A stretch of 64,000 nucleotides of DNA from Oscillospiraceae bacterium (GTDB lineage Bacteria; Bacillota; Clostridia; UBA1381), in NCBI GenBank assembly GCA_022509025.1, contig JAFLUB010000008.1, positions 1 to 64,000 of the forward strand, written 5' to 3'. Shown here piece by piece: positions 1-64,000 of the stretch. How positions within the stretch are numbered: the first letter of the stretch is position 1; every line of letters begins with the position of its first letter. The translations under genes and the position numbers were made by a program. Under the pieces are notes generated by a model. It ran no database searches. It saw only the letters and a list, made by a program, of their open reading frames with translations, and was not told where the DNA came from.

Positions 1-344
<344 letters not shown>

Positions 345-349
345 GCGAA

Positions 350-456
350 TTAAGCGTTATATCACGCACCTATCGTCTTTTTCGCTCACCTTGCGTACCG
401 CAAGTACGCGGCGGTAATCGAGAAAAAACGATATGCACGCAATCTAACGCTTAATT
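350..456. repeat. Palindromic intergenic repeat, family C, copy 1
   Basis: The left arm beginning TTAAGCGTTAT and the right arm ending TAACGCTTAA are near reverse complements, so the 107-base unit folds into one long hairpin. It starts six bases after the pta stop. A second, longer copy follows at 463-620. It is noncoding and could be a miniature mobile element or an mRNA processing hairpin between pta and ackA. Confidence 0.75.
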
Positions 457-462
457 GGATAT

Positions 463-620
463 GGCGTTATATCACGCGCCTATCGTCTTTTTCGCTCACA
501 TTGTGTACCTTACCGCGAAGAAACGCGGACGCGAAGCGGCTTTTGCGAAGCAAAAGTAATGAAAAGTGTACGCGGCGGTAATCGAGAAAAAACGATATGC
601 ACGCAATCTGACGCTTAATT
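463..620. repeat. Palindromic intergenic repeat, family C, copy 2
   Basis: Same element as the preceding copy, sharing both arms (TATCGTCTTTTTCGCTCAC on the left, CGAGAAAAAACGATATGCAC on the right). About 50 extra bases sit in the hairpin tip, with their own short palindrome (GAAGCGGCTTTTGCGAAG). It ends 40 bases before the ackA start codon. Confidence 0.72.
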
Positions 621-660
621 ACATATAGAGTAAAATAAATATTATGAAAGGATTAAAACA

Positions 661-1857
661 ATGAAAATATTAGTAATAAACGCGGGAAGTTCATCACTTA
701 AGTATCAGCTTATTGATATGGATACCGAGGCTGTTCTTGCAAAGGGACTTTGCGAGAGAATAGGTATAGAAGGTTCTAATTTGCAGCATACAAATGTGGC
801 AAAGGATGAAAAGACAAAGATAGAAAAGCCAATGAAGGATCACGGTGACGCAATCCAGATGGTAATCGATGCCCTTGTTGACAAGGAAATCGGCGTTATA
901 GGCTCAATGGACGAGATTGGCGCGGTAGGACACAGAGTTGTGCATGGCGCTGAGGAATTTGCTGATTCTTGCATGATTACGGAAGCGGTAATGAAAGCGC
1001 TTGAGAAGTGTACTCCGCTTGCTCCGCTGCATAACCCTCCGAATATTATCGGTATTGAGGCGTGCAAGAAGATTATGCCGAACGTTCCTATGGTCGGCGT
1101 GTTCGATACCGCGTTCCATCAGACAATGCCGGCAAAGGCATTTATGTACGCGCTGCCGTATGAATGCTATGATAAGGACAGAATAAGAAAGTACGGCTTC
1201 CACGGCACAAGCCATAAATACGTTTCAAAGAAGGCTGCCGAAGTTCTCGGAAAGGACGCGTCAGAGCTTAAGATTGTTACCTGCCACCTTGGTAACGGCT
1301 CATCAATCTCGGCTGTTGACGGCGGCAAGTGCGTAGATACTTCAATGGGCTTCACTCCGCTTGACGGCGTACCGATGGGTACAAGAACAGGTTCAATGGA
1401 CCCTGCTGTTGTGACATACCTTATCAACCAGAAGGGTATGAGTGCGAAAGAGGTTGACAGCCTGATGAATAAGGAGAGCGGTGTTGCCGGTGTTTCAGGA
1501 GTGTCTTCCGATTTCAGAGATTTGACGGCTGCTTCAAAAGAAGGCAATGAAAGAGCGCAGCTTGCTCTTGATATGTTCACGTATCAGGTAAAGAAGTACA
1601 TCGGCTCTTACGCTGCCGCAATGGGCGGAATTGATGCTGTTGTATTCACGGCCGGCGTAGGTGAAAACGATGCTGCAACCCGTGCGGCAATTGTCAGTGG
1701 TCTTGATTTTATGGGTATTAAGATAGACGCTGATAAGAACAGCGTGCGTGGCACAGTTGATATTTCAGCTGACGATGCGAAGGTTAAGACACTCGTTATT
1801 CCGACAAATGAGGAACTGATGATTGCGATTGATACTAAGAGTCTGGTTGAAGGCTGA
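661..1857 (+). CDS. ackA: Acetate kinase
   Basis: A 398-residue protein of typical family length that transfers phosphate from acetyl phosphate to ADP, giving acetate and ATP. Visible family motifs are [11 protein letters not shown] at the N-terminus, [10 protein letters not shown], the phosphate-binding GTSHKYVS and CHLGNGSS, the [19 protein letters not shown] block, VFTAGVGEN, and the C-terminal TNEELMIA with the conserved glutamate. The ATG has an AAAGGA ribosome site eight bases upstream. The gene lies downstream of pta, separated by two copies of a palindromic repeat, and is followed by a strong terminator, so it ends the transcription unit. Confidence 0.98.
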
Positions 1858-1875
1858 TAATAATTGGTAAAACAG

Positions 1876-1924
1876 AAACTGCTGCAAGTGAGTGTAGAAA
1901 GTGCTCATTGCGGCAGTTTTTTTA
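1876..1924 (+). terminator. Rho-independent terminator after ackA
   Basis: Arms AAACTGCTGCAAGTGAG and CTCATTGCGGCAGTTT pair with two mismatches around a ten-base loop and are followed by a run of T. Confidence 0.88.
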
Positions 1925-1925
1925 T

Positions 1926-2018
1926 CTAACGGAAAATTGCTGAATTTTCTGTTAGCAAAAAAGTCAGCCTATTGGAGTGAAACGAGGTAAAGAGACAGTC
2001 ATGATAGTGACTTTTTTT
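1926..2018. other. Two further stem-loops in the gap after ackA
   Basis: CTAACGGAAAATT (1926-1938) pairs with AATTTTCTGTTAG (1943-1955) around GCTG. AAAAAAGTCA (1957-1966) pairs with TGACTTTTTT (2008-2017) around a 41-base loop and ends in T residues. They may be back-up or antisense terminators. No coding frame of note lies here. Confidence 0.5.
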
Positions 2019-2059
2019 ATAATAAAATAAATATTTAGACAAAAAATGCGGTCGAGTAC

Positions 2060-2088
2060 TTGCAAATGCTTGAAGAATCATATATAAT
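2060..2088 (+). promoter_or_regulatory. Sigma-A type promoter of the solute-binding lipoprotein gene
   Basis: TTGCAA and TATAAT separated by 17 bases, about 52 bases upstream of the ATG at 2141. Confidence 0.65.
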
Positions 2089-2140
2089 TGGGTAAAATAG
2101 AAAAATAATAATATGAACGTAAAAGCAAAGGAGGAAAATA

Positions 2141-3376
2141 ATGAAGAGATTACTTGCCTTGACGCTGACTGTTATAATGACAGTTTTGCTTGGATCGTGC
2201 AGCATGCCATTGTTATCAGAGAAAAAATCTGATAGTAAAGACTACTCCGCCTACACTATACGCGTCTACTCCAATTCAAACTCTGCCGAACGCGCCCAAT
2301 GGCTTGTTCAGCAGGCGAGCGAAGCAGGATTTACCGTCTCTATTGACAACGGAGACATTGTATCAGGTGATGCTGCAGTACTTGAAGCTGCAAATGAAAA
2401 CAAGGATGGAGATATATTGTTCGGCTTAAATGAGACCCGTTGGGAGCAAGTTGTGGCCGGTAACTATAATAATCTGTCCCTCATGGATTGGAGACCTACT
2501 TGGGCATTTGATGTGGGAGAGTACAGCTACTTCCATAAGGCTTACGGCCTGGTAATACAGAACGTGCTGCCGCTCTACCGCACCGATGAGTTGGGCACGA
2601 ATGGAAAAAAACTTCACTTCAAGCATTGGGCAGATGTTGTGGACAGTGGCTATACATGGTATCGCCCGAACAAGGTGGGCGGTACTACCAACTCGAATAT
2701 CGTTGCTTCCATACTGTACGCTTTTATTGATCCTGATTCTCCTGCCGGCGGTGTGACAAAGGAAGGCTGGAAGGCTCTATGGCGCTACTGTGCCGAGGGC
2801 AAGAGCGGCGCTGACGATTATAAATATGGTTTTGTTCCGCTTAACAAAGGAGATGTCCAGATATCCGCGTTCTATTCTTCCGCTCTGTACGGAGAAATCG
2901 AAGCGGCGGCAGAGAATTCCTCAAACCCTCTGCGCGGCACCTTGAAACCTGAGAACTGGGCTTTGGTTGACATAGAGGACGGCACCTACTACATAGCTGA
3001 ATATATTGGTATTCTTGAAAAAGAGGGTCGGACTACTGAGGAAAATGAGGCTGTCAATGCATTTGCGGAGTGGTTCGGCTCAGCTGAGACACAGGCCGCA
3101 TGGGGAAAAGAGTTTGACACATATCCGTGCAACAGCGATGCCGTGAGTATCCTGTATCCGGGAGGCGCGCCTGAGATATATACTTTGCCGAATCTGGCTC
3201 TGGATGAGGTGGATGGCGCAGGTGTGACCTACGCTGCATATGTGGCATCGCACATCGATGAATGGACAAATATCATGACGAACCTTGGTTTCTTCTGGAA
3301 GGATGATGCCAACGCTGCTCCGGAACCTGACTGGGATAATCTCGACTGGAGCAATCTGACTATATCCGCACAGTAA
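2141..3376 (+). CDS. Extracellular solute-binding lipoprotein (ABC-type), orphan
   Basis: A 411-residue secreted lipoprotein with a type II signal peptide ending in the lipobox LLGSC (lipidated Cys20). The mature part begins with a short Ser/Lys spacer and then a periplasmic-binding-protein-like fold (TIRVYSNSNSAERAQWLVQ, GDILFGLNETRWEQVV, AVNAFAEWFGSAETQAAWG), resembling the Fe3+/thiamine/polyamine-binding family of ABC transporters. It would capture a small ligand at the outer membrane face, but the ligand cannot be read from the sequence. The start has GGAGG seven bases upstream. No permease or ATPase gene is adjacent, so it must share a transporter or act as a receptor. A perfect-palindrome terminator follows. 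Confidence 0.75.
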   Translation: MKRLLALTLTVIMTVLLGSCSMPLLSEKKSDSKDYSAYTIRVYSNSNSAERAQWLVQQASEAGFTVSIDNGDIVSGDAAVLEAANENKDGDILFGLNETRWEQVVAGNYNNLSLMDWRPTWAFDVGEYSYFHKAYGLVIQNVLPLYRTDELGTNGKKLHFKHWADVVDSGYTWYRPNKVGGTTNSNIVASILYAFIDPDSPAGGVTKEGWKALWRYCAEGKSGADDYKYGFVPLNKGDVQISAFYSSALYGEIEAAAENSSNPLRGTLKPENWALVDIEDGTYYIAEYIGILEKEGRTTEENEAVNAFAEWFGSAETQAAWGKEFDTYPCNSDAVSILYPGGAPEIYTLPNLALDEVDGAGVTYAAYVASHIDEWTNIMTNLGFFWKDDANAAPEPDWDNLDWSNLTISAQ

Positions 3377-3397
3377 GAAGATGCTATATTCAAATAA

Positions 3398-3427
3398 CAA
3401 AATAGCCCATTGCAATGGGCTATTTTG
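3398..3427. terminator. Perfect 15-bp-arm palindromic terminator
   Basis: CAAAATAGCCCATTG is followed directly by its exact reverse complement, with A and T tracts on the outside, so it can terminate in both directions. Confidence 0.85.
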
Positions 3428-3558
3428 TTCTTACAGAACCTACACACGGTAAGCATCTTGTTATAATTCCTAATCATGCAGAAGTTGCAAAAGGTACACT
3501 GAAAAGTATTCTGGGCATGGCACATATTGAACTGGATGATTTCCTGAGGAAATTATAA
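3415..3558 (+). pseudogene. HicA-type toxin remnant (C-terminal half only)
   Basis: From the ATG inside the preceding terminator, 47 codons are open to TAA. The residues GKHLVIIPNHAEVAKGTLKS and ILGMAHIELDDFL match the C-terminal part of HicA/YcfA mRNA interferases (His-x-x-Pro, Gly-Thr-Leu-x-x-Ile). The N-terminal half with the catalytic G-S/D-H motif is missing, no ribosome site precedes it and no hicB follows, so it is probably a dead fragment whose upstream part was replaced by the terminator. The match is by remembered family pattern. Confidence 0.5.
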
Positions 3559-3655
3559 TTAAATTCCATAGGGACTATTAATCTTCGCACGGTATCTGGT
3601 TGGTACACTATTGTAAATATTTGTATAATATTATAAAAATTACATGGGAGATGTT

Positions 3656-3889
3656 ATGAAAAAGAAAATATTGCTTTTAGTTGTATTAGTTATTGCTTTA
3701 TTAGTTGTATTGATACCTGAGCGCAACTTCTATACCGACGGAGGAAGCGTTGAATATGTTTCTTTGATATATAGCGTTACAAAGCACCATTCAATTATAG
3801 CCGAAGCCGAAAATAGTTATTTGGTTGGATATACGATAGATGTTTTTGGTTTCAATATTTATGATAATACCCACATTATTGAAGAATGA
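3656..3889 (+). CDS. Small membrane-anchored protein of unknown function
   Basis: A 77-residue protein with an N-terminal KKK, a hydrophobic segment (residues 5-19, LLLVVLVIALLVVLI) and an exported tail. The tail resembles a short hypothetical family common in Firmicutes (DGGSVEYVSLIYSVTKHHS, then a GYTIDVFGFNIYDN strand). I chose the ATG at 3656 because GGGAG lies at a proper distance; the upstream in-frame ATG at 3644 overlaps that site. The function is unknown. It stands alone between a hicA remnant and a convergent tRNA. Confidence 0.65.
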   Translation: MKKKILLLVVLVIALLVVLIPERNFYTDGGSVEYVSLIYSVTKHHSIIAEAENSYLVGYTIDVFGFNIYDNTHIIEE

Positions 3890-3941
3890 ATCATAAATGC
3901 CAATAGATAATGTTTTTGACGTACCAAATGCTAATATAAAT

Positions 3942-3978
3942 AAAATCGACAAGATTCTATATGAATCCTGTCGATTTT
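3942..3978 (-). terminator. Terminator for tRNA-Leu (bidirectional)
   Basis: AAAATCGACAAGATTC pairs with GAATCCTGTCGATTTT, with A/T tracts on both sides. It lies directly 3' of the minus-strand tRNA and also downstream of the plus-strand small protein. Confidence 0.85.
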
Positions 3979-3979
3979 T

Positions 3980-4063
3980 TGGTGCACCTGAAAGGACTTG
4001 AACCTTCACGTCGGGGACACTAGATCCTAAGTCTAGCGCGTCTGCCAATTCCGCCACAGGTGC
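3980..4063 (-). tRNA. tRNA-Leu (anticodon TAG)
   Basis: Read on the minus strand, a 7-bp acceptor stem GCACCTG/CAGGTGC, an anticodon loop CTTAGGA in a CTAGA/TCTAG stem, a long variable arm typical of tRNA-Leu, a T-loop GGTTCAAGTCC and an encoded CCA end (3980-3982) are all visible. The anticodon is TAG, reading CUN codons. Confidence 0.95.
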
Positions 4064-4251
4064 AGACAACGTTAATATTATAACAGCGGTAAAAAACTTT
4101 GTCAAGCATTTTTGTTAAAAAAACAGTGAAAAAAAGTTCTCTGAATTTATTTGGCGAAAATGTAAAAAAAGGCTGTACAAAATGAAAAAAATATAGTATA
4201 ATTGTAATACTAATGATTAACTTAATCAAAAAGAGAGAGGAGAAAGATAAG

Positions 4252-7200
4252 ATGAAAAGTAAACTTTTCAAGAAGGTTGTTGCGGCAGTATCGGCTGTTT
4301 CGATGCTGGCATCAATGGCCTTTGTAATTCCGGCGAGCGCTGCATGGACTGCTCCGCAGTATGGCGCTGCCGATGCTACATATTCGGGCACGACAGACAA
4401 GTTAACCAAGGATAAAGAAAGTACTGTCGATGGCGAACCTGTCAAGTTTGACATTCTCGGCTATGTGGCTGGAGGCGTTAGTGATGCGACAGTGCCGGAT
4501 AATGCCGGAACGGCAACATTCAAGGTAAATGTAACAGATGCAGGCGACTATGATGTTATGGTTACGGTGTACAATCCTAATAAGCGCCGTGTTGACCTGC
4601 AAGTTGGAACTAAGCCGTATTTGTTCTCGGTAGAAACCGGTGGGGATTATATGTCGGCGTGGACGTTGCTTAACAATGATGCAAAACCGCTGGCTACATA
4701 CACATTTGAAAATGTATCTCTGGAAGCGGGAGATAATGACATTGTAGTCGGTACAAACAATGGTGAGGAATGGGCGCCGGATCTTGTAGGTATCGACGTT
4801 ACAGCTGCTTCTGCTGACGATGATACACCGGGTACAGACGCAACAGACGCACCGGGCACAGATGCAACAGATGCGCCTGACACAGACGCAACAGATGCAC
4901 CAGATACAGATGAACCGAAGGTTGGCATTGTTTATGCTGACGGTACAGTGACTGTAACAGTTGATGATGAAGAATTAACAAATGCTGTACTTATTAACGC
5001 TCAGTATGACGGCACAACACTTGAAAGTGTGTCTACATATGACCTGACATTCACAGACGGCGTTGCAACACAGGCTCTTGCAGGTGCTGTAAACGGCTCA
5101 AAGCTTATGGTATGGACTAAGCTTAGTGATGAGGACGGCAGCCTTAAGCCTGTATGTGGTGCGATTGATGTGACAGGCGGTGTTGAAGCGACACCGAAGC
5201 CGACAGTTGAAGCGACACCGGAAGCTACACCGGATGGCGGAGGTGACACAACACCGACAGAAGCGCCGACAGAGGCACCGACAATTGAACCGACAGAGGC
5301 ACCTCCGGCGAAGGAATACATCTATGAAAGAGGTATAAAGACGGCTTGGTCTAATGCTGACTTGGAAGACTGGACTCATACAGGCGACGCTTCGGGTAAG
5401 CCGACAATAAACGCTGATCACGGTTTGTACTGCGATACCAATATGACAAGCTCTGTAACAAAGACATTTGACATATCGGACAATGCGGTTGTTACATATG
5501 AGGCTGAATTCTATGTTGAAAACAGTACGGGTCGTGATAGTAACTACGCATACCTCAAGTTTGGTTCGGCGTTGACATTTGGCTATAACAGCACATATAA
5601 CCTGTTCTACAGCCTTGACGGAGGCGCAACATATAAAACGCCGGCAATAGTAAACAGCGCAAAGGGTAAGACATTAAAGATTGTTGCTGTTATAAACACC
5701 AGCGCAAACAGAGTGATAAGCGTGTCGATTGACGGCACAGAGATTGCGGCGCTTACTAACGCTAATATTGCTCCGGGCGCGACATATAACAGCGTTACTG
5801 AAGGCTTCGTAAGAGCAGGAAGCGTAAACTGGAATACTCTGTACGGTCTGAAGTCTATAGGCGTATCGGAAGAAATTGACGATACGGTATATGTTCTTGT
5901 TACATATAATGTAGACGGCAAGATAACAACAGAGTCTTTGGCTCAGGGCGGTACAGTTGCTGAAATTCCCAACACTGACAAACTCGGTTACATATTTGAC
6001 GGCTGGAAGGTAGGAGATACGGAAGAAGTTATCTCTACGGAAGCGTTGGCTCAAAGAGCTATTAGCGCAGATACCACATTTACAGCTCAGTATCATTTGA
6101 ACCCAGAGTATGTTCAGAGTATTGCTAAAGTTGAATTTATAGATGCAGAAGGCAAGGGTATATTACCGAGAGATGTAAAAGCATATAAATATCCGACAGA
6201 ACTTGGAGCGATTGACTATCATCTCTATGAAATCAAGGTAACAAGCGACACTGGCGACGATATTACGGCTGATTGTGAAATTACATGGACTGCAGTCGGC
6301 GGCGGTGGTGAGGACGCAAACTATTTCAATTTAGTAGAGAAAAAAGACGACGATGATGAATCAGCGATTGTAGCTTCAAAGAGATATACAAGAATGGTAC
6401 AGAGCGGAGAGTCATGGTTCGGTTATATCAAGGTTGACGTTACATATGACCCTGCAAATTCAGATGACGAATCAAAGAATACAACAGGCACCGCTCAGAT
6501 TCCTTGCGCGGCTCTGGAGAGCGGAACGGTTGCAGGTCAGATTATGCCTGCTGCTGGTTATCGTGCAAGCATGGATTACTATGTTGACGATATTGTAGGC
6601 TATGTAGCAACTTCAGACGATTATAGTTATGGCTTCGATCCGGTTCTCAACAACTGGTGTATCGTAGGCTCGAATCCGGCAAGAGACTTAGTTCTTGTAA
6701 AGGAAGCAGGCAAGAAAGCTCTGAAATTCACAAATACAGGCGGAAACAGAGGGGGAAGTAGCTCGTCTTGCGTTGGTACATATGCATTCCCGCAGCAGTC
6801 TGCACAGTATGTCTTTGAAACAATTGTTAAATTTGAAGGCGCGACAAGAATAGGTGTTTGGGATAAGACACCTAACAATGGTGGTGCTGTTGCTGAATGG
6901 GCTGTATCATTTGACGGTGATAGTTCAATAACAGCAGGAGAAGGAAAAATCACAGGCATTGATAAAACCAAATGGTATAAACTTGTTGTCACAAGTGATC
7001 CGGCAAGTAAGCTGTACTCGGTATATGCATATGAGGAGGACGGAACGCCGGTTGGTTCAATAACAGACGTTGCAGGCGGAGCAGCAGGAAAGTTCCTTTG
7101 TGTTGACTATGGTTTCCCGATTTATTTCAACAGCTTAAGAGCATACGTTCCTACGCTTGATACAATTTCAATAACATCGGATGTCGATGTTGTAGCTGTT

Positions 7201-8901
7201 CCGGAAGCGGGAGCGACGAATGAGGTTGCGCTCAGAGCGATTTGTAAGACGGCTGACGGCATGAATCTTACAGGCGCAGTTGAGTGGAGTCTTGCGGAAG
7301 AGTATGACGGTGTGGAGCTTGTAAAGGGTACACAGACTGCTACTCTTAAGATATCAGAAAATGCAAGCGGAACAATAAAAGTAACGGCTTCAATGAGCGG
7401 AAAGAGCGCTGAAAAGGAAATAACAATTACAAGCTCAAAGAATAGAGTTGCATTCACAACAAAGACGTCCTCTATCACAATTCCGTTTGAAGGCAGTCCT
7501 GCAGCTACAGGTGAATTCTTGGCTGACACAATCACTCCGGATTCACCGAACGGAACAAACGATACAGATATTGAATATACCTTCCTCGACAAGACAGGAG
7601 CGGTTGCTCTTGAACCTCTGCCGAACGGTATAACATCATCGGTTGATCCGGATACAAATAGGCTTACCATTAGCGTAGCGGCGGGCGCAACTCCTGCAGT
7701 ATTCTATGTTAAGGCTACGCAGAAGAGCGGAGACGGATTATCGGCAAAGACACAGGTAAATGTTCACGGTCTTAGCTACAGCTTCGGAACAGACGAAGTA
7801 GAGGGAGATACTCAGGTTACTTCTAAATCGCTCTATACAGAAACCCTTGGCTACGGTTTTGAATCTACAACAGGACTTACAGACGCTGCAGACAAGGTTA
7901 CAGGCACAGCGGCTTACAAGTTCAAGGCTAAGGTTCCTAACGGAAACTATAAGGTTACAGTAAATACAACATCAGCGTCAATGCAGGCTGAAATTATAGA
8001 TGAGGCAAATAAACTTGATAGTAATGCAAATGTTGCTGGTATTACAAAGAGCGGTGAAAACTTCAATGTGGCTGTCTGCGACGGTGTTCTCGACCTTACA
8101 TTTGCGGCAAATTCAAGTGTAACTTCCCTCTCAATTGCTCAGATTGCACCTGGCGAGTCAAGAGACAAACCGAAAATTTACGCAGTCGGTGACTCAACGA
8201 CTCAGAATGAAAACGGCGCTCTTTCGTGGGGAAGCTATACAGCTCGTAATGCAAGCATAGTTCCTGAGAGATTCTCATCATTCTCGAATAACGGAAAGTC
8301 AGGCGCTAATTCTATAAGCTTTTACGATAACGGTCTGATGGAAGCAATATTGCTTGATATTCGTGAAGGCGACTATGTAACCGTTAACATGGGAGTTAAT
8401 ACTATACGTGATAGTAAGAACGATAGTAATGTATTTGAAATGATTGTTGACCAATATTTCGTACAGGCTATAATAGATCGCGGCGGTATTCCTGTAATCA
8501 CAACTTCAACTCCGGTTGGTTATAACTCTGATCCAACTAAGGGTTGGACAGAAACATCTGACGGCAAGATTAATTGTAACCGCGGTACAGGCGCTCGTAA
8601 CGGTATACTTAGAAAGCTTGCGCAGAAGTATGAATTGAACATTATAGAGCTTAGCTATTATGGCGAGGATTATATAAACAGAATGTTAACAGAGTTAGAT
8701 GTTGATGAGTATAATTCAGCTAACGGTACAGAATATACAAGCACGCTTGAGATTGTGCGTAGCTGGTGGGCAGACCATAACCACTATAAAGAGCAGTTAG
8801 GAAAGGTACTGGCTGAGTATATGATGGGTTGTCTTGATACGATTGCAAGCGGCAAAGACGATTTCAGTTATGAAAAAGACCCGCATATCAGTGAACAATA
8901 G
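4252..8901 (+). CDS. Giant secreted multidomain protein with C-terminal SGNH hydrolase
   Basis: A 1549-residue exported protein. The start at 4252 is chosen because AGGAG lies eight bases upstream and a signal peptide (KLFKKVVAAVSAVSMLASMA, cleavage near ASA) follows. In order: a carbohydrate-binding-like beta domain (about 30-185), a TDATDAP repeat linker (about 190-222), a second Thr/Pro/Glu linker (about 310-350), a laminin-G-like domain (about 365-530), one InlB-type repeat (about 552-612), Ig-like segments, and an SGNH hydrolase (about 1300-1549). The last carries GDSTT, the NGKSGA oxyanion Gly, NMGVN in place of GxND, and DHNHY with the catalytic Asp/His. The C-terminal domain resembles rhamnogalacturonan acetylesterases, so deacetylation of pectin at the cell surface is likely but inferred. 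No LPXTG anchor is seen. Confidence 0.8.
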   Translation: MKSKLFKKVVAAVSAVSMLASMAFVIPASAAWTAPQYGAADATYSGTTDKLTKDKESTVDGEPVKFDILGYVAGGVSDATVPDNAGTATFKVNVTDAGDYDVMVTVYNPNKRRVDLQVGTKPYLFSVETGGDYMSAWTLLNNDAKPLATYTFENVSLEAGDNDIVVGTNNGEEWAPDLVGIDVTAASADDDTPGTDATDAPGTDATDAPDTDATDAPDTDEPKVGIVYADGTVTVTVDDEELTNAVLINAQYDGTTLESVSTYDLTFTDGVATQALAGAVNGSKLMVWTKLSDEDGSLKPVCGAIDVTGGVEATPKPTVEATPEATPDGGGDTTPTEAPTEAPTIEPTEAPPAKEYIYERGIKTAWSNADLEDWTHTGDASGKPTINADHGLYCDTNMTSSVTKTFDISDNAVVTYEAEFYVENSTGRDSNYAYLKFGSALTFGYNSTYNLFYSLDGGATYKTPAIVNSAKGKTLKIVAVINTSANRVISVSIDGTEIAALTNANIAPGATYNSVTEGFVRAGSVNWNTLYGLKSIGVSEEIDDTVYVLVTYNVDGKITTESLAQGGTVAEIPNTDKLGYIFDGWKVGDTEEVISTEALAQRAISADTTFTAQYHLNPEYVQSIAKVEFIDAEGKGILPRDVKAYKYPTELGAIDYHLYEIKVTSDTGDDITADCEITWTAVGGGGEDANYFNLVEKKDDDDESAIVASKRYTRMVQSGESWFGYIKVDVTYDPANSDDESKNTTGTAQIPCAALESGTVAGQIMPAAGYRASMDYYVDDIVGYVATSDDYSYGFDPVLNNWCIVGSNPARDLVLVKEAGKKALKFTNTGGNRGGSSSSCVGTYAFPQQSAQYVFETIVKFEGATRIGVWDKTPNNGGAVAEWAVSFDGDSSITAGEGKITGIDKTKWYKLVVTSDPASKLYSVYAYEEDGTPVGSITDVAGGAAGKFLCVDYGFPIYFNSLRAYVPTLDTISITSDVDVVAVPEAGATNEVALRAICKTADGMNLTGAVEWSLAEEYDGVELVKGTQTATLKISENASGTIKVTASMSGKSAEKEITITSSKNRVAFTTKTSSITIPFEGSPAATGEFLADTITPDSPNGTNDTDIEYTFLDKTGAVALEPLPNGITSSVDPDTNRLTISVAAGATPAVFYVKATQKSGDGLSAKTQVNVHGLSYSFGTDEVEGDTQVTSKSLYTETLGYGFESTTGLTDAADKVTGTAAYKFKAKVPNGNYKVTVNTTSASMQAEIIDEANKLDSNANVAGITKSGENFNVAVCDGVLDLTFAANSSVTSLSIAQIAPGESRDKPKIYAVGDSTTQNENGALSWGSYTARNASIVPERFSSFSNNGKSGANSISFYDNGLMEAILLDIREGDYVTVNMGVNTIRDSKNDSNVFEMIVDQYFVQAIIDRGGIPVITTSTPVGYNSDPTKGWTETSDGKINCNRGTGARNGILRKLAQKYELNIIELSYYGEDYINRMLTELDVDEYNSANGTEYTSTLEIVRSWWADHNHYKEQLGKVLAEYMMGCLDTIASGKDDFSYEKDPHISEQ

Positions 8902-8990
8902 TAATTGATACGATAAGTTCAATGAAATCACTCCCATTTTGGAAAATGTCATAATATATATAACTTAATGACATAGTGAATTAAAAACAG

Positions 8991-9035
8991 AAAACGCATT
9001 TTGAACTGCTTTCAAGCTTTCAAAATGCGTTTTTT
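8991..9035 (+). terminator. Terminator after the giant SGNH protein
   Basis: AAAACGCATTTTGAA pairs with TTCAAAATGCGTTTT around a 15-base loop and is followed by T residues. Confidence 0.85.
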
Positions 9036-9167
9036 CTGTCGGATAAAAAAGAATAGCTCTTGCTCATACTGCTCCATATGTGTTTGTTAAATAATCTTGT
9101 TGCATATTTGCTCATATAATCTCATATAATATTTATAACATTTAACTGCAAATTGCGTTGTATTTGC

Positions 9168-9196
9168 TTGACAATAGCAGTTTAAAACGATATAAT
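9168..9196 (+). promoter_or_regulatory. Consensus sigma-A promoter of the toxin-antitoxin pair
   Basis: An exact TTGACA and an exact TATAAT are separated by 17 bases. The transcription start would be near 9203, which excludes the longer reading-frame start at 9158 and supports the ATG at 9227. Confidence 0.85.
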
Positions 9197-9226
9197 ATGA
9201 TTACAAAATATATAGGAGTGATTTGT

Positions 9227-9499
9227 ATGGCTAACGTATCAAATGTAAGTTTCCGTATTGACAGTGAACTTAAAGCTCAGGCTGACACACTATTTTCGCA
9301 GCTTGGCATGAATATGACTACAGCATTCAATATTTTTCTGCGCCAAGCGGTAAGAGAAGGCTGTATTCCTTTCGATATAACTATCAATACACCCAATTCG
9401 GAGACAATTGCTGCGATGCTCGAAACAGAACGTATGCTTCGAGACCCTGACCTGAAGACCTATAATGTGGAAGATGCATTAAATGAGTTGAAGTCATGA
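9227..9499 (+). CDS. RelB/DinJ family antitoxin
   Basis: A 90-residue antitoxin with the ribbon-helix-helix N-terminus of RelB/DinJ proteins (NVSFRIDSELKAQADTLFSQ, then MNMTTAFNIFLRQAVREG and the PFDI turn). The C-terminal tail (LETERMLRDPDLKTYNVEDA) would wrap the toxin. GGAG precedes the ATG by eight bases. It probably represses its own promoter together with the toxin. Its stop overlaps the toxin start (ATGA), the usual arrangement for translational coupling. Both genes are intact, in contrast to the decayed hicAB pair 300 bases away. Confidence 0.92.
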   Translation: MANVSNVSFRIDSELKAQADTLFSQLGMNMTTAFNIFLRQAVREGCIPFDITINTPNSETIAAMLETERMLRDPDLKTYNVEDALNELKS

Positions 9500-9777
9500 G
9501 CCTTCAGGTGGCGTGGACAGCTAAGTTTAAAAAAGATTATAAGCTTGCAATCAAGCGCGGTTTGAATGTTGAACTGCTGGATAATGCAATACGCTTACTT
9601 GCCACAGGTCAGCCTCTTCCCGACGAGTATAATGACCATAATCTTTTGGGTGATTGGAAGGGCTATCGGGAATGTCATATACAACCTGATTGGCTATTGA
9701 TATATCGCATTGAACACGGTATTCTTGTTTTATCACTTCAACGAACCGGAACGCACAGTGACTTGTTTAAACAATAA
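9496..9777 (+). CDS. YafQ/RelE family mRNA interferase toxin
   Basis: A 93-residue toxin that would cleave mRNA on the ribosome when freed from its antitoxin. The family features WTAKFKKDYKLAIKRG, LPDEYNDHNLLGDWKGYREC, HIQPDWLLIYRI and the C-terminal RTGTHSDLF are all present. The two His-bearing stretches (DHNL and the terminal THSDLF) correspond to YafQ catalytic positions. It overlaps the antitoxin by four bases and is followed by a terminator, so the pair is a closed two-gene unit. Confidence 0.93.
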   Translation: MSLQVAWTAKFKKDYKLAIKRGLNVELLDNAIRLLATGQPLPDEYNDHNLLGDWKGYRECHIQPDWLLIYRIEHGILVLSLQRTGTHSDLFKQ

Positions 9778-9787
9778 ACAAAAAAAT

Positions 9788-9830
9788 AAAAGACTCAATT
9801 AATTAAAAATCATTAATTGGAGTCTTTTTT
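9788..9830 (+). terminator. Terminator after the toxin gene
   Basis: AAAAGACTCAATTAAT pairs with ATTAATTGGAGTCTTTT, with one bulge, and T residues follow. Confidence 0.82.
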
Positions 9831-9852
9831 CATTTATCACATTATCTGATTT

Positions 9853-10062
9853 TTATACATACATCAGCTTACCGCGCGGTGCGGGGATTTCTTCGCCGTC
9901 TTCACGCGCAATCTCTATCCATTCATCAATAATACGTTCTGCGTTCTCAATGGCCTCTTTGCGTGTTTTTCCATCAGCCATACATCCCGGAAGCTCAGGG
10001 ACTTCAGCTATAAATGCCTCGTCATCCTTACTCTAATATAAAATTATTTCGTAATTATACAT
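9853..10062 (-). pseudogene. hicB: HicB antitoxin gene broken by an amber codon
   Basis: Minus-strand reading from the ATG at 10062 (GGAGG eight bases upstream) gives MYNYEIILY, then TAG at 10035-10033, then in the same frame SKDDEAFIAEVPELPGCMAD and GEEIPAPRGKLMYV to TAA. This is a complete HicB with one nonsense codon at residue 10. Family members usually have Trp there (YW-S), so a single TGG to TAG change explains it. HicB normally neutralises HicA and represses the locus. Either the gene is dead or translation restarts downstream. Confidence 0.8.
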
Positions 10063-10314
10063 TTTCATTTCCTCCTAAACCATATTTCACTATAATATTC
10101 CTGACTTGCTTTACCTGATACGGTTTTGCCTGTGTTCCGTTTGATTGAATATTGATTTTTTCAACTACGTCAATTTTTGTATATATAAAATGGTCACCGC
10201 GTATTCTTTCTCGAAAGACTAAATGCTTTAATAAGTGTTGCAAATCCCTGAATGAGATATTTTTATCATTTTTCCACATAATACAGAATATATTAATTTT
10301 TCAATTTGACTCAT
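10055..10314 (-). pseudogene. hicA: HicA toxin gene with an N-terminal frameshift
   Basis: The frame ending at 10055 encodes an almost complete HicA mRNA interferase (NISFRDLQHLLKHLVFRER, catalytic IRGDHFIY, then INIQSNGTQAKPYQVKQVRN). Its first ATG (10279) has no ribosome site. The missing start lies in another frame at 10314 (MSQIEKLIYSVLCGK, with GAAAGG upstream). The two frames join if the A5 run at 10269-10273 (T5 on the plus strand) originally had one more base. A one-base deletion has therefore probably separated start from body, although low-level expression from an internal start is possible. It overlaps hicB by a few bases. Confidence 0.75.
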
Positions 10315-10472
10315 AACATTAAAAACCTTTCTTTTGTAATTATTATACCACAAAAATATAGTAAAATTAAACCATAATTTATCTAAATGTTTCACGGTTT
10401 GATTAAGGAATAACCCGAAAGGTCATTTTTTACATGAAAATCCATATATATAAACTAAAAGGGGATTTTTAT

Positions 10473-11426
10473 GTGAAAAAGGTTATATCGGTGTTTGTTG
10501 CAATAATATTTATCACTCTGCTTTTGCCGCTGGCGATTGTGTATTTGTTCGGCATGGACGGAAATGAGGAAAAAGAGAGTATAGATAGTGTCAGGGTGTT
10601 CGTTTCTGATGAAGGACGGACAGAGGAAATGGATGTAAACGAGTATTTAAAACGTGTTGTCTCGGCGGAAATGCCCGCCGACTTTGAAGAAGAGGCGCTT
10701 AAAGCTCAGTCAGTCGCGGCAAGAACATATCTCTATTCACATATTGAAGCATTTCAGAACGGTAATTTCCCGGATAATCATCCGGACGCGCCCATATGTA
10801 CCGACTCAACTCACTGTCAGGCATATATAACAGAGGAAAAGCGCCGCGAAAGCTGGGGAGAGAAGGCGGATGAAAACTGGAAAAAAATAAGCGCCGCTGT
10901 GATGGATACTGACGGCGAAATTATGACGTATAACGGAGAAATAATTTCCGCTCTTTTTCATTCGTCATCTGCCGGCGCGACTGAGGCTGCCGTAGATGTC
11001 TGGGGCAGTGATGTTCCGTATCTGCAAAGTGTCGCAAGTATCGGCGATGATAAGGCGCCGTCATTTTTAAGCTCAGTATCAATAAGCGAAGATGAATTTA
11101 AACATACTATTGACGAACATGTATCGGGAACAAACTGGACAGGAGAATTGTTCTCAAATATCAACCGTTCCGAAGCCGGCGGGATTATTACTCTTGACGT
11201 TGGCGGCGTGAATATAAAAGGCACTGAACTCAGAAGTATGTTTTCACTGCGCAGCACAACTATTGAGCTTACACGGGAAAACGGCGATGTTATAATGAAT
11301 GTCAGAGGCTATGGTCATGGCGTCGGTATGAGCCAATACGGCGCAAATTATCTTGCCTCCCAGGGGGAGAAGTATGACGCGATACTAAAAACATACTACA
11401 CAGGAGTGGAAATTGAACATAGGTGA
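10473..11426 (+). CDS. spoIID: Stage II sporulation protein D (SpoIID/LytB family)
   Basis: A 317-residue membrane-anchored lytic transglycosylase that degrades peptidoglycan during engulfment by the mother cell. One N-terminal transmembrane segment (VISVFVAIIFITLLLPLAIV) precedes the SpoIID domain, with the catalytic-Glu block VSAEMPADFEEEALKAQSVA, the THCQAY segment, FHSSSAGATE and the C-terminal GYGHGVGMSQYGA. I prefer the GTG at 10473, which has AGGGGA eight bases upstream. The in-frame ATG at 10434 would add 13 residues and has a poorly spaced site. A terminator follows, so it is monocistronic. Confidence 0.93.
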   Translation: MKKVISVFVAIIFITLLLPLAIVYLFGMDGNEEKESIDSVRVFVSDEGRTEEMDVNEYLKRVVSAEMPADFEEEALKAQSVAARTYLYSHIEAFQNGNFPDNHPDAPICTDSTHCQAYITEEKRRESWGEKADENWKKISAAVMDTDGEIMTYNGEIISALFHSSSAGATEAAVDVWGSDVPYLQSVASIGDDKAPSFLSSVSISEDEFKHTIDEHVSGTNWTGELFSNINRSEAGGIITLDVGGVNIKGTELRSMFSLRSTTIELTRENGDVIMNVRGYGHGVGMSQYGANYLASQGEKYDAILKTYYTGVEIEHR

Positions 11427-11442
11427 TTTTGCCTGTTATTGT

Positions 11443-11485
11443 CCCGTGCATTACGGACTTTTGTCCAGTGAACACGGGCTTTTTT
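11443..11485 (+). terminator. Terminator after spoIID
   Basis: CCCGTG (11443) pairs with CACGGG (11473-11478), with an inner GGAC/GTCC stem, followed by a T run. Confidence 0.75.
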
Positions 11486-11534
11486 ATAACATTTGCCCTT
11501 AAACGGTTTGCGCTGAATGATACGCAACAGCCCA

Positions 11535-11563
11535 TTGACATATTATAAAAAAAGAGATATAAT
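11535..11563 (+). promoter_or_regulatory. Consensus promoter of the first DHHW/SGNH gene
   Basis: TTGACA and TATAAT are spaced by 17 bases. The surroundings resemble the promoter in front of the MBOAT gene at 14056-14084, in keeping with a segmental duplication. Confidence 0.8.
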
Positions 11564-11570
11564 ATTATTT

Positions 11571-11624
11571 TGTACGGTACCCGGTTGATGAACCCTTTAC
11601 CGCGTTCTTGTATTTTGTTTCTAA
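11571..11624 (+). pseudogene. Remnant of the 3' end of a second MBOAT gene
   Basis: These 54 bases align with the last 57 bases of the intact MBOAT gene (15450-15506), sharing blocks such as GGTTGATGAA, CGTTC-TGTATTT and TTTCTAATGAGGG against TTTTTAATGAGGG. A small deletion breaks the frame. In both places the MBOAT tail is followed by a purine-rich ribosome site and a 728-codon DHHW/SGNH gene. The remnant shows that this locus once had a second complete MBOAT gene that was deleted. Confidence 0.75.
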
Positions 11625-11637
11625 TGAGGGGGCAGCA

Positions 11638-13824
11638 ATGAATAAAAGAATTGTTGATACGGTTTTGAGCATTATAGTAATAGTTGTGCTGGCGGTGTTC
11701 TCAGCAAAAAATGCATTTCATGAGCCGCGTGAGATGTCAGAGATGGAGAATCGTGAGCTTGCCATGTTTCCCGAAATGTCTTCCGAGACGCTTTTAGACG
11801 GTTCCTTTATGAAAGAATTTGAAACCTATGCCGCAGATCAGTTTCTGGGCAGGGATAGCTTTGTGTCGTTGAAGGCTGACGCTGAAAAAATGATAGGTAA
11901 AAAAGGTTGTAACGGTGTTCATTTCGGAAAGGATCAGTATTTAATATCACGTCCGTCAGTGGTGGATATGGATAATCTGGACAAGAATATAGATTCAATT
12001 ATAAATCTTAACAATCTCGGACTGTATAATATAACAATGGCAATCATTCCTACGGCATTTGAAGCGCTTAATGATAAGCTTCCCGATTACGCGTACGATA
12101 CCAGAATAACGGAAATTCAGGATGAAATCAAAGAAAGGACAAAGGATACAGAAATTAAGGTTTGTGACACAACCAAAATGCTGAGGACGCATCAGGATGA
12201 ATACATATATTACAGAACCGACCATCACCAGACAGCGCTCGGCAGCTTCTATGTCTATAATGCGCTTGGTGAGTACCTGGGTTTTGAGCCATATACTCTC
12301 GATAATTATGAGCGTGAAATGATGACAGACAGCTTTCTGGGAACATCATGGTCAAAGGCAAGCCTTACATTCCAGGAGAAGGATATCATAGAACGCTTTA
12401 ATCTTAAAAATGCCGAATGGCTTCATAAGACAATGGAGTTTCCAACTGAAGACAAAAGCATGGATAATATATACGTAATGGAAAATCTGGAGAAAAAGGA
12501 CAAGTATTCCGTGTATCTTGACGGAAATCATGGTTTAACGGTTATAAAGTCAAACAGCGGAACGGGTAAAAAGGTGGCTGTATTTAAGGATTCATACGCC
12601 CACAGTATTGCACCGTTTCTCTCGGACAGCTTTGACGAGGTACATCTTATAGACCTGAGATACTATTCCGATGATATGATAGCGTATATGGAGGAAAACA
12701 AAATAACCGATGTTCTTATACTATACAACTCAGAAGGTTTTGCGTCTGATACAAATGTAGTAAAGCTCGGTGAGATTTCAGAGACAAGCGACTATTTTGA
12801 CCCGCCGCCGTTCGGGTTCCTTCCTGAAACGGACAGGGTTGAAGATGATTATTTTGCGGATGCCGCATTTTTTGGTGATTCTCTGACGGATGGATTCAGC
12901 TATTACGCTGAAATACCGGCACAATTCTTCTGTAAAACCTCGATGAGTACGCACAGCGTTTTCACTGAAGGAATTGACGGTGTGCCGCTGATTGATGCAT
13001 TGCTCTCGCATGATGAAATAACAAAGTATTATATAATGTTCGGTATAAATGAAACAAGATATAAAACACCGGAATTGTTTGTTGAGGACTATAAAAAGAT
13101 TATAGATGCAATACGCGCAAAAAATCCGGAAAGTCTTATATATATTCAATCAATACTTCCGATAGAACCGAAAGCGGAAGAAACGGACGTGCCTAAGGTA
13201 AAGATAGATGCTTGCAATGATGCGCTCGTAAAACTTGCGGAGGAAACGGACTGTTATTATCTTAATGTCAATGGTTATATTGCTGAGGAGGACGGCTACC
13301 TGAGAGACGGCGCAGCGCCTGACGGAGTGCATTTTGGAGCGTTAGAAAATAAGAAATGGGAAGAATATCTGCATAATCATGCCGTGGTTGAAAAGCGCAG
13401 GGGAAAAACGGTAGAGGCTGTTTCAATATATACCGGCGGCGGAAATATAAATCTTAACAGCTTTGCCGAGGAGATGCTCGCAGGTGTTCCATTCAGAGAA
13501 ACACTTACTCCCGTAAAGGAAAATGTTGTCGCAAGAGTCCTGAATCTTGCGGAGGGAGATGCGGTGAACGGTATCTATTACACAAGCGGAGGGGCAACCT
13601 CAGAGGAATTTGCCGCGTTTGAAGCGGAAACTCCGGAAAAGGCACAGGAATTAGGCGAAAAACTCAGACAGCACATTGAAAAGCGCAAGAGTGATTTTGA
13701 AAACTACAGACCGGAAGAAATGCCTAATCTTAACGACCCTGTGGTTGTTGTTGACGGCTGTCTTGCGGCAATGTGTATATCAGACGACAACGGAGCCGCT
13801 GAGACGGTAATAAGTCATTATTAA
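11638..13824 (+). CDS. Membrane-anchored DHHW/AlgX-like and SGNH hydrolase protein, copy 1
   Basis: A 728-residue protein whose ATG has GAGGGGG just upstream. After one N-terminal transmembrane helix (IVDTVLSIIVIVVLAVFSA), residues about 30-390 form a DHHW-type domain related to AlgJ/AlgX acetyltransferases (YYRTDHHQTALGSFYVYNAL near 195). A GDSL-type SGNH domain follows (GDSLTDGF near 412, FGINE, DGVHF), and residues about 615-728 resemble DUF4358 (YTSGGATSEEFAAFEAE, PVVVVDGCLAAMC). Such proteins work with MBOAT partners in O-acetylation of extracellular polysaccharide. It is about 85 percent identical by eye to the protein encoded at 15521-17707. Confidence 0.82.
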   Translation: MNKRIVDTVLSIIVIVVLAVFSAKNAFHEPREMSEMENRELAMFPEMSSETLLDGSFMKEFETYAADQFLGRDSFVSLKADAEKMIGKKGCNGVHFGKDQYLISRPSVVDMDNLDKNIDSIINLNNLGLYNITMAIIPTAFEALNDKLPDYAYDTRITEIQDEIKERTKDTEIKVCDTTKMLRTHQDEYIYYRTDHHQTALGSFYVYNALGEYLGFEPYTLDNYEREMMTDSFLGTSWSKASLTFQEKDIIERFNLKNAEWLHKTMEFPTEDKSMDNIYVMENLEKKDKYSVYLDGNHGLTVIKSNSGTGKKVAVFKDSYAHSIAPFLSDSFDEVHLIDLRYYSDDMIAYMEENKITDVLILYNSEGFASDTNVVKLGEISETSDYFDPPPFGFLPETDRVEDDYFADAAFFGDSLTDGFSYYAEIPAQFFCKTSMSTHSVFTEGIDGVPLIDALLSHDEITKYYIMFGINETRYKTPELFVEDYKKIIDAIRAKNPESLIYIQSILPIEPKAEETDVPKVKIDACNDALVKLAEETDCYYLNVNGYIAEEDGYLRDGAAPDGVHFGALENKKWEEYLHNHAVVEKRRGKTVEAVSIYTGGGNINLNSFAEEMLAGVPFRETLTPVKENVVARVLNLAEGDAVNGIYYTSGGATSEEFAAFEAETPEKAQELGEKLRQHIEKRKSDFENYRPEEMPNLNDPVVVVDGCLAAMCISDDNGAAETVISHY

Positions 13825-13827
13825 TGG

Positions 13828-13975
13828 CAGGGCTGTTGCCTTTAGCGCAGACCGTTTAAAGGCAGAATATTATGAAAAAAACCTTTAAACTACGAACAAA
13901 ACTCACCACTCGGAGTACCCACGTACGCCGTCGGGTGAGTTTTGATCGTTCTGCATCTAAATTCAATCAGCCCTG
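13828..13975. repeat. Dispersed palindromic repeat, family A, copy 1
   Basis: A 148-base element with three nested inverted repeats: the ends CAGGGCTG/CAGCCCTG, GTTTAAAGG/CCTTTAAAC, and AAAACTCACC/GGGTGAGTTTT around CGGAGTACCCACGTACGCC. It starts three bases after the stop of the upstream gene. Related copies are at 17712, 31691 and 45430. The last stem followed by TTTTG could terminate transcription. Confidence 0.85.
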
Positions 13976-14055
13976 CGTGGTTGCTTATTAAAGAATCGAG
14001 TTTAGAAATGAACTTGATTCTTTTTTATTTTACGATTATAGGCAAGGTTTTTATA

Positions 14056-14084
14056 TTGACATTTGGTAAGAAATGAGATAAAAT
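14056..14084 (+). promoter_or_regulatory. Promoter of the MBOAT-SGNH operon
   Basis: TTGACA and TAAAAT are spaced by 17 bases, 39 bases upstream of the ATG at 14124. Confidence 0.72.
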
Positions 14085-14123
14085 AATATGTCGTAATATG
14101 TCAAAAAGGGGATGGGGTAAAGT

Positions 14124-15506
14124 ATGGTATTTTCAAGTATCGTTTTTTTGTTTTATTTTATGGTACCGGTACTGGTTATATATCGTTTGATGCCGTCTAA
14201 AGGCAAAAATTTATTCTTATTTATAGCAAGTCTTGTTTTCTACGCATGGGGAGAACCCAAATACGTGCTATTGATGCTTTTTTCGGCGGTGTTCAATTAT
14301 GAGAGCGGTCTATTTATAGATAAAACCGAAAAAAAGAAGCTTGCGATTATTATTAACGTTATAGTAAACATAGGCATACTTATATATTTTAAATATACAA
14401 ATTTTGTGCTGTCATGGGTCGGAGCGTTCTTCCCGGAAGGCGCGCCTATGCTTGATATAGTGCTTCCGGTCGGAATATCATTTTATACATTCCAGGCTCT
14501 TTCATATACGGTTGACGTATACAGAGGCAAAACAGAAGTGCAAAAAAGCTTCCTGGCTTTCGGATTATACCTTTCCTTATTCCCTCAGCTTATTGCCGGT
14601 CCGATTGTAAGATATAATGACGTTGCAAAGCAGCTTAAAGAGAGAAACCATTCCGGAACTATGTTCATGGATGGTATGACGCGTTTTTGCGTCGGTCTTT
14701 GCAAGAAGGTTATAATAGCGAATAATGTGGGAAATCTATGGAATAACATTTCAGCGTATGATTTCACGGGAATATCATCAGGGCTTGCATGGATGGGAAT
14801 TATCGCGTATACGCTTCAGATATATTTTGACTTTTCAGGATACAGCGATATGGCAATCGGACTGGGAAAGATGTTCGGGTTTGACTTCCTCGAAAACTTT
14901 GATTATCCGTATATCTCCAAGAGCATAACCGAGTTCTGGCGCAGATGGCATATGAGCCTCAGTTCATGGTTCAGGGAATATGTATACATACCAATGGGCG
15001 GTAACCGTGTCGGCAAGTTTAGAATGTATATCAATATTCTGACTGTATGGATGCTTACAGGACTATGGCACGGAGCAAGCTGGAACTTCGTTCTGTGGGG
15101 ACTGTACTATGCCCTGATACTTGTGATAGAGAAAGCCTTTCTCAAGAAGGTGCTCGATAAGATAGGTCCAATTGCGCATGTATACACAATGGTGCTTGTG
15201 ATTGTGGGATGGGCTTTGTTCTCATTAGAGGGACTTCCGGATGTTATAAGCTATGTCAGAGCGATGTTTAACTTCCATTACTTAGGTTTGGATGAGGGTA
15301 ATTTCCTTTATAACCTTACTTCTTATGCAGGAGTGCTTATTATAGCGATACTGGCGGCAACGGGAATACCTAAAAAGCTTTATGATAAATTTATGCCGGA
15401 AAAGCTTTATTTTGTAAAGTACGTTTTGGCGGCTGCAGGGTTTATTCTTTGTACGGCATACCTGGTTGATGAAACCTTTAACCCGTTCCTGTATTTCCGT
15501 TTTTAA
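14124..15506 (+). CDS. MBOAT family O-acyltransferase (AlgI/DltB/PatA-like)
   Basis: A 460-residue polytopic membrane protein that would move acetyl groups across the membrane for O-acetylation of a cell-surface polymer. Family hallmarks are FYAWGEPKYVLLMLFSAVFN, LPVGISFYTFQALSYTVDVY, FPQLIAGPIVRY, YFDFSGYSDMAIGLGKMFG, TEFWRRWHMSLSSWFREYVY and the catalytic-His segment LTGLWHGASWNFVLWG. About ten hydrophobic segments are visible. The stop lies 14 bases before the next start, so it is coupled to the DHHW/SGNH gene at 15521, its likely acceptor-side partner. The substrate (exopolysaccharide or wall polymer) is unknown. Confidence 0.93.
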   Translation: MVFSSIVFLFYFMVPVLVIYRLMPSKGKNLFLFIASLVFYAWGEPKYVLLMLFSAVFNYESGLFIDKTEKKKLAIIINVIVNIGILIYFKYTNFVLSWVGAFFPEGAPMLDIVLPVGISFYTFQALSYTVDVYRGKTEVQKSFLAFGLYLSLFPQLIAGPIVRYNDVAKQLKERNHSGTMFMDGMTRFCVGLCKKVIIANNVGNLWNNISAYDFTGISSGLAWMGIIAYTLQIYFDFSGYSDMAIGLGKMFGFDFLENFDYPYISKSITEFWRRWHMSLSSWFREYVYIPMGGNRVGKFRMYINILTVWMLTGLWHGASWNFVLWGLYYALILVIEKAFLKKVLDKIGPIAHVYTMVLVIVGWALFSLEGLPDVISYVRAMFNFHYLGLDEGNFLYNLTSYAGVLIIAILAATGIPKKLYDKFMPEKLYFVKYVLAAAGFILCTAYLVDETFNPFLYFRF

Positions 15507-15520
15507 TGAGGGAGGAAGCA

Positions 15521-17707
15521 ATGAGTAGAAAAGTTGTTGATACGACTTTAAGTATTATAGTAATAGTCACGCTTGCTGTCTTTTCGGCGCGAAATGCATT
15601 TCATGAACCGAGAGAGATGTCTGAAATGGAGAACCGTGAGCTTGCTATGTTCCCCGAAGCGTCATTAGACACAGTTTTAGACGGCTCTTTCATGAAAGAG
15701 TTTGAAACATATGCCGCAGACCAGTTTTGGGGCAGGGATAGCTTTGTATCTCTGAAAGCTGACACTGAAAGGATAATAGGCAAAAAGGGCTGTAACAGTG
15801 TACATTTCGGAAAGAATCAGTATTTAATATCACGTCCGTCAGCGGTGGATATGGATAATCTGGACAAGAATATAGAGTCGGTTATAAATCTTAATGATAC
15901 AGGATTGTATAATATCACAATGGCAATTGTTCCTACGGCATTTGAAGCGCTTAATGATATGCTTCCTGATTACGCGTACGATAACAGAATTACGAAAATT
16001 CAGGATGAAATCAAGGAAAAGACAAAGGATACCGGAATTAAAGTTTGTGATACAACCCAAATGCTTAGAACTCATCAGGATGAATATATATATTACAGAA
16101 CAGACCATCATCAGACAGCGCTCGGCAGCTTCTATGTCTACAATGCGCTTGGTGAGTATCTGGATTTTGAACCGTATCCTCTTGGTGATTATGAGCATGA
16201 GCCGATGACAGACAGCTTTCTTGGAACGTCATGGTCAAAGGCAAGCCTTACATTCCAGCAGAAGGATATAATAGAACGGTTTAGTCTTAAAAATGCTGAA
16301 TGGCTTCATAAGACAATGGAGTTTCCTACCGAAGAAAGAAGCCTGGATAGCTTATACGTAATGGAAAACCTTGAGAAAAAGGACAAGTATTCTGTGTATC
16401 TTGACGGGAACCATGGCTTGACGGTTATAAAGTCAAACAGCGGCACGGGTAAAAAGCTGGCTGTGTTTAAGGATTCATACGCTCACAGCATTGCGCCGTT
16501 TCTCTCGGACAGCTTTGATGAGGTACACCTTATAGACCTGAGATACTATTCCGATGATATGATAAAGTACATGGCGGAAAACAAGATAACGGATGTTCTT
16601 ATACTATATAACTCGGAAGGCTTTGCGTCCGATACGAATGTAGTAAAGCTTGGCGAGTTTGCCCAGACGAGTGATTATTTTGACCCGCCGCCGTTTGGTT
16701 TCCTTCCTGAAACCGACAGAGTTGAAGATGATTATTTTGCGGACGCGGCGTTCGTTGGGGATTCTTTGACAGCCGGATACAGCTACAGCGCAAATATACC
16801 GGCGCAGTTCTTCTGTAAAGCGTCTATGAACTCGGAAACTGTTTTTACTGAAGGATTTAACGGTATACCGTTAATGGAATCACTGCTTTCGCATGATGAA
16901 ATAACAAAATATTATATAATGTTCGGCATAAATGAAATAGGCTATAAACCGCCGGATATGTTTAAGGAGCATTATAGAAAGATTATAGAAGCGATACGCG
17001 CCAAAAAACCGGAAAGTCTTATATATATTGAGTCTATACTTCCTGTAGAAAAGAAGGTAGAAGTAACTTCAATAAATAAGGCAAAGATAGACGCTTGCAA
17101 TGCGGCGCTTGAAAGCCTTGCTGTCGAAACGGGCTGTTACTATCTCAATGTCAATGGCTGCCTTGCTGAGGAGGACGGATACCTGAGAGACGGAGCTGCC
17201 TCAGACGGAATTCATGTGGGAGCATTTGACCATGCGAAATGGGAAGAATATCTGCATAATCATGCTGTGGTTGATAAGCGCAAGGGTAAAGCGGTAAAGG
17301 CTGTTAAGATATACACCGGCGGCGGAAATATAAATCTCGATAGCTTTGCCGAGGAAATGCTCGCAGGCGTTCCGTTCAGGGAAACGCTTAGCCCCGTAAA
17401 GGAAAATGTCGTCGCAAGAGTCATGAATCTTGCAGAGGGAGATGCTTTGAACGGTGTTATGTACATAAGCGGAGGCGCAACCTCAGAGGAATTTGCCGCG
17501 TTTGAAGCGGCAACTCCGGAAAAGGCGCAGGAATTAGGTGAAAAGCTCAGACAGCGTATAGAAAGCCGAAAGGGCGATTTTGAAAACTATAAGCCTGAGG
17601 AAATGCCTAACCTTAACAATCCTGTTGTTATTGTTGACGGATGTCTTGCCGCGATGTGCATATCAGACGACAACAGCGCGGCTCAGACGGTAATAAGCCA
17701 TTATTAA
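15521..17707 (+). CDS. Membrane-anchored DHHW/AlgX-like and SGNH hydrolase protein, copy 2
   Basis: Also exactly 728 residues with the same architecture as copy 1: a transmembrane helix (TLSIIVIVTLAVFSA), a DHHW domain (TDHHQTALGSF), an SGNH domain (GDSLTAGYSY, FGINEIG, DGIHVG) and a DUF4358-like tail. GGGAGG lies in front of the ATG at 15521; the ATG at 15506 overlaps the MBOAT stop and is less likely. It is co-transcribed with the MBOAT gene. The two copies differ most in the SGNH part (after about residue 410), which suggests different substrates after duplication. Copy 2 keeps the operon partner and is probably the ancestral position. Confidence 0.85.
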   Translation: MSRKVVDTTLSIIVIVTLAVFSARNAFHEPREMSEMENRELAMFPEASLDTVLDGSFMKEFETYAADQFWGRDSFVSLKADTERIIGKKGCNSVHFGKNQYLISRPSAVDMDNLDKNIESVINLNDTGLYNITMAIVPTAFEALNDMLPDYAYDNRITKIQDEIKEKTKDTGIKVCDTTQMLRTHQDEYIYYRTDHHQTALGSFYVYNALGEYLDFEPYPLGDYEHEPMTDSFLGTSWSKASLTFQQKDIIERFSLKNAEWLHKTMEFPTEERSLDSLYVMENLEKKDKYSVYLDGNHGLTVIKSNSGTGKKLAVFKDSYAHSIAPFLSDSFDEVHLIDLRYYSDDMIKYMAENKITDVLILYNSEGFASDTNVVKLGEFAQTSDYFDPPPFGFLPETDRVEDDYFADAAFVGDSLTAGYSYSANIPAQFFCKASMNSETVFTEGFNGIPLMESLLSHDEITKYYIMFGINEIGYKPPDMFKEHYRKIIEAIRAKKPESLIYIESILPVEKKVEVTSINKAKIDACNAALESLAVETGCYYLNVNGCLAEEDGYLRDGAASDGIHVGAFDHAKWEEYLHNHAVVDKRKGKAVKAVKIYTGGGNINLDSFAEEMLAGVPFRETLSPVKENVVARVMNLAEGDALNGVMYISGGATSEEFAAFEAATPEKAQELGEKLRQRIESRKGDFENYKPEEMPNLNNPVVIVDGCLAAMCISDDNSAAQTVISHY

Positions 17708-17711
17708 AGCG

Positions 17712-17858
17712 CAGGTCTGTTGCCTTTAGCGCAGACCGTTTAAAGGCAGAATAATATGAAAAAAACTTTAAACTACGAACAAAACTCACCACTCGGAGTA
17801 CCCATGTACGCCGTCGGGTGAGTTTTGTCCGTTCTGCATCTGAATTCAATCAGCCCTG
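17712..17858. repeat. Dispersed palindromic repeat, family A, copy 2
   Basis: Nearly identical to the copy at 13828-13975 and starting four bases after the stop of the second DHHW/SGNH gene, so it was probably duplicated with the gene. It lies between converging genes and its last stem could act as a terminator in either direction. Confidence 0.85.
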
Positions 17859-17891
17859 CGTGGTTGCTTCTTAGTGACACAACAGTTCCAT

Positions 17892-18995
17892 TTATATTTT
17901 TGTGATATCCCTGTCAAGGTCGGCGGGAGCGGCGCCTTTTGGAAGATTGACAAGGCCTATGGTTTTGATGTGTTCAAGCTCCTTAGCATTCATCGGCTTC
18001 GCATTTTCGTCTTTTTCGGGCATTTCCACAGAAATCATTTCTTTTTTGATTAAACTGCTTATCGGTTCAATGTTATTTTTTATCATCTCGTCGGCGGCGA
18101 ACTTCGCAATAATATTACCGCCTATATCATTTGTGTGCGTGTAATCGCGGTCATCACCGTCACAGCGGAAGTAATCCCACGCTCTGACCGCGCCCGCAGC
18201 TTCAAAAAACTCTGTAGTCCGCGTCCAGAGGTCGATAAACGGTACATTCATTTCCTCGCATACTGTTTTCACCGCGCTTCTGTAATCCCCGAGAAGATTA
18301 AGTAATGTTCCGTCCTCTGTGAATATAATTCTGTTTATCGGTGAAACAAGTATCGGAGTCGCGCCCTTTTCGCGCGCGAAATTAACGTAATATCTGAGAT
18401 TTTCTGTATATCCGCCGAACGCGTCAAGATAATCAATCTTCTGGTCGTTATGACCGAACTCGACAATCAGGAAGTCCCCTTCCTTTATTTTATCCGAGAA
18501 TGCCGTAAAATTAATTTTCTTAAAATCGTCCGTTGTCGCGCCGGACTGCGCCTGATTTTCAACGGCAATACCGGTATTCAGAATCTCAGGCAGCATCTGT
18601 CCCCAGCCGCAGTAGGTCGATGTCGGATTATACGGATATTCGGAGGGCTGGTCTGTGACGGTTGAATCTCCTGCAATATATATAACCGGTACGCTCACAG
18701 GCGACACGGCTGAAACGGCTGTAAAATCACCGTCGCATAGTATGTCAAGCTCCACACCCCGAACATTTGTGTAATCCGCTTCGCGCCTGTGATAATCACA
18801 GACGCTCACGTTAAATGTAAAATCTCTTTTTTCGCCGTTTTTCATTTCCGCGTCCTTGACCATAAACCTGCGCGATTGAGAATATATCCTGAGTGTGATA
18901 TCCTCATGCGCCGTGACAGTGACAGTCACCTCGTATGTACCGTTCGGGACTGGAGTTGATATGTGCAGCGGTTCCTTTTCGTATTTCATAATCAT
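17892..18995 (-). CDS. Rhamnogalacturonan acetylesterase-like SGNH hydrolase (CE12 type)
   Basis: A 367-residue protein without a signal peptide. Residues 1-100 form a beta-rich domain (NGTYEVTVTVTAHEDITLRI), and residues about 105-310 a CE12-type SGNH fold with IAGDSTVTDQP (nucleophile Ser), NQAQSGATTDDF, VEFGHNDQK and RDYTHTN carrying the catalytic Asp/His. It would remove acetyl groups from rhamnogalacturonan oligosaccharides, probably inside the cell after uptake. AAAGGA precedes the ATG by seven bases. The gene starts 15 bases after fbp on the same strand, so they are probably co-transcribed. Confidence 0.88.
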   Translation of the reverse strand: MIMKYEKEPLHISTPVPNGTYEVTVTVTAHEDITLRIYSQSRRFMVKDAEMKNGEKRDFTFNVSVCDYHRREADYTNVRGVELDILCDGDFTAVSAVSPVSVPVIYIAGDSTVTDQPSEYPYNPTSTYCGWGQMLPEILNTGIAVENQAQSGATTDDFKKINFTAFSDKIKEGDFLIVEFGHNDQKIDYLDAFGGYTENLRYYVNFAREKGATPILVSPINRIIFTEDGTLLNLLGDYRSAVKTVCEEMNVPFIDLWTRTTEFFEAAGAVRAWDYFRCDGDDRDYTHTNDIGGNIIAKFAADEMIKNNIEPISSLIKKEMISVEMPEKDENAKPMNAKELEHIKTIGLVNLPKGAAPADLDRDITKI

Positions 18996-19010
18996 GTAAT
19001 ATTCCTTTCT

Positions 19011-20975
19011 TTAATATTGCTTTACCATACCTGTGTTGTACGCTTCAACGAGAGCCTTGAGGTCAAGAATTTTTTTCGCCTGAACCTTGCCCTCGTCGGT
19101 GTTCTCAACCAGCAGGCGGCTTGGAGCAAGGTCAATCACGTCAAGCGTGGAATGAATGTCCTTTTCCTCTTTGATAGCGCTTTCTACTGACTCAAAAGCG
19201 TCATGCTCACTGAGCAAAAGACCGTGAGAGTTAAACAGCAGCGTGTATCCCGCAATGCCCGTAACAGGCTGATATGCCCGTGATAGTCCTCCGTCAATGA
19301 CAAGCAGCTTGCCGTTTGCTTTTATCGGCTTTTCGCCTTTTTTAATCTTGACAGGCACGTGACCGTTGATAATATGCGAAAACTCCGAAGGGTCAATGCC
19401 GAATTCTCTGAGGATTCTGTTGCAGACCTCCTCATTTTCCGCGAGAGTGTAATATTTGTCCTTTATTTCCGTCCATGTGCTTTCATCGCTTATGAAATAC
19501 CTCTCAAACGAAGTCATCTTGTTCTTGCCGTATACAGGCGAGAAGCATCCGCACCACAGGAACCATAGAAAATCCTTGCCGTATTCCCGCTGGTGACTGC
19601 CGGGACGCGCGAAGTAGCCGTCTCTGGCAAGCTGGTCGGATTTATCCATAAGCGATTTGCCTTTTACCTTTTCTCCCGCAAGCGTCACCTCGGTGAAAGA
19701 CCCGTCGCTGTTCATCGGAATACAGCCATGATAAAGAAGATTGTTGTTATATGTAAGATACATACTGCCCTTTTTATAGAGAAATCTCACATGCCGCTGC
19801 AGCTTTTCGCTTCGTATAAACGACGTGCGGAGAAGCTCCATCAGTTCGCTTTCCTCTGCCGTAAGTTCAAACGGATTCTCGGGGTCGATAGTGGGGAAGT
19901 TTGTATCCTTCAATTTATATGTCTTTCCCTCTAATGTAATGGTACCGTCAGCATAATTTATTTTGTCAAGCATGAGGTGATTTTCCATCCTGAATTCCGG
20001 ACGGCGCATGATGACCTGTCCTTCAAGCTTGAATTCAATAACTGAAATCGCTTTGTGAACCTTTGCCCAGAAATTCACGTCATGCTTTGAAATATGCACC
20101 ATGTTCGGATTGCGGGGGATAAAGCACTCACAAGGGTCATCGGCATATGTTTCGAGCGCGAACACCGTGAGTGGACGCATATTTATACCGTAGCCGTCTT
20201 CGAGACAGTCGAAGTTGGAATACTTGGTTGAAATAGACACCACATTCGCTATGCAGGCAAGCGACCCTGCCGCCGCGCCCATCCACTGAACGTCGTGATT
20301 GCCCCATTGAATATCAAGAGAATGATAATTGATGAGCGTGTCAAGTATAATATCGGCTCTGGGACCGCGGTCGAAAATGTCTCCTATAATATGCAGTCTG
20401 CCTATTGCAAGAGTCTGGATAAGCATTGAAATTTCCACGATGAAATCGTCCGCCTGACCGAGTTCGACAATTGTTGAGATGGTTTCATTGTAGTAGTCTG
20501 TTTTGTCTGAACCGTAGTCGGTGTTGGCGTGGATAAGCTCGTCTATAATAGCGCCGAATGTCTCGGGCAGAAATTCGCGTATAGTCGCGCGCGTCTGCTT
20601 CGACGCGAATACGCGACATATCTCGACAAGACGGTAAATTGTTATCCTGTACCAGTCCTCAAGGTCTTCCGCTTCCTGCTTTATGATTTCAAGCTTTTGC
20701 TTCGGATAGTAGATAAGCGTTGCAAGGATAAGTCTGTCATGCTCGGACAGTGTGCGTCCGTAAATCGTTGTGATTTTATCCTTAATAATGCCGGATGCGT
20801 TTTTTAAAATATGCAGGAATGACTCGTATTCACCGTGAATATCACTCATGAAATGCTCAGTCTGCTTCGGAAGTTTCTGTCTCGACTGCAGCTCTATAAT
20901 TTCTCTTGATGCCTTCTTTACAGTCGGATACTGCTGAGAAAGCAAGGTCAGATAATCAATATCGTAGTAATTCAT
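19011..20975 (-). CDS. fbp: Fructose-1,6-bisphosphatase class III
   Basis: A 654-residue gluconeogenic phosphatase of the Firmicutes class III type. It begins MNYYDIDYLTLLSQQYPTVK, carries a metallophosphoesterase core (MSDIHGEYESF, HIIGDIFDRGPRAD, IQWGNHDVQWMG), and ends in the class III C-terminal region (INGHVPVKIKKGEKPI, LLVIDGGLSRAYQ). I place the start at the ATG at 20975, with GGGGGA seven bases upstream; longer in-frame starts extend into the intergenic region. A CE12-type esterase follows in the same direction, tying gluconeogenesis to pectin use. Confidence 0.96.
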   Translation of the reverse strand: MNYYDIDYLTLLSQQYPTVKKASREIIELQSRQKLPKQTEHFMSDIHGEYESFLHILKNASGIIKDKITTIYGRTLSEHDRLILATLIYYPKQKLEIIKQEAEDLEDWYRITIYRLVEICRVFASKQTRATIREFLPETFGAIIDELIHANTDYGSDKTDYYNETISTIVELGQADDFIVEISMLIQTLAIGRLHIIGDIFDRGPRADIILDTLINYHSLDIQWGNHDVQWMGAAAGSLACIANVVSISTKYSNFDCLEDGYGINMRPLTVFALETYADDPCECFIPRNPNMVHISKHDVNFWAKVHKAISVIEFKLEGQVIMRRPEFRMENHLMLDKINYADGTITLEGKTYKLKDTNFPTIDPENPFELTAEESELMELLRTSFIRSEKLQRHVRFLYKKGSMYLTYNNNLLYHGCIPMNSDGSFTEVTLAGEKVKGKSLMDKSDQLARDGYFARPGSHQREYGKDFLWFLWCGCFSPVYGKNKMTSFERYFISDESTWTEIKDKYYTLAENEEVCNRILREFGIDPSEFSHIINGHVPVKIKKGEKPIKANGKLLVIDGGLSRAYQPVTGIAGYTLLFNSHGLLLSEHDAFESVESAIKEEKDIHSTLDVIDLAPSRLLVENTDEGKVQAKKILDLKALVEAYNTGMVKQY

Positions 20976-21106
20976 AGCCATTCCCCCTATAGACAATTCT
21001 TTTACTATTATATAGCAAAAATACTGTAAAATCAATATGTAATCCCGACTAAATAAGGCGTGGATAATTTGTTCAAAAATTCGACTCTTAAATTCTGTTT
21101 TTTCTA

Positions 21107-21135
21107 TTGCAATATTTTTGTAACTGTTGTATAAT
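21107..21135 (+). promoter_or_regulatory. Promoter of the giant secreted protein at 21202
   Basis: TTGCAA and TATAAT are spaced by 17 bases, giving a 5' leader of about 60 bases. Confidence 0.65.
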
Positions 21136-21201
21136 ATTCTTATCATGTTATATCATGCGGTAGGAATACCGCAAAAAATAATGAAGAGAGGGAGAGATTA
21201 C

Positions 21202-24200
21202 ATGAAAAAGACAAAGAAATTATTGTCATTACTTATAGCAATGGCAATAGCCATGTCTGCATTTGCAGGACTCACGGTCACTTCATATGCAGATGATTCC
21301 GACCCGGCTGCTCCGGTGTGGAAAACAGGTACTGACGGAAGCGGTGACGGAGTATTTGTGATAGGAACGTATCATGACAAGGAAAATGCGATGTTCCTTG
21401 ACGCAAAAAATGTTTACACACATATAAATGATGTGTCTGAGGGTGTTGTAGAATTCAACACTGATGTGTATCTTGACGCGGCAACTGCAAGAACCTTCAG
21501 AATTATTCTTCAGAACAAACAGACAGGTTCTGATTATACATCTGCTACAGCCGCAGAAACAGTTTTTGCGCAGGCTGCGGTAGATTATGAGCATAATCTT
21601 TATGTTGGTCCCGCGACAGGTAACGAAGGCAGCAAGCTGCTTAGTAATATAACAACAGCAGGCTGGTACAATATTAACGTAAAACTCGACTATGACAAAC
21701 TAGGTACAGAGCCGGAAAAATTTATCACGGTTACTGCAAAGAACTCGTCAGACGAGCAGATTGGCGAAGAGACATTTGGTGCGCTTGATGGTAAAGATAC
21801 AAATCTGAATACTATCAGACTTGTAACAACAGCTGCTGACGCATATTTCGCGAATATGACTGTAACGCCGGGTTCAGCGCTTGCACCGGTTGAACCGGAG
21901 GAAACGGAAACTCCTAAGGAGACCGATGATCCTAATGATCCGGGTGAGCCTATGGTGGGCGTAAACTTCGACTTTGAAAGTGCAGACCAACTGTTTGTAG
22001 CATCAGGCAGCCATACTGCTCAGTATAATATAGCTCTGGAAAAGGTGGAAAGCGATACAGTTAATACAACTACTGTTCTGCATGCGCATCTTGACAACCA
22101 GACAGGAGGCAGAAATGCACAGATTAAGTTCCCGAAAGGTGCTATAAAGCCGGGAGCAAAAGATGTTGTAGACGTTAATTTTGACTGGTATACGACATGT
22201 ACAGGAGCTGAAAATTCACAGGATGTAATACTGATTGATGACTCAGCAAAAGAGATTATTAAACTGAGAGTACTCGCATCGGGGGCGATTGAGCTTAACG
22301 AAAGCGCAGTATCAGGTTTGACAGCGGGCACATGGTACAAGATTTCAGCTGTTCTTGACTTTGAGACAAAGAGAATTGTAAAGATTGATTTTGTGCCTTA
22401 TACATCAGAGGACGGTACACCCGTGGCAGCGATAACGGATATTCCGTTTGCTGATGCTGCTGCTTCTGATATAGCAGGATTCACCTTGCAGGGAAATCGT
22501 AAAAATAATATCTCAAGTGATATCCGAATAGACAATTTCTCGGCTGATACAACAAAAGACGCATATTACATAGTTACAATCGTTGTTGCGGATAAAGACG
22601 GCAAAGCTGTTCCTGAGGCGACATTAACGCTGAAAGATACTGTATATACGACTGACGCAGAGGGTAAGATTGTGACAAAGCTTGCTCCGGGCGAGTATGC
22701 GTATACAGTACATAAGGCAGGATATGAAGCAACACAGGGTCAGGCTGATGACGCAAAGGGTACAATTACTGTAACAGACGCGGAAGTTACAGAAAATGTA
22801 ACCTACAGCGAACAGGTTTATGAACCGGTACCAAAAGTTGTTACAATGACAGGCGGACAGACTGTTATGACAGCTCCGCACAGCGCTGACACCACAACAA
22901 GCAAAGCTTATGAGCTTACAGTAATTGACCAGGCGGGTGTTAAAATCGAAGATGCTGACATCGCATGGACAGTAACTCCGGCAGACGACAAGGTATCTGT
23001 TGCTGACGGTATTGTAACAGTTGCAAAGGGCTTTGACGCAGGTGAAACACACGCTAAGGATTTCGTAGTTACAGCTACGGCTACAAAGAATGGCGAAAGC
23101 GAGAGCGCAACAGCTAATCTGGCGATTTCTGATTATCTGTTCTATGAGCCGGGTGTTGGTGGTTCAAGCTATGGCGAAACAAACGTATCAGGCGGATATA
23201 TAGCTACACCTTCAAATCCGAATAAGACGAATGATTTAACAAACACAATAACACTGCCTGACCCGATTACGTTTACAAAGGGTACGGCTCAACTTGTTAA
23301 GTTTAAGACAGCTGTAAATCACGCTACCGGTTATACCTTCAAAAGAACGGTAGAGTTTGCTGACAGTACCGGAACAAACTCAGTAGCATTTGGTTATGTT
23401 GACCTTGTAGTTGGTGATGCTGCTACAGCCACATGGGATAGCAGTAAATCAACACTTGCTACAACTTGGGGAGAAATGACGGCAATTAACACATGGATAG
23501 ACATTTCAATACTTTATAAGACAAATGCAAACGACGTTACTTCAATAGTTCTTACCGTAGACGGTAAAGAGTACGAGCTGGGTGCGACAGATGCAACCGG
23601 TATTGCTGCTATAAAGTTAGTAAACTCATTACAGGATCCGGGTCGTTATGCAATGTTAAAGGATATAACAATTGAAGAGATTGATGTAACAGGCCTTGAA
23701 ATTGCTGGTCCTAAGGCATTCTCGACAATAGCGAACACTACAATTACAAAGAATTACCAGGTTGATGCTATGGTAATTGAGGATGGCGAGACCTTTACAT
23801 GGTCAACAGACATTGAAGGTGCTACAATTACAGCTGATCCTGAGGATTCACAGAAGGCTGTACTTTCAGTTCCAGGAACAGTAACAAATGGCGGTAAAAT
23901 TACTCTTACAAGCAGTGTAGAAGGAAAGAGTGCAACTCTTGACGTTGAGATAGCTCCGGCTGAAATCAAATCAGTATCAATTAATGGTACACCGACATTA
24001 GATAAAGCGGACGGTACAGCAACATATACTGTTTCCGACGTAATCGACCAGTTTGGCGATGATGTTACAGAGTATTTCACACCTGTATGGTCATTAAGTG
24101 CTAAGGGCAGCACAGGAAGCGGCTCGGCAGCAGCGGTATTTACAGTTGACGCTGATGACGCAGGTGAGGCTGTTGCGATTAAGGCAGTTTACTCAGACAC

Positions 24201-25734
24201 TACCTTAACATCAGTTACAACAGAGGATGTAACTCTTGTAGAGGGAGAAAATACAATTGCTGCACCGGCAGGTACCAAGGTAATGCTTTGGAAGGCTCTT
24301 GACGGTGAAGGCGCGCTTGAACCGATAACAGAGGCTAAGGTAGCAGCTGCTGTTGCAGGTGATGACGAAGAAATCACAAATGCTACAATCGATCCGACTA
24401 CGGGTGTTGTAACAATAACAGGTGTAGGTGATATTGCGGTAACAGCAACATTAACAAACGGTGATAAATCATATTCATTCAGCAAGGATGTAACAATCGG
24501 CACATTCAGCGCTGTTGTTGATGCTGAGGACGGTACAACAGCTGTAGATATTTCAGCTATCAATGCTGACGATATGATTACAGGCTATGAGGTGACAGTT
24601 GCTAAGGACAACGCTGAAGTTTCAAGCAAAGTTGTTCCGGTTGCTGACGTTCAGGACGGCAAAATTACAGTTGAGAGCACAGCTGCAGGTCAGAAGGTTG
24701 AAGTTGCTCCTGTATATGAAGGCGTTATAGGCGATACATTCAATATTCCGGGCGGCAGATACAACATTACTGTTGTAGCAGGTACGGCTGACAGAACAGA
24801 CGTATTTGTAAACGATCAGATGATAATCAACAACCTCAATCAGGGTAGCGATAACTGGTCCGTTGCAAGAACAAAGGTAGATAATGCTGAATATGTAGCA
24901 GGCGATGTTATGATTAACGAAGGTTCTGCAGTATTCAACCTGCGTGATGACAAGGGCGGCATAGCTTCAGCTAAGAAGATTAAGGTTGTAAAGGCTCCGT
25001 CAATCGTTGCGAGAAAGCAGAGAGTTTATGTATTCGGTGACTCGCTCGTTGCTAAGTACTACGGTAACGCTCCTGAAGGACAGGAAGCGCTCGTAAGAAC
25101 AGGTTGGGGCGATGTTCTCGCTGATTATCTTGTTGATACTGTAAATATTACAAACCTTGGCAACTCCGGTGTAGAGGCAATAGGACTGTTGGGCGATGCA
25201 TTCTCAAGCATACGCATGAGCGCACAGCCGGGCGATATCTTCATTCTTGAGAGTGGATATAATGACAAGTCTGAATCAGCAATGAAAGAGTCAGTAATCA
25301 CTATGGTAACAGAAGCTAAGGCTAAGGGTATGACAGTATTCGTTGTAACACCTAACTCATCTAGCCACAGTGCAAACGAGTATAACGGTAATGTTTCGAG
25401 GTCTGCTGGTATGAGAGAGGCAGCGGCAACATCAGAAGCTAATCTGATTGATCTTGCTGCAAACAGCTCTAAGTTCTTCCATGCGCTTTATGGTAGTTCG
25501 TTGGACGATGCAAAAGCAACACTTACAGCTTACTATAACAACGCAAACGACTCACTCCACTCATCATACAATGCAGCTAACTGTTGGGCAGCTGTAGTAG
25601 CAAACGGACTTTTGAATAACGATGCTACAAAGGATATAGTTAATACTACATACACATATCACTTTGATGATGGAACAACTGATGGCGTTACGGTAGGAGC
25701 TAACCTCATACCTGGTGTTACAGCTGCTGAATAA
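21202..25734 (+). CDS. Giant secreted multidomain protein with C-terminal SGNH hydrolase
   Basis: A 1510-residue exported protein. The ATG at 21202 has GGGAGAG upstream and opens a signal peptide (MKKTKKLLSLLIAMAIAMSA, cleavage near SYA). Then come a beta-sandwich domain (about 40-225), an acidic Pro/Thr linker (about 231-252), a laminin-G-like domain, a CNA-B/carboxypeptidase-regulatory-like domain (about 455-535, VPEATLTLKDTVYTTDAEGK), several Ig-like segments and an SGNH domain (about 1270-1510). The SGNH motifs are VFGDSLVAKYYG, NLGNSGVEA, ESGYNDKS and DSLHSSYNAA. It resembles the protein at 4252-8901 in plan but shares no long identity visible to me. Surface deacetylation of plant polysaccharide is inferred. 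Confidence 0.78.
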   Translation: MKKTKKLLSLLIAMAIAMSAFAGLTVTSYADDSDPAAPVWKTGTDGSGDGVFVIGTYHDKENAMFLDAKNVYTHINDVSEGVVEFNTDVYLDAATARTFRIILQNKQTGSDYTSATAAETVFAQAAVDYEHNLYVGPATGNEGSKLLSNITTAGWYNINVKLDYDKLGTEPEKFITVTAKNSSDEQIGEETFGALDGKDTNLNTIRLVTTAADAYFANMTVTPGSALAPVEPEETETPKETDDPNDPGEPMVGVNFDFESADQLFVASGSHTAQYNIALEKVESDTVNTTTVLHAHLDNQTGGRNAQIKFPKGAIKPGAKDVVDVNFDWYTTCTGAENSQDVILIDDSAKEIIKLRVLASGAIELNESAVSGLTAGTWYKISAVLDFETKRIVKIDFVPYTSEDGTPVAAITDIPFADAAASDIAGFTLQGNRKNNISSDIRIDNFSADTTKDAYYIVTIVVADKDGKAVPEATLTLKDTVYTTDAEGKIVTKLAPGEYAYTVHKAGYEATQGQADDAKGTITVTDAEVTENVTYSEQVYEPVPKVVTMTGGQTVMTAPHSADTTTSKAYELTVIDQAGVKIEDADIAWTVTPADDKVSVADGIVTVAKGFDAGETHAKDFVVTATATKNGESESATANLAISDYLFYEPGVGGSSYGETNVSGGYIATPSNPNKTNDLTNTITLPDPITFTKGTAQLVKFKTAVNHATGYTFKRTVEFADSTGTNSVAFGYVDLVVGDAATATWDSSKSTLATTWGEMTAINTWIDISILYKTNANDVTSIVLTVDGKEYELGATDATGIAAIKLVNSLQDPGRYAMLKDITIEEIDVTGLEIAGPKAFSTIANTTITKNYQVDAMVIEDGETFTWSTDIEGATITADPEDSQKAVLSVPGTVTNGGKITLTSSVEGKSATLDVEIAPAEIKSVSINGTPTLDKADGTATYTVSDVIDQFGDDVTEYFTPVWSLSAKGSTGSGSAAAVFTVDADDAGEAVAIKAVYSDTTLTSVTTEDVTLVEGENTIAAPAGTKVMLWKALDGEGALEPITEAKVAAAVAGDDEEITNATIDPTTGVVTITGVGDIAVTATLTNGDKSYSFSKDVTIGTFSAVVDAEDGTTAVDISAINADDMITGYEVTVAKDNAEVSSKVVPVADVQDGKITVESTAAGQKVEVAPVYEGVIGDTFNIPGGRYNITVVAGTADRTDVFVNDQMIINNLNQGSDNWSVARTKVDNAEYVAGDVMINEGSAVFNLRDDKGGIASAKKIKVVKAPSIVARKQRVYVFGDSLVAKYYGNAPEGQEALVRTGWGDVLADYLVDTVNITNLGNSGVEAIGLLGDAFSSIRMSAQPGDIFILESGYNDKSESAMKESVITMVTEAKAKGMTVFVVTPNSSSHSANEYNGNVSRSAGMREAAATSEANLIDLAANSSKFFHALYGSSLDDAKATLTAYYNNANDSLHSSYNAANCWAAVVANGLLNNDATKDIVNTTYTYHFDDGTTDGVTVGANLIPGVTAAE

Positions 25735-25806
25735 TTAAAACATAATAAAAACATCATTTCAGGTAATATCATTAACCGGAAAATGACATACGATAAGTAA
25801 AAATTC

Positions 25807-25849
25807 CACGGGGATATTGGAACATGAGTTTCAATATCCCCGTGTTTTT
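25807..25849 (+). terminator. Terminator after the 21202-25734 gene
   Basis: CACGGGGATATTG pairs exactly with CAATATCCCCGTG, followed by TTTTTG. Confidence 0.9.
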
Positions 25850-26052
25850 GTTTATTAATGAATTTTATAAATCGTTGATACAGAAATTGTAAATAGCTAT
25901 TATTGATTACGTGTATACTATGTTTAAGACAAAATCATAAAAGAATACATATCCTCAGATAAACTCTGATTTGTGCGACAGGTTCAGGATAGACTTTTTT
26001 GCATTTAATGAGATTAGAAATAGACGGCGCGAATGGTAAAAAGAGTAAAAAA

Positions 26053-26086
26053 CAAGTCATCAATCATTAGTTTGATTGATGACTTG
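26053..26086 (-). terminator. Terminator after the 26103-29432 gene
   Basis: CAAGTCATCAATCA pairs with TGATTGATGACTTG around a short loop, with A residues on the left giving the U tract for minus-strand transcripts. Confidence 0.82.
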
Positions 26087-26102
26087 CTTTGTATTGTAAA
26101 TT

Positions 26103-29100
26103 TTATTCAGCTATAGTAATCGGAACAGGAGGGGAAAGAGGTTTCATTAAGTCCATGTTATTCCATAACAACAGTTTGTATGTATACTCATCAGAGTCTA
26201 CATCGAATGAAACTGTATCTGTCACCTCATCGCCGGATGTAGAATCAAGGCGTATGGTGTCATATGATACGGAAGCGAAGTTACCGTCATTATTGTAAGC
26301 GCAGAGTATAGCAGTTATAACGTACATCATGTCACTGTTATTGGTATAACGGACGGAAGCGTTAATAATGCCATCGTCTGTATTCATAACCGCTTCGTCA
26401 ACACTAAACTCAAGTTCGCCTTTATCTATAGAATCTGAGGTAAAGTATGAATTATCAACAATCGTAAAGTCGATATCGAGCTTGCTGTCATTAACTGAAT
26501 ATACATAAGCCTTATCAGCATCAAAAGTATATGTTCCATCAGGATTTATATATAAGTCATCATACTGACAATTTCCGTCAAATATGCTGTAAGAAAGCTT
26601 GAAAGACTGTATGTCTCTATAAATACTGATATCGGGAATCGCTATTTGTGTATGGTCTTCGGAGTCATAGGGCGAAATATCGATATAGGCATTGATTGAA
26701 GGTATTTCGCTGATGTCAGGATAAAGATAAATATACGTGTCAAGCCAAGCGGAAGGGTCGGAAAGCGGCGCTCTATGACCTGTGAGATTAACAGTAATTT
26801 TATATCCCGCAAGAGTCAGATTGATATTCGATGCCCCTGATTCCGTGAGTGGGATTAGCGGATATTCATAGCCATTATCAACAATATCACTCCAGCAGAG
26901 AGCTTCGTCCTCAGAATAATACAGCTCATATTCATATAGACCATCGCCGTACTCTACATTATACTTTACTATTACGGATTCTGAATCTTCATCGTCAGGA
27001 ATAGCGACACAGTATGGTGTTGTCTTTCCTGTAAGGTCTATATAAGCAGAGTTTATTTCCCAATCATCAGCCGATGATACTTGAACGCGTATGGTAACAT
27101 CATTGTTTGAGACGCCTTCCGGAAGTACTATATTTCCGGTAACCGTCTGAGTGCATTCGGGAACAGTAAAGTTGATATCCTGCATTTCAGGCTCTACATA
27201 TATATCAAGACCATAATAATCGTAATAATAATCTGTCGTACCGTCAGCATGATAGTACATCAATTCGTCTGCGAGTATCGGCGCGGCTCCTGATGCAAGA
27301 ATTCTTATGGTTGCCTCATCTATAAATGAATCAGGATAAGCCATAATTGAGTATCGGTCTTCAGTCTCTCCTTTGGCTACAGTTCCGTAGTATTCGTAAC
27401 CGTCTAAATTTATCTGATATGACACAGCATTATACTTTGTCGCCCCGTTCGGTAGAATGACTTTACCTGAGACCTCTACATAATCATCAAAATTTGAGCC
27501 GTTCCATTCAATCGACATTTCGCTTGTGTCGTTTATGTCTATGTCGCTGTAGTCTGAGTGGTGATTGATATCAGTCAAGTCTGCGTATACTCTTCCGGCA
27601 CTGTTTGTTATTATATATGTATCAACATCAATATTTTTTTCTCCCTCGGGAATTATATAATAGGGAGTTGTGTAGTAGTGATAGTTATCGTCAGTATAGA
27701 AGCTTGAATTGAACTGCAGTAGCAGACCACCCTTAGGAGCAGGCTCTGAAAGGACTACCGTTCCCTCTAAATGACATATCATATCAGACTGCGGAAGAGT
27801 GAAATTAATTCCGGACGATGAAGCAGAAGTTATCGGAACTGCCGTATCCTTTATACCTGTAAATCCGATATAATCATCTTTTTCATACTCCATATAGAAT
27901 GAATCATAAGAATTATAGTAAAGCTCAGCTTCAACCGCGCAGTCCTGATTCGCAAGGGCGCTCGGGATACGCAGCTCGTATTTTGCTGAATCGTTGTCTG
28001 CAGGAATTAATACCGGAGCAAAGAAACGCTCTTCGCCGTCATTGCTGAAAGCGGACACTATTGCAGTCAGGTATTCACCCTCCATAAGCCCGTTTCGTGA
28101 AACAGTTCCGGAAATCAGCGCGTCAGGCATAACTATGTTGATAGGTTCAGACTGATAAGAGTCAATATCAGTTGCGTTATAAAGTGATGAGGTCACTCCG
28201 TTTTCATCGTGATAATAAAAATACTGCGTCGAATTTTCAGTAGACTCTACGACACGTATAATAAATGTATCTTCATGACTAGGTATTCTGACAGAACCGC
28301 TGACTGTCCGGCTGCCTGCGTTCGCATATAGGTAAGTAGAACTGTATTGTCTGAAGTAATGCAGAGCGTTAGGGCGATCTTTATTGTAGATATATCCTGA
28401 TGTAATTCGATAAGCTGTGCGTTCAGAAGCAGGCTCCGGCAGCGTTATTGTAACCGGAACAGAGTGGGAGACTACGCCTATACCGCCGCCTGAACCAGTG
28501 TTTTCGGAGTCGTCATATAATTTGAATGAAAAGTCTATATTGTCACGGCCCTCATGGGTAGTGTCAATAAAGTATCTGTTTTCATATTTCATTGTGGTTA
28601 CTCCGGAGATTGAATAATATCTGTAATCACCGTTAGAATCGGAAATCTCAAGATAGTATACGTCTTTTCCAACGCCTATTGCGTAGTTCAGCGAGGTCTG
28701 CCCCTTCTTTATCTGCGTGGAGTAATAATAATCGTCATCGTAACCGGTAGAATAAGCGTTTATATAAAACCATGTATCCTCCTGTGCCGGTTCGGTAAAG
28801 GTTACAGTTCCGCTTATCATGCGTTCCATGCTTTCGAGAGTAATATTAATATTTTTGTTTGCTGTCAGATTCAATGGGGTTGCAAAATACATATTATCGG
28901 TAAATTCACCGTCCTCGCGGTAGTAAAAGTATTCATGCGCGGTATTAGATATTTCATACACATCAACGGACGCGATATATGTGCCTTTTGGAACAGTTAC
29001 AGAATATTTTGCAGCATTGCCTCCCTTGGTAAAATCAGCATAGCCTGATGAAGCGGGGGAGTCTGATATATGGAGAATTTTACCCTCCGGAGTTATGTCA

Positions 29101-29432
29101 ATTTCATACAGTGAAATAAACACTCTCGAGTCGCTGCTTGTATTAGCCTTATTCGGCAGTGAAACTGTGCCAGACAGGGTAGTGGTATCAGCCGCCATAA
29201 GCGAGATAGAATTTATATCTGTCTCGCTGAATGCCGCATACTTATGCATACGTTCTTCAAGCTTCTCATGGTGAATTTGTAAATCGTTGGTTTCAGCTTC
29301 GTATGATAAGTCGTCAGAAGTGCTGAGTGTTTCATAAGCAGTGTGCTCAGAGTCCGGCTGCGCTGCTGCCGGAAGCACTGCCAGCGTCATTGCCGCTGAT
29401 AAAATCAATGCTAAAAATTTCCTTTTTTTCAT
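26103..29432 (-). CDS. Large secreted repeat protein of unknown function
   Basis: A 1109-residue protein with a signal peptide (MKKRKFLALILSAAMTLAVL, cleavage near AAA). The ATG has GGAGG nine bases upstream. The mature part is rich in Tyr, Asp and Ser and consists of about eight imperfect beta-sandwich repeats of roughly 100-130 residues. Each has an aromatic strand such as EYFYYREDGEF, QYFYYHDENGV or ELMYYHADGTTD, then a strand pair such as NINITLESMERMISGTVTF or DINFTVPECTQTVTGNIVLP. This resembles carboxypeptidase-regulatory or CNA-B-like surface repeats. No catalytic motif or wall anchor is visible. A structural or adhesive surface role is only a guess. Confidence 0.7.
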   Translation of the reverse strand: MKKRKFLALILSAAMTLAVLPAAAQPDSEHTAYETLSTSDDLSYEAETNDLQIHHEKLEERMHKYAAFSETDINSISLMAADTTTLSGTVSLPNKANTSSDSRVFISLYEIDITPEGKILHISDSPASSGYADFTKGGNAAKYSVTVPKGTYIASVDVYEISNTAHEYFYYREDGEFTDNMYFATPLNLTANKNINITLESMERMISGTVTFTEPAQEDTWFYINAYSTGYDDDYYYSTQIKKGQTSLNYAIGVGKDVYYLEISDSNGDYRYYSISGVTTMKYENRYFIDTTHEGRDNIDFSFKLYDDSENTGSGGGIGVVSHSVPVTITLPEPASERTAYRITSGYIYNKDRPNALHYFRQYSSTYLYANAGSRTVSGSVRIPSHEDTFIIRVVESTENSTQYFYYHDENGVTSSLYNATDIDSYQSEPINIVMPDALISGTVSRNGLMEGEYLTAIVSAFSNDGEERFFAPVLIPADNDSAKYELRIPSALANQDCAVEAELYYNSYDSFYMEYEKDDYIGFTGIKDTAVPITSASSSGINFTLPQSDMICHLEGTVVLSEPAPKGGLLLQFNSSFYTDDNYHYYTTPYYIIPEGEKNIDVDTYIITNSAGRVYADLTDINHHSDYSDIDINDTSEMSIEWNGSNFDDYVEVSGKVILPNGATKYNAVSYQINLDGYEYYGTVAKGETEDRYSIMAYPDSFIDEATIRILASGAAPILADELMYYHADGTTDYYYDYYGLDIYVEPEMQDINFTVPECTQTVTGNIVLPEGVSNNDVTIRVQVSSADDWEINSAYIDLTGKTTPYCVAIPDDEDSESVIVKYNVEYGDGLYEYELYYSEDEALCWSDIVDNGYEYPLIPLTESGASNINLTLAGYKITVNLTGHRAPLSDPSAWLDTYIYLYPDISEIPSINAYIDISPYDSEDHTQIAIPDISIYRDIQSFKLSYSIFDGNCQYDDLYINPDGTYTFDADKAYVYSVNDSKLDIDFTIVDNSYFTSDSIDKGELEFSVDEAVMNTDDGIINASVRYTNNSDMMYVITAILCAYNNDGNFASVSYDTIRLDSTSGDEVTDTVSFDVDSDEYTYKLLLWNNMDLMKPLSPPVPITIAE

Positions 29433-29457
29433 GTTAAATACCTCCTATAATACTAAC

Positions 29458-29491
29458 AAAAAACCGTATGAAACGAATTCATACGGTTTTT
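29458..29491 (-). terminator. Terminator of tRNA-Glu
   Basis: AAAACCGTATGAA pairs with TTCATACGGTTTT around a short loop, directly 3' of the minus-strand tRNA. The same hairpin sits in the leader of the 29432 gene. Confidence 0.85.
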
Positions 29492-29497
29492 GCTTTA

Positions 29498-29572
29498 TGG
29501 TGACTCGTGCGGGAATCGAACCCGCGTTGCCGGCGTGAGAGGCCGGAGTCTTAACCGCTTGACCAACGAGCC
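29498..29572 (-). tRNA. tRNA-Glu (anticodon CTC)
   Basis: On the minus strand the acceptor GGCTCGT pairs with ACGAGTC (one G-T pair), the anticodon loop CTCTCAC sits in a CCGGC/GCCGG stem, the T-arm reads GCGGGTTCGATTCCCGC and CCA is encoded. The anticodon CTC reads GAG. Confidence 0.95.
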
Positions 29573-29624
29573 ATACAGCTTTTATATAATACCATAAAAA
29601 AATACGTTTGTCAAGAGAAAAAAA

Positions 29625-29653
29625 GCGGATTTTGAAAAAAATTCAAAATCCGC
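29625..29653 (-). terminator. Terminator of glyA
   Basis: GCGGATTTTGAA pairs exactly with TTCAAAATCCGC, and the minus strand continues into a T run. Confidence 0.9.
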
Positions 29654-29666
29654 ATAAAGTTCTGAT

Positions 29667-30908
29667 TTACTTATATAAAGGATGCTTGTCGCAAAGAGCC
29701 TTAACTCTCGTTCTTATCTCATCCTTGCTGTTTTCAAAGTCTTTGATAGTCATAGCGATAAGCTTTCCAACCTCGACCATGTCCTCTTCCTTAAAGCCTC
29801 TTGAAGTGGAAGCGGGAGTACCTATTCTGATACCGCTTGTCACGAACGGGCTCTTTGTATCGAACGGAATAGCGTTCTTGTTAACTGTGATGCCAACCTC
29901 GTCAAGCATCTTCTCAGCTTCCTTACCTGTAACTCCTGAATCGGTCAGGTCAACGAGCATAAGATGATTGTCTGTTCCGCCTGAAACAAGCTTGAATCCC
30001 TCGTTCACAAGTGTGTCTGCAAGCGTAGCTGCGTTCTTAACTACCTGCTGGGCATATTCCTTAAAACTCGGATCAAGAGCTTCCTTGAAGCATACAGCCT
30101 TTGCAGCGATTGTGTGCATAAGCGGTCCGCCCTGAATACCGGGGAATATTGCCTTGTTAATCTTTGTTGCGATTTCCTCGTTGTTTGTAAGTATAAGACC
30201 GCCTCTGGGACCTCTCAGAGTTTTATGTGTAGTTGTAGTCACAACGTCAGCGTACGGCATTGGTGACGGATGACAACCAGCCGCAACAAGTCCGGCGATA
30301 TGCGCCATGTCAACCATGAAATACGCGCCAACCTCTTTTGCTATTTCCGCGAATTTCTCGAAGTCTATCACTCTGGGATATGCGCTTGCTCCCGCAAGAA
30401 TAAGCTTCGGCTTGCATTCAAGCGCGATACGTCTTACTTCGTCATAATCAATTGTGTTTGTATCTTCTGTAACGCCGTAGGGGACAATGTTGAAATATTT
30501 ACCTGACATGTTTACAGGTGAACCATGACTCAGATGTCCGCCGTGCGCAAGGCTCATTGAAAGCACTGTGTCGCCCGGTGTGAGCAGCGCGAAGAATACA
30601 GCCATGTTAGCCTGAGCGCCTGAGTGAGCCTGTACGTTTGCATATCCCGCGCCGAACAGTTCCTTTGCTCTTTCTATCGCAAGGTTCTCTACAACGTCAA
30701 CATGCTCGCATCCGCCGTAGTAACGCTTAGCCGGGTAGCCCTCAGCATACTTGTTGGTAAGCGGTGAGCCGTTCGCTTCCATGACTCTTTCGGAAACAAA
30801 GTTCTCCGACGCAATAAGCTCGATTTTATTCTGCTGACGGCTTGTCTCGTCCAGAATGGCAGCGTAAACCTCCGGATCAAAGGATTTCATCTTCTCATAT
30901 TTCTCCAT
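29667..30908 (-). CDS. glyA: Serine hydroxymethyltransferase
   Basis: A 413-residue PLP enzyme converting serine and tetrahydrofolate to glycine and methylene-tetrahydrofolate. The motifs are [68 protein letters not shown] and the PLP-lysine site [17 protein letters not shown] start it at the ATG at 30908 ([15 protein letters not shown]) because the length then matches the family and AAGGA lies upstream; the longer frame adds 13 atypical residues. It is a single gene with its own terminator. Confidence 0.98.
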
Positions 30909-31054
30909 GTTTTCTAATTCCTTTCGTAAAGTTTTTGTATGTCCCATATTATATAATTTATTTACAAAAATAGCAAGCCTTTTATTGCAAATTTTAATGA
31001 AAAATTGTATAATGTACGTGATGGTGAAAATCTATAAAAAGGGGGAGACCAGAA

Positions 31055-31687
31055 TTGACGAAAAAAGAACGGGTGGCGAAAATACGCGAGCTTTTGGATA
31101 CGGCTTATCCTGAGGTTAAATGCACGCTTAACTATTCAAATCCGCTTGAAATGCTGATTGCAACGCAGATGTCCGCGCAGTGCACGGACGCGCGAGTAAA
31201 TATAGTTACGGAAACGCTTTTTAAGAAATACAGAAGCGCGGAGGATTTTGCCAATGCGGACTATGAAGAGCTTTGCAATGATATCAAGTCTACGGGATTT
31301 TTCAGAAATAAGGCAAAGAATATAATTCTATGCTGTCAGCGTATTATAGATGTGTACGGCGGCGAGGTGCCGGACACTATGGAGGATTTGACAAGCCTCC
31401 CGGGAACAGGCAGAAAGACGGCTAATCTGGTGCTTGGGGATATATTCGGCAAGCCGGCGGTAGTGGTTGATACGCATTGTAAGAGAATTGCAAAAAGGAT
31501 AGGACTGACTACTAACGATGACCCGACCAAGGTAGAGATGGATTTAAAGAAGATTGTCCCGCCTGATTATCAGCTGCGTATGTGCCATCAGTTTGTGGCG
31601 CATGGGCGCGCTATATGCCATGCGAGAGGTCCGAAATGCGATATATGCCCTATTGGGGAAGTGTGTAAAAGCTGCGGAAAATGCTGA
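31055..31687 (+). CDS. nth: Endonuclease III (DNA glycosylase/AP lyase)
   Basis: A 210-residue base-excision repair enzyme removing oxidised pyrimidines. The helix-hairpin-helix LPGTGRKTANLVLGD carries the catalytic Lys, VVDTHCKRIAKRIG the catalytic Asp, and CHARGPKCDICPIGEVC the [4Fe-4S] ligands with C-x6-C-x2-C-x5-C spacing. The start is TTG at 31055, with GGGGGAG eight bases upstream. A family A repeat begins three bases after the stop. It is transcribed divergently from glyA. Confidence 0.97.
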   Translation: MTKKERVAKIRELLDTAYPEVKCTLNYSNPLEMLIATQMSAQCTDARVNIVTETLFKKYRSAEDFANADYEELCNDIKSTGFFRNKAKNIILCCQRIIDVYGGEVPDTMEDLTSLPGTGRKTANLVLGDIFGKPAVVVDTHCKRIAKRIGLTTNDDPTKVEMDLKKIVPPDYQLRMCHQFVAHGRAICHARGPKCDICPIGEVCKSCGKC

Positions 31688-31690
31688 AAT

Positions 31691-31865
31691 GGGGCTGCCC
31701 AATTTAGCGCAGACCGTTTAAAGGCATAAATACTTGTAAATCATAAAGCAGAATTCGAGTTTGGGAAAAAAGCCTTTAAACTACGAACAAAACTCACCAC
31801 TTGGAGTACCCTCGTACGCCGTCGGGTGAGTTTTGTCCGTTCTGCATCTAAATTCAATCAGCCCT
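31691..31865. repeat. Dispersed palindromic repeat, family A, copy 3
   Basis: Shares with copies 1 and 2 the blocks GCGCAGACCGTTTAAAGGCA, CCTTTAAACTACGAAC, AAAACTCACCACT-GGAGTACC and TACGCCGTCGGGTGAGTTTT. A longer spacer lies between the first stem's arms. The outer GGGCTG/CAGCCC ends are kept. It starts three bases after the nth stop. Confidence 0.82.
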
Positions 31866-31883
31866 TTGATGCATTTGTAAATT

Positions 31884-32261
31884 TTAACCTTCCATATAAC
31901 TTCTCATTTTTTCAACCGTGTTCTGACTGATGTTATGTTCAATACAGCAGGCTTCCTTTTCTGCTTCCGCTTCATTCAGATGCAGAACGTTTATAAGGAA
32001 TTTTTTAATCATACGGTGCCGGTTGTTCACGCTTCTGCCGATTTCACGGCCTCGTTCGGTAAGAACAATATCACCGTAAGGCTCATGCGTTACGAGTCCG
32101 TGGCTTTTAAGCGTGTTCACCGCCCTGTTCACGCTCGGTTTTGAAATACCGAGACGCAGCGCAATATCAGTTATTCTTACATTTGATTTTAGTCTTGAAA
32201 CTTCGTAAATAGCCTCTAAATAATCTTCAAGCGCGCTTGATATTGATATATTGTTTACCAT
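31884..32261 (-). CDS. DtxR/MntR-like metal-dependent transcription regulator
   Basis: A 125-residue winged-helix regulator of the iron-dependent repressor family: EDYLEAIYEVSRLKSNVRIT, the recognition helix region LGISKPSVNRAVNTLKSHGL, the wing YGDIVLTERGREIG, then a dimerisation segment with probable metal ligands (His and Glu in HRMIKKFLINVLHL, EKEACCIEHNIS). It lacks an SH3-like third domain, as in MntR. GGAG seven bases upstream supports the ATG at 32261. It lies downstream of feoAB on the same strand, separated by a repeat and a terminator, so control of iron or manganese uptake is a natural inference. Confidence 0.85.
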   Translation of the reverse strand: MVNNISISSALEDYLEAIYEVSRLKSNVRITDIALRLGISKPSVNRAVNTLKSHGLVTHEPYGDIVLTERGREIGRSVNNRHRMIKKFLINVLHLNEAEAEKEACCIEHNISQNTVEKMRSYMEG

Positions 32262-32298
32262 GTTAGTCTCCATTCCGCCTGCATACGGCACAAATTTT

Positions 32299-32450
32299 AA
32301 CGCGGAAAAGGCTGGTCGCAAATTGCATTTGCTGCTTGCCCATGCAACCGGGAATCAAGCAGATTGCCATTTTGAGGAACGCCGATGTATGCAGATGATA
32401 CGTGGGGTTCCGAAAAATGGTGAGATGCGCCGCTCATTTTCTCGTTAATC
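32299..32450. repeat. Dispersed repeat, family B (reverse orientation)
   Basis: Reverse-complement copy of the element found twice at 39661-39966. Shared blocks on the minus strand include GAGCGGCGCATCTCACCATT, TTTTCGGAAC and GGCGTTCCTCAAAA-GGCAAT. It lies between feoB and the metal regulator gene. Confidence 0.72.
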
Positions 32451-32458
32451 CAAAAAAT

Positions 32459-32493
32459 AAAGAGGGTTCAGGAGTAATACCCGAACCCTCTTT
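32459..32493 (-). terminator. Terminator between feoB and the regulator gene
   Basis: AAAGAGGGTTC pairs exactly with GAACCCTCTTT around 13 bases. A-rich sequence on the left provides the U tract for the feo transcript. Confidence 0.8.
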
Positions 32494-32581
32494 GGTTCAA
32501 AATCAATTCACTATAATGATTATAACCTATTTTTTCAGGATTTGCAAGAGAAAACTTAAAAAATTTTTCGTTTTCTGTAAG

Positions 32582-34363
32582 TCACACAAACAAACTGCCG
32601 ATTCCAAAGACCAGCGTTGACGTCATCCATGCGATAAATAACTGGTACACAACAGAAAATACCGTCAGAAAACGTGAGTTAATCTCTGTTTTAAGCGTTG
32701 AAACAGCTGCTATGCATGGGACATACAGCAGAACAAATACAAGGAAAGAATACGCTGAAAGCGGGGTAAAGATATTTTGCAGTTCAATGCTAAGTCCCAT
32801 GCCGCCGGTTGCTCCGCATAGTATGGATAGTGTTGAAACCACCGCTTCTTTAGCCGCAAAGCCTGACAAAAGACTTATCGCGGCAGTAGAATTGCCGAAT
32901 CCGCAGGGAATGAACACAGGTGATATCAATTTCCCTGTAATTCCTAAAATGCTGTATCTGCTGTCCGCGACCATGCGCAGATTGAAGCCGAGGTTCTGAG
33001 TGAACCATATAATCACACTTGCCCAAAGAAGCACAGTTCCTGCGCGGAGCGCAAAATCCTTTGCTCTCTCACGCATATACATCAGAGTTGACCTCATATC
33101 CGGCACGCGATACGGCGGAAGCTCAAGCATAAAAGGCTCTGTATCTCCTTTAAAGACAGTTTTAGACAGAATAATTCCCGAAACAGCCGCGAGTAACATT
33201 CCGAGCGCATACAGGCTAAGAATAACGATTCCTGCATGTTTTGGAAAAAAGGCTGATGCAAACACTGCGTATACAGGCATTTTTGCTCCGCATGACATAA
33301 ACGGGATAAGAAGCAGAGTCAGTCGTCTTGCGCGTCCGTTTTCAAGAGTTCTTGCCGACATCATTGCCGGAACACTGCATCCGAACCCCATAATCATCGG
33401 CACGACTGACTTGCCCGAAAGTCCTGTTTTCATGCAAAGTCTGTCCATGATAAATGCTATACGCGCCATGTACCCAGAGTTTTCAAGCAGGGAAAGAAAC
33501 AGAAAAAGGAGCATTATCTGAGGAAAGAATGACACCACTCCGCCAACGCCGGATATAATGCCGTCCAGTACCAGTCCTTTAATGAACGCGCCGGCACCGA
33601 ATAAGTTAAGCAGTGCTTCTATCCTTGCGGCAAAGTATACGTTAAACACCCTGTCAAAGAAATCGGAAAGCTTTGCCCCGAAAGAGCCGAATGTTATCTG
33701 AAACACAGTAAACATTATCAATGCAAAAAGCGGAAAGGATAGCAGTGGGTGAACAAAAATAGCGTCAAGCCGCTCCGTGAGCTTATACTGTCTGTTTTCG
33801 CCTGTTTTTTTCACGCATTCCTTTACTATGTCTTTTATATCGGAGCGGGTAAAGAAACGGCTGTTTTTTTTCTTTCGTATCTCGCGGCAGGCGCGGATAA
33901 GCTCTTTCAGACCAGTGCATTTAAGAGCCGATATGGGAACAACTCTGATTCCAGTCTTTTTTTCAAAGAGCTTTATGTCTATACATATACCGTTTTTTTT
34001 AAGCGCGTCAGTCATATTCAAAGCAATAACCAGTGGCTTTTTTGATTTCAAAAGCTCTGTGGTAAGCAGAAGATTGCGTTCAAGATTTGTTGCGTCAACA
34101 ATATTTATGATCATATCGCTCTCGTCGCTTGCGATATATGTTGAGGCGGCAATCTCTTCCGCGCCGGCGTTCGATAGGGAGTAGACGCCGGGTAAATCTG
34201 CAATACGGATACTTTTATCATATCTGCATACTCCCTCTTTTCTTTCGACTGTTACACCCGTCCAATTCCCGACGGCGCGGCTGCTGCCTGTCAGTGCGTT
34301 AAAAAGCGTAGTCTTACCGCAGTTCGGATTACCTGCCAGCGCGATGACGTATTGTTTATCCAA
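32582..34363 (-). CDS. feoB: Ferrous iron transporter FeoB
   Basis: A 593-residue inner-membrane Fe2+ permease with an N-terminal G domain. The motifs are G1 GNPNCGKTTLFNALTG, G3 IADLPGVYSL, G4 ALNMTD and NWTGVTVERKEG (switch I), followed by two Gate domains with about eight to ten helices (SGYMARIAFIMDRL, GFGCSVPAMMSART, MSCGAKMPVYAVFA, PCGFGNSTAA). I choose the TTG at 34363, one base after the feoA stop with AGGA six bases upstream. The first ATG (34456) would overlap feoA by 92 bases and give a non-FeoB N-terminus. Third gene of the ATPase-feoA-feoB unit. Confidence 0.95.
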   Translation of the reverse strand: MDKQYVIALAGNPNCGKTTLFNALTGSSRAVGNWTGVTVERKEGVCRYDKSIRIADLPGVYSLSNAGAEEIAASTYIASDESDMIINIVDATNLERNLLLTTELLKSKKPLVIALNMTDALKKNGICIDIKLFEKKTGIRVVPISALKCTGLKELIRACREIRKKKNSRFFTRSDIKDIVKECVKKTGENRQYKLTERLDAIFVHPLLSFPLFALIMFTVFQITFGSFGAKLSDFFDRVFNVYFAARIEALLNLFGAGAFIKGLVLDGIISGVGGVVSFFPQIMLLFLFLSLLENSGYMARIAFIMDRLCMKTGLSGKSVVPMIMGFGCSVPAMMSARTLENGRARRLTLLLIPFMSCGAKMPVYAVFASAFFPKHAGIVILSLYALGMLLAAVSGIILSKTVFKGDTEPFMLELPPYRVPDMRSTLMYMRERAKDFALRAGTVLLWASVIIWFTQNLGFNLRMVADSRYSILGITGKLISPVFIPCGFGNSTAAISLLSGFAAKEAVVSTLSILCGATGGMGLSIELQNIFTPLSAYSFLVFVLLYVPCIAAVSTLKTEINSRFLTVFSVVYQLFIAWMTSTLVFGIGSLFV

Positions 34364-34364
34364 G

Positions 34365-34592
34365 CTATATCCTTCTTTCCGTGAAAATATTTTCGGCGTC
34401 TCTTTTTCGTATACATAGTCTGCATCCGCGAATATAGAACTCAGTCGGATCGCCAAGCGGCGCGCGGCGCAGAACAGTTATTTCTTCGCCTTCGTCCGCG
34501 CCCATAGCGATAAGTCTATTTTTTGCCGTTCCGGCGAGCATAATCTCGGTTATGATTCCTGTTTCGCCTTTTCTCAGTTCACTTAGTCTCAT
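34365..34592 (-). CDS. feoA: FeoA-domain protein
   Basis: A 75-residue SH3-like protein that assists FeoB. It begins LSELRKGETGIITEI and shows the family turn AMGADEGEEITVLRRAPLGD, then DPTEFYIRGCRLCIRKRDAE. Its ATG overlaps the ATPase stop by four bases and its stop abuts the feoB TTG, so the three genes are translationally coupled. Confidence 0.93.
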   Translation of the reverse strand: MRLSELRKGETGIITEIMLAGTAKNRLIAMGADEGEEITVLRRAPLGDPTEFYIRGCRLCIRKRDAENIFTERRI

Positions 34593-37168
34593 GAGCGTTT
34601 TCTGAAAATTTTGTCGGTAACAGCCTTTTGCGCTTCTACAATTACAATCGGCATAAATGAGAGAGCGGCAACTATTACCCAGCCGGGAAAACTCAGCTGA
34701 ACAACGCCGAATATTACAGCAAGGCGCGGCACAGAGATAACGGATACTTCAAGTAACAGTCCGACAATAAATGAGAGAATAAGATACGGATTTTTAAACA
34801 GTCCCGCCATTATTACGGAATGCTCGCTGCGCATATTGAACGCATGCACAAGCTGAGATATGCTCAGTACCGCAAACGCCATAGTTCTTCCTGCAATAAG
34901 TCCTCCGAAAAGATTAGCGCCTATTGAGAAGGCAAGCAGAGCAAGCGCTCCTATCATAAGTCCCTCAAATATTATCGATGCCCATAGCCCGTCGGCAAAA
35001 AGCCCCTTTTTCGGTGAGCGCGGTTTTTTGTCCATTATATCATCCTCGGGCGCGTCAAGACCGAGCGCGATTGCCGGAAGCGAGTCGGTAACGAGGTTGA
35101 CCCACAGAAGCTGTATTGCTGTTAGGGGTGATGACCAGCCGAATATTATTCCCATAAATACTGTCAGTATTTCACCTATATTGCTTGATAACAGGAATTG
35201 AACAGCTTTTTTTATGTTCGCGAAAATACTTCTGCCTTCGTGTACTGCGTATACTATAGTCGCAAAATTATCATCTGTCAGAACCATGTCAGACGCGGAT
35301 TTTGCTACGTCTGTGCCTGTTATGCCCATGCTGCAGCCTATATCAGCGGCACTGAGCGCAGGCGCGTCATTAACGCCGTCGCCTGTCATTGCAACAATCT
35401 CGCCGTTTGCTTTGAAAGCTTTGATTATTTTCATTTTATGACTTGGGGTAACTCGCGCGAACACGCTGTAGTTGTTTATATTCTGAGTCAATTCGTCATC
35501 GGAAATTTTATCAAGCTTATCGCCGGTTATGACCTCTGAGTCACTATCCGCTATACCGATACGCTTAGCGATGGACAATGCTGTTGCGGCATGGTCGCCT
35601 GTTATCATGACGGGGCGAATTCCGGCTCTTTTGCATTGTGCGACTGCATCAGCCGCCTCAACTCTCGGAGGGTCTTCAATGCCTATAAGACCTATAAATG
35701 TCATGTTTTCCTCGTTTATCTGCGTTTTCAGATAGTCGTCACGATAGCAGACAGCGATTACTCTTAATCCCCCGGCAGCCATTTTAGAGTTTTCGGATAG
35801 GATTTTGCGTCTGGTGCTGTTGGAAAGCGGCAGAACCTTCTGACCGTTATAGTAGTTTTTGCAAAGCGGAAGCACGAATTCCAGCGCGCCCTTTACTATG
35901 GTTTTATATCCTTTTATATCTCTGTGCATAGTCGTCATGCGTTTTCTTGTCGAGTCAAATGGTATTTCATCAATACGCCTGTATTTTTTATCAAGCGCGG
36001 CTTTATCAAAGCCCATTTTTTTAGAAGCGGAAAGAAGTGCGCTTTCGGTTGGATTTTTGTGTCCTTCGTCGCTGTCGCAGCACATTGTACACAGGCGGTA
36101 GAGCATTTTCTCGTCTGTGGTATAGACAGTTGCGACTGTCATTTTATTTTGAGTGAGTGTTCCTGTTTTATCGGAGCATATAACAGACGCGCTTCCAAGA
36201 GTTTCAACCGATGGCAGATTGCGCACTATTGCGTTGCGCTTTGACATGCGCATAACACCGATTGCAAGCATAATTGTGACTATAGCCGGAAGTCCCTCAG
36301 GTATAGCCGCGACAGCTAAAGATACGGCTGTCATAAACATATCAAACGGCGGCAAATGACGGAAAAGTCCCATAATGAACACGGCAAGGCATATCATAAG
36401 CGCAGCAATACCGAGTGTTTTTCCTGTGTCGGCAAGCTTTCTCTGCAAAGGAGTTTGCTCCGTTTCATCGGTAAGAAGCATATTAGCGATACGTCCGACT
36501 TCTGTGTTCATTCCTGTGCCTGTGACTATAGCTGTGCCTTTTCCGCCTGTTACAGATGTGGAAGAGAGTATAATGTTTTTTCTGTCCCCCAATGGAGCAT
36601 ATTCGTCTAAAATAAGAGAAGCGTCCTTTTCCGCGCTCAGGCTTTCTCCCGTCAGAGAGGATTCGTCTATAGTAAGATTATTTGAGGTTATAAGCCGGCA
36701 GTCGGCGGCAACAAGATCACCGGCTGAAATGATAAGTATGTCACCGGGAACCACGTCTGACGCGTCTATTGTGAGCATATTTGAGCTTCGCATAACACAT
36801 GCGTGCGGTGAGGATAGCTTTTTGAGAGCTTCAAGGCTCTTTTCGGCGCGTCTTTCCTGAATAACGCCAAGTAATGCGTTAAGTACCACTATTGCCAGGA
36901 TGATGACAGGCTCTGTAATATCAGCATCACCCTGCATAAGCGATGTGATGAATGACACGGCAGCGGCGGCGAGAAGTATTATAATCATAAAGTCGTTAAA
37001 CTGTTCAAAGAATTTAATAACTATATTTTTCTTCTTCTTTTGTATAAGCTCATTTTTGCCATATATGCCGAGCCGTCTTTTTGCTTCCTCTGTGGTAAGA
37101 CCTGTTTTGATATCGGTACCGAATGCTGCGGCAGTTTCATTTATTGTTTTGTTGTGGTGAATTTCCAT
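34589..37168 (-). CDS. P2A-type cation-transporting ATPase (calcium-pump family)
   Basis: An 859-residue P-type ATPase. It has the actuator TGES (SSLTGESLSA), the phosphorylation site CSDKTGTLTQNKM (Asp near 330), MVTGDGVNDAPAL and ten predicted helices. Metal-site residues of SERCA type are kept: AAIPEGLP in helix 4, SSNIGE in helix 5, NLVTDSLPAIALGLD in helix 6, which argues for Ca2+ (or Mn2+) export. AAGGAGGG lies seven bases before the ATG. The 3' coupling to feoA and feoB is unusual and could point to divalent metal balance. The ion cannot be fixed from sequence. Confidence 0.92.
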   Translation of the reverse strand: MEIHHNKTINETAAAFGTDIKTGLTTEEAKRRLGIYGKNELIQKKKKNIVIKFFEQFNDFMIIILLAAAAVSFITSLMQGDADITEPVIILAIVVLNALLGVIQERRAEKSLEALKKLSSPHACVMRSSNMLTIDASDVVPGDILIISAGDLVAADCRLITSNNLTIDESSLTGESLSAEKDASLILDEYAPLGDRKNIILSSTSVTGGKGTAIVTGTGMNTEVGRIANMLLTDETEQTPLQRKLADTGKTLGIAALMICLAVFIMGLFRHLPPFDMFMTAVSLAVAAIPEGLPAIVTIMLAIGVMRMSKRNAIVRNLPSVETLGSASVICSDKTGTLTQNKMTVATVYTTDEKMLYRLCTMCCDSDEGHKNPTESALLSASKKMGFDKAALDKKYRRIDEIPFDSTRKRMTTMHRDIKGYKTIVKGALEFVLPLCKNYYNGQKVLPLSNSTRRKILSENSKMAAGGLRVIAVCYRDDYLKTQINEENMTFIGLIGIEDPPRVEAADAVAQCKRAGIRPVMITGDHAATALSIAKRIGIADSDSEVITGDKLDKISDDELTQNINNYSVFARVTPSHKMKIIKAFKANGEIVAMTGDGVNDAPALSAADIGCSMGITGTDVAKSASDMVLTDDNFATIVYAVHEGRSIFANIKKAVQFLLSSNIGEILTVFMGIIFGWSSPLTAIQLLWVNLVTDSLPAIALGLDAPEDDIMDKKPRSPKKGLFADGLWASIIFEGLMIGALALLAFSIGANLFGGLIAGRTMAFAVLSISQLVHAFNMRSEHSVIMAGLFKNPYLILSFIVGLLLEVSVISVPRLAVIFGVVQLSFPGWVIVAALSFMPIVIVEAQKAVTDKIFRKRS

Positions 37169-37207
37169 ATCTTATCCCTCCTTGGGTTTTGTATATGAAT
37201 ATTCTGT

Positions 37208-37223
37208 ATGAAAGCGCTTTATT
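37208..37223. promoter_or_regulatory. Candidate CcpA cre site
   Basis: ATGAAAGCGCTTTATT matches the Firmicutes catabolite-responsive element with its central palindrome AAAGCGCTTT. It lies between the divergent ATPase-feo operon and the RAYT-like gene. The match is by consensus only. Confidence 0.45.
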
Positions 37224-37311
37224 ACTGACTTGTCTTTAAAATGTAATCAAAATGTTTTAGTGTCCCTTGTGTTTTTATGGTATACTGTTTAAAAGGAGGT
37301 AGAGAGTAATT

Positions 37312-37821
37312 ATGGCGAGAGAAGCGAGAAAAATAAGTAAGAGCGGTAATTATTATGTTGTTTTAAGAGGGGAGGAGCTTTTTATAACCGGAGAGGATAA
37401 GAAGCAATTTGCCAAAATTCTCGAAAAAAATTTTGCGACAGGAATAGTTCACGATTATTACATATCAAAGAATGAAATCCGTCTCGTTGTGAAGGAAGGC
37501 AATAAAGGAATATCAATGACTATGAAGCCTCTGACAACAAGCTACGCAAGGTATTTCAACCGTGTTCATGACCGTGAAGGAAAGCTGTTTCGAGGACGCT
37601 TTTTAAGCGAGCCTTTGGAAACGGAAGAAGAAATTGAGGAATGTATAAAAAACCTCAAATCGAAAAAAACTGTTAGAAGAACAGCGCCGCGGAAAGAACC
37701 AAAATCTGCGGAAAATAAGACGGAAAAGAAAACTGATTCAAAGAAGGAAGAAATCAGTAAACCCAAAATAGAAGAGGCAAAGCGCGAGGTGAAAAAAAAT
37801 CTTCCGACATGGCTTCTGTAG
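37312..37821 (+). CDS. Y1 (RAYT/IS200-like) transposase-family protein lacking the HUH histidines
   Basis: A 169-residue protein. Residues 1-120 follow the pattern of REP-associated tyrosine transposases: ARKISKSGNYYVVLRGEELF, KNFATGIVHDYYISKNEIRL, YARYFNRVHDREGKLFRGRF, LSEPLETEEEIEECIKNL. In active members the strand after the first 60 residues reads N-H-h-H-L; here it is NEIRL, so both metal-binding histidines are replaced. Residues 120-169 are a Lys/Glu-rich tail (KKTVRRTAPRKEPKSAENK). The protein is therefore probably a domesticated DNA- or RNA-binding derivative. GGAGG lies upstream of the ATG. Palindromic repeats of several families occur in the neighbourhood. Confidence 0.72.
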   Translation: MAREARKISKSGNYYVVLRGEELFITGEDKKQFAKILEKNFATGIVHDYYISKNEIRLVVKEGNKGISMTMKPLTTSYARYFNRVHDREGKLFRGRFLSEPLETEEEIEECIKNLKSKKTVRRTAPRKEPKSAENKTEKKTDSKKEEISKPKIEEAKREVKKNLPTWLL

Positions 37822-37887
37822 GGTAATAAACCGATACCGGCATGAATAGAATAGTAATAGGAATTACTTCTAAGGGAGGCCGGCATC

Positions 37888-38640
37888 GTGAAGTTCATTG
37901 TAATAAAACTCAGACATTTAATAATAGCAGCGCTTGTTATTGCTGCAGTGCCGTTAATATGGATAAACGCGTCAAGAGCGGTAAGCGTTTTCCGCGTGAA
38001 CGGAAGGGAAGTGCCGATTTACAGTGTTGAGCGCGCTGATAATAAGATAGCGGTCACGTTTGACTGCGCGTGGAGTGATGAGGATATTGATTCAATCCTT
38101 GATACGCTGGACAAGTATAATTGCAAGGCTACGTTTTTCGTGGTGGGCACATGGGCGGAAAAATATCCGGACGCGTTAAGAAAAATAAGTGAACACGGAC
38201 ATGAAATAGGCAATCATTCGTATAATCATGCCGATTACACCAAGCTTTCCGCAGGAGATATAGTGTCAGATCTGGATAAGTGTGACTCGGTTATAGAAAC
38301 TGTGACAGGACTAAAACCATATCTTATGCGCGCCCCCTCGGGAGGGTATAACAACACAGTCGTGACAGCGGTGGAAAAAAGCGGGAGGATGTATATCCAA
38401 TGGTCAGTGGATTCGATAGACTACGGAGGAGCCTCGGAACAGGAGATTTATGACAGGAGCGTAAAGAAAACATCAGCGGGCGATATACTTCTTCTCCATA
38501 ACGGAACGGAAAACACTGCGAAAATACTCCCGAAAATCCTTGAAGCGCTTGAATGTCAGTATGAATTTGCCACCGTATCAGAGCTTATATACCATGAAAA
38601 TTATATAATCGACAATACCGGCAGACAATTTACAAAATAA
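37888..38640 (+). CDS. pdaB: Polysaccharide deacetylase, PdaB-like sporulation type
   Basis: A 250-residue CE4-family protein with an N-terminal membrane anchor (LIIAALVIAAVPLIWIN) and an extracytoplasmic NodB domain. It shows the PdaB variant TFDCAWSDEDI in place of TFDDG, the metal site NHSYNHADY, MRAPSGGYNN, IQWSVDSIDYGG and ILLLHNG. PdaB proteins act on peptidoglycan late in sporulation. The replacement of the second Asp by Cys is typical of this subgroup. The start is GTG at 37888, with AAGGGAGG nine bases upstream. Confidence 0.87.
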   Translation: MKFIVIKLRHLIIAALVIAAVPLIWINASRAVSVFRVNGREVPIYSVERADNKIAVTFDCAWSDEDIDSILDTLDKYNCKATFFVVGTWAEKYPDALRKISEHGHEIGNHSYNHADYTKLSAGDIVSDLDKCDSVIETVTGLKPYLMRAPSGGYNNTVVTAVEKSGRMYIQWSVDSIDYGGASEQEIYDRSVKKTSAGDILLLHNGTENTAKILPKILEALECQYEFATVSELIYHENYIIDNTGRQFTK

Positions 38641-38648
38641 ATATTTAC

Positions 38649-38707
38649 AAATCCGTCTTTTGCTATTATAATATACTTTGGTATAAATTTGAAAGGCGGA
38701 TTTTTTT
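38649..38707 (+). terminator. Terminator-like hairpin that includes the GH43 ribosome site
   Basis: AAATCCGTCTTT pairs with AAAGGCGGATTT (one G-T pair) around 34 bases and ends in T7. The right arm also contains the only good ribosome site (AAAGGCGG) for the ATG at 38711, so folding would both end pdaB transcription and hide that site. Confidence 0.45.
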
Positions 38708-38710
38708 ATT

Positions 38711-39652
38711 ATGGATAAAGAATTTGAATATAACAGCCCGCTTGTCTATCAGAGGGCTGATCCGTATATATATCTGCATACGGACGGATACTATTACTTC
38801 ACGGGGACTATGCCGCAGTATGACTGTATTGAGATAAGACGCGCCAGAACTCTTAATGAGCTTCTGACCGCCGATTCATACGTTGTGTGGGTCAAGCACT
38901 CGACCGGTGAAATGGGTTCGCATATATGGGCGCCGGAGCTTCACTATATAGATGATGCGTGGTATATATATTTTACCGCCGGTGACTCGGTGGATGTGTG
39001 GGATATAAGACCGTATGTTCTTATGTGCCGTGACGTGAACCCGATAACAGGAAAGTGGGTTGAGGTTGGCAGAGTTAACGTGGGTATTGAAAGCTTCTCC
39101 CTTGATATGACAAGCTTTATTCATAAAGGAAAGCAATATACACTGTGGGCTCAGAAGGTTGTAGAAAACGGTCCATCCAATATTTATATCGCGCGTATGA
39201 AAAATCCGTGGACGCTTGCCACAAGACCGATGCTTCTGTCGACTCCGCAGTATTTTTGGGAGAAGCAGGGATTTGAGGTTAACGAAGGCCCCGCTGTTTT
39301 GCAGAGGAACGGAAAAGTTATTGTAACCTATTCCGCGTCCGATACAGGCTGGAGATACTGCATGGGTATGCTGTGGGCGGATGAGGAAAGTGATTTGATG
39401 GATAAAGTCTCATGGCATAAGAGTGACCGACCTGTGTTTATGACCTGCGAGGAAAACGGGCAGTATGGCCCGGGGCATAATAGTTTCACGACAGACCGTG
39501 GCAGAGACGTGCTTATATACCACAGCCGTAATTATAAGGAAACACCTGGAGATCCGCTGCATGATAATAACCGTCACGCAAGAGCAAAGGTGTTCGATTA
39601 TGACGAAAACGGACTGCCGGTATTCGGGAAGCCTGTAAAGAAGAACATCTAA
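38711..39652 (+). CDS. Glycoside hydrolase family 43-like enzyme
   Basis: A 313-residue five-bladed beta-propeller hydrolase with no signal peptide, so presumably cytoplasmic and acting on imported arabino- or xylo-oligosaccharides. Candidate catalytic residues are the base Asp in RADPYIYLHTDGYYYF, the pKa-modulating Asp in SFSLDMTSFIHKG and the acid Glu in EVNEGPAVLQRNGKVIVTYS, all at the usual GH43 places. IWAPELHYIDDAWYIYFTA is a further family stretch. The subfamily and exact substrate cannot be read. The ribosome site lies in a hairpin upstream. Family B repeats follow the stop. Confidence 0.86.
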   Translation: MDKEFEYNSPLVYQRADPYIYLHTDGYYYFTGTMPQYDCIEIRRARTLNELLTADSYVVWVKHSTGEMGSHIWAPELHYIDDAWYIYFTAGDSVDVWDIRPYVLMCRDVNPITGKWVEVGRVNVGIESFSLDMTSFIHKGKQYTLWAQKVVENGPSNIYIARMKNPWTLATRPMLLSTPQYFWEKQGFEVNEGPAVLQRNGKVIVTYSASDTGWRYCMGMLWADEESDLMDKVSWHKSDRPVFMTCEENGQYGPGHNSFTTDRGRDVLIYHSRNYKETPGDPLHDNNRHARAKVFDYDENGLPVFGKPVKKNI

Positions 39653-39660
39653 CGCGAAAA

Positions 39661-39966
39661 CTGAGCGGCGCATCTCACCATTTTTCGGAACTTGAAGTAT
39701 CAATATACGTCGGCGTTCCTCAAAAGGGCAATCTGCTTGCTCATTTTCCGCGTTATCAAGAGTGAAACTGAGCGGCGCATCTCACCATTTTTCGGAACTT
39801 GAAGTATAAGAACCCGACCCGCTAACGCAATATTAAATTGCGAGCGGTCACCCCGGAACCTTGTTGTTTCACAATAAGCATACGTCGGCATTCCTCAAAA
39901 GGGCAATCTGCTTGCTCATTTTCCGCGTTATCGAGAGTGAAACTGAGCGGTGCATATCACCATTTT
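39661..39966. repeat. Dispersed repeat, family B, two units plus a partial third
   Basis: Units start at 39661, 39768 and 39943 with CTGAGCGG(C/T)GCAT(C/A)TCACC. The first two continue with ATTTTTCGGAACTTGAAGTA and end with AAAGGGCAATCTGCTTGCTC and ATTTTCCGCGTTATC. The second unit carries about 68 extra bases in its middle. The array begins eight bases after a stop codon. Related copies are at 32299 (reversed) and 47197 (fragment). Confidence 0.85.
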
Positions 39967-40015
39967 TTACCATATAATTTGTATTGGTGCAATATTACGG
40001 AATGGAGAGTTAATT

Positions 40016-40873
40016 ATGAATAATATTTTACGTTTAATAACCGCTGTAATCATGTCTGTCACTATGTCAGGCTGTGAAATGCAACCTGTTGATTACACCA
40101 CTGATATTCCTGAGAATCCGCAGTTTGCCGTGCATTATATAGATGTGGGGCAGGCGGATGCGGCACTTATTGAATGTGACGGCGAAACGATGATGATAGA
40201 CGGCGGAAATGTCGCAGACAGCAAGGTTATTGCGGCATATTTGAAGAAGCAGGACATTTCGTATCTTGACTATGTTGTATGCACTCATGCGCACGAGGAT
40301 CATGTGGGCGGACTATCCGCCGCTCTGTCGGTAGCAAGTGCCGGTCATATCCTCGCGCCTGTAACAGAGGCGGACAGTAAGGCATACGGTAATTTTAAGA
40401 AAAAAGCCGATGAGCAGGGAGTTAGCATAGAACATCCGAGCGCCGGTGACACATTTCTTATGGGCAACGGACTTGTTGAAATACTTGGCCCTGTGAAAGA
40501 AAATGCGAAGGAAAAAAACAATACATCAATTGTGCTGAAAGTTACATATGGAAACACATCGTTTCTGTTTACCGGTGATGCGGAACGCAGTGAGGAAGAG
40601 GATATACTGAATACTGGAGCTGATTTAAAATCGACTGTTTTAAAGGTCGGGCATCACGGCTCAGAAACAAGCACATCATATCCGTTTTTGAGAGCTGTAA
40701 TGCCGCAGTATTCGGTTATAAGCGTCGGCGAGGGCAATTCATACGGACATCCGAATGGAGACGTGTTAAGCCGGTTAAAAGACGCGGGCAGTGAAGTTTA
40801 CAGAACGGATATAAACGGTGACATTGTAATGACGAGCGACGGACAGACCGTCACTGTTATAACGGAGAAATAA
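40016..40873 (+). CDS. ComEC-like metallo-beta-lactamase-fold lipoprotein
   Basis: A 285-residue lipoprotein (lipobox MSGC, Cys20) with a metallo-beta-lactamase domain of the ComEC/Rec2 C-terminal type. The domain starts HYIDVGQADAALIECDGETM and carries the metal motif THAHEDHVGGL, FLFTGDAER and KVGHHGSETSTSY, followed by GHPNGDVLSRLK. Stand-alone forms are thought to be extracellular nucleases or phosphodiesterases. DNA uptake cannot be claimed, since the ComEC membrane channel is absent here. GGAGAG precedes the ATG at 40016 by six bases. A terminator follows. Confidence 0.85.
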   Translation: MNNILRLITAVIMSVTMSGCEMQPVDYTTDIPENPQFAVHYIDVGQADAALIECDGETMMIDGGNVADSKVIAAYLKKQDISYLDYVVCTHAHEDHVGGLSAALSVASAGHILAPVTEADSKAYGNFKKKADEQGVSIEHPSAGDTFLMGNGLVEILGPVKENAKEKNNTSIVLKVTYGNTSFLFTGDAERSEEEDILNTGADLKSTVLKVGHHGSETSTSYPFLRAVMPQYSVISVGEGNSYGHPNGDVLSRLKDAGSEVYRTDINGDIVMTSDGQTVTVITEK

Positions 40874-40875
40874 TT

Positions 40876-40920
40876 AAAAAATCATATCAGAACTGATTAG
40901 GTTTTGATATGATTTTTTTA
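40876..40920 (+). terminator. Terminator after the MBL lipoprotein gene
   Basis: AAAAAATCATATCA pairs with TGATATGATTTTTT around 16 bases, with T residues after it. It may also serve the convergent GH43 gene. Confidence 0.85.
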
Positions 40921-40940
40921 GTCTTAATTGTTGTTTTGTA

Positions 40941-41867
40941 TCACTTTAATTCAATAGCGATTTCCTTATTTCTGTCACACACGAGTATACCGTCTTTAAC
41001 TTCAAGCATAGCCGCCTGAATTGATGTACGCCGTTCGTAAGAATTAGTGTCATCAAGCATATTTCCTTTTCTTTCAGGATGAGTGAAGTAGAAGATATAC
41101 GCCTTATCACCGTTTACATGAACATCGGCGTGGTTTGCCATAACTCCGTCGTCCTTGCGCTTTCCGCCCTTTTCGAGTATACGCTCATTTTGTTTTGTCC
41201 AGCTTGTGAGGTCAGATGAATAGTATACATCAAGACCGTTCCAGCAGTCAGTTATCATCCAGTACTTTCCCCGGAACTCAAACACGTTTGGGCCTTCATG
41301 CGAAACATCATCCGCAGCACAGCCTTTAACCTCCCAATTATTTAAATCCGCGCTGTCAGCGTAGTAAGTATGCGAGTCTCTTTCCTCGTCCTTATACCAC
41401 ATTCTGAATATCCCGTCAGGCATACGGAAAATACACGCGTCAATGACCCTTTCGGAATTTAAGTTTAGCTTGCTTTCAAATGTCCAGTTTATAAGATCAT
41501 GAGAGGTATAATGCAAAATATATCTCGGATGATTCCAGTCAGACGGAATACCGGGAACGTAGCTTACATACATATGATATAACCCTTCATGGCGTATGAT
41601 TTCCGGCGCCCAGTAGGTGTTGCGCCCGCTTTCATATTCAAGACCTTTACATATACCTATATATTCCCATGAATTACCGTTGTCATGGCTTTCGGCAATG
41701 CCGATATCCGAGCCGTGTACCCACATAACGCCCTCTTCTTCCGCGTCTGCGCGGCGCGCTGTGTAGAACATATAATGAGTCCCTTTTTCCTCATTATAAA
41801 TAACAACAGGGTCGGAAGCTCCGTTATGTATAGGGTCGGTAAATAATGGCGAGTTAGCTGTTTTCAT
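40941..41867 (-). CDS. Glycoside hydrolase family 43/32-like enzyme
   Basis: A 308-residue beta-propeller protein without a signal peptide. NGASDPVVIYNEEKGTHYMF holds the candidate base Asp, ERVIDACIFRMPDGIFRMWY the second acidic residue and VSHEGPNVFEFRGKYWMITD the candidate acid Glu. The repeated blade pattern (WAPEIIRHEGLYHMYVSYV, DVYYSSDLTSWTKQ) fits clan GH-F/J hydrolases. The substrate is not determinable. It is transcribed towards the MBL gene and away from the phosphate operon. Confidence 0.78.
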   Translation of the reverse strand: MKTANSPLFTDPIHNGASDPVVIYNEEKGTHYMFYTARRADAEEEGVMWVHGSDIGIAESHDNGNSWEYIGICKGLEYESGRNTYWAPEIIRHEGLYHMYVSYVPGIPSDWNHPRYILHYTSHDLINWTFESKLNLNSERVIDACIFRMPDGIFRMWYKDEERDSHTYYADSADLNNWEVKGCAADDVSHEGPNVFEFRGKYWMITDCWNGLDVYYSSDLTSWTKQNERILEKGGKRKDDGVMANHADVHVNGDKAYIFYFTHPERKGNMLDDTNSYERRTSIQAAMLEVKDGILVCDRNKEIAIELK

Positions 41868-42002
41868 ATTTCAGAAATCCTTTCTTAGATAATATATTTG
41901 AGGCTATTGTACATCATAAAGCATAATATGTCAATTACAGAAAAAATTAAAATTTAATGTTTTCAAATAAACTAAAATGTGTTAGAATATGTATGATAAA
42001 GA

Positions 42003-42057
42003 TTTTACATAAATTTAAGATAGACTTGAATACAATTTTACATTGATATTGTATAAT
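42003..42057 (+). promoter_or_regulatory. Pho-box-like array and -10 element of the phosphate operon
   Basis: Four 11-base-spaced hexamer-type repeats begin at 42003 (TTTTACAT), 42014 (TTTAAGAT), 42025 (CTTGAATA) and 42036 (TTTTACAT), followed by TATAAT at 42052 with no recognisable -35. This is the layout of PhoP-activated class I promoters in Bacillus subtilis (TT-A/C/T-ACA repeats covering about -60 to -20). The downstream genes encode a phosphate symporter and a PhoP/PhoR-like pair. Confidence 0.6.
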
Positions 42058-42099
42058 TTTTTTGGAGAATTTAGCAAAAGATACTAAAGAGGTGAATTT

Positions 42100-43875
42100 A
42101 TGAACATATTTCAGATATTCCAGATGTTCGGCGGACTTGCAATGTTCCTTTACGGAATGAACGTAATGGGCGACGGACTGAAAAGATTGGGCGGCGGTAA
42201 GCTTGAGGTGATACTCGAGAAACTCACGTCCAATAAGCTGATGGGGGTTTTACTGGGTGCTGTTGTAACAGCGGTTATTCAGTCATCAGGTGCGACTACC
42301 GTTATGGTTGTAGGTTTCGTAAACTCCGGCATTATGAAGCTTACTCAGTCGCTGAGTGTTATGATGGGAGCGAATATAGGTACAACGGTAACGGCATGGA
42401 TACTGAGTCTTTCAGGGGTGCATGGAGACAGCCTTTTGGCGAATATTGTCAAGCCTGAGAATTTCACTCCTATTCTTGCTATGATAGGTATTATACTGCT
42501 CATGGCAACGAAGAGTGATAAGAATAAGAATATCGGTAATATTCTTGTAGGCTTTGCGGTGCTCATGTTCGGTATGACTACTATGTCATCATCAGTTGCG
42601 GACTTGGGAGATTCACCGGCATTCGCACATTTGCTCCTGATGTTCTCAAACCCTGTTCTGGGACTTATCGCCGGCGCGATTCTTACGGCGGTAATTCAGT
42701 CATCGTCCGCATCGGTCGGTGTTTTGCAGGCATTGAGCGCGACCGGGCAGATAACATTCGGTACTGCGATGCCGATACTGTTGGGACAGAATATAGGAGC
42801 AAGTATCACGGCGCTTATTTCGTGTATAGGAACGAGTAAAAACGCTAAGCGCGCTGCGGTGGCGAACCTCTACATAAAGATTATAAGCGCAATATTATTC
42901 CTTATAGTGTTTTATTCGCTTAATGCTCTGCTGAAACTGACGATTATGGATTCATCGATAAATGCTCTGAATATTGCTATTATTCATACGCTGTTTAACG
43001 TTATTTCAACATTGGTGCTTCTTCCGTTCACCGGTCTTATTGAGAAACTGGTTCGTCTTACAATCAAAGAGGGTGCGGAAAAAAGCTCGTTCCCTATTCT
43101 GGAAGAACGATTTTTGCAGACGCCGTCCTTTGCGGTTGAACAGTGTATGGCGCTTGCGACAAGCATGGCGTATATAGTTAAGGACAGTTTCACATTGGCT
43201 CAGGAATGCGTTGCTAAATATTCTGAAAAGATTGATAAGCTTGTTATAGAAAATGAGAACATGGCGGACGAATATGAAGATGCTCTTGGTGCGTATCTGA
43301 TAAAGCTCAGCGCACAGGATCTGAGCAAAAGTGATTCTCAGAAGGTTTCGATTCTTCTTCATGCGATATCCGATTTTGAGAAAATGACTGACTATACATC
43401 CGATCTTGTGTTCACCGCAAGAGAAAAAATGAATAAGGATGTTCATTTCTCAGATAAGGCGAGACAGGAGATTACTATTATGGTGAGTGCCGTAAGCGAG
43501 ATAATCGACCTTACGATAAACGCATTTTCAAATGATGACGTACAGATAGCAAATAAGGTCGAACCGCTTGAAGAGATTATAGACAGACTGCGCAATGAAC
43601 TCAAAAACCGTCATATAAGACGTATGAAGGAAGGACGCTGCAGTGTAAATCAGGGATTTGTATTCACAGACTATATAACGTCGCTTGAGAAGATATCCGA
43701 CCACTGCGCGAATGTGGCGGCTGCTATTATTGAGATGAATGATGAGAATTACGATGTTCATAATATAATGAGTCTGAGACGTGACCGCGACGAATATAAG
43801 GAGCTTTGCGTTGAGTTCAGCAAGAAATACGCGTTGCCGTTTTCTGCTTCGGGAGATGCTGAAGCAAACGTCTGA
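42100..43875 (+). CDS. Na/phosphate cotransporter with C-terminal PhoU-like domain
   Basis: A 591-residue NptA/YjbB-type transporter. Residues 1-330 contain two inverted membrane repeats, each with the signature QSS (AVVTAVIQSSGATTVMVVGF and ILTAVIQSSSASVGVLQAL), and GANIGTTVTAW and GQNIGASITAL loops. Residues about 350-560 are helical and resemble PhoU, which usually links phosphate flux to a PhoR kinase. AGAGGTG lies six bases before the ATG. It is followed after 20 bases by a response regulator and a kinase, so transport and sensing are one operon. Direction of flux (import or export) is not decided by sequence. Confidence 0.93.
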   Translation: MNIFQIFQMFGGLAMFLYGMNVMGDGLKRLGGGKLEVILEKLTSNKLMGVLLGAVVTAVIQSSGATTVMVVGFVNSGIMKLTQSLSVMMGANIGTTVTAWILSLSGVHGDSLLANIVKPENFTPILAMIGIILLMATKSDKNKNIGNILVGFAVLMFGMTTMSSSVADLGDSPAFAHLLLMFSNPVLGLIAGAILTAVIQSSSASVGVLQALSATGQITFGTAMPILLGQNIGASITALISCIGTSKNAKRAAVANLYIKIISAILFLIVFYSLNALLKLTIMDSSINALNIAIIHTLFNVISTLVLLPFTGLIEKLVRLTIKEGAEKSSFPILEERFLQTPSFAVEQCMALATSMAYIVKDSFTLAQECVAKYSEKIDKLVIENENMADEYEDALGAYLIKLSAQDLSKSDSQKVSILLHAISDFEKMTDYTSDLVFTAREKMNKDVHFSDKARQEITIMVSAVSEIIDLTINAFSNDDVQIANKVEPLEEIIDRLRNELKNRHIRRMKEGRCSVNQGFVFTDYITSLEKISDHCANVAAAIIEMNDENYDVHNIMSLRRDRDEYKELCVEFSKKYALPFSASGDAEANV

Positions 43876-43895
43876 ACCGCACAGGAGGGATAATT

Positions 43896-44561
43896 ATGCA
43901 TAGAATATACTGTGTTGAAGACGATGAAGGTATCAGAGACCTTATAACCTATGCCGTGAAGTCCGCAGGATTTGAGGCGGAGGGTTTTGAAAGCGCGGCA
44001 TCTTTTGAAGAACGCTTAAATGCATCCGTGCCTTCCATGGTATTGCTTGACATAATGCTTCCCGATAAGGATGGAATAGATATTTTAAAAGATATAAGAA
44101 ACAATGAAAGAACAAAAAATTTACCCGTGATAATGATAACGGCAAAGGGAACAGAAAGCGATAAAGTCAAAGGATTTGATAACGGTGCGGATGATTATGT
44201 AACGAAACCATTCGGTGTGATGGAGCTTATTTCAAGGATAAAAGCCGTGCTTCGTCGGAGTGCTGCGTCAAACACAGACGTTATAGATTATAAGGGGATA
44301 ATTCTTGACAGTCAAAGCCGCAGCGTGAAAGTAGACGGAAATGATATCGCGGTTACATTCAAGGAATTTGAACTTTTAAAATACCTTATGACTCATAAGG
44401 GTACGGTTGTACCGCGCGAGGTGCTGCTGGAAAAAATATGGGGGTACCATTTTGAAGGCGAGAGCAGAACTCTTGACGTGCACATAGGAAGTCTGCGTCA
44501 CAAGCTGGGCGCTAAGGGTAAATGTATAGAAACCATAAGGAATGTGGGATATAAAATATGA
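43896..44561 (+). CDS. OmpR/PhoB-family response regulator
   Basis: A 221-residue two-domain regulator. The receiver (1-115) has the acidic pocket ED/D, the phospho-acceptor Asp52 (VLLDIMLPDKDG), a Thr switch (MITAKG) and Lys (YVTKPFG). The winged-helix effector (125-221) ends VRHKLGAKGKCIETIRNVGY-KI type (SLRHKLG, IRNVGYKI). With its gene neighbours it is a PhoP/PhoB-like phosphate regulator and would be expected to bind the Pho-like array at 42003. ATGA overlap with the kinase gene couples the two. Confidence 0.92.
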   Translation: MHRIYCVEDDEGIRDLITYAVKSAGFEAEGFESAASFEERLNASVPSMVLLDIMLPDKDGIDILKDIRNNERTKNLPVIMITAKGTESDKVKGFDNGADDYVTKPFGVMELISRIKAVLRRSAASNTDVIDYKGIILDSQSRSVKVDGNDIAVTFKEFELLKYLMTHKGTVVPREVLLEKIWGYHFEGESRTLDVHIGSLRHKLGAKGKCIETIRNVGYKI

Positions 44562-45427
44562 GGGGAATCATAAATTATATAAAAAAACAGCTCACACAAA
44601 ATATAATTGACCAGATAAACAGCATTGATATAAATAATATCAGAGAGGCGGAAATTTACGATGAATTAAAGCCGTTCTTTGAACGTATAGCCAATGAAAA
44701 CGAAGAAAGAGCGCGCGCGGAAAAAATCCGCCGTGAATTCACGGCTAATGTATCGCATGAACTGAAAACACCGGTCACAACTATTTCGGGATACGCTCAG
44801 ATGATAAATAACGGCATGGCAAAGCCTGAGGATATTAAAGAATTCAGCAAAAAAATAGAAAAAGAATCAGATAGACTTCTGCATCTGATAGATGATATAA
44901 TAAACCTGTCCAATCTTGACGAGACGGACAGTATTGAGGACGCTCAGACGCTTGATTTATCGCATATCACGGAGGAAGCGATACGCGTGATTGAAAAGTC
45001 AGCAAAAGAAAGGAATATTCAGATATTCTACAGCCATACTCCTGCGTTTATCCGAGGTAATGCAACGCTTATAGGAGAGCTTGTGTACAATTTGCTCGAT
45101 AACGCTGTGAAATATAATAAGGAAAACGGCAGCATAACTGTGTTTGTTGGTGAGCATAGCGACGGCGTGGAATTTTCCGTAGAGGATACGGGAATAGGTA
45201 TACCGGAGGAGGATACGGAGAGGATTTTTGAACGGTTTTACCGTGTGGATAAAAGTCACTCTAAAAAAGTGGGCGGCACTGGTTTGGGGCTTTCTATTGT
45301 AAAGCATGTCTGCGCATGCCATAACGCTAAGATAAGTGTAAAAAGCGAAGTGGGTAAGGGCACAATCATGTATGTTGCTTTTCCAAAGGATACCACCGGG
45401 CTATATGATTTATCGCATACCGTTTAA
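44558..45427 (+). CDS. PhoR-like sensor histidine kinase without membrane segments
   Basis: A 289-residue kinase. The HisKA helix carries His67 (ANVSHELKTPVTTISGYAQM), and the ATPase domain has LLDNAVKYN (N box), EDTGIGIP (G1), the F box RIFERFYRVD and GGTGLGLSIVKH (G2). The first 55 residues are charged helix with no transmembrane or PAS domain. PhoR homologues normally have an N-terminal sensor of 200-300 residues. The kinase therefore must sense through protein contact, probably the PhoU-like domain of the upstream transporter. A family A repeat starts three bases after the stop. Confidence 0.9.
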   Translation: MRGIINYIKKQLTQNIIDQINSIDINNIREAEIYDELKPFFERIANENEERARAEKIRREFTANVSHELKTPVTTISGYAQMINNGMAKPEDIKEFSKKIEKESDRLLHLIDDIINLSNLDETDSIEDAQTLDLSHITEEAIRVIEKSAKERNIQIFYSHTPAFIRGNATLIGELVYNLLDNAVKYNKENGSITVFVGEHSDGVEFSVEDTGIGIPEEDTERIFERFYRVDKSHSKKVGGTGLGLSIVKHVCACHNAKISVKSEVGKGTIMYVAFPKDTTGLYDLSHTV

Positions 45428-45429
45428 GG

Positions 45430-45565
45430 GTATACACACTGTAATTATAAAACAAAAAATTGAGTTTATGAAAATGCCTTTAAACTACGAACAAAACTCA
45501 CCACTCAGAGTGACCTTGTGCGCCGTCGGGTGAGGTTTGTCCGTTGGGCATCTAAATTAGATCAG
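45430..45565. repeat. Dispersed palindromic repeat, family A, copy 4 (divergent)
   Basis: Keeps GCCTTTAAACTACGAAC, AAAACTCACCACTC-GAGT and GCGCCGTCGGGTGAG. The left arm is degenerate and the outer CAGCCC end is lost (ATCAGACA instead). Confidence 0.75.
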
Positions 45566-45578
45566 ACACAGAATAGTG

Positions 45579-45607
45579 TTGACAACTTCCAAAAATATTG
45601 GTATAAT
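45579..45607 (+). promoter_or_regulatory. Consensus promoter of trpE
   Basis: TTGACA and TATAAT are spaced by exactly 17 bases. The start point would be about 110 bases before the trpE ATG, leaving a long leader. Confidence 0.8.
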
Positions 45608-45610
45608 TAC

Positions 45611-45671
45611 AGCATTAGATGAGACGAGATTAGTATTAAATAGTGAAAATTCTATGTCTTTTTCTAATGCG
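45611..45671 (+). promoter_or_regulatory. Structured trpE leader
   Basis: GCATTAGA (45612-45619) pairs with TCTAATGC (45663-45670), closing a 43-base AU-rich interior, followed by an AAAAAGGCTTTG-T6 stretch. It could be an attenuation region. There is no Trp-codon leader peptide and no T-box consensus, so the mechanism, if any, is unknown. Confidence 0.35.
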
Positions 45672-45722
45672 AAAAAGGCTTTGTTTTTTGTATAGAAACT
45701 GTGTAAGAAGGGGAGAAGGTAT

Positions 45723-47195
45723 ATGTTTAACTTAACCGTAGAAGAGGTAAAGGAGCTGTCAAAGGAATATAATATGATTCCTCTGACGCTCGAGTGCTAT
45801 GCGGATATGGATACGCCGATAAGTGTGTTCAAGCGTATGCAGACGGAAAAGGATTGCTTTCTCTTGGAAAGTATAGGACAGAATCATGTCACCGCAAGAT
45901 TTTCGTTTATAGGCAGAAATCCGTTTGTGAGTTTTCAGAGCTTGGGAGATAAGATAACAATAACGGATTATACAGGCAAGGTAAACACGTATACAGGCAA
46001 ACCTATGCAGGAACTGGAAAAGCTTGTGACAAGCTATAGAGCGCCTAAGCTTAATGATATACCGTCGTTTAACGGCGGTGCGGTAGGTTTTTTTGCGTAT
46101 GATATTATCCGTCAGTATGAATACCTGCCGGATATCAATACGGATGAGCTTGGTATACCGGATATGCAGTTCATGCTTATGGATGAAATAATTGCCTTTG
46201 ACCATATAAGACAAAAGCTTGTTATAGTGGTTAATATCCATGCCGAAGGCGATATTGAAGCACAGTACAGAAAGGCTACTCTGAGACTTCTCGATATACG
46301 TGAGGAAATGAGCGACTTGTCGGCACTTATGAAAAAGGAAAAGCGCGAATATCGTTCTGTGTCAAAAATGGAGTCAAATATGACTAAGGAGCAGTTCTGC
46401 GCCAACGTTGAGAAGGCAAAGGAATATATCAGAAATGGGGATATTTTCCAGGTTGTGCTGTCGCAGCGGTTCACGGTTGAAACAAATGAAAACCCGTTTA
46501 ATGTCTACAGAGCGTTGAGACTTATCAATCCGTCTCCGTATATGTATTATCTGGATTTTGGTGATTATCAGATTGTCGGAGCGTCACCTGAAATGCTTGT
46601 GAGAGTGGAAAACGGAATTGTGCAGACCGGACCTATAGCCGGTACCCGTCCGCGAGGCAAAACAATTGAGGAGGATATGGCTCTTGAAGAGGAACTGCTT
46701 AACGATGAAAAGGAGATAGCAGAGCATACAATGCTTGTGGATTTGGGCAGAAACGATGTGGGCAGAGTCAGTGAATTCGGTTCCGTGAAGGTGACGCGGT
46801 TTAAGTATGTTGAGCGTTTCTCTCATGTTATGCATATCATATCAGATGTTGAGGGTAAGCTCAGGAGTGATAAATCATGTTTTGATGCGCTCGGCTCTAC
46901 ACTTCCCGCCGGAACTCTTTCCGGTGCTCCGAAAATCCGGGCTATGGAAATTATTGATGAACTTGAAAATACTAAGCGTTCGACATACGGAGGTGCAGTC
47001 AGCTATATCAGCTTCAACGGCAATTTTGACAGTTGCATAACAATCCGCACAGGCGTGTTTAAGGACGGCAAAGCCTATATCCAGGCAGGAGGCGGTATTG
47101 TATATGACTCTGTGCCGGAGAATGAGTATCAGGAGTCAGTCAACAAAGCATCGGCGGTATTAAGAGCAATAGAAAAGGCAGGCGACGTGACGTGA
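45723..47195 (+). CDS. trpE: Anthranilate synthase component I
   Basis: A 490-residue chorismate-using enzyme that forms anthranilate with ammonia from TrpG. The N-terminal LLESIGQNHVTARFSFIGRN includes the LLES element of the tryptophan feedback site, which favours TrpE over PabB. The chorismate-binding core has GDIFQVVLSQRF, PSPYMYYLDFG, VGASPEMLVRVENG, PIAGTRPRGKT, ERFSHVMHIISDVEG, LPAGTLSGAPKIRAMEIID and IQAGGGIVYDS. GGGGAGAAGG lies upstream of the ATG. trpG follows after 46 bases containing a repeat fragment. The rest of the trp pathway is not in the window. Confidence 0.96.
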   Translation: MFNLTVEEVKELSKEYNMIPLTLECYADMDTPISVFKRMQTEKDCFLLESIGQNHVTARFSFIGRNPFVSFQSLGDKITITDYTGKVNTYTGKPMQELEKLVTSYRAPKLNDIPSFNGGAVGFFAYDIIRQYEYLPDINTDELGIPDMQFMLMDEIIAFDHIRQKLVIVVNIHAEGDIEAQYRKATLRLLDIREEMSDLSALMKKEKREYRSVSKMESNMTKEQFCANVEKAKEYIRNGDIFQVVLSQRFTVETNENPFNVYRALRLINPSPYMYYLDFGDYQIVGASPEMLVRVENGIVQTGPIAGTRPRGKTIEEDMALEEELLNDEKEIAEHTMLVDLGRNDVGRVSEFGSVKVTRFKYVERFSHVMHIISDVEGKLRSDKSCFDALGSTLPAGTLSGAPKIRAMEIIDELENTKRSTYGGAVSYISFNGNFDSCITIRTGVFKDGKAYIQAGGGIVYDSVPENEYQESVNKASAVLRAIEKAGDVT

Positions 47196-47196
47196 A

Positions 47197-47230
47197 AATA
47201 AGCGTCGCATCTCACCATTATCGCCGAAGG
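47197..47230. repeat. Family B repeat fragment between trpE and trpG
   Basis: AAGCGTCGCATCTCACCATT matches the head of family B units (GAGCGGCGCATCTCACCATT), then diverges. It begins directly after the trpE stop and ends at the trpG ribosome site. Confidence 0.6.
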
Positions 47231-47241
47231 AGGGGAATAAT

Positions 47242-47808
47242 ATGATTTTAATGATAGATAATTACGATTCGTTCACATATAACCTGTATCAATATATCGG
47301 TACACTTAATCCTGATATAGAAGTCTATAGAAATGATAAAATAACGGTGAAAGAGGTTATAGAAAAGAAACCTGACCATATAATCCTGTCGCCTGGTCCC
47401 GGATTTCCGTGTGACGCCGGAATTTGTGTTGAGCTGATAAAGGAGGCGGGTGATATACCTGTTCTTGGCGTGTGCCTCGGACATCAGGCAATAGGTGAGG
47501 CGTTTGGCGCCAAGATAGTTCATGCGCCGCGTATTATGCACGGTAAGAGTGACATGGTCACGGTAGATGAAACATGTCCGATTTTCAAGGACTTAGGCAA
47601 AGCTGTGGAAGTGGGAAGATACCATTCGCTTGTTATTGATAATAGCAGCCTACCGGAAAGCTTAGAAGTTGTTGCAGAAAGTGATGACGGCTGTATTATG
47701 GCAATCAGACATAAAGAAAGACCGGTTTACGGAATTCAGTTTCACCCTGAATCAGTGCTGACATCACAGGGAATGAAAATGATAGAAAATTTTTTGAGCG
47801 TTAAATAG
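47242..47808 (+). CDS. trpG: Anthranilate synthase component II (glutamine amidotransferase)
   Basis: A 188-residue class I glutamine amidotransferase that supplies ammonia to TrpE. It begins MILMIDNYDSFTYNLYQYIG. The oxyanion strand is LSPGPGFPCDAGI, the nucleophile Cys is in GVCLGHQAIGEAFGAKI, and the His/Glu pair is in IQFHPESVLT. AGGAGGGG lies seven bases upstream of the ATG. It could also serve 4-amino-4-deoxychorismate synthesis as in some Firmicutes, but adjacency to trpE makes the tryptophan role primary. Confidence 0.95.
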   Translation: MILMIDNYDSFTYNLYQYIGTLNPDIEVYRNDKITVKEVIEKKPDHIILSPGPGFPCDAGICVELIKEAGDIPVLGVCLGHQAIGEAFGAKIVHAPRIMHGKSDMVTVDETCPIFKDLGKAVEVGRYHSLVIDNSSLPESLEVVAESDDGCIMAIRHKERPVYGIQFHPESVLTSQGMKMIENFLSVK

Positions 47809-47816
47809 TGTCAAAC

Positions 47817-47841
47817 CCGCCGCGTTAAATGCCCGCGGCGG
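47817..47841 (+). terminator. GC-rich hairpin after trpG
   Basis: CCGCCGCG pairs exactly with CGCGGCGG around nine bases. The T tract after it is poor (ATTTAAG), so termination may be partial. Confidence 0.5.
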
Positions 47842-47882
47842 ATTTAAGAAAAAAATAAATTTCGAAAAGATAAAAAAAAGTG

Positions 47883-47911
47883 TTGACAATGGGACGTGTT
47901 TTTGATATAAT
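47883..47911 (+). promoter_or_regulatory. Consensus promoter of the tRNA-Ser pair
   Basis: TTGACA and TATAAT are spaced by 17 bases, about 31 bases before the first tRNA. Confidence 0.88.
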
Positions 47912-47942
47912 ATCATTCGTCAGTTGAGCTGACACACCATAC

Positions 47943-48031
47943 GGAGAGATGTCTGAGTGGTTGAAAGAGCTGGTCTTGAAAACCAGTGACGGTTCCGCCG
48001 TCCGTGGGTTCGAATCCCACTCTCTCCTCCA
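47943..48031 (+). tRNA. tRNA-Ser (anticodon TGA)
   Basis: Acceptor GGAGAGA/TCTCTCC, anticodon loop CTTGAAA in a CTGGT/ACCAG stem, the long variable arm of tRNA-Ser (GACGGTTCCGCCGTC), T-loop GGTTCGAATCC and an encoded CCA. The discriminator base is T, whereas the next tRNA-Ser has the usual G. Confidence 0.95.
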
Positions 48032-48118
48032 TTTATAACTTAATATTCAGTACTGCATACAAGGCTGATTGCTAATTAGAACGGCAGCAATTAAGATTGC
48101 TTGTATGTATTTCTTTAT

Positions 48119-48209
48119 GGAGAAGTACTCAAGAGGCCGAAGAGGCGCCCCTGCTAAGGGTGTAGGTCGGGAAACTGGCGCGAGGGTTCAAATCCCTCCT
48201 TCTCCGCCA
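48119..48209 (+). tRNA. tRNA-Ser (anticodon GCT)
   Basis: Acceptor GGAGAAG/CTTCTCC, anticodon loop CTGCTAA in a CGCCC/GGGTG stem, a long variable arm, T-loop GGTTCAAATCC, discriminator G and an encoded CCA. The AT-rich island begins just downstream, so this 3' end could be its attachment side. I found no second copy of the tRNA end inside the window. Confidence 0.95.
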
Positions 48210-48234
48210 ATAATCCCCACCACGGGGAAACAGC

Positions 48235-48271
48235 AAAACACCATAAACCATGCGGTTTGTGGTGTTTTTTT
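48235..48271 (+). terminator. Terminator of the tRNA-Ser operon
   Basis: AAAACACCATAAACC pairs with GGTTTGTGGTGTTTT around ATGC, with a T7 tract. It marks the end of the core region. Confidence 0.92.
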
Positions 48272-48433
48272 GTGTCTATTTTTCAACTACAGTTAAACAA
48301 CAAGTAGCATTTTTTCTGAATAAATTTTAATTGATTTCACATTTAACACGCTTGATACTGATTGAAAATTCCTTAATTACAAACATATATTATCTCCTTG
48401 ATAGCTATCGATAACATATCATGGAGGTAAAAA

Positions 48434-48769
48434 ATGGACAAACACAAGGACAATGGGATTTGTATGGGGCGACAAGATATGCTAAGATACTCCCATGAGG
48501 TGATTAGTATGAGCGATTACGACAAAAATTTATTCCATAAAGTTTACAGAGAAATAAGCGAACAGCTTGGAATAGAAGCGGCTTTGACTATTCATCAGAT
48601 GTTCAAGGGAACTCAGGTATGTTTCCCTGTTAGATTTTTGGATAATCAGTGCGTAAAGGAGATGATTATTAAAGAGTATGATGGCACAAACACCAAAAAG
48701 CTGGCAATAAAATATGATTATTCCGAAAAAAGCATAAGGCGGATAATTAAAGAAAGTACAAAGAAATAA
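48434..48769 (+). CDS. Mor-like transcription activator
   Basis: A 111-residue protein similar to the Mor/C family of phage activators. The dimerisation part EQLGIEAALTIHQMFKGTQV and CFPVRFLDN is followed by a C-terminal helix-turn-helix (YDGTNTKKLAIKYDYSEKSI, then RRIIKES). Relatives are common in phages and integrated elements. GGAGG lies six bases before the ATG at 48434. A second good start (GAGGTG, ATG at 48509) would give an 86-residue form. The target is unknown. It is separated by 12 bases from the next gene, so the two are co-transcribed. Confidence 0.72.
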   Translation: MDKHKDNGICMGRQDMLRYSHEVISMSDYDKNLFHKVYREISEQLGIEAALTIHQMFKGTQVCFPVRFLDNQCVKEMIIKEYDGTNTKKLAIKYDYSEKSIRRIIKESTKK

Positions 48770-48781
48770 GGAGGATGAGTT

Positions 48782-49828
48782 ATGGGATTATTTGATAAGC
48801 TCTCAGATACCGCAAATAAAATGAAATCTACTATAGATGAAAAAAGAGAGGAAGCGGCACAAAAGAGAGCGGAAGCAGCTGCATTAGACGCTGAATTTAA
48901 GGAAAAGGCAAAACAGAAGGCAGATGAAATCACAAAATTTATTTTAGAGCATGGCGATGACAGCAAGGGCGGATTTTACGCATCAAACGGCGTAGACAAC
49001 ATCATAAACTTTACAAAGGAGTTTTATGATAAAATCTTACTGCCAGCAAACAGCGTAAAGCAATCATACATTTCAATGTATCCGTACTTGAACGATAAGA
49101 CCATAAAAGCGTTTACAAAGGGATTTCCAAATCACGGTACAACCGAAAGAGATGTTTTGCATTTAAAAGACCCGAAGAAGCAGGAATTTCTACTGACAAC
49201 AGAAAACTTTTATTTCAAAGTGTGTCTTGAGGAAAACGAAAAATACTTTGCAATGGGATGTGTTCCGTGTAAGAATATCAATACGTTTTCTTTGGAGAAA
49301 TCAGACGAGAGCTATATTTTTAAATGTGATACATACGAAGTGGCAAAGCTCCCTATCACCAACGGACGTGAGGAGGATTTTATCACTCTTAATGATTATT
49401 TCAGATGTATAGAAAACAGTGATTTTGAAATAATAGACGAGGAAGTAAATGACTTAATTCGGAAAAAGATTGGCGAAAAGGTTTACAGTGATGTTAAAAA
49501 GTACATGGTATATGATGATGAACTTATGATGTATTTTGCGTGGGGATTAGACAGCTTTACCGCAAAGGATTACATTGTCTGCACAAATAAGCAGATTATA
49601 ATTCTTGACAGAGAAGCCTTTGGAGCTACAGCTAACGTTAAGCAGCTATATTATGGCATTGTTAATTGTGGCATGGTCGTTTGTGCCTGTGCAAACGTAA
49701 TCTGCCACTCTGTTATCGTAGCTGTCGGCCGTTGTCACTACGATTGTGGCACTTTTAGACCTTGCTTGTATCCACGCATCCCACGAACTATTTTTGTAGC
49801 GACTAAGTCGGGCACCACAACTAATTAG
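48782..49828 (+). CDS. PH-like domain protein with a chimeric, truncated C-terminus
   Basis: The frame is 348 residues. Residues 1-60 are a charged coiled coil (KMKSTIDEKREEAAQKRAEA), and the middle is unassigned. Near residue 240 a bacterial PH-like domain begins (DDELMMYFAWGLDSFTAKDY, IVCTNKQIIILDRE) and is cut after NVKQLYY (about 49650). The last 59 residues are Cys-rich and unlike any domain (GMVVCACANVICHSVIVAVG) because they are the antisense of a phage tail gene fragment. The native gene was therefore truncated by recombination. Its function is unknown. AGGAGG lies at proper distance from the ATG. Confidence 0.6.
   Translation: MGLFDKLSDTANKMKSTIDEKREEAAQKRAEAAALDAEFKEKAKQKADEITKFILEHGDDSKGGFYASNGVDNIINFTKEFYDKILLPANSVKQSYISMYPYLNDKTIKAFTKGFPNHGTTERDVLHLKDPKKQEFLLTTENFYFKVCLEENEKYFAMGCVPCKNINTFSLEKSDESYIFKCDTYEVAKLPITNGREEDFITLNDYFRCIENSDFEIIDEEVNDLIRKKIGEKVYSDVKKYMVYDDELMMYFAWGLDSFTAKDYIVCTNKQIIILDREAFGATANVKQLYYGIVNCGMVVCACANVICHSVIVAVGRCHYDCGTFRPCLYPRIPRTIFVATKSGTTTN
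49655..49826 (-). pseudogene. Phage tail-protein fragment
   Basis: Minus-strand reading gives 57 open codons, ELISCGARLSRYKNSSWDAW followed by ARSKSATIVVTTADSYDNRV and ADYVCTGTNDHATINNA. This resembles the region ahead of the beta-helix in tail proteins of gut Clostridia phages (SKSAT and ADYVC-GTND are the remembered cues). There is no start, and the frame stops where the PH-domain gene resumes. It is joined directly to a tape-measure fragment upstream, so kilobases of a tail module have been lost. Confidence 0.5.
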
Positions 49829-50215
49829 TTCTTGTTCGATAACTGTTTCTGAATTTCTAAGAGTTGACTACGCTTGTCTCTTGCATCTGCATAAGTGATA
49901 TTATTGTCAGCAAGAGCGTTTTTTAATTCCTCTATTTTTTTCTTATTCTCATCAATAGAAGAACTTTGTTCTTTAAATTCCTCAGTCGCTCGTTGAGCCT
50001 GCTCTGACATTTCTTTCGAAGCGCTTATCATTTTAGCTATGCCTTGAATGGCAAAAGAAATACCGATTGCAAATGCCGTATTTAACACCCTCGACAATAG
50101 CTGAACACCAATAGATGCTATCCGTGATGTTTGTCCAATTGCCTCGATATTAACAGTGGCTCCTTGTGCCTTCTGCGCCATTTTTGCCGCCGCATCTGAT
50201 GCATTAGTTATTGTT
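49825..50215 (-). pseudogene. Phage tail tape-measure protein fragment
   Basis: About 130 open codons on the minus strand, entering from about 50215 and ending at TAA 49825. A hydrophobic stretch (VLNTAFAIGISFAIQGIAKM) precedes a coiled coil (EKEMSE-type, SSSIDENKKKIEELKNALAD, then YADARDKRSQLLEIQKQL), as in tape-measure proteins, which normally exceed 600 residues. Both ends are truncated, so it is a relic. Confidence 0.55.
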
Positions 50216-50231
50216 GAATTACAAAGGCTGT

Positions 50232-50555
50232 ATGAAGTTGGCTCAATTGCTCAATCATAATGTTGACAACATAGAGTGCTTCAAAAACATATCTTATATG
50301 TCTTTGCCTGAGAAAAAAGCAGATGATAAACCACAGTTCGTTACTGTAAGTAGAGACACTGTTGCTTATAACAAGTTATCTGAGTTGAAGGAAATGTCAA
50401 CTACATTAGGAACTATGCTTAATCTGGTAGGTACTCCCAATACTCCTGCTAAGAAATTCGTTCCTTATTTAGATGCACTACAACATATGGCTATTGATTT
50501 TGAGTGCAAAGTTGTAGAGTTTTTTAAGATGGTTGATATTAAAGATAAGATTTAA
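50232..50555 (+). CDS. Hypothetical protein, possibly 5'-truncated
   Basis: 107 codons from the ATG at 50232 (AAAGG four bases upstream; a TTG at 50211 is also in frame). Mixed alpha/beta residues (FVTVSRDTVAYNKLSELKEM, PAKKFVPYLDALQHMAIDFE) with no family I recognise. Its 5' end touches the phage-relic junction, so the N-terminus may have been lost. A terminator follows. Confidence 0.45.
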   Translation: MKLAQLLNHNVDNIECFKNISYMSLPEKKADDKPQFVTVSRDTVAYNKLSELKEMSTTLGTMLNLVGTPNTPAKKFVPYLDALQHMAIDFECKVVEFFKMVDIKDKI

Positions 50556-50575
50556 TGATTGTACATAGAGAAGGG

Positions 50576-50609
50576 GAGTTGCTTGTTTCAGGCAACTCTT
50601 CTTTTGTTT
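50576..50609 (+). terminator. Terminator before the first duplicated promoter region
   Basis: GAGTTGC pairs with GCAACTC around nine bases, followed by TTCTTTTGTTTT. Confidence 0.75.
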
Positions 50610-50612
50610 TAT

Positions 50613-50732
50613 CAAAAGTCAACCTCATACCACTATTTGTAATATAAATGTAACATGACACAAGATATAGTACAATATTTCGATACAATATTGCGAGAAA
50701 TGTTGACAATTTTTGGTTTTATGATATAATAT
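50613..50732 (+). promoter_or_regulatory. Duplicated upstream regulatory region, copy 1
   Basis: 120 bases that recur with few changes at 57833-57954. Shared blocks are CAAAAGTCAACC, CATACCACTATTTGTAAT, TAAATGTAA, ACACAAGATATAGTAC, ATTTCGA and TTTATGATATAATAT. It ends in a promoter (TTGACA at 50703, 16 bases, TATAAT at 50725-50730), 34 bases ahead of the TTG start at 50764. Confidence 0.8.
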
Positions 50733-50763
50733 ATAACATCATAATACAAAGGAGGAAATAGTT

Positions 50764-51429
50764 TTGACTAATTTAAAAAACGTAGATAATGTCAGCAACA
50801 TAGTTGAAATTGGAAATAATCACATAAAGTATTATAATGAAACTTTAAAAATTTCCAATATATCACGAACATGGATTTTCAGATTTCAAAATGTTGAAAA
50901 GAAAAAGTTTGAAGAAGAAAAAATTGCTTATGCAAATGCTAAATCTCGGTATGAAGCATCTGAGATTCGAAAAAAGAATGAAACGGTACGGAATATACTC
51001 ATTGCCACTGCGGTTTCGTTAATCTTTTCATTAGTATGTTTTTCCTTCAAAGCTGCTGCTGGAGCAGTCATGTTTTTGTGCCTTACAGGAGTTTTAGCTT
51101 ATATAGCTTATCGTGTATATAAAAGAAATACGGCTTATCCTTATTCGCCACCACTGGAAAGACCGTTCCCTGATAAATTTGGACTTGGTATAGAGATGAA
51201 TTCAGGTTATAGAACTATTTTTACTGCAATAGGAGATACGGGGGTACGAGCATTGAGAAAACTCCAAAATGACATCGATGATGCCGATGTACATAAGGAA
51301 ACCACTGTTTTTAATATGAACGACTATAATATAACGGTTGAAAACAATGATGGCATTATCAGCACTGGAGATAATGCTGAAAATATTATCAGCAAAGAAA
51401 GGCAGGATGATCATGAGTTCAACGATTAA
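50764..51429 (+). CDS. Two-TM protein with a C-terminal motif shared with the next gene
   Basis: 221 residues from TTG at 50764 (GGAGG upstream). The N-terminal part (VSNIVEIGNNHIKYYNETLK, ISNISRTWIFRFQN) and the part after the membrane resemble a split PH-like domain of DUF6232 type (FGLGIEMNSGYRTIF). Two hydrophobic helices lie at about 79-118 (ILIATAVSLIFSLVCF, AVMFLCLTGVLAYIAY). The C-terminal 30 residues contain NITVENNDGIISTGDNAENI, nearly the same as the N-terminus of the protein encoded next. This is how amyloid-signalling partners are built, but no such activity is shown. The function is otherwise unknown. Confidence 0.6.
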   Translation: MTNLKNVDNVSNIVEIGNNHIKYYNETLKISNISRTWIFRFQNVEKKKFEEEKIAYANAKSRYEASEIRKKNETVRNILIATAVSLIFSLVCFSFKAAAGAVMFLCLTGVLAYIAYRVYKRNTAYPYSPPLERPFPDKFGLGIEMNSGYRTIFTAIGDTGVRALRKLQNDIDDADVHKETTVFNMNDYNITVENNDGIISTGDNAENIISKERQDDHEFND

Positions 51430-51724
51430 CGTAACCAATAACAACGGTATTATTAGCACAGGCATGAAAAGTAAAAATATAGTATATCATAACCAAGAGG
51501 ATATACGGTGGGAAAGACTCAAAAAAGAAATTAGCGATTTAAAATCAAGCTCAGATGCATCGATAAGAAAGTTTGCCGATGAAGCAGAGGAAGCGGCGAA
51601 AAAAGAGGATAAGCGAGGGATTCGTGATGTGTTGAAGAAATGGCTTCCATGTATAGGCGGACTTATAGAATCATCATACTATATTATTAAAATTGCAAAA
51701 AACTTTAACATCGGAATTGGATAA
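51413..51724 (+). CDS. Small protein with N-terminal shared motif and C-terminal helical domain
   Basis: 103 residues starting MSSTINVTNNNGIISTGMKS, whose residues 5-24 match the C-terminal motif of the upstream protein. A charged helical part follows (KKEISDLKSSSDASIRKFAD), ending in a hydrophobic/amphipathic tail (WLPCIGGLIESSYYIIKIAK). The ATG at 51413 lies inside the upstream gene (17-base overlap), so translation is coupled. The tail could act on membranes. I do not recognise the family. A terminator closes the pair. Confidence 0.6.
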   Translation: MSSTINVTNNNGIISTGMKSKNIVYHNQEDIRWERLKKEISDLKSSSDASIRKFADEAEEAAKKEDKRGIRDVLKKWLPCIGGLIESSYYIIKIAKNFNIGIG

Positions 51725-51751
51725 TAATATTAATTTAATACGAAAAACAAA

Positions 51752-51787
51752 AAAAGAGTTTTTATCTGTTATGATAGAAACTCTTTT
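51752..51787. terminator. Bidirectional terminator
   Basis: AAAAGAGTTT pairs with AAACTCTTTT around 16 bases, between the converging two-gene unit and the GNAT gene. Confidence 0.8.
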
Positions 51788-52322
51788 ATTTAAATGCAAA
51801 TCTTACCGACATACCAATACAAGCTTGATTGTCATAACTCCTCGGAATATTTTGATATCCAGGGATTACTCTAAATCCAAATTTTTCATAATAGGTCTTC
51901 GCACTATCCTTAGCGCATACAACCAAATGTTTTACTCCTAAATAGTGTTCTTTTAATGTATAGGCAGTTGAGAAAATCTTTTTCATCATTTCAGTACCTA
52001 TGCCATTACGCTGATAATCTTTATGCACCGCTAATTCTACTATTTCAAGAGCGGGTTCACCAATTCGTTCACCATTATCGCTGCTGCCAATAATTAAAGA
52101 CGAGCATCTAATTGAATAGAAACCTAAAATCTTTTTGTCGTCGCCGCATTCTTCTAAATAAACATATGTCTTTGCGACGCCTTGTTCATTATCTATCAAG
52201 CCATTAAAAAATAAATATCTTTTAAAATAGTCATCATCAGAGTCCTCGCTAGCAGAAAAATCTTTTACTAGGTGAAAGATATTTTCACTGAATGGTTCAA
52301 TAAATCTATGAGTTTCGGGCAT
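51786..52322 (-). CDS. GNAT-family N-acetyltransferase
   Basis: 178 residues with the GNAT core: beta-4 LEIVELAVHKDYQRNGIGTE (acetyl-CoA loop Q/RxxGxG/A as QRNGIG), then KHLVVCAKDSAKTYYEKFGF with the C-terminal Tyr. It transfers an acetyl group from acetyl-CoA. The start codon shares a base with the stop of a small upstream gene (TAATG), an arrangement typical of GNAT toxins with an antitoxin. The acceptor is unknown, and a stand-alone modifying enzyme is equally possible. Confidence 0.78.
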   Translation of the reverse strand: MPETHRFIEPFSENIFHLVKDFSASEDSDDDYFKRYLFFNGLIDNEQGVAKTYVYLEECGDDKKILGFYSIRCSSLIIGSSDNGERIGEPALEIVELAVHKDYQRNGIGTEMMKKIFSTAYTLKEHYLGVKHLVVCAKDSAKTYYEKFGFRVIPGYQNIPRSYDNQACIGMSVRFAFK

Positions 52323-52483
52323 TACTTATCCTGATTTCCTCTTGTAAGTTTTTTTGCAACTTCTAAACAATCTTGAAGGAAAGACTTTGACAGTCTGATT
52401 TCATCTATTTTTTCTTTGGTTTTATCAAAGTTTTCTTTGTCAATAATAACTTCAAATACATTTGGCTTAGTCACAGATGCCAT
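52322..52483 (-). CDS. Small protein coupled to the GNAT gene (possible antitoxin)
   Basis: 53 residues (MASVTKPNVFEVIIDKENFD, KTKEKIDEIRLSKSFLQDCL) from the ATG at 52483, which has GGAGGGG eight bases upstream. An alternative in-frame ATG at 52528 also has a good site (GAGGTG). It overlaps the GNAT start by one base. The short strand followed by helices could be a small antitoxin, but no ribbon-helix-helix motif is clear to me. Confidence 0.55.
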   Translation of the reverse strand: MASVTKPNVFEVIIDKENFDKTKEKIDEIRLSKSFLQDCLEVAKKLTRGNQDK

Positions 52484-52677
52484 GTTAATCCCCTCCTTAT
52501 TAGTATCGCTTGATTCTCCTTTTCGCATTTTATAATCACCTCTTGTATATTCTAACACATACCAAGAGATTTATTTGTCGGAAATAGGACTTTGTATAAC
52601 TATTTCTAGTTCTATTATAATACATTTTTATTTGGATTTCAATGCATTTCGATAAATTTTTGCACGTTTTATGCACA

Positions 52678-52761
52678 TTTTTTACCGTTTTGTATACATT
52701 TATTGATATTTTGTATACCTTTTTTACCATTTTGCATACATTTATTGGTATTTTGTATATT
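52678..52761. repeat. Two tandem 42-base AT-rich repeats
   Basis: Units starting at 52678 and 52720 share TTTTTTACC-TTTTG-ATACA and TTTATTG-TATTTTGTATA. They lie in about 240 noncoding bases between divergent genes. No function can be assigned; an iteron-like or binding-site array is possible. Confidence 0.65.
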
Positions 52762-52801
52762 TTGTTTTACCAATAAGAAGTAGTTACTAAGTAGGGAACA
52801 C

Positions 52802-53008
52802 TTGGTTGACCCATTTGCTCCACCAGAACCGAAACCAGACCCAATGATTAGACGAGAACCAAATGTACCTAAGTGCCCTACTTGCGGCTCTACAAATGTA
52901 GAAAAAATCTCAACAACAAGCAAAGTCGTTGGTGGTGCATTATTTGGCTTATTCAGTAGCAATGTACGAAACACAATGAACTGCAAGAACTGTGGATATA
53001 AGTGGTAG
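52802..53008 (+). CDS. Small zinc-ribbon protein
   Basis: 68 residues from a TTG at 52802, preceded by a weak AGGGA site. A Pro-rich start (DPFAPPEPKPDPMIRREPNV) is followed by a zinc ribbon CPTCGSTN and CKNCGYKW with a hydrophobic insert (VVGGALFGLFSS) between the two Cys pairs. This is a short family common in phages and Firmicutes with no known role. The start is uncertain. Confidence 0.55.
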   Translation: MVDPFAPPEPKPDPMIRREPNVPKCPTCGSTNVEKISTTSKVVGGALFGLFSSNVRNTMNCKNCGYKW

Positions 53009-53023
53009 GGGAGTAACTATACT

Positions 53024-53380
53024 ATGGATAAAAAGGACATAGACGCAATTATATATTACTGGATGGACATACTGAACGAGCAGTCAAAACACCTATACGA
53101 AAGATGCGATAATACATATAGTTTTTTGCCAGTTAAGCATTTGAATACAACCAAGGATAATGAATCCCTATATGCTCTAGACGGCACTCCATATATACAA
53201 GAAGAAGCTATTAAAAAGTTTAGACACTGCCACTTTATTAAAAAGCATAATACTCAATATGCACTTGTCAACAAACCATTTGTTGACGGATACTGCTTAA
53301 ATATTGACATTACTGCATTTCATTTATGGCATAATCGTGACAATAATGATAAGCAAGGGGGTGAGATACATGAAGTTTAA
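53024..53380 (+). CDS. Hypothetical protein
   Basis: 118 residues from the ATG at 53024, with GGGGAG ten bases upstream. No recognised domain. The C-terminal half is rich in His, Asn and aromatic residues (RHCHFIKKHNTQYALVNKPF, FHLWHNRDN). It overlaps the next start by 11 bases and follows the zinc-ribbon gene closely, so the three form one small operon. Confidence 0.55.
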   Translation: MDKKDIDAIIYYWMDILNEQSKHLYERCDNTYSFLPVKHLNTTKDNESLYALDGTPYIQEEAIKKFRHCHFIKKHNTQYALVNKPFVDGYCLNIDITAFHLWHNRDNNDKQGGEIHEV

Positions 53381-53666
53381 TTCAGCATTGTTTAAACAGA
53401 TATTGGAAGACCTCGAACAAAGCCAGTCTTTTATTCGTGAGGGAAATGATAATATAGGATACTCAGACATAAAAACTGGACTAACACCAAAAGACCTCGC
53501 GGAAAAGCATGCAAAAGGATATTCAGTTGAAGAGGCGCGATATTGTGTTGCCATATTATACAAATTAGATTACATTACAACAGATACACAACATCAAATT
53601 TTCATTACCCAAGCTGAGCATAAATTCATCTTAAGCCAACTTCATGGCATCGAGTGTAAATATTAA
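53370..53666 (+). CDS. Hypothetical protein, DUF2513-like
   Basis: 98 residues from the ATG at 53370 (GGGGGTG upstream). The pattern of an N-terminal helix (FNSALFKQILEDLEQ), a central winged-helix-like part (VEEARYCVAILYKLDYIT) and the C-terminal helix (AEHKFILSQLHGIE) resembles DUF2513 proteins of phages and islands, whose function is unknown. The assignment is tentative. Confidence 0.5.
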   Translation: MKFNSALFKQILEDLEQSQSFIREGNDNIGYSDIKTGLTPKDLAEKHAKGYSVEEARYCVAILYKLDYITTDTQHQIFITQAEHKFILSQLHGIECKY

Positions 53667-53890
53667 TCATTCGTAGTAGGTGTGCCACCACCAAATTTCA
53701 CGGTATCCAATGTGTTAATACAATTTTGCAAAAACCAACGAGCTTGCCTAACCGTAAGCTCGTTTCCCATTAAAACCGACAAAATAGACTTAATGATACT
53801 TTCTTCTTTTTGGGGGTCACTCCATATATCACTATTATATTCTATGATAAAAGAGTTATCTCCAAGTTGTATGGCGTAATCATAAGACAA
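53663..53890 (-). CDS. Hypothetical small protein
   Basis: 75 residues from TTG at 53890, with AGGAAGG eight bases upstream; GTG at 53899 overlaps that site. An acidic N-terminal half (YNSDIWSDPQKEESIIKSIL) is followed by a helical end (VRQARWFLQNCINTLDTV). It is convergent with the preceding operon, overlapping its stop by four bases. No family is recognised. Confidence 0.45.
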   Translation of the reverse strand: MSYDYAIQLGDNSFIIEYNSDIWSDPQKEESIIKSILSVLMGNELTVRQARWFLQNCINTLDTVKFGGGTPTTND

Positions 53891-53924
53891 TAAAATCACC
53901 TTCCTTCATATAAATACAATCGCA

Positions 53925-54113
53925 TCAGCAACTGTCATCCTGTGACAACTTTTTTAAAGCTCTTTTAAAATTTTCTGAACTTTCTTTAGACATAGACTCA
54001 TTCTGTGATTCGTTTAAGCTACAATCTGAAAAGTCTATGTCATAAATACCTATATCTCTTGCGGTGTCACTTACAAATCCAATTTTGGGATTTAAGTATA
54101 AACTTTTTTCCAT
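53925..54113 (-). CDS. Hypothetical small acidic protein
   Basis: 62 residues from the ATG at 54113 (AAAGG ten bases upstream). The sequence is rich in Asp, Ser and Asn (IGIYDIDFSDCSLNESQNES) with a short Lys-rich end (RALKKLSQDDS). No family is recognised. It may be co-transcribed with the 75-residue gene downstream. Confidence 0.45.
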   Translation of the reverse strand: MEKSLYLNPKIGFVSDTARDIGIYDIDFSDCSLNESQNESMSKESSENFKRALKKLSQDDSC

Positions 54114-54136
54114 AAACACACAACCTTTCGTAAAAT

Positions 54137-54162
54137 AAAAGAGAGTCTAAAAACTCTCTTTT
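54137..54162 (-). terminator. Terminator after the candidate nuclease gene
   Basis: AAAAGAGAGT pairs with ACTCTCTTTT, and A-rich sequence on the left gives a U tract on the minus strand. Confidence 0.75.
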
Positions 54163-54227
54163 GGTGTTTATATAATTTTTAATAGTCAGCTTTTATGTAT
54201 AATCAGTTTTATGTACTGTATGATTTA

Positions 54228-55484
54228 TTACTCTTGTAGGGATAAGGCGTATTGCCCAGTTTCATTTAGCTTACCTAAGTCGGTATATGTTAATAACTGT
54301 TCTAATCGAACCACATATCCAGCAAAATCTATTGACGAAGATTTCGTTTTTTCTGATAGTTTAAAAGACTGTATTACGTTTTTGATAGTTTCATGCTGTT
54401 CACCAGTCAACTCATCTATTATTAGTAATATTTTAATATTGCTATGGAATGAGTCGTCTAACAACTGTCTAAGTGTATATAACGCAGAACTTACTTTAAA
54501 ATCGGGGTCAATGCTTTTAAGCCATGACTGAATTTTAGCATCGCGGCGGTCATCCTTTTTAATGTATGCTATAATTTTATCTAACCAAAGATTGATAGTC
54601 TGATCACGTATTTGAGAATCAGTAGCAACACTAAATGTCGAAGCAAAACGAATAAGTTGCGGGATGATATGCCCATTAAGATAATTGAACTTATCCGTAG
54701 CACGAGTCTTATTTTCGCCGTAACATTCATATTCTATTATATATATTTTCAACGGTGTCTTTTTGTTGTCAACATCAAAAGTAATAAGCAAAGCATCGGG
54801 TATACCAGTGATGGGAGTACCAGATTTGGTTTTAAACAGTCTATTTTTATCTATCAGAATGCTATTTTCCTTTGTAAAGAAATTAAACAATTCATAAAAA
54901 TTTCGGTTTACAAGGGTTTCTAACCCCAAATTCTTGTCCGTTTCATTTTTAAATTTTACCGTTTGAAACGTACACATGACATCAATCTTCTCATCATCTT
55001 CGATTTTCTCAACATCTGTATTTATAGAACCATCCACATTAATTAAAGAATAGTCTACCATAACAGATGGGTCAACAAACATTTTCTTTGTTTTATTGTC
55101 ATTAAAGTTTTTGGCAAGAATGGAAATAGCTTCTACATCTTTGATAATTTTTGAGGTCTGCATATATTTGCAACCCCAATTTCTGCCCGCAGGAGCATCC
55201 GCTAACACTTTCAAAAGAAATGGCTTGCAAAACTCTATATTAGTCAGTTTGTGTCTCAATGGGTAATTGTCCCCATTGTCCCAAGGCGAGTCATCAGTCC
55301 TTGAGCCAACAGTAGCTCGCGCACAACAATAAGAATGTTTATCCGCAAATCGCAACGAGATATATACCGTGTCTCCTTGCGCGGACTGTGAGAATACTTT
55401 GGTAAACCCGACTATTTGACTGTCAATGGTTGCTTTAAAATTCTCAAAATTTTCTGCATAAGAAGCAATACGCACATTATCCAT
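54228..55484 (-). CDS. Possible PUA/EVE-like plus PD-(D/E)XK-like protein (candidate restriction-type nuclease)
   Basis: 418 residues from the ATG at 55484 (AGGGGTGA upstream; GTG at 55493 also in frame). The N-terminal 120 residues (QGDTVYISLRFADKHSYCCA, DDSPWDNGDNYPLRHKLTNI) recall the EVE/ASCH group of PUA-fold modified-base readers. Further on, GIPDALLI is followed by IYIIEYECYG, placing Asp230 and Glu251/Glu253 like a PD-(D/E)XK metal site, although the usual Lys is not evident. If both readings hold, it would be a single-protein type IV-like restriction enzyme. Both are weak and the protein may be something else. It has its own promoter and terminator. Confidence 0.4.
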   Translation of the reverse strand: MDNVRIASYAENFENFKATIDSQIVGFTKVFSQSAQGDTVYISLRFADKHSYCCARATVGSRTDDSPWDNGDNYPLRHKLTNIEFCKPFLLKVLADAPAGRNWGCKYMQTSKIIKDVEAISILAKNFNDNKTKKMFVDPSVMVDYSLINVDGSINTDVEKIEDDEKIDVMCTFQTVKFKNETDKNLGLETLVNRNFYELFNFFTKENSILIDKNRLFKTKSGTPITGIPDALLITFDVDNKKTPLKIYIIEYECYGENKTRATDKFNYLNGHIIPQLIRFASTFSVATDSQIRDQTINLWLDKIIAYIKKDDRRDAKIQSWLKSIDPDFKVSSALYTLRQLLDDSFHSNIKILLIIDELTGEQHETIKNVIQSFKLSEKTKSSSIDFAGYVVRLEQLLTYTDLGKLNETGQYALSLQE

Positions 55485-55517
55485 AAGATTCACCCCTAAA
55501 TATAATCTATTATAAGA

Positions 55518-55546
55518 ATCATATCATAAACCTATTTAGAATTCAA
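55518..55546 (-). promoter_or_regulatory. Promoter of the candidate nuclease gene
   Basis: On the minus strand TTGAAT (55546-55541) and TATGAT (55523-55518) are spaced by 17 bases, about 34 bases before the start codon. Confidence 0.5.
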
Positions 55547-55659
55547 TATAATATGTCAAAAAATAGACAATTTTAGGTAAATATCGTGATTGATTATGGT
55601 CACGTAAACTGCATCAAAAATCACTATCAATATTATATTATTACATTTCCATTACAAAA

Positions 55660-55682
55660 AGAGCTATTCACCGAATAGCTCT
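55660..55682 (-). terminator. Terminator of the four-gene operon
   Basis: AGAGCTATTC pairs with GAATAGCTCT around ACC, and the minus strand continues TTTTTG. Confidence 0.8.
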
Positions 55683-55699
55683 CAATAAGACAAATAATA

Positions 55700-56050
55700 T
55701 CATCTATGATTTAAAATTAAATAATTCATAGCAGAAGGCAATGAACTATTTTCTACTATATGTAAGTTGTCAGAAAAATATCTATAAGCGATATTTTCAA
55801 TCTCGTCCTCAATATGCGAACAAACTGATATAGACCGTGGGATTATTTTATGGTTAACGACAGTTGCTGTAGCATAGCGATTAGAACTAATTCCATTTAC
55901 CAAAGTCAAGTCAAATAAAACTACTCCATCATGTATAAAAGGAACGTCCCCTTTATACATTAAGTAATTTACAGGATTCTCGTAATTATTAGCTATTACT
56001 ATATAGTCATAACGGAGATTGTCTAATTTTTGTGCGTAATATCTATCCAT
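55700..56050 (-). CDS. Hypothetical protein, last gene of a four-gene operon
   Basis: 116 residues from the ATG at 56050 with GAGAGGTG six bases upstream. Mixed alpha/beta (RYDYIVIANNYENPVNYLMY, VPFIHDGVVLFDLTLVNGI), with no domain that I know. It is separated from the DUF6414-like gene by a hairpin and three tandem 13-base repeats lying just upstream of its ribosome site, so its level may be set separately. Confidence 0.5.
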   Translation of the reverse strand: MDRYYAQKLDNLRYDYIVIANNYENPVNYLMYKGDVPFIHDGVVLFDLTLVNGISSNRYATATVVNHKIIPRSISVCSHIEDEIENIAYRYFSDNLHIVENSSLPSAMNYLILNHR

Positions 56051-56063
56051 AATACACCTCTCT

Positions 56064-56102
56064 CAATATAAAAGGACAATATAAAAGGACAATATAAAAG
56101 GA
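56064..56102. repeat. Three perfect tandem 13-base repeats
   Basis: CAATATAAAAGGA occurs three times without a gap. The last copy runs into the left arm of the adjacent terminator, so the array looks like slippage copies of that arm. It lies in the 5' leader of the 55700-56050 gene. Confidence 0.9.
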
Positions 56103-56122
56103 CGTTCTAATGAACGTCCTTT
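56097..56122 (-). terminator. Hairpin between the DUF6414-like gene and the last operon gene
   Basis: AAAGGACGTTC pairs exactly with GAACGTCCTTT around TAAT. The T tract after it on the minus strand is short (TTATA), so read-through is likely. Confidence 0.7.
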
Positions 56123-56137
56123 ACTATATCAATTTTA

Positions 56138-57004
56138 TCAATCTATATCATCTATTTCTGTTTCAATATATATTGCAACAGGAGCAATGTGTACTTTTTT
56201 ATATTTATTGCTCGTAGTGAACGTATCTTCCATAGCCCTACAAGCATCAAACACATTTGTATACGAGTCGCCAATTGTATTTTCGAAATCACCTGTTGGA
56301 GTTTCTGGTGCATTCATTAATTTGGGAATAGATGTTATTCTTCCTACCATTGTCCAATCCATCATTGGGGTATCACTATATAATTCTCTAATATTTGTTG
56401 GGATCATCCGCAACCAATTCCTATTAATAGTGCCTTTATATAAAAGGCGCGGATTGTTTTTTGAGCATATGTTAATTTCATATGATTGGTTGTGGAAATT
56501 GTCAATCATCAATTTAGCATTTTCTAATATCCGCTCATCAACATGCAGAGCATGTTCTTTCGCATATCTAGTTACCCCATTTTTAGAAATATCAGTATTC
56601 GTATTGGACATTAATATTGAATATGCAACAGCTTCGCCAAGCTTATTGAAATTCTCCGTATAATCTCTCAGTCTACTATAATCGTGAATTATCGCTCGTC
56701 CCTGAATCTTAACAATAAAGTCATTTCGGAAATCTTCAAGAGATATATCTTCGACATCAGATAAGTCTCTTATACATTTTTGTAGCCTTTCTTCTAATTT
56801 GTTGTACATATGGTCATATAAAATTTTATTTTCTACTCTTATAGACGCCTCAGCAACTTTTGCATCTAATTTTCGCTGTTTATCGGTAGTTGTCTTTTCC
56901 GCCGCGTATGAGTCTGTTACTGCCTCAACAACTCCTTCAAATACCTGTGAATACAGAGAGTATAATAAATCATTGTCCAAATAAATAAAGTCCCTTATTT
57001 TCAT
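56138..57004 (-). CDS. DUF6414-like protein
   Basis: 288 residues starting MKIRDFIYLDNDLLYSLYSQ, the hallmark opening of DUF6414-like proteins, which have no known activity. A helical central part with coiled-coil character (TTTDKQRKLDAKVAEASIRV, YNKLEERLQKCIRDL) precedes a C-terminal alpha/beta part (SYEINICSKNNPRLLYKG, VHIAPVAIYIETEI). Its ATG overlaps the stop of the small membrane protein gene (ATGA), so the products are made together and may form a membrane complex. Confidence 0.65.
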   Translation of the reverse strand: MKIRDFIYLDNDLLYSLYSQVFEGVVEAVTDSYAAEKTTTDKQRKLDAKVAEASIRVENKILYDHMYNKLEERLQKCIRDLSDVEDISLEDFRNDFIVKIQGRAIIHDYSRLRDYTENFNKLGEAVAYSILMSNTNTDISKNGVTRYAKEHALHVDERILENAKLMIDNFHNQSYEINICSKNNPRLLYKGTINRNWLRMIPTNIRELYSDTPMMDWTMVGRITSIPKLMNAPETPTGDFENTIGDSYTNVFDACRAMEDTFTTSNKYKKVHIAPVAIYIETEIDDID

Positions 57005-57186
57005 TTTTCCATCCTCTTTTTCGTTTTTAGTAAGTGTTCTTCAACATTTAGTTTTTGTTGTAAATACTCATGGTACATTTCTTGGTATTTTTTTTCTTTA
57101 TGCCTTGCTAATGCTACTATGCCAGCAATAACGGAAATGATACCAAATATAATTCCAATAAAACTTATTATATTTATAACTATCAT
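57001..57186 (-). CDS. Small single-pass membrane protein
   Basis: 61 residues: one hydrophobic helix (VINIISFIGIIFGIISVIAG, residues 3-26) then a charged helical tail (RHKEKKYQEMYHEYLQQKLN). GGAG lies upstream of the ATG at 57186. It sits between the four-helix protein gene (13 bases) and the DUF6414-like gene (overlap). Probably a linker or adaptor in a membrane complex, which is inference. Confidence 0.6.
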   Translation of the reverse strand: MIVINIISFIGIIFGIISVIAGIVALARHKEKKYQEMYHEYLQQKLNVEEHLLKTKKRMEK

Positions 57187-57199
57187 GACGATTCTCCTA

Positions 57200-57634
57200 T
57201 TATTTTACCGATTGGGGGTGTTCTATTTTTTCTGTTTTTTGAATTATTGCTTGTACTATGCCGCCCAATATGCCACTTATAATACATAATGCAATAGAAA
57301 TCCTTAATATCATATCCATATCCAAATTTGTACTATTAACCGTAGTTTCATACGCCATGCTACCATAGAGAATGGCGGCTATTACAGCGAATACTATTGA
57401 CGCACCCAAAAACATACTAATCAAAAAATCCATTTTTACATATCGGGACATCTCCTGAATATCTCCTAATGTTGTTGCGCTCATTACAATTACAAAAAAT
57501 AACAATTCACATGAACAACTTTTTAAATCATATGTATGATTCTGTAAGAGTATATGAAACAAAAATGATATACCAATAGGCAACAATGCGAATAATACAG
57601 AAAATATAAACCACCGTAAAAGTCTATTTGCCAT
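57200..57634 (-). CDS. Four-helix membrane protein, first gene of the operon
   Basis: 144 residues with four hydrophobic segments: WFIFSVLFALLPIGISFLFH, CELLFFVIVMSATTLGDI, FLISMFLGASIVFAVIAAIL and MILRISIALCIISGILGGIV, ending in a short basic/acidic tail. GGGGAGAG precedes the ATG at 57634. No family is recognised. It could be an effector pore or an anchor for the DUF6414-like protein. Confidence 0.6.
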   Translation of the reverse strand: MANRLLRWFIFSVLFALLPIGISFLFHILLQNHTYDLKSCSCELLFFVIVMSATTLGDIQEMSRYVKMDFLISMFLGASIVFAVIAAILYGSMAYETTVNSTNLDMDMILRISIALCIISGILGGIVQAIIQKTEKIEHPQSVK

Positions 57635-57672
57635 GTAACTCTCCCCAAAAGATTAATATATAGTATATGCTT

Positions 57673-57701
57673 ATATTAACATATATGAGTATGTCCGTCA
57701 A
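57673..57701 (-). promoter_or_regulatory. Promoter of the four-gene membrane operon
   Basis: On the minus strand TTGACG (57701-57696) and TAATAT (57678-57673) are spaced by 17 bases, about 39 bases ahead of the ATG. Confidence 0.6.
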
Positions 57702-57791
57702 GAGGACGATATCAAAAATATGTCATATTGTGTCGGGCAGAACATATATTTTAAGAAGCATATATGGTTGCTTGATTAAATATGATAGGGG

Positions 57792-57822
57792 AGACCGCAT
57801 ACCATTGTACGCGGTCTTTTTG
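57792..57822 (+). terminator. Terminator-like hairpin before the second duplicated promoter region
   Basis: GACCGC pairs with GCGGTC around 12 bases, followed by TTTTTG. No plus-strand gene is evident upstream, so it may insulate the downstream promoter, just as a terminator precedes copy 1. Confidence 0.65.
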
Positions 57823-57832
57823 TGTGTTCGTG

Positions 57833-57954
57833 CAAAAGTCAACCCCATACCACTATTTGTAATGTAAATGTAATATAACACAAGATATAGTACGACATTT
57901 CGACAATATATTACGAAATAGTGTTGATTTTTTTAGATGTTTATGATATAATAT
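57833..57954 (+). promoter_or_regulatory. Duplicated upstream regulatory region, copy 2
   Basis: Near-copy of 50613-50732. It ends in TTGATT, 17 bases, TATAAT (57947-57952). Here the leader to the first gene is about 130 bases instead of 30. Confidence 0.8.
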
Positions 57955-58086
57955 TGAGTAATAAAATTGACTGTATTTATACATGCAAAGTTAGTAATCA
58001 TGAACACTTTTGATTCTATGAAACATACTAATAAAATTGTGATAATCAAGCAATAAGAAACAAATTCATATTCACAGGAGGGTACT

Positions 58087-58644
58087 ATGAATGAAGTTAT
58101 AATGCCGGCAATACTATCGGGTGCATCCTCGGCTTTTATCGAATGCGCAACTAATGCAATTATTGGTTTTTTTAGTAAAAAAAATTCCGTTAAAAGAAAA
58201 GAAACAACTCGAATAGAGATACGTCGCTATGTAGATGATTATTTGAATAAACAATACCCTAATTTAGTTGATTATAGATACATTAATGACAGGCTGTATG
58301 AATTTATGATTGATTTTATAAAATATACGCAACCACAAATAAATGTCAACGGCAATGTAACTATTAACCTAATTATAGTTGATAATGGTGTGGAGGGCTT
58401 AGTTTCTAACTTTTTAAATTTACCTGAAAATCAAAAGTGGAATGAAATCGAATTGTGTACAAAAAAAGAGTCAGAACACATTCCAACCTTGGTAACCCCA
58501 GACGAAACAATTAATTCATTACGTTTAAGAGCTAATAAAGTCGGACTACAATTGGATATTTCAGATGATTGTACTGCCGAAAAAATTGAAGAGTTATACC
58601 GTATTGTGGAAAAATACGAATCTTTAAACAAAAAAAGGAGATAA
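58087..58644 (+). CDS. Hypothetical protein with hydrophobic N-terminus, first gene of an AAA+ operon
   Basis: 185 residues from the ATG at 58087 (AGGAGGG upstream). The N-terminus is hydrophobic/amphipathic (IMPAILSGASSAFIECATNA, then IIGFF), followed by a basic stretch and a helical domain (RIEIRRYVDDYLNKQYPNLV). A short beta segment QINVNGNVTINLIIVDNGVE lies at about 105-125, and the C-terminus is helical (AEKIEELYRIVEKYESLNKK). No family is recognised. The AAA+ gene follows after six bases. Confidence 0.6.
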   Translation: MNEVIMPAILSGASSAFIECATNAIIGFFSKKNSVKRKETTRIEIRRYVDDYLNKQYPNLVDYRYINDRLYEFMIDFIKYTQPQINVNGNVTINLIIVDNGVEGLVSNFLNLPENQKWNEIELCTKKESEHIPTLVTPDETINSLRLRANKVGLQLDISDDCTAEKIEELYRIVEKYESLNKKRR

Positions 58645-58650
58645 TATGCA

Positions 58651-59529
58651 ATGACTATGATACCGATTCGATTTAGAAGAGAGATACAAATGCATCTATT
58701 AAATAATTATGCAAGCGCAACAAAAAAATCAACGCCGCTTATTTTAGGAATTGACGGGCGTCCTGGAGACGGAAAAACATTTCAATGTAATGAAGTGTTA
58801 AGAGAACTAGGGTGTAACGTGGTCTCTTTATCAGCAAGTGATTTTGGTAGTATGTATGAAAGCAATGCTGCAAATTATATTGTTGAAAAATATCGAGAAG
58901 CTGCGACTCAACCGATGCCAGTATTGATTCTTAATGATATTGATACTGCTATTGGCGAGTGGGGGCATTTAACACAATACACGGCGAATCGCCAATTTGT
59001 TCTTAATGAATTAATGCATTTATGTGATTTCCCTGAGAATCCGCATGACATTCCTGCAAATCGTGTACCAATTATAATGACTGGCAACGATTTTAAAAAG
59101 ATATATGCTCCGTTAGTTCGTTTTGGTAGAATGAAGCATTTTGAATGGATACCTACCAATGATGAAAGACTTGAAATTATTTATGATATACTATATCCTT
59201 TACCACCAACAACATGCAATAAAATATTTGATGAATCTGAAAAGCATTACGTTACTATAGTAAGAAGAAAACGCAATATAAATACCAAAAAGCCATTAAA
59301 AGAATCGTTGCCAATTGCTTTTTATTCTCAATTGCGTATGGAGATAATAAATAAATGTTTATCAAAAGATTTAGATGAACTTGGGTGGCATCAAACATAC
59401 TCAAAAATTAGTGCTATGGAGCATGACTTGTACGATAAAGCTATTGATGATGCTACATTTAGTGATATAGATATATTAGAGATACTAAAATGTTCAATTG
59501 AAAAATATGTAATCAATTCTTTTGTTTAA
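58651..59529 (+). CDS. AAA+ ATPase, Rubisco-activase-like
   Basis: 292 residues with a single AAA+ module: Walker A GIDGRPGDGKTFQCNEVL, Walker B VLILNDIDTAIG, sensor-1 Asn in VPIIMTGNDFKKIYAP and an Arg-finger region LVRFGRMKHFEWIPTNDE. The block from Walker A to the finger is closest in my memory to Rubisco activase and its bacterial relatives, yet no Rubisco is here. AAA+ proteins of this kind remodel other proteins. The target is probably one of the two co-transcribed products. The ATG at 58651 has AGGAG upstream. Confidence 0.75.
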   Translation: MTMIPIRFRREIQMHLLNNYASATKKSTPLILGIDGRPGDGKTFQCNEVLRELGCNVVSLSASDFGSMYESNAANYIVEKYREAATQPMPVLILNDIDTAIGEWGHLTQYTANRQFVLNELMHLCDFPENPHDIPANRVPIIMTGNDFKKIYAPLVRFGRMKHFEWIPTNDERLEIIYDILYPLPPTTCNKIFDESEKHYVTIVRRKRNINTKKPLKESLPIAFYSQLRMEIINKCLSKDLDELGWHQTYSKISAMEHDLYDKAIDDATFSDIDILEILKCSIEKYVINSFV

Positions 59530-59540
59530 GGGGTGGTACT

Positions 59541-60080
59541 TTGATAAAGACAGTTGCATTATCAACATTTCGAATAGAGTCGATTAAAAACCAATTTGCC
59601 TATGCATTAAAAGTATTAGGTAAATTAAAAATGGAAAGAATAGTTTTATTTCTGAGAGAAATAGAGGCAAAAAACATTGCAGAAATATCATTTCACGGAT
59701 TAAAACCAAATTCTTATGAATCTGATGAATCCATATTTATTTCTGTAGATTGGGGAAAACATTCCGAACTAATTAAGCAGGGGGAAATTCATGTAGAAAC
59801 CGACGATACTTTTGAGGATGGAGTGGCGCCAGAAACGTTAATTGAGTGTTACCTTTTCAAAGAAAATTGTGAGAAAAAGGGGTTAAGAATTGAAATGAGG
59901 GTGAATTATCCGGAAAGAATTACTGCCAACCAATATGCTAGAGCTAAATTAAACTCAAAACTAGGGCTTAGACCTACAACGCCGAGTGAAAAAATCAAAT
60001 ATTCAGAAGGAAGTACATATAAAAGTACAATAGGGGTCAAATCAATTCAGGAAATGTCGATTACGCGCTACTCTAACTAA
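59541..60080 (+). CDS. Hypothetical protein, third gene of the AAA+ operon
   Basis: 179 residues from TTG at 59541 (GGGGTGG six bases upstream). An N-terminal helical part (FRIESIKNQFAYALKVLGKL, MERIVLFLREIEAKNIAEI) is followed by a beta-rich part (SIFISVDWGKHSELIKQGEI, GLRIEMRVNYPERI) and a polar tail. No domain is recognised. It lies 11 bases after the AAA+ gene and is followed by a terminator, so it completes a three-gene unit. Confidence 0.6.
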   Translation: MIKTVALSTFRIESIKNQFAYALKVLGKLKMERIVLFLREIEAKNIAEISFHGLKPNSYESDESIFISVDWGKHSELIKQGEIHVETDDTFEDGVAPETLIECYLFKENCEKKGLRIEMRVNYPERITANQYARAKLNSKLGLRPTTPSEKIKYSEGSTYKSTIGVKSIQEMSITRYSN

Positions 60081-60130
60081 TCTGTGAGTATAAGAGAGAT
60101 TATTGGAAATCAACAATACGTCATAACAAC

Positions 60131-60158
60131 AAAAGCCACGGTCAATTCCGTGGCTTTG
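60131..60158 (+). terminator. Terminator of the AAA+ operon
   Basis: AAAGCCACGG pairs exactly with CCGTGGCTTT around TCAATT, with A residues on the left. It can also serve the opposite strand. Confidence 0.8.
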
Positions 60159-60169
60159 ACATTTCTCAA

Positions 60170-60268
60170 TTATAATACATCAATACGTTCCACATCTTTT
60201 AATCTAAATGTCGTAACCGCGCTGTCATCATGCTTATATTGCTCGTCAATGGCTTTTTTAGTTTGCAA
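60170..60268 (-). pseudogene. C-terminal gene fragment of unknown origin
   Basis: Minus-strand reading gives 32 open codons (TKKAIDEQYKHDDSAVTTFR, then LKDVERIDVL) before TAA. The residues look like real coding sequence, but no ribosome site or start is seen, so this may be the tail of a lost gene. It lies between the convergent AAA+ operon and the protease gene. Confidence 0.3.
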
Positions 60269-60277
60269 TCAATATCA

Positions 60278-61015
60278 TTATAATGACATATCCACACCTT
60301 TTGGAAAAATCATTGGTGTCTCTTTACATCCGCAGAATCCGTTGGGAGCCGCCCATATATCATGCGTTTTAGCATAATTAAAAGCATTAACGATTGAATT
60401 GTCGTAATTGATTTGGTTACCATTTGGATAAGAGCCATTCAGGTATGAAACGAAATGTAAAAGGAATTCATCATATTCATAAGAATACATTTCTCCATTA
60501 ATATCTATATTTTGCTTATCTTTTGTAAAATAAGATTTTTCGGATTTGCTACAAGCTGTAACAATAATAGAATTAGTAATGTTATATGACAGAATTGCAC
60601 CCGAATGGCATTGCCCCAAAACAATAATTTTTTTGCAATTGATATTGTTGAGCAAATCACTAAAGTAAGACATTTTTATGTGCGCTGCTTTGCCATACAG
60701 CCTTATATTATATTCATCTACATGCGCATCAGGCTCTGAACCGTGATTGCTAACAAGAATAAAAAATGTATCTTCTGGTTTTACTGTATGGGATAGATTT
60801 TCAAAATATTTGTCAACCATTTGAAATGTAGCGATTGATGAAGAAATTTTCTTATCTAAATATTTAATATCGCTACCATCATAATATAAAACTTTTATAT
60901 CATCAAAAGAATACTTAGATGATAATACTTCATATGCAAATCCTAAGTCGTTATTGTATCTTGTTTTATTAGCATTCTTATCTATACCCCCAGAGAGTAA
61001 TAGTGCATATTTCAA
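60278..61015 (-). CDS. Caspase-like (clan CD, C13/C14-type) cysteine protease
   Basis: 245 residues starting at TTG 61015 (GGGGGA eight bases upstream). The opening KYALLLSGGIDKNANKTRYN and DLGFAYEVLSSKYSFDDIKV fits the first strand-helix of legumain/caspase folds. FFILVSNHGSEPD gives the catalytic His91, and KKIIVLGQCHSGAI the nucleophile Cys136, close to the metacaspase form D-C-H-S-G. ITNSIIVTACSKSEKSYFTK follows as the next strand. There is no signal peptide, so it acts in the cytoplasm. As the last gene of an operon headed by an ABC-type ATPase, it is the probable effector, killing or arresting the cell when triggered; that role is inferred. Confidence 0.7.
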   Translation of the reverse strand: MKYALLLSGGIDKNANKTRYNNDLGFAYEVLSSKYSFDDIKVLYYDGSDIKYLDKKISSSIATFQMVDKYFENLSHTVKPEDTFFILVSNHGSEPDAHVDEYNIRLYGKAAHIKMSYFSDLLNNINCKKIIVLGQCHSGAILSYNITNSIIVTACSKSEKSYFTKDKQNIDINGEMYSYEYDEFLLHFVSYLNGSYPNGNQINYDNSIVNAFNYAKTHDIWAAPNGFCGCKETPMIFPKGVDMSL

Positions 61016-61037
61016 AAGAAATCCCCCTTTTGTTTAT

Positions 61038-61481
61038 CTATTGTATTAAAGTCAATGTAATGTCCTCTGATGGAGCATCTGTGTCCTGAACAGAAAAATG
61101 CACATTTTCTTGTTGGATTAATGTATATTCACACTTGTGCCCCCAATTTGCAAACCTACAGGGATCAAAGAAGATTAACCATACAGGGATGTTGTAATTA
61201 CTTAGTTCGCTAAAAATTACATCTCCCCAGTTGTTTGTTATATCTTTAGGATATAACATTTTTTTTGATATATATAACTCAGTTTGTTCGTTTGAACGAT
61301 GTTTATATAGGTCTTTAGCCACATTAACCGCTTCGTCAAACGACAGTTCGTTGTGTTTATGCAAATATTCACTCTCCTTTTCAAAATATCTTCCTATTGG
61401 AATATACTGGTCTAAAAGTAAATTTATGTGAAAATATTTATTACTTATATCGACAGTTTCTATGTAAGCAGTATTAATCAT
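61038..61481 (-). CDS. Hypothetical protein between ATPase and protease
   Basis: 147 residues. Its ATG overlaps the ATPase stop (ATGA), and the protease TTG follows 22 bases after its stop. Visible parts are an N-terminal beta stretch (IETVDISNKYFHINLLLDQY), a helix (SFDEAVNVAKDLYKHRSNEQ) and WLIFFDPCRFANWGHKCEYT with Cys/His residues. No family is recognised. It could be an adaptor or an inhibitor of the protease. Confidence 0.6.
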   Translation of the reverse strand: MINTAYIETVDISNKYFHINLLLDQYIPIGRYFEKESEYLHKHNELSFDEAVNVAKDLYKHRSNEQTELYISKKMLYPKDITNNWGDVIFSELSNYNIPVWLIFFDPCRFANWGHKCEYTLIQQENVHFSVQDTDAPSEDITLTLIQ

Positions 61482-62695
61482 TCTATTTTCCCCCCAATTT
61501 GTTTAATTTCATACTCTTCCAATTTCTTTAATATAAAAGGAGAATGAGTAGTTACTATAAATTGACAATTTGGGAATAACTGCGTTAATGCTGGCAAAAG
61601 ATTAGTTTGCCATCTTGGATGTATATGGCAATCAATTTCATCGATCAAAACGACAGCCTCCATTTCGTAAAATTCGATATTCTCATTTTTCTCTGGATTA
61701 TATGACAACGATAATCTGTGAAGTAATTCTGCAATAATAATAAATACACTCTTAAATCCATCGCTTAACATATTAAGATTTACAATCTCCTCAGTTTCAA
61801 TGTCTTTAAACAATATTTCTCCAAGTTCCGAAATTTCATAAAATTGTAATGGGTCAAATAATTTGTTACATGCTTTTATAAAGTGGTTACGAATTTTCTC
61901 CGTGTGAGGATTGGGTTTCTTTAAAAGCGCAAAGTCTAAGTTAAAAAACCATTGTTTTAAATCAAAATATCTTGGAGATAGGCATCCATCTTTGGAAATG
62001 GTGCTACTTAAAGCCGACACTTTGGGTCTTGTAATCGTATTACTAAAATTGGGACTCGCAGGATTTTCTTCGGTTAAATAGCGGAACGCATCAAAATAAA
62101 CAATCAGTGTCCCATTTAATTTGCATAAATGGCTCAAAAATGCAGCATAAGGGGCTGTCTCTCTTTCAAAGTCCTCCGTTGAGGTCAGTTTTTTTTCAAA
62201 GAAATATGGTACAGAAAGACCATATTGGAATTCTTGCTCAAAGTTTTCGGTCATAAAACAATTTAACCCATATCTACTTACAGGATCTATATCTATAGGG
62301 ATATCTTCAGACAAATATACTTCGTCAGATAGAATAGGTTCTTCATAGGAATCTGCTTCAACCTTAATAATATCATATTCTGATGAAATTGTACTGAATT
62401 GTTGATGTCTTTTTAGCGCATTTTTTTCGTAGTCATTCAATAAAAAATTAATGCTCACAGATGCAAATTTCTCTCCCAAGCGTATAGCTTTTTTATCAAA
62501 GATATCTCCACCATAAGACTTATTTGCAATGGAAAAAGTTGATACTATTGATTTTAATATTGTTGTTTTTCCAGAGCCATTAGCACCAACTAAAGCACAC
62601 ACTTGTAGGGGCTGTTCAGTATTTGGATTTTGCAAATTCAGAACAAAATCCGAAAAACACTTTAAATTTTTTAATGTAATAGAAGTTAATTTCAT
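61478..62695 (-). CDS. RecF/OLD-like ABC-type ATPase (AAA_21 type)
   Basis: 405 residues from the ATG at 62695 (GGAGG nine bases upstream; earlier in-frame ATGs give a hydrophobic extension without a site). It opens KLTSITLKNLKCFSDFVLNL, with Walker A VGANGSGKTT (Lys43), a degenerate signature LNMLSDGFKSVF, Walker B AVVLIDEIDCHIHPRWQ and the H-loop IVTTHSPFIL. About 270 residues between Walker A and signature form the variable insert. No Toprim or HNH domain follows, unlike OLD or Septu proteins. It is the first gene of the unit with the caspase-like protease and would be its sensor/NTPase. Confidence 0.85.
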   Translation of the reverse strand: MKLTSITLKNLKCFSDFVLNLQNPNTEQPLQVCALVGANGSGKTTILKSIVSTFSIANKSYGGDIFDKKAIRLGEKFASVSINFLLNDYEKNALKRHQQFSTISSEYDIIKVEADSYEEPILSDEVYLSEDIPIDIDPVSRYGLNCFMTENFEQEFQYGLSVPYFFEKKLTSTEDFERETAPYAAFLSHLCKLNGTLIVYFDAFRYLTEENPASPNFSNTITRPKVSALSSTISKDGCLSPRYFDLKQWFFNLDFALLKKPNPHTEKIRNHFIKACNKLFDPLQFYEISELGEILFKDIETEEIVNLNMLSDGFKSVFIIIAELLHRLSLSYNPEKNENIEFYEMEAVVLIDEIDCHIHPRWQTNLLPALTQLFPNCQFIVTTHSPFILKKLEEYEIKQIGGKIE

Positions 62696-63564
62696 AGACT
62701 TATCCTCCAGTATAATAATATATAATTTAATTATATAGATATATGAAGAAAAAGTCAATACACATATCAAAAAATAAACATATCATGACAAAAATTGCGC
62801 TACCAGCCAATTATATCTATTACCTTCTTATCGATCTCGGCAATGTGAGGTATTTATATTATTTAAAATCATGTTTCTATTTGGTTATGCTATTTAGTCT
62901 TTATTTTATACTTCTCCGTTAGCATGACAGAGAAGCCACAATCTACTAATCACTTTATTATATGGGCTATTCGTATAATATCGTGTTTCAACCGTGGTCT
63001 TTAAACCACCGTTCCATTGGTGTATTCAACTTTCCCAATGGGTTTGGACTTTCTGTTAAACGCCTATCAAGCATATATGATAGACGCCGAGGATTAAAGT
63101 CTCTGAACATCCCACAAGTAGTTGGTGCTTTAAGATTTATCGCTCTCTATGAACAAATTGCACTTAGTAGAATACAATAAGATTCATGCACACTACTGAA
63201 TGCTCACGCATTTCGTCTATTTCAAATGAAATATCTGTGGTTTTGCTGCTGATATTGCACTTATCGGGTTATATTTGTTGAACCGAATGTTTCTCGGATT
63301 TGCATCCTTCCACAGCTCTTGTATTGTTTTATACGTTTCCGCAACAGGATTCCCTGCACCACCTAATAACAACGATAAATTTAACGTCATTAGGTTACAA
63401 GTAGCTTCTTTTCGTGCGTGGAGTATACTCCGTCTCAGCAATTTAACCTAACACTAACGTCTATTTGTTTAGGCGAGTTCATTGATTCACGCACTATATC
63501 TTCTTTAGGTTTACCATGAGCCAAATGTGCTCACCTCCAATTCTTTATCAACTAATTTTAAATC
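62696..63564. other. Gene-poor stretch with probable gene relics
   Basis: No frame here has both a ribosome site and a recognisable product. On the minus strand 63217-63441 is open (LSLLLGGAGNPVAETYKTIQ, then ELWKDANPRNIRFNKYNP) and looks like decayed coding sequence without a start. Another short open piece lies at about 63451-63530. On the plus strand 62962-63180 is open but featureless. Confidence 0.4.
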
Positions 63565-63609
63565 AAAAAAGGCATAGCAACCGTCCATTGTCACCTATGC
63601 CTCTTTTTT
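63565..63609 (-). terminator. Terminator of the partial gene at the right edge
   Basis: AAAAGGCATAG pairs with CTATGCCTCTTTT (one bulge) around 16 bases. A residues on the left give a U tract for minus-strand transcripts. Confidence 0.75.
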
Positions 63610-63635
63610 GTATATGAGTTATATATTATTATCTA

Positions 63636-64000
63636 TCACTTGCATAAATAGGAATTGAATATACTTGAATACAATCTATTAATTCGTTTATCTACCTCAT
63701 CAAAAAATAGATTACGTCTCTCGCGAGTATTCATAGAAATATTGCCGTTATTAACCAAGTAATCATCTAAATCCGTAATTGCAGCATGTAAATCTTTATA
63801 AAATCCCACATTTCTAAAACGGAAAAAGTGAATATTATCAAGCAAGTCTGTTAGATGATTATGAAATAAAGTAACAGAATATTGGGTAAGCTTGCTAGTG
63901 GTATCAAATGATAGCTGTTGTCGGGCTTTTGGAATATGATTAATGATATAATCGTCAAAAATCTGCTGATAATACTCAGCCTCCATATTTAAAGTATTGA
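63636..64000 (-). CDS. Hypothetical helical protein, partial at the window edge
   Basis: The minus-strand frame is open from the right window edge to TAG/TAA at 63636. The first ATG is at 63986 but no ribosome site is visible upstream of it, so the start may lie outside. The visible 116 residues are mainly helical and rich in Asn, Asp and aromatic residues (EYYQQIFDDYIINHIPKARQ, NTRERRNLFFDEVDKRINRL). No family is recognised. A terminator follows. Confidence 0.5.
   Translation of the reverse strand, partial: NTLNMEAEYYQQIFDDYIINHIPKARQQLSFDTTSKLTQYSVTLFHNHLTDLLDNIHFFRFRNVGFYKDLHAAITDLDDYLVNNGNISMNTRERRNLFFDEVDKRINRLYSSIFNSYLCK

Follow-up and report, generated by a model that had tools for sequence, protein, structure and literature searches.

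Two adjacent, overlapping genes of a Clostridia genome, designated here A and B, carry closely similar stretches of about 20 residues at their facing ends. The question raised by this locus is whether the two products are joined through this motif in the manner of amyloid signalling pairs, as the original prediction had proposed. The window, i.e., the entire stretch of 64,000 nucleotides that was analysed, contains the following features of the pair:

50703..50730, + strand: promoter of the A-B pair, TTGACA-16-TATAAT with an extended TG, agreeing with the consensus at 12 of 12 positions
50764..51429, + strand: gene A, membrane protein of 221 aa; TTG start at 50764, preceded by AAAGGAGG
51328..51387, + strand: A copy of the shared motif, NITVENNDGIISTGDNAENI, in the C-terminal tail of A (by alignment; pLDDT <50)
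51413..51724, + strand: gene B, ATG start at 51413, 103 aa
51422..51481, + strand: B copy of the shared motif, TINVTNNNGIISTGMKSKNI, at the N-terminus of B (by alignment; pLDDT <50)
51752..51787, + strand: A/T-rich hairpin (stem of 15 pairs; -17.2 kcal/mol, z -5.26) with a U-rich stretch 3' of it

The two reading frames overlap by 17 nt. The hairpin 3' of B is probably a bidirectional terminator, judging from its sequence; it is absent from the list produced by a G+C-based terminator scan, and the scan reported a terminator-like hairpin of the gene preceding A at 50569-50605. Because a consensus promoter lies 5' of the pair and terminator-like hairpins occur on both sides, A and B look like a compact operon that would form a self-contained transcription unit.

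No conserved defence neighbourhood was found around A and B. The adjoining region 48434-50181 holds a Mor/late-transcription-activator gene and a reverse-strand fragment with weak matches to tape-measure and tail families, which together suggest a prophage remnant. The protein of 348 aa encoded at 48782-49828 (+) has a long helical start and, by eye, the look of a PH domain, with no match in Pfam, PHROG or PADLOC. About 10 kb from the pair, an AAA ATPase of 430 aa (61478-62770, -) has PtuA of the Septu system as its best PADLOC match (E 3.8e-47), and a PtuB-like partner of this ATPase was not identified. A DUF6414 protein (56138-57004, -; E 9.5e-14) lies among genes of unknown function in the window.

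The A copy of the motif, ITVENNDGIISTGDNAENI, and the B copy, INVTNNNGIISTGMKSKNI, share 12 of 20 residues, and local alignment of the whole proteins (score 67) detects similarity at the facing ends only. The motif itself and the absence of similarity elsewhere in the two proteins are thus as originally described, in both position and sequence. Shuffled sequences scored 31.5 on average and 60 at most, with none of 5000 reaching the observed value. Different codons are used at 9 of the 12 identical residues, and the underlying nucleotides agree in 35 of 60 positions; the likeness has therefore been kept at the protein level and does not reflect a recent copy of the DNA. In 5402 tail-versus-head comparisons across the ORFs of three loci, no combination other than the A-B pairs scored above 41. 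The window pair appears there with a score of 38, since the mechanically assigned ORF start at 51338 shifts the head of B; with the ATG at 51413 the score is 67. A degenerate DNA pattern of the motif core matched once in 398 genomes of the phylum, namely in gene A, and motif DNA patterns searched against viral contigs matched in unrelated proteins. Hydrophobic residues followed by G[DN] form a pattern that has also been reported from established amyloid signalling motifs (PMC9815663).

Protein A shows hydropathy peaks at residues 77-95 and 97-115, which bears out its earlier description as a protein with two predicted membrane helices. The AlphaFold models of A and B were built from two-sequence alignments and are of medium to low confidence (mean pLDDT 61.5 and 69.1, respectively). 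In the model of A, four strands precede a long helix that contains the membrane hairpin; two further strands, a helix and a tail follow, and residues 191-221 of this tail fall below pLDDT 50. Foldseek and VIA-align recovered no fold relative of A except generic long-helix matches, so that the PH-like character first ascribed to it remains a guess. The fold searches with B gave weak matches to four-helix proteins only. Profile searches found no NTPase or repeat domain in A and no Pfam domain in B, and a search of solved structures by sequence yielded no relatives. In the model of B, an N-terminal region of mostly low pLDDT (<50 at residues 2-9 and 11-29) precedes a four-helix domain. The expectation of a small helical protein is consistent with this model, and that of a hydrophobic tail less so, as the hydrophobicity of the tail is moderate (Kyte-Doolittle mean of 1.03 over the best 19 residues) and its sequence indicates an amphipathic C-terminal helix rather than a clear transmembrane one. 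On the basis of the models, the motif-bearing tails of both proteins are probably disordered.

Homologues of A and B are rare. Searches of the order, family, class and phylum genomes returned them only in G517, another Clostridia genome; A is missing from the 95 further genomes of the order that were searched, and B from 70 further genomes of the family. A scan of genome contigs likewise returned the G517 locus only, and no homologues were detected in viral contigs, plasmids or phages. Two further matches were rejected: one in G746 (E 6e-4) belongs to a flagellar protein resembling FliF, and a DUF6232 match in G430 is a transmembrane stretch of 66 aa. In G517 the homologues lie side by side, with 33-35% identity for A and 55% for B, and the motif copies, IQMETNEGAIVIGDNAQHIV in A and IKMQKNSGIINIGNGATYTV in B, occupy the same positions as in the window. 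The original prediction had named homologues without the motif as the finding that would speak against it; the single homologous pair found keeps the motif at both ends. Identity of the motif within a pair is 12/20 in the window and 9/20 in G517, compared with 7/20 and 7/20 across the two operons. Between the two B proteins, the motif is identical in 7 of 20 residues versus 47 of 79 for the remainder. The motif of B thus diverges faster than the remainder of B, yet the A and B motifs are closest within their own operon. The within-pair score in G517 is modest (42, the best unrelated comparison being 41).

A second line of evidence comes from the domain of A. The DUF6232 profile (PF19744) matches A of the window with E 0.012 and A of G517 with E 0.0024, and among 299 genomes of the phylum it gave a single match, in G289, a member of another family of the phylum. 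The bit scores (16.5, 18.7 and 22.5 for the window, G517 and G289, respectively) all lie below the curated cut-off of 27.4. Alignment of the window/G517 A profile to that of three DUF6232 proteins by hhalign covered 142 columns with a probability of 90.6% (E 1.3e-6), the latter profile including an Enterococcus protein that passes the DUF6232 cut-off at 33.3 bits. By profile comparison, the three A proteins are thus distant relatives of DUF6232. An approximate DUF6232-like probe found no match in plasmids, a result to which no weight is given. In G289, A is a membrane protein of 157 aa with the C-terminal end AGQNIKINIKNSQISGNAQILNDLVF; 20 nt downstream follows a gene for a protein of 114 aa that starts with MAVKITVKNSSISGNSEVLNRV. 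The order of the genes and the ends bearing the motif are the same as in the window, and the motif itself (IKINIKNSQISGNAQILN and VKITVKNSSISGNSEVLN; score 66, matched by 0 of 5000 shuffles) is a different one; codons differ at 8 of its 11 identical residues. Because this pair was found via the domain of A and not via the motif, it tests the layout independently. The tail-versus-head scores among the three pairs (67/38/21, 34/42/14 and 19/20/66) are highest on the diagonal. Judged by sequence, the motifs of these three split pairs are each cognate to the operon that carries them, a feature shared with known families of amyloid signalling. The B domains of the window/G517 type could not be joined to those of G289 and of the fused forms described below, as the profile comparison was not significant (P 0.02-0.07).

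Forms with a single, fused gene also occur. A tblastn search from the G289 protein identified a fused protein of 290 aa in an Enterococcus record (L026:2971-3843), which passes the DUF6232 cut-off (33.3 bits versus 27.4), and a search from this protein identified another of 281 aa in Streptococcus agalactiae (L027:5971-6816; 95% coverage, E 4e-17). In both, the DUF6232 membrane domain is followed by a linker in which Asn, Gly, His or Ser are abundant, and then by about 75 C-terminal residues that look helical from their sequence. The start of the Streptococcus linker, QNIKIDIKNQNIKGD, matches the G289 tail QNIKINIKNSQISGN, a similarity equalled by 3 of 5000 shuffles; B resembles the C-termini of the fusions in position and pattern only. 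In Enterococcus, the fusion gene stands directly behind EssC (TIGR03928, 1174 bits), a type VII secretion setting that was not seen at the split pairs and plays no role in the explanation given below. The record concerned (OR846636.1) is named Enterococcus phage Efs 1-1-1; because it carries a type VII secretion locus with EssC-like, YwqH-like and DUF4176 genes, it is probably bacterial chromosome. The Streptococcus fusion gene lies between purK-DUF4041 and purB, and this stretch (4595-6816 of the locus, CP147646.1), in which the fusion and DUF4041 are flanked by purK and purB, is chromosomal-looking in a record labelled as a plasmid.

Homotypic stacking of the motif is the best explanation of these findings, because the copies are near-identical, probably disordered, specific to their operon and kept at the protein level. 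We therefore favour, at somewhat less than an even chance, a two-gene module acting via a shared beta-arch motif, with A as the membrane anchor or receptor and B as the effector. Membrane-anchored A would present its copy on a disordered cytoplasmic C-terminal tail, and B, small, helical and either soluble or peripheral, would carry the cognate copy on its disordered N-terminal tail. Upon a change of state or clustering of A, its tails may assemble, by stacking, into a nucleus of cross-beta or solenoid-like form, onto which the tail of B would be recruited and templated. The helical domain of B, with its amphipathic C-terminal helix, would thereby be concentrated at the membrane, where B would serve as an effector, most likely one that acts on the membrane and arrests the cell in response to stress or phage. 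By analogy with known systems, we infer the cross-beta stacking, the placing of A upstream of B and the action of B on membranes or in defence. Against this reading stand the modest within-pair score in G517, the small number of split pairs known (three), the non-significant comparison of the B domains, the absence of a RHIM match and of similarity to two BASS3-type peptides, and the lack of both PADLOC matches to A or B and a conserved defence neighbourhood.

The strongest competitor, rather unlikely but deserving serious weight, is static docking, in which the two copies would form neighbouring rungs of a small beta-solenoid and hold A and B in a stable complex devoid of prion-like templating or signalling. 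The evidence for a cognate, co-evolving contact applies equally to such a complex, which would account for most of the findings. In the fused forms, the domains are joined by a strand-like linker rich in Asn and Gly, as if part of one stable structure, and a similar string, N-G-I-x-I-G-D-N-A, occurs in a viral repeat protein resembling a tail fibre. On the other hand, both copies are predicted to be disordered when alone, and near-identical rather than complementary sequences fit open-ended stacking, whereas a one-to-one dock needs no such near-identity.

The Enterococcus and Streptococcus fusions, with their repeat-like linkers, also bring to mind a split-gene relic: an ancestral protein composed of DUF6232, linker and helical domain, with an internal repeat in the linker, would have been divided, and the motifs would be leftover repeats with no present interaction. 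This is improbable, since the codons have diverged while the residues persist, and the best match of each motif within its own pair requires continuing selection for matching.

Slightly more improbable still is a toxin-antitoxin-like or immunity pair, in which one partner is toxic or protective and the other binds it through the motif with no amyloid involved. The overlapping two-gene operon, the strong promoter, the small size and the patchy distribution would suit such a pair, and the model of B is weakly similar to bacteriocin-immunity proteins with four helices (2fu2: Z 6.5, rmsd 2.5, 68 residues aligned; 2zrr: Z 5.9, rmsd 3.1, 69 residues aligned), a similarity below the level at which it would mean more than a common arrangement of helices. 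Searches of toxin and antitoxin families gave no match to A or B, neither protein matches any anti-phage model of PADLOC, and the AbiTii domain had no match in G000, G517 or G289. Near-identical motifs in both partners would, moreover, be unusual for a toxin and its inhibitor.

Chance or a recent local duplication of DNA, suggested by the spacing of the copies (<100 nt), can be dismissed as very improbable, given the shuffling result and the different codons at 9 of the 12 identical residues; a shared motif also recurs in the two other operons, and codon divergence in both the window and the G289 pairs rules out recent duplication as such.

If homotypic stacking in A-B pairs is correct, it may extend to a class of NLR-free amyloid-type signalling in single-celled Bacillota, a tentative generalization that we regard as possible and distinctly short of probable. 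In such a class, cross-beta motifs that are interchangeable and specific to each operon would let a DUF6232-type membrane receptor template a small helical effector; both parts would also be combined in fused proteins, of which one is encoded next to a type VII secretion ATPase. The amyloid signalling principle would then be widened to an NLR-free pair having a membrane protein as its presumed sensor and swappable motifs, DUF6232 would gain a testable role, and very short motifs would become available for studying how the specificity of cross-seeding is encoded. A literature search covering mostly papers free of subscription found neither a description of such a pair nor any paper that mentions DUF6232 or gives it a function. 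The family definition of DUF6232 (PF19744) itself includes neither the motif tails nor the paired helical gene.

The closest systems for comparison are the families BASS1-10, in which genes for NLR and Bell proteins are paired, the motif occupies the N-terminus of the NLR and the C-terminus of the effector, and the effector bears a Bell or, less often, a CHAT or TIR domain; they occur mainly in filamentous Actinobacteria and Cyanobacteria (PMC7889193, PMC8086366). By the authors' own account, searches for bacterial amyloid signalling have been biased to NLR/effector pairs (PMC7889193). Like the A-B pair, BASS pairs share a motif of about 20 residues at the protein ends of adjacent or overlapping genes, one partner being small and helical, and like the three A-B pairs they display several unrelated motif families in one layout. 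Unlike BASS, where the receptor is an NLR, A is a DUF6232-like membrane protein with no NLR, the ends are reversed (C-terminus of A, N-terminus of B), and the pair belongs to Clostridia. The similarity of the motif to two BASS3 or BASS3-like peptides (PMC8086366) is within the range of shuffles. As to RHIM and the fungal PP motif (PF12721, PF17046), the G517 copy AIVIGDNAQHI resembles, by eye, the hydrophobic-x-hydrophobic-G-D frame, whereas the A-B core contains no Gln; a search with PF12721 at E 10 found nothing in the window genome, and the weak matches of this profile in G517 and G289 lie outside these loci. With no NLR, reversed ends and no RHIM match, membership of A-B in BASS or RHIM is not supported by sequence. 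Of the original designation as a candidate amyloid signalling pair of BASS/HRAM type, the family assignment is not supported; the homotypic motif linking neighbouring products stands, recurring in G517 and replaced in G289 by another cognate motif. A mode of action like that of amyloid signalling is plausible by analogy. Compared with HET-S/NWD2 and the fungal NLR-HeLo systems, A-B pairs have no NLR, no detected HeLo-like domain and a single motif copy per partner; what the fungal systems have in common with the mechanism proposed here is a motif that passes a template from a sensor to a membrane-acting partner, on a tail that is disordered until it is templated.
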